A DNA stretch of 20,998 nt. Origin: a virus. Numbering within the stretch: the first letter of the stretch is position 1; each line of letters starts with the position of its first letter. The stretch spans positions 1-20,998 of IMG/VR virus record IMGVR_UViG_3300030329_002317; one strand, given 5' to 3'. The notes beneath the pieces are model-generated. The model worked only from the letters and a program-made list of their open reading frames with translations, did not search any database and had not been told where the DNA came from. Shown here piece by piece: positions 1 to 20,998 of the stretch. The translations under genes and the position numbers were made by a program.

Positions 1-792
1 ACTGTCACTAGTAGTTGCTAATGGATTGTATTCTAAATAATTCTCATCCATACATCCTGGTACTGGTGGTGGAGGAACGCAGGTGTCTGATATAAAGGTA
101 TGAGTGGAATCTGTCCCAAAGTTAGCAACGGTACCATGTACTAAGGTATCTCCACATTGTATCAGATAGTAAGACCCGTCTTGTCCTCCCCACAAGCTAC
201 CAGCTAGTCCATCTCCATAAGAATCATATATTGTAAAAGTTAGATTACCTGTGGGTAAACATACTGGTTCAAATTGTGGTTCATAATCAGGAGCAGTTGT
301 ATATGGTCCTCCTGCGGCTAAAATAACACCATTAATATCTTTTATATTCCATGTCGTTTCACTTTGGTATTGATCTAAGTTAATATTTACCATAGCCGGA
401 ACGCAACTAGGAGGTGGATTAGGCATACATTGTGGCACTAATCTATTATGTATTAAACCGTTTGTAAATGTAGATATTGGATAATCAATTATTGTATCTC
501 CACATACTGTAACATAATATTCGCCGGCGTTTATACCATCTCCATAAGAATCAAATATAACAAACGATATATTAGTAATACTATCAGCCATATAAATAGT
601 GTCCCTATGCATTGTGTCGTGCATAGTGTAGTGGCCATAAGGAACGTAAGCTATAGTGTCACCTTGATAAGCGTCTTTATATAACGTCCATTTAGTTTCC
701 CCTGGATAACTATCTGTTTTAATATGTATAACAACCTCTTTTTGTGCAAAAGTTATTATAGGTAATAATAATAATATTAATATCTTTTTCAT
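1..792 (-). CDS. Exported two-module DSYGDG protein, 3' end cut by window edge
   Basis: Translating the minus strand from the ATG at 792-790 gives 264 codons with no stop up to base 1, so the 3' end is missing. Residues 1-17 form a signal peptide: MKK, then a Leu/Ile core with four consecutive TTA codons, ending TFAQ. Two homologous modules follow, at about residues 19-122 and 133-238. Each has an early ET-W motif, then DSYGDG (residues 81 and 190), then Y-Y and CGDT. Proline-rich linkers separate the modules (PNPPPS, VPPPPVPG). The last residues, from 246, read GCMDENYLEYNPLAT, close to the GCTD-A-NYNPLAT motif found repeatedly in exported Bacteroidota proteins. The start ATG directly abuts the stop of the upstream thioredoxin-like gene. 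The product is probably exported or surface-exposed. Adhesion or surface display is inference; the catalytic or binding role is unknown. Confidence 0.85.
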   Translation of the reverse strand, partial: MKKILILLLLPIITFAQKEVVIHIKTDSYPGETKWTLYKDAYQGDTIAYVPYGHYTMHDTMHRDTIYMADSITNISFVIFDSYGDGINAGEYYVTVCGDTIIDYPISTFTNGLIHNRLVPQCMPNPPPSCVPAMVNINLDQYQSETTWNIKDINGVILAAGGPYTTAPDYEPQFEPVCLPTGNLTFTIYDSYGDGLAGSLWGGQDGSYYLIQCGDTLVHGTVANFGTDSTHTFISDTCVPPPPVPGCMDENYLEYNPLATTSDS

Positions 793-1155
793 TTAAAAAT
801 CACTCATTAATTGATTATCTATTTCTTCTTGTACCTCTTCTCTAGTTGCTAACAGCTTAAAGCTTAGATCAGCTTGAAATCTAGCAACTTCTTCACCATC
901 TTTAAACACAATAATAGTAGGTACAACTGCTATTTTGTATTTTTTTTGTAATTCTGGTTCTTTACCTATATCAACATAACTTTTAGTTTTACATTCTTTT
1001 AAATCCATTATCCAATCAACACCGTTAGTTTCATTCCACTCAGCGTTAAAATGTTTTACAGTTATTTGACCAAAAGCAGAATTAGCAAATATAGTTAAAA
1101 TAATTATTAACATATATACTGTAAATATTTTCCATTTAGCGCTAAATTTCATCAT
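793..1155 (-). CDS. Exported thioredoxin-fold protein lacking the CXXC redox motif
   Basis: The 120-residue product begins with a signal peptide (hydrophobic core at about residues 11-23; plausible cleavage after SAFG, residue 29). The rest fits a thioredoxin fold: strand ITVKHFNAEWN (30-41), then KYKIAVVPTIIVFKDGEEVARF (split here as KYKIAVVPT and IIVFKDGEE), with the cis-proline at P79 and the following beta hairpin. The usual WCGPC motif after the AEW position is absent. The only cysteine is C55, in DLKECK. A classic disulfide oxidoreductase role is therefore unlikely; it may act as a chaperone or binding protein, or use one cysteine. I recall similar HFNA-WN proteins in marine phage genomes, which suggests a conserved family and not decay. 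ATG 1155 gives a 4-base overlap with the upstream stop; ATG 1152 is an alternative start one codon later. Its stop abuts the next start. Confidence 0.87.
   Translation of the reverse strand: MMKFSAKWKIFTVYMLIIILTIFANSAFGQITVKHFNAEWNETNGVDWIMDLKECKTKSYVDIGKEPELQKKYKIAVVPTIIVFKDGEEVARFQADLSFKLLATREEVQEEIDNQLMSDF
1152..1155 (-). promoter_or_regulatory. ATGA stop/start overlap, likely translational coupling
   Basis: On the minus strand the ATG of the thioredoxin-like gene (1155-1153) overlaps the TGA of the small membrane protein gene (1154-1152). Such overlaps usually couple translation by re-initiation. No Shine-Dalgarno sequence precedes the second start, which makes coupling a reasonable way for it to be translated. 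Confidence 0.6.
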
Positions 1156-1475
1156 CTGTTATAAAGTTTATCCTCTATTTTTTCAATAGATTTTTTAATT
1201 TCTTCGACATCTTGTTGAGTAGTTATGATACTTTGTCTAATCATCTGATCTTTCATGTCGAATTCCATTCTAGTTATTTCAGCTTCTGGTATTTCTTTTA
1301 AAATTTCTTCTTTTATTATTGTAACATCTACAGGTACAGGCTGTTCTTTAGCTTCTTGTATTTCAGCCATTAACGAGTACCAACCCGCTATTAAAGTAGC
1401 GATACCAAAACCTAGAGCTATCATTGTTTTAACGCTCATTTTGAATGTAGTATCTTCATTTAATTCTTTTGTCAT
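1152..1475 (-). CDS. Small membrane-anchored coiled-coil protein (possible holin- or spanin-like)
   Basis: The 107-residue product has a charged N-terminus (MTKELNEDTTFK), one hydrophobic helix at about residues 17-36 (MIALGFGIATLIAGW core), then a proline-containing spacer (EQPVPV) and a long Glu/Lys-rich helical tail (about 52-105) with heptad-like spacing, ending EDKLYNR. This suggests a single-pass membrane protein with a coiled-coil domain; topology is not certain. The segment TRMEFDMKDQMIRQ looks like a conserved block I recall from small proteins in marine phages. The position after the last large virion gene, and coupling to an exported protein, fit a lysis-cassette role such as holin or inner-membrane spanin. 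This is inference, since no endolysin is visible in the window. The start follows an A-rich leader with no Shine-Dalgarno sequence. Confidence 0.85.
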   Translation of the reverse strand: MTKELNEDTTFKMSVKTMIALGFGIATLIAGWYSLMAEIQEAKEQPVPVDVTIIKEEILKEIPEAEITRMEFDMKDQMIRQSIITTQQDVEEIKKSIEKIEDKLYNR

Positions 1476-1533
1476 TTTGTTTAGTTTTTTATATAATTAC
1501 TTAAAAAAGCATTTATTTAAATATTGAAACTAT
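1476..1533 (-). other. 58-base AT-rich spacer, largest gap in the window
   Basis: This is the longest non-coding stretch in the window. It is almost pure A/T. I find no GC-rich hairpin that would serve as a terminator and no TAnnTTTG-type Bacteroidota -7 element on the minus strand. It supplies the A-rich leader (AACTAAACAAA) just before the ATG of the small membrane protein. A promoter for the last three genes could lie here, but none is recognisable. Confidence 0.4.
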
Positions 1534-4500
1534 TTACCTTCCATGAACTTGCTCCATGTAATAATCATTAAGAGTTCTTTCTTTATCTATATCTGTATTT
1601 AATAAAGAATCAATATAGTTCTTGTTTTCATCCCAATGTTCTAATATTTTATTTACTCTAGAATCTTCGTTTTTATAATCATATACTGGTATTTGATCTT
1701 CGTTTCCTAAAATATTATATATTATAAATTGTTGTTGATTTTTATTTAATTTTTTAATTTCTTTTCCTTTATCAATCCTTATAACTTCTTTCTCTGTTTC
1801 TACTCCGTATTTTTGTTTTTTCTTTTCTAATTTTTTTTCTTCTTTTACTTTAGTTTTAACTTTCTCAACTTTCTCTTCAGCAATTCCACCGCCTGCATTT
1901 AAAGTCCATTTATTAAAGCCCATTAACATAGAAATTCTTTGCCAAGTTTCAAAATCACCTGTTGAAGCATCCCGTATATTGTTTACTTTTTTAACTATTC
2001 TATCGGCAGGAATATTAAAAGCCGCAGAAAGAACATTTGCTACAGCTAAATTTGCAGGATTATCTAAATCCCATCCCATTTCTCCCATTACATCTTTATC
2101 ATGTTTATATATTTTACTTGATTGATATATTTTTCTAGCTTTAGATCCTATTGGAGGAGATACATTTAATAAATCTACAACTACATTACCGTAATCAGCA
2201 TTATAGCCCTTTTCTGATTCTTTGAAAAACGTAAAAATACTATTTTTAATAGCAGCTACACTAGAACCACCAGTACCCATACCTCTAAGATAAGAATCGG
2301 CTATAGTATTAATAAATCTATCTTTATGTCTTTCAGCATGTTTCATATCAGCTTCATCTTTACTTTCGTCATCAACAGCAAACATAGCGTTAGTAAGATA
2401 TGAAAATATTACGGATTGTACAAAACCATAGTATAAAGCGCTTGAAATATTTTCCGCCATATTACCTCTATTGTTAGCTATATCTTGTATTCTTCTTTTG
2501 TGTCTTCTAAACATTTGCATTGGTGTATTTGCAAAAGCCAATATAGGTCTACCAAGAACAGAAGCTTGTTGCATTGATATTAAATCAGGTCTAGATGACT
2601 GCTGGGTATATTCCGTCATATCTGTAAAATCTTCCCAAGCTTTCTTTTCAGCTTGTTTTTCTGATAATCCTTGTTTTTTATATTTTCTAATACTATTTCT
2701 ATAATATGTAGCGCCACCTATAGAAATTGCAAAACTATCTGCGTATTTTGTAGGTATAAATCCTTTTTCAAGTAAATATTTTAATGCTGCAGATGCCTTG
2801 TCTTTACTTCCACCAACTCTTTCTACTAGTTCAGCTGCTTCAATATTTATCTTTAATCCAGCTCTTCTTTGAACCATCATATCTGAATTAAATATTTTAG
2901 CAAAGTCTTTCCAATATTGAGGTTGATTAGCAAATGCTCTAGCTGCTCTAATAGGATTGTTAAATGTACCATTCACATAATTTGCTGTAGATATAAGTTG
3001 GAGAGCTGCAGATTTTTGATTGAAAAACATAATTGTTCCAGTAGCATTATTTACCCAGTTCATCCATTTGTTTACATTAGAATCTACACCAACATTTCTG
3101 TTAGTCATATTTTCCATTCTCCATATTATATTCTCTAATGCTTCTCGATGTCTAACTCCATATAAAGCCTCTATCTTGTTCATGTTCTTTCCAGTTAGCT
3201 TTCCATTCTTCCACTTACCAAACATAGCTTCTCTATTCTGCATGAACTCAGATAAAGCTTCTTTTCTATATACTTTATCTACAACATTATTAAGATCCAT
3301 AGTTATATTACTTCCCAACCAATTTTCTCCTGGTTTTATCCAGCCTTCTTTTAATTTAGTTATAGAAAATAACTTATCAGCAAAAGCCATAATATCTGCG
3401 TTTGATTTTACAAATTTATCTAATGTTTTTAAATCTCTCTTAGATAATCCAGGTATCTCGTATCCTGCTTTATTCATTAAATAAGCTCTTATAGCATGAT
3501 CAGTTGTGTAAAAACGATCTTCTTTTAGTTTTTTATTTAATACTTTTCTTACTTCTGGAAATTGTTTTCTCAATTCTTTGTAATCGTTTGATATAGATTG
3601 TTTTCTATTATGTATATCGTTATACGCTCTATTATAAGGTTTATGTAAAACTTCTTCAAAGAATTTTTTATGAGCTTCTCCTTTTTTTCCTTTACCTGAA
3701 AAAGCATAAGTTACTAACCCCATGAAATCTTCAGAACCAGGAGTTCCCCATAATTTCAAATGTTTTAATCTATTACCTAATATTCTAGCTTTTGCAGCAC
3801 TGTATGTTTTATGGGCGTTTACATTTTTTTTATGTTCAATAGCTTTGTTTAAAGTTTTACCTAAATCTACAAAAGGATCGTATTCATTAAGCATTTTTTC
3901 AAGATTAGCTTCAATATTCTTTGAAGATTTACTTTGAGGTCCAGCTTGCTGCACTTTAGATTTTATATCTAATTGATTTAAAACATCTTTTACCGCTCTA
4001 ACATTAGCTAATGCATCATCCGCGAAGTACATATCATTATATCCTTCTGAGAACTTTCTTAACATCCACATTGCTTTAGCTTCACCAGTACTATTTCCTA
4101 ATCCTTTAATATTTTGCAAAGGAATTTCAATTCCTTGAGATTTAAGGAATTCATATATAGGAACTTGAGATTCTGGTGGTCTAGCCGTTAATATATATTG
4201 ATGTTCTGGTCCAAATTTCTTAATTCTTTGTGCAAATTTACTCCAAAAAGGTCCTTTAGTACCCTCTTTAACGATATTAAATTCTGAAAAATCGAATTCA
4301 GCTCCTTGATCTTTTAATTTTTTACCTTTATCAGCAAATTCACCAGCGTTTAATCTAGCTTTTATATATCCTTTAGTAAAAGCATCAATCTTTTTAATTA
4401 AATCAAGTGGCATATTATCGCCTTGTTTTAATTTATCAGTATTAACTTCAGCGAAACGATCACCAAATATCTTTTTGAAAGATTTTTTATTGCTCATTAC

Positions 4501-7500
4501 TTTTTCCCAAGTATTTTTTACTATAGATGTTTTGAGAGATCTTTCTGGTCTAGCCTTATTTCTAGCAATAGAAATATCTAAAGATGTTTCAACAAACAAC
4601 ATTTGAGCATCGTAACCCTTGTCTGTAAACTCCTTAACAAGTTTTTCTATTGATTTTATATTAGCTCCAGTTCCATCTACAATAACTCCATCTCCTTTTC
4701 CTTGAAATTTCATTTGTTTCTTTAAAGCTATCTGTCTAGCTTCCCATGTTAATTTTCCAAAAGTTTTTCTTTGTTGTGGAGTGAAATCTTTCATACTAGA
4801 AGGTAGACCATGATTTTTCATTAACCATTCTAAAGATATGTCTTGATTAACTATTTTAAAACCTTGTTTTTCTAAACCTAATTGTTTTATAACATTAGAT
4901 TTTCCAGATCCAGCACCTCCAGCCATAAATATAACTTTCTTTTGGGGAGCTGGTTTTCCAGATGGATTAGGCAAAGTATAACGAACTCCAGATTTTGTAT
5001 ATGCTAAAGTATCATCAAAATCCCAAGTGCTCATTCCTCTAGCTTTTTTATTTATTTTTCTACCTAAATTATTAGCTAAATCTATAATTCCTAAATTTTC
5101 CAAAGTTTCTTTACTACTTATACCTTTAGAATATTTTCCTCCTAGTTGATTATCTAGTATTTTATTTAAATTATTTTTTACCTCTATATTAGTTTCTTTG
5201 TTTTTAGCATCAACTTTTAATTTTGCAATTTCACCAGTATATGATTCTGGAGTTTTAGACTTAAAGAAATCTATAATATCTAATATATCGTTTTTGTTAT
5301 AAGTTTTTATTAATCTAGATCCTATAGTTTCTCCTGGTATTTTTGATTTTAAATCAACCATTTCAAAAGTTATACCAGGTCTATACATTATATTAGCTAT
5401 AGATGAAAGTTCACCAAGGTTTCTATTTTTAAAATATTCTATAAAACCAGTTTTACCACCATAAAGAGGCGAGTCATATATTTTAACATCTTCATATCTA
5501 GTACTAGCCTGCTCAAATTCTCTACTTAGTATATCTAAACTCTTATCAAACTCACTTTTGCTTTTAGATTTAAGAGCCATGTCCATAAACATATAAGTGT
5601 GATTTAACAACTGAAGCTGGTGCTCAGCATGAAACATTGAACCTTTGTTACCTTCAAACTTCTCAAGTCCTAATCTATTACTAACAGACGTTATTGTGGC
5701 TGTTCCTTTTACTATTCCTAAACCTATATTAGTTTGAGATCTTAAATGTCTCATAACTTCTACAATAGTTTCAGCCTTGTTAAGCTCACCTTTTTTAACA
5801 TTAGATGATTTAGCCTCAACAATTACATCTCTTAACGTGTTTAAGTAAATCTTTCTTAATCCTTCATTTGCTTTTAAAGTATTCTCGTATCCTTTGCTAG
5901 TGCCATCTTTAGATAACTCGGCTCTACTAGCATGGTATAAATCTGTTTCAAGATTTTTACCTTTATAGTTTTCAATAAATTCTGCTTGCCATGTTTTAAA
6001 TTTTCCAGTATCTGTAATTTTATAATTATCTAAAACAAATTTAACAGATAGCTTTTCTTTACCTACTTTAATTAAGGTTTTTGAAGCATCACCTTTTTGT
6101 GTAGATTTAATTACTTTATCAGTGTTAACTCTAGCATCTGCAGAGGTGGAATTAATCCATATTCCATCTACTTGTTTACCTTTATATATACCTTTAATTT
6201 CAGGTATCCATATTTTGTAGCTTCTTGACCCAAATCCAAATGTCTTTTTTATATCAGCGGCTATTCCTTCGTATCTATTATTTTTACTTATACCAATATC
6301 TATACCTTTCTCTAAAAATTTTATTAATAATTTTTCTTGTAGTTTTTCTCTAGATTTTATAGCATCTTCACTTTTGTATATAGATTTTTCTCCATCAGCA
6401 AATTCTTTACCGTCATATTTTTTAATTAACTCTTTAGTTGTAGCATCTAAATTTAATTTCTTTAAATTTGATGGTTTAAATATTTGGCTTGATAAGTCAG
6501 CCCAATTTTTGGCTTCTAATACTTTCATCTCAACTTCAGGTTGTGCCCTTAGCATTTCTTTTATTTGAAAGTCAATATTTTCTTTTAAAACCTCACTGTT
6601 TTTAGAGATTCTTCTTTGTAACTCTTGAATTACAGCGTGATCCTTATTTATATTTGGAATTTTTACAAGTATATCTCTTAAATGACCTATAGATATAGGA
6701 CCAACTATATCTTCGAAATAATTAGTCATTTCGTTCAAATACTCCATAGTCATACGCTTACTAAACATTTCCTTTGGCATAGAAGATTTAACACTATTAA
6801 GAAACGTATTAACAACATCTTTAGATACAAATTCTTCAGATAATCCATACTCTTCATATAGTTTATCTAATTCTTTTTGAGATTTTTTAAGTTCTGTTTC
6901 TATATTTTCTTTTTCTCTAGTAGATTTTAAATCTGTTTTGTTTTGCAAGGACTTAAGTAAAGATTGTTTTTTACTTATATCATCTAAAATAGTATTCTTT
7001 TTGTCTCCAAATTCAATAACATGCTCTCTTACGGTTTGGTTACTTAATACTTTTAATAATTCTCCTTCGAAAGCATTTAAAGTTTTTATATTAACGTCTC
7101 CAGGTTTTCTTACTTGCGTTTTCATCCTAGATATATTAATCTTTCCATCAATTATATCTACTCCTAACTTATTTAAAACCCAAATGTCACTGTCTTTTAA
7201 TTCTATTTTTCTACCGTCTCTTAATTCTACTTCAATCTTATTTTTATTTTGCGGTAAATCTATTTTTATTTGCTCTTTAGGACCAGCGGCTTTTCCAGTT
7301 TCTTTAAAAGATAATCTTTCTCCAGTTTTAAAGAATTTACCTAAAATAAGAGGGTCAATTAAAGTAGAAATTCCCTCTATCTCTGGTACTCCAGTTTTCA
7401 ACATCACGCTTTTTCTTATACCGTGTATATACGCTTTTGATGGGCCTATTTCAATAAGACCTTCAATTTTATTTTCAACTGTCTTTTTAAAATCTACTTT

Positions 7501-10500
7501 TCCAGTTTTTGGACCTTTTTTATGTAATTCTGTTTTTCCTAAGAAATCTTTACCTTTTATTGGTGCTAAATTACTTAACGTTGATGCGTTTTGTTTAGGT
7601 TGATTATTTAAACCTTTAAAGTTATTAATAATTTCATTTACTACACTATTCTCCACCCAAGATCTAGTAGATACCTTTCCATCTTTAACAGTTTGTTTTA
7701 TTAAAACATCAGATAAACGCTTACCAGTATTAGTAGTTTCTGTGGTTACATTTAAATTACTTTCTCCTGATGATTTAAAAGAATCTGGTAGGTTTTCTAT
7801 TTTAGACCACTCTGCTGTTGTTTTTTCTTTACTAAACTCACCTACTTTAGCTTCTCTAAATATACCTTCTACTCTTTTAGGTAGATTCTGCATTATATAT
7901 TGTGTAAGAGGAGTTCCTGCAGAAGGATTATAAGCTGCTTTGAACTCGACTTTTTTACCTGCAACAGGAAAAATCATTTCGTGAACAGTTAATTGTAAAT
8001 CTTGCTTAAAATCTGCCTGTTCATATGTCTGTTCTGGATTTAATTTATCATATTCTTTACTTCTCCATTTACCTAATTTGTTACTATTAGATCTTGGACT
8101 AGCTATCATATTAATAAATGTATCCATTTCTTTTAAAATAGCCTCTGATCTATCATTTTTACTTAATTTTGTATTTTCGTATATAGCTTGAACTTTGTCA
8201 GATCGTTCTTGTAATATCTCTTCTTTTGTTTTAATAGGTTTTTTAGCCCTAATTAAAGATTGTATCTCTGTCCATCTACGAGTTAAAGGAGCGTTTAAAT
8301 CTTGATACTGTTCAGTGGTAATTATTTTATTATTAACGTCTTCTAAATTTTGTCTTAGAGCTTTAGCTATTTCTTTTTGTTCTTTTATTATTTCAGGTTT
8401 TGTATTGATAATAATATCAGTAACAGTGCCTTTACTTGACTTACCACCCCCTTTAGTTATAATAGGTCCTACATCTTGCTTTTGAGTTATAAAGCTACCG
8501 TCTCCACTTATTTCCATGTCCTTAAACATTTCCATAAATCTGTCTTTCTGTTTCTTACTGTACCCAGCATTTCCCCAATTCTGCCCCATCATGTACATAT
8601 GCTCTATGACTTTTTGTGGTGAACTTAGATCTAATTTAGGAGCTAAGGCATCAAAATTAATTCCCATAAAGTTAGTACCAGCGAATAAATTAGTACGTAA
8701 TGAGTTTAAATCTCGCTTCAAAGCCCCCATAAATCCTTGCTCGATAAAAATATTATGTCCAACTTCAGTCATCATTAACTCTAAAAGATTAGCGTTATAT
8801 TCTTCGTTAAAATCTTTTCTATCTTGGCTTTTCTTATATGCTTGTTCTACAGCTATTTCAAGTTTTGTTAATTCTCTTTCTGTTTTTACATAACCAGCTT
8901 CTTTAGATGATTTTGCGTCATATTCACCTGCTTTAGGATGTGGTTTACCATCTTTAGTTTTTACGGGGAAGTAAATAGGTTTATTTCCTTTAGCGTCTGG
9001 TCCTAATCCTTTCTGAAGTCCTATAAATTTACCGTTAGCATCGTAAGTCGGCTTACCACCAAGTTTACTCATTATAGTCTCCCTTAAAGATTCGTGAAGT
9101 GATTCATTCATTTTTTCTAAATACTCTTGGGATTTACCTTTGTTGCCTTTTTTAAGAAAGTATCGATACATTAATACATGATATATTTCATGTGGCATAG
9201 TACCTGGTTTTGCCTTTCTTAGATCAACTATAACTTTAGTTGGTGTTGTGCCTTCACCTAATATAACTTTAGCAGGATCTCCTTTTAAATTTTCTACTAC
9301 ACCATTATTATCCCATTTTCCGTTTTTAGTCCAAACTATTTCAAAAGGATCTTCGCTTAAATTTTCTTTTTTTCTAACTTGCTGTATAAATCTTTTATAT
9401 CTTCTATCTTCAGTTTTATGTAAAACGTCAATATTTAAATACCGTTGTGCGTTAGTTATGACGTTGACTTGAGCCTCTGCCATATTTGCTAATTCTTCGT
9501 ACTTATGAACTTCACTCCAATTTGTCTTTTCTTTATCTATAGGCTTCTCTGACCATGTGTCTTGATATCCTTTTTCATGAGGTTTTTTACCATTAACATC
9601 TTTTACTTTTCTTTGTTTGCCTTCTTTGTATACTATTTGATCATTTGCTAATTTTCTCCATTTTGCTATTGCTTTTCTTTTAGATGTTAAAGTAAACTTA
9701 CCATCCACCGCTTTAACATGTGTTAGACCAAGAGCACCAAATTGTATAACCTCTAATAACACATCATCTCCCCACTCGTCCCAATCATGATAATGCTCGT
9801 CTAAAAAGGTAGTAAAAGCCTTTCTTCCTCTCATGTCTTCTATTCCTGCACTAACGATACTCGCTACTTGTGATCCAGCCGCACCTCCAAGACCAGCAAG
9901 AACGCCCTTTTCAAACAAATAGTTAAACGTTGGAGCTATACCCTCTCCCCATGCTGTTACACTACCAAGTCCTGTCCAAGCTGTTTCTCTACCTGCCCAT
10001 CTACCTGCTGTTATACCCATTCCTTGCGCTGTAAATCTAAAAGGTGTCAACCATCTCATAGCACTACCACCTAAATAAAATCCAAATCCAGTTCCATGTC
10101 CCATATCTATACCGAACAATGGATTCATTAATTGCATTTTACCTTCTTCTATACCAGCGTTTATAAATAAAGCGCCCGCTCTTTGTAGTTTTTTACCTTG
10201 TATTAATTTTAGATTTTTACCTAGTTTAGATGTTTTTAACCACTGTTTAGGTGACATACCTGCTGCTTTAGCATATTTTAACACCTGCGCATGAGAAATA
10301 GCGTTTTTTGAATGCCTATAACCTTTTCCTACATTTACAGCTTTATACATTTTAGTACTCATATTAGATAATCTATGAGAAAAAGATGTAAACGCCGGTA
10401 TTTTATATGTTCCTCCAAAAGCCTTAACGGTTTTCGCTCCCCAACCTATTCTCATAGCTCCATTAACATAACCATTCAATATTGCAAATTCAGCTACCAT

Positions 10501-13236
10501 TGGAGTTAAAGATCCTCCAGTATAAGAAAACTTTTCCCAAAAATTCATTTCCATGTTTTCTTTCATTGTACCTGTTAATGGAAATTGATGTAATGGGAAA
10601 TCGTGTCCTTCTGTTTCTGGATCGTCTTGGAATAATGTTTGAATAGTATTATCTATATCTTGATATACTTCAGAAGCCATATTTAATTGATCAGGAATAT
10701 CGTGCGAAAATTGATCTGCTTGAGCCTCTAAAGTTTGTTCTGTTCCAGCACCAACATCAACCCCTGGAATAACGTTAATAATATTAGCCATAGGTCTAGA
10801 AGTTGTTTGTGTAGCTCCTTTGTCAAATAAATCAGATTTTTCTGACCCTCCTTTTAAAGTACCAGCGTCTATATTTAAATACATCATTTCTGTTATAACG
10901 CCAGATTCTATTGCTAAGTCTCTATTTTCTACTCTAGTACCATTTAACTGTCTCATTAAAAACGAAAAAGCAGGACTGGCTTGACCTTTCCATTCTTTAT
11001 CGTCTAAATACATACTCCATTTTCCAGTCCCAAGTTTTTTACCATCTGCAAACATCATGTCTTTAGTGAATCTTTGGTCTTCTATACCTGTAATAGATTC
11101 TAAATACTCATCATCTCCAAAAAGAGGTATTGTTTTTGCATCCATGTGATGTAACTCTCCACCATCCAAATTTAACATATGCATTCTATGTATACTTATC
11201 TCAGGAATTTCAAATCCATCAACAAAACCTAGAACATATGTATTTTTATCTTTATTCTCATGATCTTCTAATTCTTGAAAAACTCCTTTTTTAACAAGAT
11301 ATTTCCAAGTAGCACTATTAGGATCTTTAGGAGTTAAGAATATAGTAGACATAGTTACATGTCCTCCCATTTGTCCTTTAATCTTTACCGCTCTTTTTTG
11401 CTTTGATATACCCGTATGCACGTCGACAAGTTCATTTAAACTAAACTCCTTACCTTTATTATCTTTCCAAAGAACTTGTGTAGGTTGTATTATACTACCA
11501 TCTCTTAAATTTAAAGTTCTAAAAAGATTTTCCCAACCAGTAAAATTATGTCCACCTAAATCAGCTAAAACACTATGCCCCTCTCCGGCCTCAGCTATCC
11601 AACCACCTTTAATATTTCTTTTTACCCAATTATCATTACTTAAATCAAACTTGATTTTCCAACTATTCCTTTTTGTTGTTTGTTGAAAATGATTTTCTCT
11701 TAATAAAAATAAATCTATATACGGTTGTAACGCGTCTTGATTATTTGTTGCTTCCCCACGAAAATTAATAAGATTACGTATGTACGTTTGCTTTAAAGCT
11801 TCTCTTTCCACATTAGCATCAGTAATATTACCTTTTTCTTCTTGTTCTGAAATTTTTCTTGGAGACCAATCACTAACGTCAACTTTATTTCCAAATCTAT
11901 CAAACATCATTGACCCGTTACCATTTTTAGACGTATAACTATTGAACAGTTTTTTATAATTCTTTTCTACATTTTCAAATTTTGTTCGTTTATTTTTATA
12001 ATCATCACTACTTTTATCACCTGTATAGTTGTCTAATTCATATCCTAACCTTACATATTCTTGCCCTGCTTTTCTTAATTCTTCTTCTTTTGATCCAGCT
12101 TTAATTTGTTTTTCAATAAAATTCTTTTCTAAACCGTTAAGTAAAATAGTGGTTTTATTTTCTCCTTCTGATTCTAAATGTTTAGATAACTCTCCAGCCC
12201 AAAGAAAAGTCGTTGCATTTTTCTCAGATAACTGCATGTTTGCCCAAGCATCTTTCCATATTTTATCTAACTTGCTTAATGATAAACCTGTGCTTTTTGG
12301 ATTTATATTTAATTGCGTAAATACTTCATCTCTTATATCAGCTTCATATTTCACATATGTAGTTGCTATAGTACTCATAGGATTGGTCTCCTCGTTTGTT
12401 ACCATGGTACCAGGTCCTGTTTTTGAGTTTATAACATTTACCGCGATATCTAGTGTATTATTTTCTATTCTTTGTTGAGTTCTTTCTTCATTGTTTTTAA
12501 TAACGTTAATTTCTTTTTTAGTTTTAGAATTTGCGTTAATAAACTCTCTAATACTATATTCTGACAGCTTGTCTCCAGTTAATATTTCTCCGTTTGGAGC
12601 CTCTATAATCAATATTTCTCCTGATCCTCCAGTTGAAAATGAAAATCCAGTTTCTTTAGGAAATTTTTCTCTTAACTCTCTAACAATACCTGCTTTATCA
12701 TTTGCTTTGCTTCCTATACCTAAAAAACCCCCATCATCATAAGATTTATTATCAAAATCTTTTATATCTCCAACTTTATAACTTGGTTTTTCAGAAAATT
12801 CTCCTTGTCCTTTTTGAGAGTCTATATATGATTTTATTTCCCCATAAATCTTTTCGTTTTCTTCTTGAGAAAAAGCTAAATTAAATTTCTTTCCTTCGCC
12901 AGATTTTTGATTACCAATAAGAACCTCTACAGTATCACGTCCTATTTCTGCTTCTTCAAACCTAATATCACTATCTTTATAACTGTTATTAAGAAACGAA
13001 ACAACTCTTTCCTCTTGTTTAAAGTAAGAATCAGAAGCATTTAAAAACAATTTAGTAGCAGGATGTATAATAGACATTCCAGGCACAACACCTGGTAAAT
13101 CACCAACTATTTGTGATGTTGATAAAGTTATTCCTTCATTAGAAATAAACTCATCAAAATCCATTTCTAGATCTAAAGCCATTTGTCTAAGCTCTTCTTC
13201 AGTATATATTTTTCCGTTATAATTATACTCTCTCAT
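1534..13236 (-). CDS. Giant 3900-residue multidomain phage protein, probably virion-packaged
   Basis: The product is a single uninterrupted 3900-residue chain. The N-terminus (NGKIYTEEELRQMA, then MDFDEF) looks like a short motif that starts large proteins of marine Bacteroidota phages. A Gly/Ala/aromatic-rich hydrophobic part lies at about 905-1140. A metallopeptidase signature HEIYH is at 1349-1353. A coiled coil is likely at about 2085-2135. A HAD phosphatase with an inserted P-loop kinase spans about 2735-3095. The C-terminal region (about 3390-3780) has blocks I associate with large polyvalent phage proteins (QQSSRPDLISMQQAS; GRPILAFANTPMQMFRRHK; WQRISMLMGFNKW). A Lys/Glu-rich stretch at about 3785-3810 precedes the last, Asn-rich part. 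Size, domain mixture and position after the tail genes suggest a protein packaged in the virion and ejected with DNA, as for phage N4 virion RNA polymerase or DarB-type proteins; this is inference. ATG 13236 is the first start after an in-frame stop 21 bases upstream. Confidence 0.9.
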   Translation of the reverse strand: MREYNYNGKIYTEEELRQMALDLEMDFDEFISNEGITLSTSQIVGDLPGVVPGMSIIHPATKLFLNASDSYFKQEERVVSFLNNSYKDSDIRFEEAEIGRDTVEVLIGNQKSGEGKKFNLAFSQEENEKIYGEIKSYIDSQKGQGEFSEKPSYKVGDIKDFDNKSYDDGGFLGIGSKANDKAGIVRELREKFPKETGFSFSTGGSGEILIIEAPNGEILTGDKLSEYSIREFINANSKTKKEINVIKNNEERTQQRIENNTLDIAVNVINSKTGPGTMVTNEETNPMSTIATTYVKYEADIRDEVFTQLNINPKSTGLSLSKLDKIWKDAWANMQLSEKNATTFLWAGELSKHLESEGENKTTILLNGLEKNFIEKQIKAGSKEEELRKAGQEYVRLGYELDNYTGDKSSDDYKNKRTKFENVEKNYKKLFNSYTSKNGNGSMMFDRFGNKVDVSDWSPRKISEQEEKGNITDANVEREALKQTYIRNLINFRGEATNNQDALQPYIDLFLLRENHFQQTTKRNSWKIKFDLSNDNWVKRNIKGGWIAEAGEGHSVLADLGGHNFTGWENLFRTLNLRDGSIIQPTQVLWKDNKGKEFSLNELVDVHTGISKQKRAVKIKGQMGGHVTMSTIFLTPKDPNSATWKYLVKKGVFQELEDHENKDKNTYVLGFVDGFEIPEISIHRMHMLNLDGGELHHMDAKTIPLFGDDEYLESITGIEDQRFTKDMMFADGKKLGTGKWSMYLDDKEWKGQASPAFSFLMRQLNGTRVENRDLAIESGVITEMMYLNIDAGTLKGGSEKSDLFDKGATQTTSRPMANIINVIPGVDVGAGTEQTLEAQADQFSHDIPDQLNMASEVYQDIDNTIQTLFQDDPETEGHDFPLHQFPLTGTMKENMEMNFWEKFSYTGGSLTPMVAEFAILNGYVNGAMRIGWGAKTVKAFGGTYKIPAFTSFSHRLSNMSTKMYKAVNVGKGYRHSKNAISHAQVLKYAKAAGMSPKQWLKTSKLGKNLKLIQGKKLQRAGALFINAGIEEGKMQLMNPLFGIDMGHGTGFGFYLGGSAMRWLTPFRFTAQGMGITAGRWAGRETAWTGLGSVTAWGEGIAPTFNYLFEKGVLAGLGGAAGSQVASIVSAGIEDMRGRKAFTTFLDEHYHDWDEWGDDVLLEVIQFGALGLTHVKAVDGKFTLTSKRKAIAKWRKLANDQIVYKEGKQRKVKDVNGKKPHEKGYQDTWSEKPIDKEKTNWSEVHKYEELANMAEAQVNVITNAQRYLNIDVLHKTEDRRYKRFIQQVRKKENLSEDPFEIVWTKNGKWDNNGVVENLKGDPAKVILGEGTTPTKVIVDLRKAKPGTMPHEIYHVLMYRYFLKKGNKGKSQEYLEKMNESLHESLRETIMSKLGGKPTYDANGKFIGLQKGLGPDAKGNKPIYFPVKTKDGKPHPKAGEYDAKSSKEAGYVKTERELTKLEIAVEQAYKKSQDRKDFNEEYNANLLELMMTEVGHNIFIEQGFMGALKRDLNSLRTNLFAGTNFMGINFDALAPKLDLSSPQKVIEHMYMMGQNWGNAGYSKKQKDRFMEMFKDMEISGDGSFITQKQDVGPIITKGGGKSSKGTVTDIIINTKPEIIKEQKEIAKALRQNLEDVNNKIITTEQYQDLNAPLTRRWTEIQSLIRAKKPIKTKEEILQERSDKVQAIYENTKLSKNDRSEAILKEMDTFINMIASPRSNSNKLGKWRSKEYDKLNPEQTYEQADFKQDLQLTVHEMIFPVAGKKVEFKAAYNPSAGTPLTQYIMQNLPKRVEGIFREAKVGEFSKEKTTAEWSKIENLPDSFKSSGESNLNVTTETTNTGKRLSDVLIKQTVKDGKVSTRSWVENSVVNEIINNFKGLNNQPKQNASTLSNLAPIKGKDFLGKTELHKKGPKTGKVDFKKTVENKIEGLIEIGPSKAYIHGIRKSVMLKTGVPEIEGISTLIDPLILGKFFKTGERLSFKETGKAAGPKEQIKIDLPQNKNKIEVELRDGRKIELKDSDIWVLNKLGVDIIDGKINISRMKTQVRKPGDVNIKTLNAFEGELLKVLSNQTVREHVIEFGDKKNTILDDISKKQSLLKSLQNKTDLKSTREKENIETELKKSQKELDKLYEEYGLSEEFVSKDVVNTFLNSVKSSMPKEMFSKRMTMEYLNEMTNYFEDIVGPISIGHLRDILVKIPNINKDHAVIQELQRRISKNSEVLKENIDFQIKEMLRAQPEVEMKVLEAKNWADLSSQIFKPSNLKKLNLDATTKELIKKYDGKEFADGEKSIYKSEDAIKSREKLQEKLLIKFLEKGIDIGISKNNRYEGIAADIKKTFGFGSRSYKIWIPEIKGIYKGKQVDGIWINSTSADARVNTDKVIKSTQKGDASKTLIKVGKEKLSVKFVLDNYKITDTGKFKTWQAEFIENYKGKNLETDLYHASRAELSKDGTSKGYENTLKANEGLRKIYLNTLRDVIVEAKSSNVKKGELNKAETIVEVMRHLRSQTNIGLGIVKGTATITSVSNRLGLEKFEGNKGSMFHAEHQLQLLNHTYMFMDMALKSKSKSEFDKSLDILSREFEQASTRYEDVKIYDSPLYGGKTGFIEYFKNRNLGELSSIANIMYRPGITFEMVDLKSKIPGETIGSRLIKTYNKNDILDIIDFFKSKTPESYTGEIAKLKVDAKNKETNIEVKNNLNKILDNQLGGKYSKGISSKETLENLGIIDLANNLGRKINKKARGMSTWDFDDTLAYTKSGVRYTLPNPSGKPAPQKKVIFMAGGAGSGKSNVIKQLGLEKQGFKIVNQDISLEWLMKNHGLPSSMKDFTPQQRKTFGKLTWEARQIALKKQMKFQGKGDGVIVDGTGANIKSIEKLVKEFTDKGYDAQMLFVETSLDISIARNKARPERSLKTSIVKNTWEKVMSNKKSFKKIFGDRFAEVNTDKLKQGDNMPLDLIKKIDAFTKGYIKARLNAGEFADKGKKLKDQGAEFDFSEFNIVKEGTKGPFWSKFAQRIKKFGPEHQYILTARPPESQVPIYEFLKSQGIEIPLQNIKGLGNSTGEAKAMWMLRKFSEGYNDMYFADDALANVRAVKDVLNQLDIKSKVQQAGPQSKSSKNIEANLEKMLNEYDPFVDLGKTLNKAIEHKKNVNAHKTYSAAKARILGNRLKHLKLWGTPGSEDFMGLVTYAFSGKGKKGEAHKKFFEEVLHKPYNRAYNDIHNRKQSISNDYKELRKQFPEVRKVLNKKLKEDRFYTTDHAIRAYLMNKAGYEIPGLSKRDLKTLDKFVKSNADIMAFADKLFSITKLKEGWIKPGENWLGSNITMDLNNVVDKVYRKEALSEFMQNREAMFGKWKNGKLTGKNMNKIEALYGVRHREALENIIWRMENMTNRNVGVDSNVNKWMNWVNNATGTIMFFNQKSAALQLISTANYVNGTFNNPIRAARAFANQPQYWKDFAKIFNSDMMVQRRAGLKINIEAAELVERVGGSKDKASAALKYLLEKGFIPTKYADSFAISIGGATYYRNSIRKYKKQGLSEKQAEKKAWEDFTDMTEYTQQSSRPDLISMQQASVLGRPILAFANTPMQMFRRHKRRIQDIANNRGNMAENISSALYYGFVQSVIFSYLTNAMFAVDDESKDEADMKHAERHKDRFINTIADSYLRGMGTGGSSVAAIKNSIFTFFKESEKGYNADYGNVVVDLLNVSPPIGSKARKIYQSSKIYKHDKDVMGEMGWDLDNPANLAVANVLSAAFNIPADRIVKKVNNIRDASTGDFETWQRISMLMGFNKWTLNAGGGIAEEKVEKVKTKVKEEKKLEKKKQKYGVETEKEVIRIDKGKEIKKLNKNQQQFIIYNILGNEDQIPVYDYKNEDSRVNKILEHWDENKNYIDSLLNTDIDKERTLNDYYMEQVHGR
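1795..1880 (-). other. Lys/Glu-rich low-complexity segment of the giant protein
   Basis: The segment encodes a run dominated by lysine and glutamate (EEKVEKVKTKVK followed by EEKKLEKKKQKYG). It is probably an exposed helix or linker that separates the conserved C-terminal region from the last roughly 90 residues. A nucleic-acid or capsid contact is possible, but the sequence does not show one. Confidence 0.5.
3979..5034 (-). other. HAD phosphatase domain with inserted P-loop kinase (domain of giant protein)
   Basis: HAD motif I, WDFDDTL, has the two catalytic aspartates at D2739 and D2741. Motif II is YILTARP (T3017), motif III is plausibly K3054 (GEAKAMW) and motif IV is YFADDA (D3073, D3074). 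Between motifs I and II lies a zeta-toxin/polynucleotide-kinase-like domain: Walker A GGAGSGKS (2773-2780, K2779), the acidic VNQD motif, VDGTGAN, and an Arg-rich lid-like segment (ARNKARPERS). T4 polynucleotide kinase/phosphatase has the same two activities in tandem (kinase then phosphatase); here the kinase sits at the C1-cap insertion point of the HAD fold. Likely roles are 5'-kinase and 3'-phosphatase on nucleic acid ends, or phosphorylation of a small molecule such as UDP-GlcNAc as in zeta toxins. The substrate cannot be read from the sequence. Confidence 0.75.
8797..9240 (-). other. Putative zinc metallopeptidase domain of the giant protein (HEIYH)
   Basis: After a strand-like KVIVDLRKAKPGT comes MPHEIYHVLMYRYF, a HExxH signature with H1349, E1350 and H1353 in a helix-like context. 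A candidate third zinc ligand is E1478 or E1479 in NEEYNANLLELM, about 126 residues later, where EExxA-like motifs serve in other phage and gluzincin peptidases. The domain could process the giant protein itself, cut host proteins after ejection, or loosen the cell wall. No lytic transglycosylase motif is visible nearby. HExxH can occur by chance, but the preceding hydrophobic strand and the spacing support a true peptidase. Confidence 0.6.
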
Positions 13237-13254
13237 GAAGTGTATTTTAAAATT

Positions 13255-14718
13255 TTATTTTTTCCACCAATGTTCACCTCGATTTTTTACGATATATTTT
13301 TCCCCTGATATAGCAGACGCAAGTTCACTAGGGTTCCACTTTGTTCCTGTTGGATAACCTTCTTTATAAAACGTTTCACTACCTGCGCTCCAAATATATC
13401 TTGATCCATTTGGCGCTGTATATATTGAGTTGTTTGCAATGGATTTTTTAATATCGTTACGAGTTGTTGATTTACTAATATAACCTGGTTTGTTCCAAGG
13501 TTGGTTCTCAGATTCAATCTCCTCTTCGTATTCTAAACGATCATCTATTGCATGTTGATTTACTGCTTTAGCTAACTCAAACGTCTCGTCATTTATAATC
13601 GTTTTCATTTCTTCCCAAGAAAAATTATTTTTATTAGCACCTTCTTTCATTAATTCTATTAATGCTACCTTTGAATAACCATCTTCTAATAAACCTGCTA
13701 TTTTTTCTGCAAATTTATCATCGCTTTTAGCGCCTTCATTAATTACCCTATCTATATAACGTTCCGCAAAAGTCGCACCTTCTATATCAAGTCTAAAAAA
13801 AGCATCTTTTATCATTTGAGGAGAATATTTTTCTAAATTATTTTTAAATTCATTAAAAACACGTTGACCTTTTGCACTAGATAAAGTTAATTTTGTGTCT
13901 CCACTTCCTATTTGAACAGCACTACCAAGGATTTGAGTAAACAGTGCGTTATCAACGTTTTTATCGCTAAGATCAGCAAAATACCCTCCTTTTTTCAAAT
14001 CTTTATAGTTAACTAATATATCTTTTGATTTATTATCTTGTTTGATTAAACTATTGTATTCATCTGGAATTTCACCAAGTCCATCCTCATCTCCATTCCA
14101 ATCAATTAAAGAAAGATTAACATACAATTCTTTTCTATTGTTATTTGGGTTTTTTACAAATTCTATTGCTGTTTCTATACTACTATTAGCTAAAGCGTTA
14201 CTAAGTACTCGTTGGTTTGCTGTAGAGTTGCCTGACCATGTAATATATTGTCCATTTTCATATTTTGCACCAATAGCAACTTGCATGAAGTTTGTTTTAT
14301 CGCTTGCAAGATCTTCAAATCCACTGTCTAAAGATTGAACGTCTAAAAGTATTTCCTCTCTTTTTAACTGTAATTCTTTACGTGATTTATTATTTGGAAA
14401 TGTTATATTCCAAGGGTTATTAATTTTTTGATTAATTTTAATTAACTCAGCATAATTTTTTTCTATTTCTTCTCTAATAGATGTATTGTCTTGAATATGT
14501 TGCTTAGAAATTACATTCCCCTTTTCTGTTAACATGCTTGTTCTAGCGTTATCTTGTAATGCGGCTGCTCTAAAATATTGATTCATTGTAAACATACCTA
14601 ATTGTTGTATTGCTCTAGGTAATCCTTCTGACTTTTCAGTTTTTAAACCAGTCATTTCACCTGCTTTACCCATAGCTGCTACATTTATAGCGCTTGTTGT
14701 AGTTACTTTTTTTGCCAT
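13255..14718 (-). CDS. Probable internal virion protein, 487 residues, unknown function
   Basis: The N-terminus (MAKKVTTTSAIN, then AAMGKAGEMTGL) is alanine-, glycine- and threonine-rich with no signal peptide. The rest is charged and mostly helical, with segments such as EEIEKNYAELIKINQKIN (about 85-102). The C-terminus is aromatic and tryptophan-rich (YIWSAGSETFYKEG; GEHWWKK). No enzyme motif or membrane segment is apparent. It lies three bases after the stop of the helical protein gene and 18 bases before the giant gene, between tail-type and giant virion genes. I therefore infer an internal or ejected virion protein, or a partner of the giant protein. The start follows TTTTAAAAT with no Shine-Dalgarno sequence. 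Confidence 0.85.
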   Translation of the reverse strand: MAKKVTTTSAINVAAMGKAGEMTGLKTEKSEGLPRAIQQLGMFTMNQYFRAAALQDNARTSMLTEKGNVISKQHIQDNTSIREEIEKNYAELIKINQKINNPWNITFPNNKSRKELQLKREEILLDVQSLDSGFEDLASDKTNFMQVAIGAKYENGQYITWSGNSTANQRVLSNALANSSIETAIEFVKNPNNNRKELYVNLSLIDWNGDEDGLGEIPDEYNSLIKQDNKSKDILVNYKDLKKGGYFADLSDKNVDNALFTQILGSAVQIGSGDTKLTLSSAKGQRVFNEFKNNLEKYSPQMIKDAFFRLDIEGATFAERYIDRVINEGAKSDDKFAEKIAGLLEDGYSKVALIELMKEGANKNNFSWEEMKTIINDETFELAKAVNQHAIDDRLEYEEEIESENQPWNKPGYISKSTTRNDIKKSIANNSIYTAPNGSRYIWSAGSETFYKEGYPTGTKWNPSELASAISGEKYIVKNRGEHWWKK

Positions 14719-14721
14719 ATT

Positions 14722-15315
14722 TTAAAATAAATTAAATATTTTTTTAAGCCATCCTGTTGTTCTCCAGTCTTCAGTTTTTCCAGCGCCTATTTGACCAGAA
14801 ACTAATGTTAACAAAGCTTGTTGCTGTTGTAATCTTAATGTTTCTGCTTTTTCCTGTCCTTGTATTCTTAACAAGTCAGTTTTAAAATCACCTTCTGCCT
14901 CTGCCATTCTTAACCTAGCACTTTCTTGTGTTTGTCTATTGATATTTGCTGTCTCTTGCTCTTCTATTGATCTTGTTATCTGTCTAGTTTGATCTACTAA
15001 TGCTTTATTAATAGCGCCTGTATCAACTTCACCAACTTCTCTTTGAGTTTGTAAAGCTGTGCCTAACCCTGTCATCAAATCGTCTTGCGCTTGTTCATAA
15101 CCTTTTGTTGCTATAACACCTTCTTCCCAAACGTTTTCCATGTTTGCGTATGGGTTAGTTATACCTGCATAAAGATTTTCAAATGTATTTTTACCAAACT
15201 GATCTTTTAAAACATCAAACTCTTTCATTAAATTTTGAGTTCTACCTGTAGTATAACTTATTCTTTTTAATGGTGGTCCTTTTTTATGAACTAATGGTAT
15301 TATTTTTTTTGCCAT
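14722..15315 (-). CDS. Gln/Ala-rich helical virion-associated protein with NPYANMENVWE motif
   Basis: The 197-residue product has a basic N-terminus (MAKKIIPLVHKKGPPLKR), then the block ITNPYANMENVWEEG (about 52-66), then a long helical region rich in Gln, Glu and Ala (about 75-175), ending in an aromatic tail (WLKKIFNLF). NPYA-MENV-E followed by Gln-rich helices is a pattern I recall from small structural or ejection proteins next to large internal virion proteins in marine podovirus-like genomes. It could form an internal-core or ejection component, comparable in role to T7 core proteins; that comparison is by position and composition only. There is no signal peptide. The C-terminal amphipathic helix might touch a membrane. 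Confidence 0.85.
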   Translation of the reverse strand: MAKKIIPLVHKKGPPLKRISYTTGRTQNLMKEFDVLKDQFGKNTFENLYAGITNPYANMENVWEEGVIATKGYEQAQDDLMTGLGTALQTQREVGEVDTGAINKALVDQTRQITRSIEEQETANINRQTQESARLRMAEAEGDFKTDLLRIQGQEKAETLRLQQQQALLTLVSGQIGAGKTEDWRTTGWLKKIFNLF

Positions 15316-15356
15316 AATATTATATTTTATCTATTTATAGTTACACTTTTTACTTA
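15316..15356 (-). other. 41-base AT-rich spacer without recognisable signal
   Basis: This is the second longest gap. It is A/T-rich and holds no clear hairpin, promoter or Shine-Dalgarno sequence. It ends in AAAATATAATATT before the ATG of the helical protein gene. Confidence 0.35.
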
Positions 15357-15758
15357 TTATTTACTACTTGTGGATATTTCCGAGCCTAGAGTAAAGATTT
15401 CAGCATGAGATGTTGAATCATTTTTTATAGTTACCTCCATATAATACCCACCTACACCGGTTTTATTTACACTGTTATCTTTTGCAAACATTATTAAACT
15501 ATCATTACTAGGCGTTATCGGGATGCCCGCGGTTAAAATATTAGCTGTAATTAAATCGGCGTCTTGATCGTCTACTTTTATATAAGGACCTAAAGAAGCT
15601 TCGCCAACTTCAGTGATTACTCCAAAACACGTTGGAGACGTGTCTGACCATTCTATACCTTTATCATCAGTAGGAGTTGCGTTTAAATAAAAGGCATAGT
15701 CTCCTGCTTGAGCAGAAATATTCATTCTTCCATCAAAATATATTGTTTGTATCGCCAT
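15357..15758 (-). CDS. Small probable virion protein, 133 residues, unknown function
   Basis: I do not recognise this family. The product is acidic and rich in Thr, Asp and Ile with alternating polar and hydrophobic residues, which suggests a beta-sandwich. It begins MAIQTIYFDGRMNISAQAGD and ends in a Ser/Thr-rich tail (EISTSSK). There is no signal peptide, membrane segment or enzyme motif. The segment GDYAFYLNATPTDDKG is compatible with a small decoration, tail or adaptor subunit. It sits 14 bases after the beta-rich module protein and 41 bases before the helical protein, so a structural role is inferred from context. Confidence 0.8.
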   Translation of the reverse strand: MAIQTIYFDGRMNISAQAGDYAFYLNATPTDDKGIEWSDTSPTCFGVITEVGEASLGPYIKVDDQDADLITANILTAGIPITPSNDSLIMFAKDNSVNKTGVGGYYMEVTIKNDSTSHAEIFTLGSEISTSSK

Positions 15759-15772
15759 AGTTAATAGTTTAA

Positions 15773-16972
15773 TTAAGATGTTGCAGATGTCAATACGTTA
15801 TCTACATCGAAATATATATTTGTATTTTGTGCTGGTTGCTTTTTTAACACTAAGTTTAATTTTATATTTGCTGTTTGAGCTGAACCGCTAAATGTTAAGA
15901 CTTCTTTATCAGCGAATGATTGAGCTGAAGAAAGTCTTATTATTTTACTTGAGAAATTTACAATACTATCTAAATAGACAGGTGTAGAACTTTCTATATT
16001 TGGACTTGTAACCGTAACCGTATCTGAGGCTTTTAAACCTAAACAATCTACTAGTGTAACGTCTGTACTAGCAGATCCACCAGCCCGAGTCCCAGTAGCT
16101 CCATTCACAACTTTCGTTATATCTTCTGTAGTTACTGAAAGTAATTCGTCTTCAATATCAATACCTGAGTGCAAGTACATTAAATCACCTCCATATCCTC
16201 TAAATTTAATATTGTTTGTGTCAGACCATGTTTCATTACCACTTAAAGTCACTGTTTTAGTTATTCCATTTACGTTTGTTATAGTACGTAGTTCAGATTG
16301 ATAAGTACCAGCAACATGAGACAACTGCATTCCAACATGTAATCCAGAAACACTTGTTAAGGTTAATGATGTAGAACTAGTACCACTACCATCTGCTGTG
16401 TAATTACCAGTTTCTACATAAAAATCATTAAGACCTGGTTGTCTTACTATAGTAAGAGCACTAGCAGATACAGATGCAACTGCCTTAACTGTCCAATCTA
16501 TAGACACTGTTTTATTAGTTATCCCAATAGCTGGAGATGTAACTTGAACACTCGTAGGCCAAGTGTCACCAGTAATATAATCTCCAGAAGTGTCAGTTTG
16601 TGCTGCTATTGTAACCGTAGTATCTACTAATTGTGAAATTGTTTTTGTAAACAACTTTGGGTTATTAGACGCGGAACTAGAAATATCACTATTAATAGCT
16701 ATAACTTCAACAGTGTAATCAGTATCACTAGAAACAGTAGGTAAAACCATTTCTTTTGTAAATATCCCATCTGATGTAAATTTATGCTTTAAACTATCAG
16801 CGTTAGCTTGAAAAACTTTGTCAGTAAAATTATACCATTTATTATTTGTTGTATCTTCAAGCATTATTCTAACAGCACTATTTTTCATTGCATTTATTTG
16901 TAACCCAATATTACGAGTTGTTTTACGTACACGTCTAGGAGTTAAATGTATACTATTAATTATCGCTTTCAT
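15773..16972 (-). CDS. Beta-rich structural protein with two tandem modules
   Basis: The 399-residue product starts with a basic segment (LTPRRVRKTTRN), then a first domain rich in alternating polar and hydrophobic residues (about 25-170) that resembles a fibronectin/Ig-like fold (DTDYTVEVIAIN). Two related modules follow at about 194-257 and 297-363: each has a Gly/Ser/Thr-rich lead, S-TSLTLT-GL or STDVTL-GL, a V-V strand, and an end pattern W-DTNNIKF or SFADKEVLTFSG. A final strand region (NIKLNLVLKKQP) follows. There is no signal peptide. This modular beta architecture and the position after the large tail protein suggest a tail, fibre or neck component that may bind host surface glycans. 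The specific role is unknown. The start lies 5 bases after the preceding stop. Confidence 0.85.
   Translation of the reverse strand: MKAIINSIHLTPRRVRKTTRNIGLQINAMKNSAVRIMLEDTTNNKWYNFTDKVFQANADSLKHKFTSDGIFTKEMVLPTVSSDTDYTVEVIAINSDISSSASNNPKLFTKTISQLVDTTVTIAAQTDTSGDYITGDTWPTSVQVTSPAIGITNKTVSIDWTVKAVASVSASALTIVRQPGLNDFYVETGNYTADGSGTSSTSLTLTSVSGLHVGMQLSHVAGTYQSELRTITNVNGITKTVTLSGNETWSDTNNIKFRGYGGDLMYLHSGIDIEDELLSVTTEDITKVVNGATGTRAGGSASTDVTLVDCLGLKASDTVTVTSPNIESSTPVYLDSIVNFSSKIIRLSSAQSFADKEVLTFSGSAQTANIKLNLVLKKQPAQNTNIYFDVDNVLTSATS
15884..16084 (-). repeat. Second copy of tandem protein module (residues about 297-363)
   Basis: This segment encodes GGSASTDVTLVDCLGLKASD through LTFSG. It matches the first copy in the order of features: Ser/Thr lead, xVTL strand, GL turn, paired strands, and an aromatic-D-xxxxF end. 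Divergence is high, so the duplication is old or structural only. Confidence 0.45.
16202..16393 (-). repeat. First copy of tandem protein module (residues about 194-257)
   Basis: This segment encodes DGSGTSSTSLTLTSVSGLHV through SDTNNIKF. It aligns by eye with the copy at 15884-16084 in the same protein. Confidence 0.45.
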
Positions 16973-16977
16973 GTTTA

Positions 16978-19900
16978 TTATATTGTTTTCTTCTCTCCAA
17001 TTCCTTGGAAATTAAAGTTTGATAAATCAAAATTAAGACTATTACCTCTAATATAGTTGTACCATCTTCCTTCTTTACCTTTAAGTTCAAAAGGAGAATC
17101 ACTAGTGTAATTAAAACCACTTTGATCTGTACTTATAGAATCTATATACCACCCATCTTGACTGCTTAAATTATAATATTCTCCAAACAAACTGTTTTCT
17201 ATTTGACTAGTTTGAGATGTTATTTTAGATTCAGTACCATCATAGAACAATGTCTTAAAATTCTTTACTATATCAGGTGCTTCGTTTAAAATTACAGTGA
17301 CAGAAGAAGGTGTATATGTACCATAAAACGTATTTTTATTTACGTCCTCATCATGATGTATATAAGGAGCTCCCATTTTAAAAGTATAATAATTATTACT
17401 TAAACTTATTCCGTGTTCCATTGGTGTAAAAGATTTAAAACTTGTCCACCCTCTTACTGACTCACTAAAACTAACAACTTTATCTTCAACACCTTTTAAA
17501 TTGTACTCTTGCTTATCATAATCAAAAGATCCTAATAACTCACTTGCACCCGACATGTTATCTGAAAACCAATCTGACATTCCATAATCAGATATTCTAG
17601 TTATTCCATCTTTAGATAATCTTAAAACAGATCTTCTATTTTTATCAGTAAAATAAACTCTAAATGATTCTGATGCAAATGATTCAGGATTTTTTGATAT
17701 TCCAAATTCTCCTTCAAATGGATGAGATTGTCCTAAAACTTTATTTGTTGCGGTTACATTAGTATTTCCATCGGCATTATATATAATATCTTTATCAGCA
17801 TATATTCTTACTACTTTATCCTCACAAAAAGCTAATAGATCGTTGTCTCTAGTAAATAATTTTTGTATACTACCATAAGTAGGTGTAAGTTCTTTTGTTA
17901 TTTTATTAGCTTGTATAAACTCGTTAAATCCATTGATCTTTCCTGTTGGATTATATATACTAGAAAATATTAATCCATTTTTCTTTGTTTCTTGCGTGTA
18001 CTTTGGCACTGTTGTAGATGTCTTTATGCCAGTAGCCATTTGAACCGCGTTAAAATCATCTCTAATTCTATCTGATTCAACTCCGTTACCAAAATTTATA
18101 CAATTGCTCCAGTTAATACCGTAAGATAATTCATGGTTATCGAGCTCTTCTAAAGCAATATGTGTTATTACACATCTTTCACTATCAGCCCCGCTACTAC
18201 CTGGGCCAGCTCCAGAAAATTGTCCTCCTCCTGGACCACCAGCGCCTGTCGGCCCATGGGTTTTAATATCTTTTACCTTTAAAGTTACAAAACTACCATC
18301 TTCTTTATCGAATCTTATGTACATTCCACCTTCTGGACCAAAAGCATCCGCGAAGTTCCAACCCAAATCTTCAACTATCCACTTATCAATATTTCCGGTA
18401 GCTCCGCCACTAGCTGGAGAGGTACCTGTCCCTGTATTTCCAACCCATTTTGTGGTTCCACTATTATCTTCGTAATTCAAATATAAATTGTTAACTCTAA
18501 TTATAGCTTCATTTTCATAATAAGGATCTGCAGCCGAGGTATCTTGCCAGTGCACTAATGTAGGGGTAGGTGCTAATCCTTGCATATCTTCATGGTCCCA
18601 GTTTTCACCAGCGTTACTCCAATCGTTCCCGTTTATACAAAAAATTGAACTCCCTGCTGGGACTAAAAGCTCTCTATTTTCTTTTGTTATTTGCAAAGGT
18701 ATATTATCACTAGCTTCGTAATATATATCAAGATCACGATCTTTTTTTGGTTCCGTCTCCCAAATAGCAGGGCTTTCTGGAAGACCAGGATCGTCTTCTG
18801 CTAAATTATTATCGACAAAAACCATTCCTGATAAAGTACTATTACTTGTTATATCTTGTGTAGGATACCAAGTTTTTCCTGTTGGATCTTGATCTAACCT
18901 TAAAATATATACTAATCTTCTGTTATTTCTATGTCCAAATCTATATACCATTTTTTGTAAATACTCTAAACGGCTAGATTCACCTTCATAGTCCATAGCA
19001 TTTCCGTCTATATCTACGTTTATAGTTGAAGAGGGAGATGCAGCTGTATCAGCGTCATTTAAATAAGCTAATAAAGCTTCTTCTACAGAATTATTATTAT
19101 AACCACTAACCATATGTCTCTTGACTAACCTTTCAGCCGCACTAGCTGCGCTTGTATCTTCTAGCCATGTAGTTCTAAACGAAGTGTGATTATATAGTCT
19201 AATAGTATTTATACCTTCTATTGTGTAAATATTTTCATCTGGATCATCTTCAAAATAAAATCTTTTACCAATTATTAATTGATCTACAAATTCCTTTCTA
19301 GATGCCAACACATTACCAGACGAATCTACAGTTGGATCCCACATTGTTCTCCATTTCTTTTTAGCACTACTATGATAATAGTTATTAGGAGAGCTGTTAG
19401 TTGGTTTTATTTCTGGCCATAATAACCCATCAAACATATAAGCGTCTTGTGATGCATTCGTATAATTAGGAAATCTTATCCATCCTTGATCGCTAGTTCC
19501 ATCTAAGTCATATTGATATGATATATCGCTAGTGTTATTTCCATCTGAAGTGTACTCTGTTACCCAATCAGAAGTTGTAGAGTGTAGTGGTCCGCATGTG
19601 CTTGGTTTAAATTGATAGTACTTATCAGGAGTATTAGAAGATGATTTAACTGGGAAATTTTCGTTTTCACTACACAAAGTCACACCGCAACCGCTAAAAG
19701 ATAATGTCATATATGGTTTGTTTTGTGTGTATAAAAATCTTCTAGTTCCCTTTTGATCTGTTGGGCTTTGTCCAACTGGAGTTAATAGTTCTTGTGGTTG
19801 TGATCTAAAAGATCTTTCTCCCATATCACTAAGATCACTACTACTTCCAGCACTCCATCCCCAACCACTTGGCGTAAATATACCACCATGAAGTCCGCTT

Positions 19901-20998
19901 ACTAATGTATCTCTGTCAGTATCTAAACTATTATGCGCATTATCTGAAATAACATCCGTTGGAGTACCAGTTATAATACCACTGCATCCTATACTATTAT
20001 TCGCCATAGATTGACCAGAGGAAAAACTCATTGCATCGATAAAGAAACCAGCTGAATTGGAGTCATGGCTGTACAACAGACTTGCCCAATCGCTTTGGTT
20101 TACTGTAGAGTCATTGCCAGATGTTCCAGTACCACTTACATAATCTGTATCTGTTAGAACTAGTAAACTTTGAGATGATAGTGTAGTAAAATTAGAAGCT
20201 TGTAAACTTTCAACGTACTGTTTTGTTAACTCGTCACCCATGATTTTAACAAAAAATCTACCTTCGAACTCTTGTAAATTTTTCTTTTCTACTTTAAATA
20301 TCTCTATAGTCATTTCAACATTGGGAGTATTCGCTGCTGTTTGAACCCAACTATCACTATCTTTAATAGGTTCTTTTAAATATAAATCATATTGTAAAGT
20401 ATCAGTCGCTGCAGTGTTATTATATGCGCTTTCATCTCCGTTGTACGTCACACTTAACACTTCATATCTTTCTGATAACACAGTGCTACCCGGAGCGACT
20501 CCAGGTTTAGAGAATTGAATTGCTAAAATATTTTCTTCAACTCCTTTATCATCAGGAATTAATTCTTGATTATAAAATACCTTAGACCAATAATATTTGT
20601 CTATTCCTATCAATCGTCTACCAGCTTTAGGTAAATAGTTATTACCTCCAAAGAGATCATTTTTTAATGAAGTTGACGATGTTTCTGAAGCGGTACCTAA
20701 AGAATAATATTTCTTTTTTATAAATTCTGGAGCTTCATTTTTAATATCTATTATTTTGTATTTGTTTTTAAGAGTAATACCTTCTCCTATACCGATTTCC
20801 CATCCATCTCCTGATCCATCTGTTATTTTAGGTTTTTTTAGTATTAAATAATCTTCTTCTTTTACTTTATTTCTGTCAGAAGAAGGAAAAGATATCCATA
20901 AGTTTTGATCTTTATCTGCTAGATAAGCTCTATCCATAGCTAGATTATAATATTCTCCAGAAGTTTCTTTAATATAAAATTTATAATAAACAGCCCAA
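16978..20998 (-). CDS. Very large tail/muzzle-type virion protein, 5' end outside the window
   Basis: The frame is open from base 20998 to the TAA at 16980-16978, giving at least 1339 residues. A Met at 20937 is not the true start: the 20 codons before it are open and read WAVYYKFYIKETSGEYYNLA, which runs smoothly into MDRAYLADKDQNLWISFP. The body is rich in Ser, Asp, Asn, Gly and aromatic residues, typical of beta-rich tail proteins. A Gly-rich loop lies at 18187-18255. The C-terminal part has KLFTRDNDLLAFCEDKV, EGEFGISKNPESFASE, RVYFTDKNRRSVLRLS and SFDYDKQEYNLK, resembling a beta-propeller-like block I associate with the tail stabilisation or muzzle proteins of podovirus and crAss-like phages. 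It probably forms the tail tube tip or stalk. The family assignment is from memory; a virion role is quite likely. Confidence 0.85.
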   Translation of the reverse strand, partial: WAVYYKFYIKETSGEYYNLAMDRAYLADKDQNLWISFPSSDRNKVKEEDYLILKKPKITDGSGDGWEIGIGEGITLKNKYKIIDIKNEAPEFIKKKYYSLGTASETSSTSLKNDLFGGNNYLPKAGRRLIGIDKYYWSKVFYNQELIPDDKGVEENILAIQFSKPGVAPGSTVLSERYEVLSVTYNGDESAYNNTAATDTLQYDLYLKEPIKDSDSWVQTAANTPNVEMTIEIFKVEKKNLQEFEGRFFVKIMGDELTKQYVESLQASNFTTLSSQSLLVLTDTDYVSGTGTSGNDSTVNQSDWASLLYSHDSNSAGFFIDAMSFSSGQSMANNSIGCSGIITGTPTDVISDNAHNSLDTDRDTLVSGLHGGIFTPSGWGWSAGSSSDLSDMGERSFRSQPQELLTPVGQSPTDQKGTRRFLYTQNKPYMTLSFSGCGVTLCSENENFPVKSSSNTPDKYYQFKPSTCGPLHSTTSDWVTEYTSDGNNTSDISYQYDLDGTSDQGWIRFPNYTNASQDAYMFDGLLWPEIKPTNSSPNNYYHSSAKKKWRTMWDPTVDSSGNVLASRKEFVDQLIIGKRFYFEDDPDENIYTIEGINTIRLYNHTSFRTTWLEDTSAASAAERLVKRHMVSGYNNNSVEEALLAYLNDADTAASPSSTINVDIDGNAMDYEGESSRLEYLQKMVYRFGHRNNRRLVYILRLDQDPTGKTWYPTQDITSNSTLSGMVFVDNNLAEDDPGLPESPAIWETEPKKDRDLDIYYEASDNIPLQITKENRELLVPAGSSIFCINGNDWSNAGENWDHEDMQGLAPTPTLVHWQDTSAADPYYENEAIIRVNNLYLNYEDNSGTTKWVGNTGTGTSPASGGATGNIDKWIVEDLGWNFADAFGPEGGMYIRFDKEDGSFVTLKVKDIKTHGPTGAGGPGGGQFSGAGPGSSGADSERCVITHIALEELDNHELSYGINWSNCINFGNGVESDRIRDDFNAVQMATGIKTSTTVPKYTQETKKNGLIFSSIYNPTGKINGFNEFIQANKITKELTPTYGSIQKLFTRDNDLLAFCEDKVVRIYADKDIIYNADGNTNVTATNKVLGQSHPFEGEFGISKNPESFASESFRVYFTDKNRRSVLRLSKDGITRISDYGMSDWFSDNMSGASELLGSFDYDKQEYNLKGVEDKVVSFSESVRGWTSFKSFTPMEHGISLSNNYYTFKMGAPYIHHDEDVNKNTFYGTYTPSSVTVILNEAPDIVKNFKTLFYDGTESKITSQTSQIENSLFGEYYNLSSQDGWYIDSISTDQSGFNYTSDSPFELKGKEGRWYNYIRGNSLNFDLSNFNFQGIGEKKTI
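18187..18255 (-). other. Short collagen-like Gly-rich loop in the tail protein
   Basis: Twenty-three codons encode GPTGAGGPGGGQFSGAGPG and four more small residues, with 11 glycines. It is too short for a collagen triple helix. It looks like an exposed flexible loop or a short glycine-rich packing element at a surface of a trimeric or ring-shaped tail protein. Confidence 0.5.

Follow-up and report, generated by a model that had tools for sequence, protein, structure and literature searches.

A P-loop kinase inserted at the cap site of a HAD phosphatase in a giant phage protein, a candidate 5'-kinase/3'-phosphatase of PNKP type

What is a complete P-loop kinase doing between the catalytic motifs of a HAD phosphatase, and what might such a pair do within a giant phage protein? 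The question is raised by a window of 20,998 nucleotides (positions 1 to 20,998 of IMG/VR record IMGVR_UViG_3300030329_002317, a viral contig of 34,937 bases), in which residues 2729–3097 of the giant ORF P0001 contain HAD motif I, then the whole kinase, then HAD motifs II–IV. A preliminary description had proposed this nested order, and every motif and residue that it named lies where it was placed: DFDDTL (D2739/D2741), GGAGSGKS at 2773 (K2779), VDGTGAN, TARP (T3017), K3054 and ADD (D3073/D3074). The parts are laid out as follows.

1534..13236, minus strand: giant ORF P0001, 3900 amino acids, a presumed internal/ejection virion protein that harbours the nested domain pair.
4966..5052, minus strand: first HAD segment (residues 2729–2757), strand 1 with motif I (DFDDTL, D2739, D2741) and the first strand of the flap hairpin, assigned from matching elements in the model of the empty-site form.
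4366..4950, minus strand: inserted P-loop kinase (residues 2763–2957), with Walker A GGAGSGKS (K2779), base candidate D2799, VDGTG (D2854, T2856) and an Arg-rich lid (R2892, R2896, R2899), assigned from Pfam AAA_33 and Zeta_toxin, phrog_505 and VIA.
3946..4362, minus strand: second HAD segment (residues 2959–3097), the second hairpin strand, motif II (ILTARP, T3017, R3019), motif III K3054 and motif IV D3073–D3074, assigned from the alignment, the model and HAD-only relatives.

Profile searches recognise the kinase part of the window protein, which matches Pfam AAA_33 (1.6e-9) and Zeta_toxin (3.4e-8; 33.6 bits against a gathering score of 22.3), both passing the gathering cut-offs, and the PHROGs polynucleotide kinase family phrog_505. 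The HAD part has no Pfam match, probably because it is split by the kinase; relatives that possess only the HAD match DUF2608 and phrog_415. Searching NCBIfam gave no match, and a plain sequence search of the PDB with P0002 (residues 2700–3111) gave no useful one.

The clearest view of the insertion comes from related phage sequences. A scan of IMG/VR with residues 2700–3111 (412 aa) identified 80 loci, of which approximately half match the entire stretch and the remainder match just the two HAD parts, which in these proteins adjoin each other. In this empty form (around 40 relatives), motif I reads DFDDT or DFDET and the second HAD part follows after 21–24 residues, compared to about 220 in the nested form, where the kinase stands in place of a hairpin tip such as 'LYTTPEGKKGKLNA'. 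A second scan, using the kinase alone as query, also gave 80 loci; 74 of these qualify as nested by the motif test, and contig ends truncate most of the rest. As the nested form was part of the queries, the sample is weighted toward it. Homologues with the same nested order, a search for which the preliminary description had suggested, were recovered from IMG/VR as 72 distinct sequences, and in every one of them motif I is separated from motif II by the kinase. This number, with the first set being 55–72% identical to the window, rules out a chance ORF or assembly artefact.

Two further loci, L163 and L164, encode an unbroken HAD followed by the kinase some 18 residues on, i.e. a serial arrangement with the phosphatase first. 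Judged by motif order in the sequences, the one domain pair therefore occurs in three arrangements, with an empty site and in serial form as well as nested. On a tree built on the HAD columns, from which the kinase columns were excluded, the arrangement labels need 6 changes versus 34.7 in shuffles, and the starred branches force at least two changes for the nested label. The HADs of L163 and L164 fall in a separate, fully supported part of this tree which, together with their serial order, indicates that the two domains have been joined in more than one way; the pairing is not obligatory, since many relatives have the HAD without the kinase.

Outside the viral records, the nested profile found no bacterial or prophage homologue among genome contigs (genome_contigs). 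The HAD profile did match six contigs in MAGs, which are probably phage fragments in bins. The BFVD matches ranked 3–4 cover 387–401 columns at low identity, and are most likely HAD-only relatives in which the kinase region is bridged as a gap.

The predicted structures agree with this placement. The nested form was modelled from 35 sequences (mean pLDDT 81.3, pTM 0.65) and the empty HAD (L039) from 37 (mean pLDDT 82.0, pTM 0.75); each secondary structure element of the empty model has its counterpart in the nested one, where the kinase falls between two hairpin strands. Strands 53–57 and 63–67 of the empty model correspond to 51–57 and 258–264 of the nested model, which flank the kinase, and the flap hairpin after motif I is the place at which C1 caps insert in HAD enzymes. 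Occupation of the canonical C1-cap site of the HAD by the kinase is thus firmly supported, and the proposal of a kinase at the cap insertion point is borne out by the empty-site homologues as well as by the element-by-element match of the predicted structures.

Conservation of the catalytic residues is close to complete. Among the 72 nested relatives, D2739, D2741, T2743, T3017 and R3019 of the HAD and K2779, D2799, D2854, T2856, R2892, R2896 and R2899 of the kinase are each present in 72/72, and K3054, D3073 and D3074 show no variation outside alignment gaps. The same HAD residues are held by 42 relatives without the nested kinase, one odd row excepted, so that the DxDxT, S/T-x-R motif II, Lys and Asp-Asp characteristic of the T4-type Pnkp HAD are present in 72 nested and 42 other sequences, gaps and that row aside. 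In keeping with the preliminary description, the catalytic residues are conserved in homologues across both of these sets, and comparison of the sequences establishes that the kinase is inserted, precisely where it is inserted, and that both active sites are conserved.

The exception within the kinase is S2780, the Mg-ligand Ser of Walker A: 41 of the 72 sequences (including the window) have Ser at this position, 29 have Gly and 2 have Thr, and the HAD tree requires at least 10 changes there. This variability, and the location of the kinase in the place of a C1 cap, an element that controls access of the substrate in other HADs, would suit a domain that acts mainly as a cap or regulatory nucleotide sensor, one that binds ATP or GTP to gate the phosphatase and itself catalyses little or nothing. 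We consider such a role very unlikely, as K80, D100, D155, T157 and the three lid Arg (P0002 numbering) are invariant in 72/72, and the kinase is found outside the HAD in L163/L164 and standing alone in the phages HTVC008M and Melnitz. The kinases of Pelagibacter phage HTVC008M and Methylophilales phage Melnitz are its nearest relatives in annotated phages (approximately 33–35% identity; hhalign 9e-26) and, unlike the nested form, are separate 220-aa genes without a HAD.

Considering the question of function, the ranking of folds provides the most informative evidence. In VIA-align the inserted kinase matches the polynucleotide kinase of Clostridium thermocellum first (Z 16.7, 2.8 A over 166 residues; bacterial polynucleotide kinases range from 16.3 to 16.7), followed by O-phosphoseryl-tRNA(Sec) kinase (PSTK; Z 16.1), T4 PNK (14.7–15.0), adenylate kinases (around 14) and zeta (13.6), where PNK and PSTK count as tied because the gap in Z is under 1. 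These top structural matches (Z 16–17), the C. thermocellum Pnkp kinase domain and O-phosphoseryl-tRNA(Sec) kinase, differ from the inserted kinase in being without a HAD partner, and share only about 15–21% identity with it. For the empty HAD, VIA-align ranks the T4 Pnkp 3'-phosphatase highest (5uj0, Z 13.2, 2.8 A over 128 residues; 1ltq, 12.4), with Pnkp1 (4xru) at 12.5, the best unrelated HAD at 10.8 and others lower; this ranking rests on VIA-align as a second look, because Foldseek alone gave no HAD match for the empty HAD model at E<=0.001. Comparison of the predicted structures with HAD and PNK/zeta folds, as the preliminary description had recommended, thus puts the HAD nearest the T4 Pnkp phosphatase and the kinase among polynucleotide kinases.

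The fold ranking of each half and, independently, the repeated joining of the two domains point to end healing of the PNKP type, and on these models a PNKP-like function would be the best reading of the pair. More specifically, we propose a 5'-kinase/3'-phosphatase of PNKP type in a new nested architecture, within a presumed ejection protein, a proposal that we regard as evenly balanced between right and wrong. In this proposal the HAD is a phosphatase of the same type as the 3'-phosphatase of T4 Pnkp, and its C1-cap position is taken by a P-loop kinase from the polynucleotide-kinase/zeta (AAA_33) group. D2739 would serve as nucleophile and D2741 as acid/base when the HAD strips 3'-phosphates, and the kinase would phosphorylate 5'-OH ends through K2779 and D2799, such that broken nucleic-acid ends may be made ligatable.

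Like the pair described here, T4 PseT/Pnkp and bacterial Pnkp1 combine a P-loop kinase and a HAD phosphatase in one chain; in those enzymes the kinase precedes an unbroken phosphatase, whereas here it lies inside the phosphatase, past motif I. As this serial kinase-then-phosphatase order is not seen here, the pair was not assigned as a T4-type member. Sequence likeness to T4 Pnkp and Pnkp1 is also very low. Profile comparison with solved PNKPs is weak for both halves (kinase, best 0.006; HAD, 0.46 to mammalian PNKP, behind spurious hits), as is the comparison with T4 Pnkp, which spans the P-loop to the D35 equivalent, plus motif I. In this region hhalign pairs VNQD of the kinase with INRD of T4, and the counterparts of T4 K15 and D35, K80 and D100 (P0002 numbering), are found in 72/72. 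The position of T4 R38, the residue needed for acceptor binding, appears to be an invariant Leu103 (P0002) by ungapped extension of an alignment that itself stops at T4 residue 36, so that acceptor binding may differ from T4. PHROG names are in agreement with a polynucleotide kinase, this being the name of 28/37 members of phrog_415 (the HAD match) and 25/25 of phrog_505 (the kinase match).

Sequence alone does not separate a PNK from a zeta-like kinase, and the preliminary description had offered, as its second proposal, a zeta-toxin-like effector. Zeta toxin/PezT have a fold in common with the inserted kinase, for which zeta structures are top in Foldseek (1.4e-7) and align in VIA-align at Z 13.6; Zeta_toxin is above its gathering score in Pfam and one BFVD relative bears the name UDP-N-acetylglucosamine kinase. 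In that case the kinase and phosphatase could have a small molecule or sugar nucleotides as their substrate (as a zeta-like UDP-GlcNAc kinase, or with a nucleotide or signal molecule), for example weakening the cell wall for genome entry or destroying a defence signal. Zeta-like kinases of polyvalent and MuF proteins are described in a survey of polyvalent proteins, which proposes that they aid injection and whose text contains neither 'phosphatase' nor 'polynucleotide kinase' (PMC5512222). By structure the zeta match ranks lower, the kinase being approximately 3 Z units nearer to PNK/PSTK than to zeta in VIA, and the partner HAD is nearest the PNKP phosphatase, while the neighbouring genes are structural and no toxin-antitoxin setting was seen; action on a small molecule therefore seems rather unlikely to us.

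If ends of nucleic acids are the substrate, are they those of RNA or DNA? The preliminary description, whose first proposal was end healing, had drawn on tRNA repair by the T4 enzyme, and healing of tRNA ends against anticodon nucleases, in the manner of T4 PseT with RNA ligase, would be a narrower form of PNKP-like end healing that differs in its substrate. Domain types shared with T4 Pnkp and Pnkp1 argue for it, as does a distant relative of the kinase that is fused within an annotated RNA ligase of Staphylococcus phage Alsa_2. The role of T4 Pnkp in tRNA repair requires an RNA ligase, and RtcB was found in 0/27 relative records, with a positive control. PF09414 matches were considered as RNA ligases and those checked score as ATP-dependent DNA ligase (phrog_114); a search with PF09511 (Rnl1) was blank, as was its control, and no RNA ligase was identified among the relative records, which are partial. 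An ATP-dependent DNA ligase is present in 15/15 relative records of at least 58 kb, of nested and empty types both. Given these ligase counts, DNA ends, closed by the phage's own ATP-dependent DNA ligase, would be the likelier substrate, and healing of tRNA ends we judge to be unlikely. The end-healing proposal thus retains its basis in the resemblance of both domains to polynucleotide kinase/phosphatase (VIA-align), and loses support for an RNA or tRNA substrate.

When the pair might act depends on the giant protein that contains it. The source is a marine phage and kin of flavobacterial phages; its terminase has 64% identity to that of the uncultured podovirus MW202828 and 47% to those of elemo-group Flavobacterium phages, for which reason the host is probably a member of the Bacteroidota. 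By gene order P0001 is the final gene in the structural block, which is likewise closed by a giant protein in Flavobacterium phage elemoF_6-3D (gp18, 3694 aa, annotated 'structural protein') and in MW202828 (3859 aa), neither of which shows sequence likeness to P0001 in BLASTP. Two ORFs lie upstream.

13255..14718, minus strand: 487-aa ORF, candidate gp15-like ejection protein by order and size.
14722..15315, minus strand: 197-aa ORF, candidate gp14-like ejection protein by order and size.

Neither matched in the PHROG search; their sizes and order fit those of podophage ejection proteins, T7 gp14 having 196 aa (PMC8954989). From gene order, size and, by analogy, the annotation of elemo gp18, P0001 is likely to be packaged and ejected along with the genome, in which case the domain pair could be active upon entry, ahead of phage gene expression. 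More tentatively, and with doubt outweighing belief, it can be suggested that a widespread marine, probably flavobacterial, group of podophages injects an end-healing enzyme in which a polynucleotide kinase caps a 3'-phosphatase, a single interlocked unit handling both ends of a break prior to expression.

We know of no earlier description of a kinase nested in a phosphatase of PNKP type, end-healing kinases and phosphatases being familiar to us solely as neighbours, side by side in the chain. No nested PNK-HAD was found in a literature search, and in a survey of jumbo phages by Iyer et al. (2021) the PNK-HAD of phages is described as usually having a kinase fused at its N terminus (PMC7824862). 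Since related phages naturally offer the two domains in empty, nested and serial form, the effect of nesting is directly testable and, if P0001 is packaged, the pair would represent an end-repair enzyme delivered by the virion and capable of undoing nuclease defence at entry.

P0001 also resembles polyvalent proteins and the ejection proteins of podophages (DarB, N4 vRNAP, T7 gp16): it is a giant protein of several domains that closes the virion gene block, and it contains HExxH.

9178..9192, minus strand: HEIYH, a zincin-like HExxH motif (residues 1349–1353 of P0001), by motif match.

Both MW202828 and elemo have HExxH in their syntenic giant proteins as well.

The same two domains also occur in series at two related loci, where an unbroken HAD is followed, about 18 residues after its end, by the kinase of the nested form:

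L163 and L164, around 4001-4573: serial HAD-kinase pair

The HADs of these two loci fall in a different branch of the tree built on HAD columns, and this separate placement, taken together with the serial order, suggests that the kinase shifts from site to site. The kinase itself varies at its P-loop, which was compared between the window and its relatives:

4897-4920 of the window: P-loop of the kinase

Glycine replaces the Walker A serine, an unusual substitution among active P-loop kinases, in 29 of the 72 distinct nested kinases, and the HAD tree requires 10 or more changes at this position.

Within the giant ORFs (68 proteins), the motif [KRQN][FY]SK[STNAGD] occurs 50 times, vs approximately 10 in shuffled sequences, and often adjoins the HAD module (residue 2701 in the window); it has a linker-like look and is perhaps a linker or processing site. 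The final stretch of the HAD ('VKKVLDQLDVKSDVQQALASKN') recurs about 430-480 residues past the HAD end in the giant ORFs of three relatives (L003, L010 and L060), perhaps as a remnant of module duplication or exchange. The giant protein of the window also carries a zincin-like motif:

9178-9192 of the window, minus strand: HEIYH

HExxH is likewise present in elemo gp18, the giant protein of a Flavobacterium phage, and in two copies in the giant protein of the uncultured podovirus MW202828.

All 15 of the records of at least 58 kb reached through the loci (G001-G010, G013-G017) encode an ATP-dependent DNA ligase, and its complete copies are about 270-300 aa long. Further HAD relatives (L169-L174) lie on contigs, probably from phages, that were binned to Maricaulis, Woesearchaeota, Sphingobacteriales and Aliivibrio MAGs. 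A tail gene adjoins the window edge:

L082, 41-1912: tail gene; close to the end, a stretch of unknown residues (XXXX) likely marks an assembly gap
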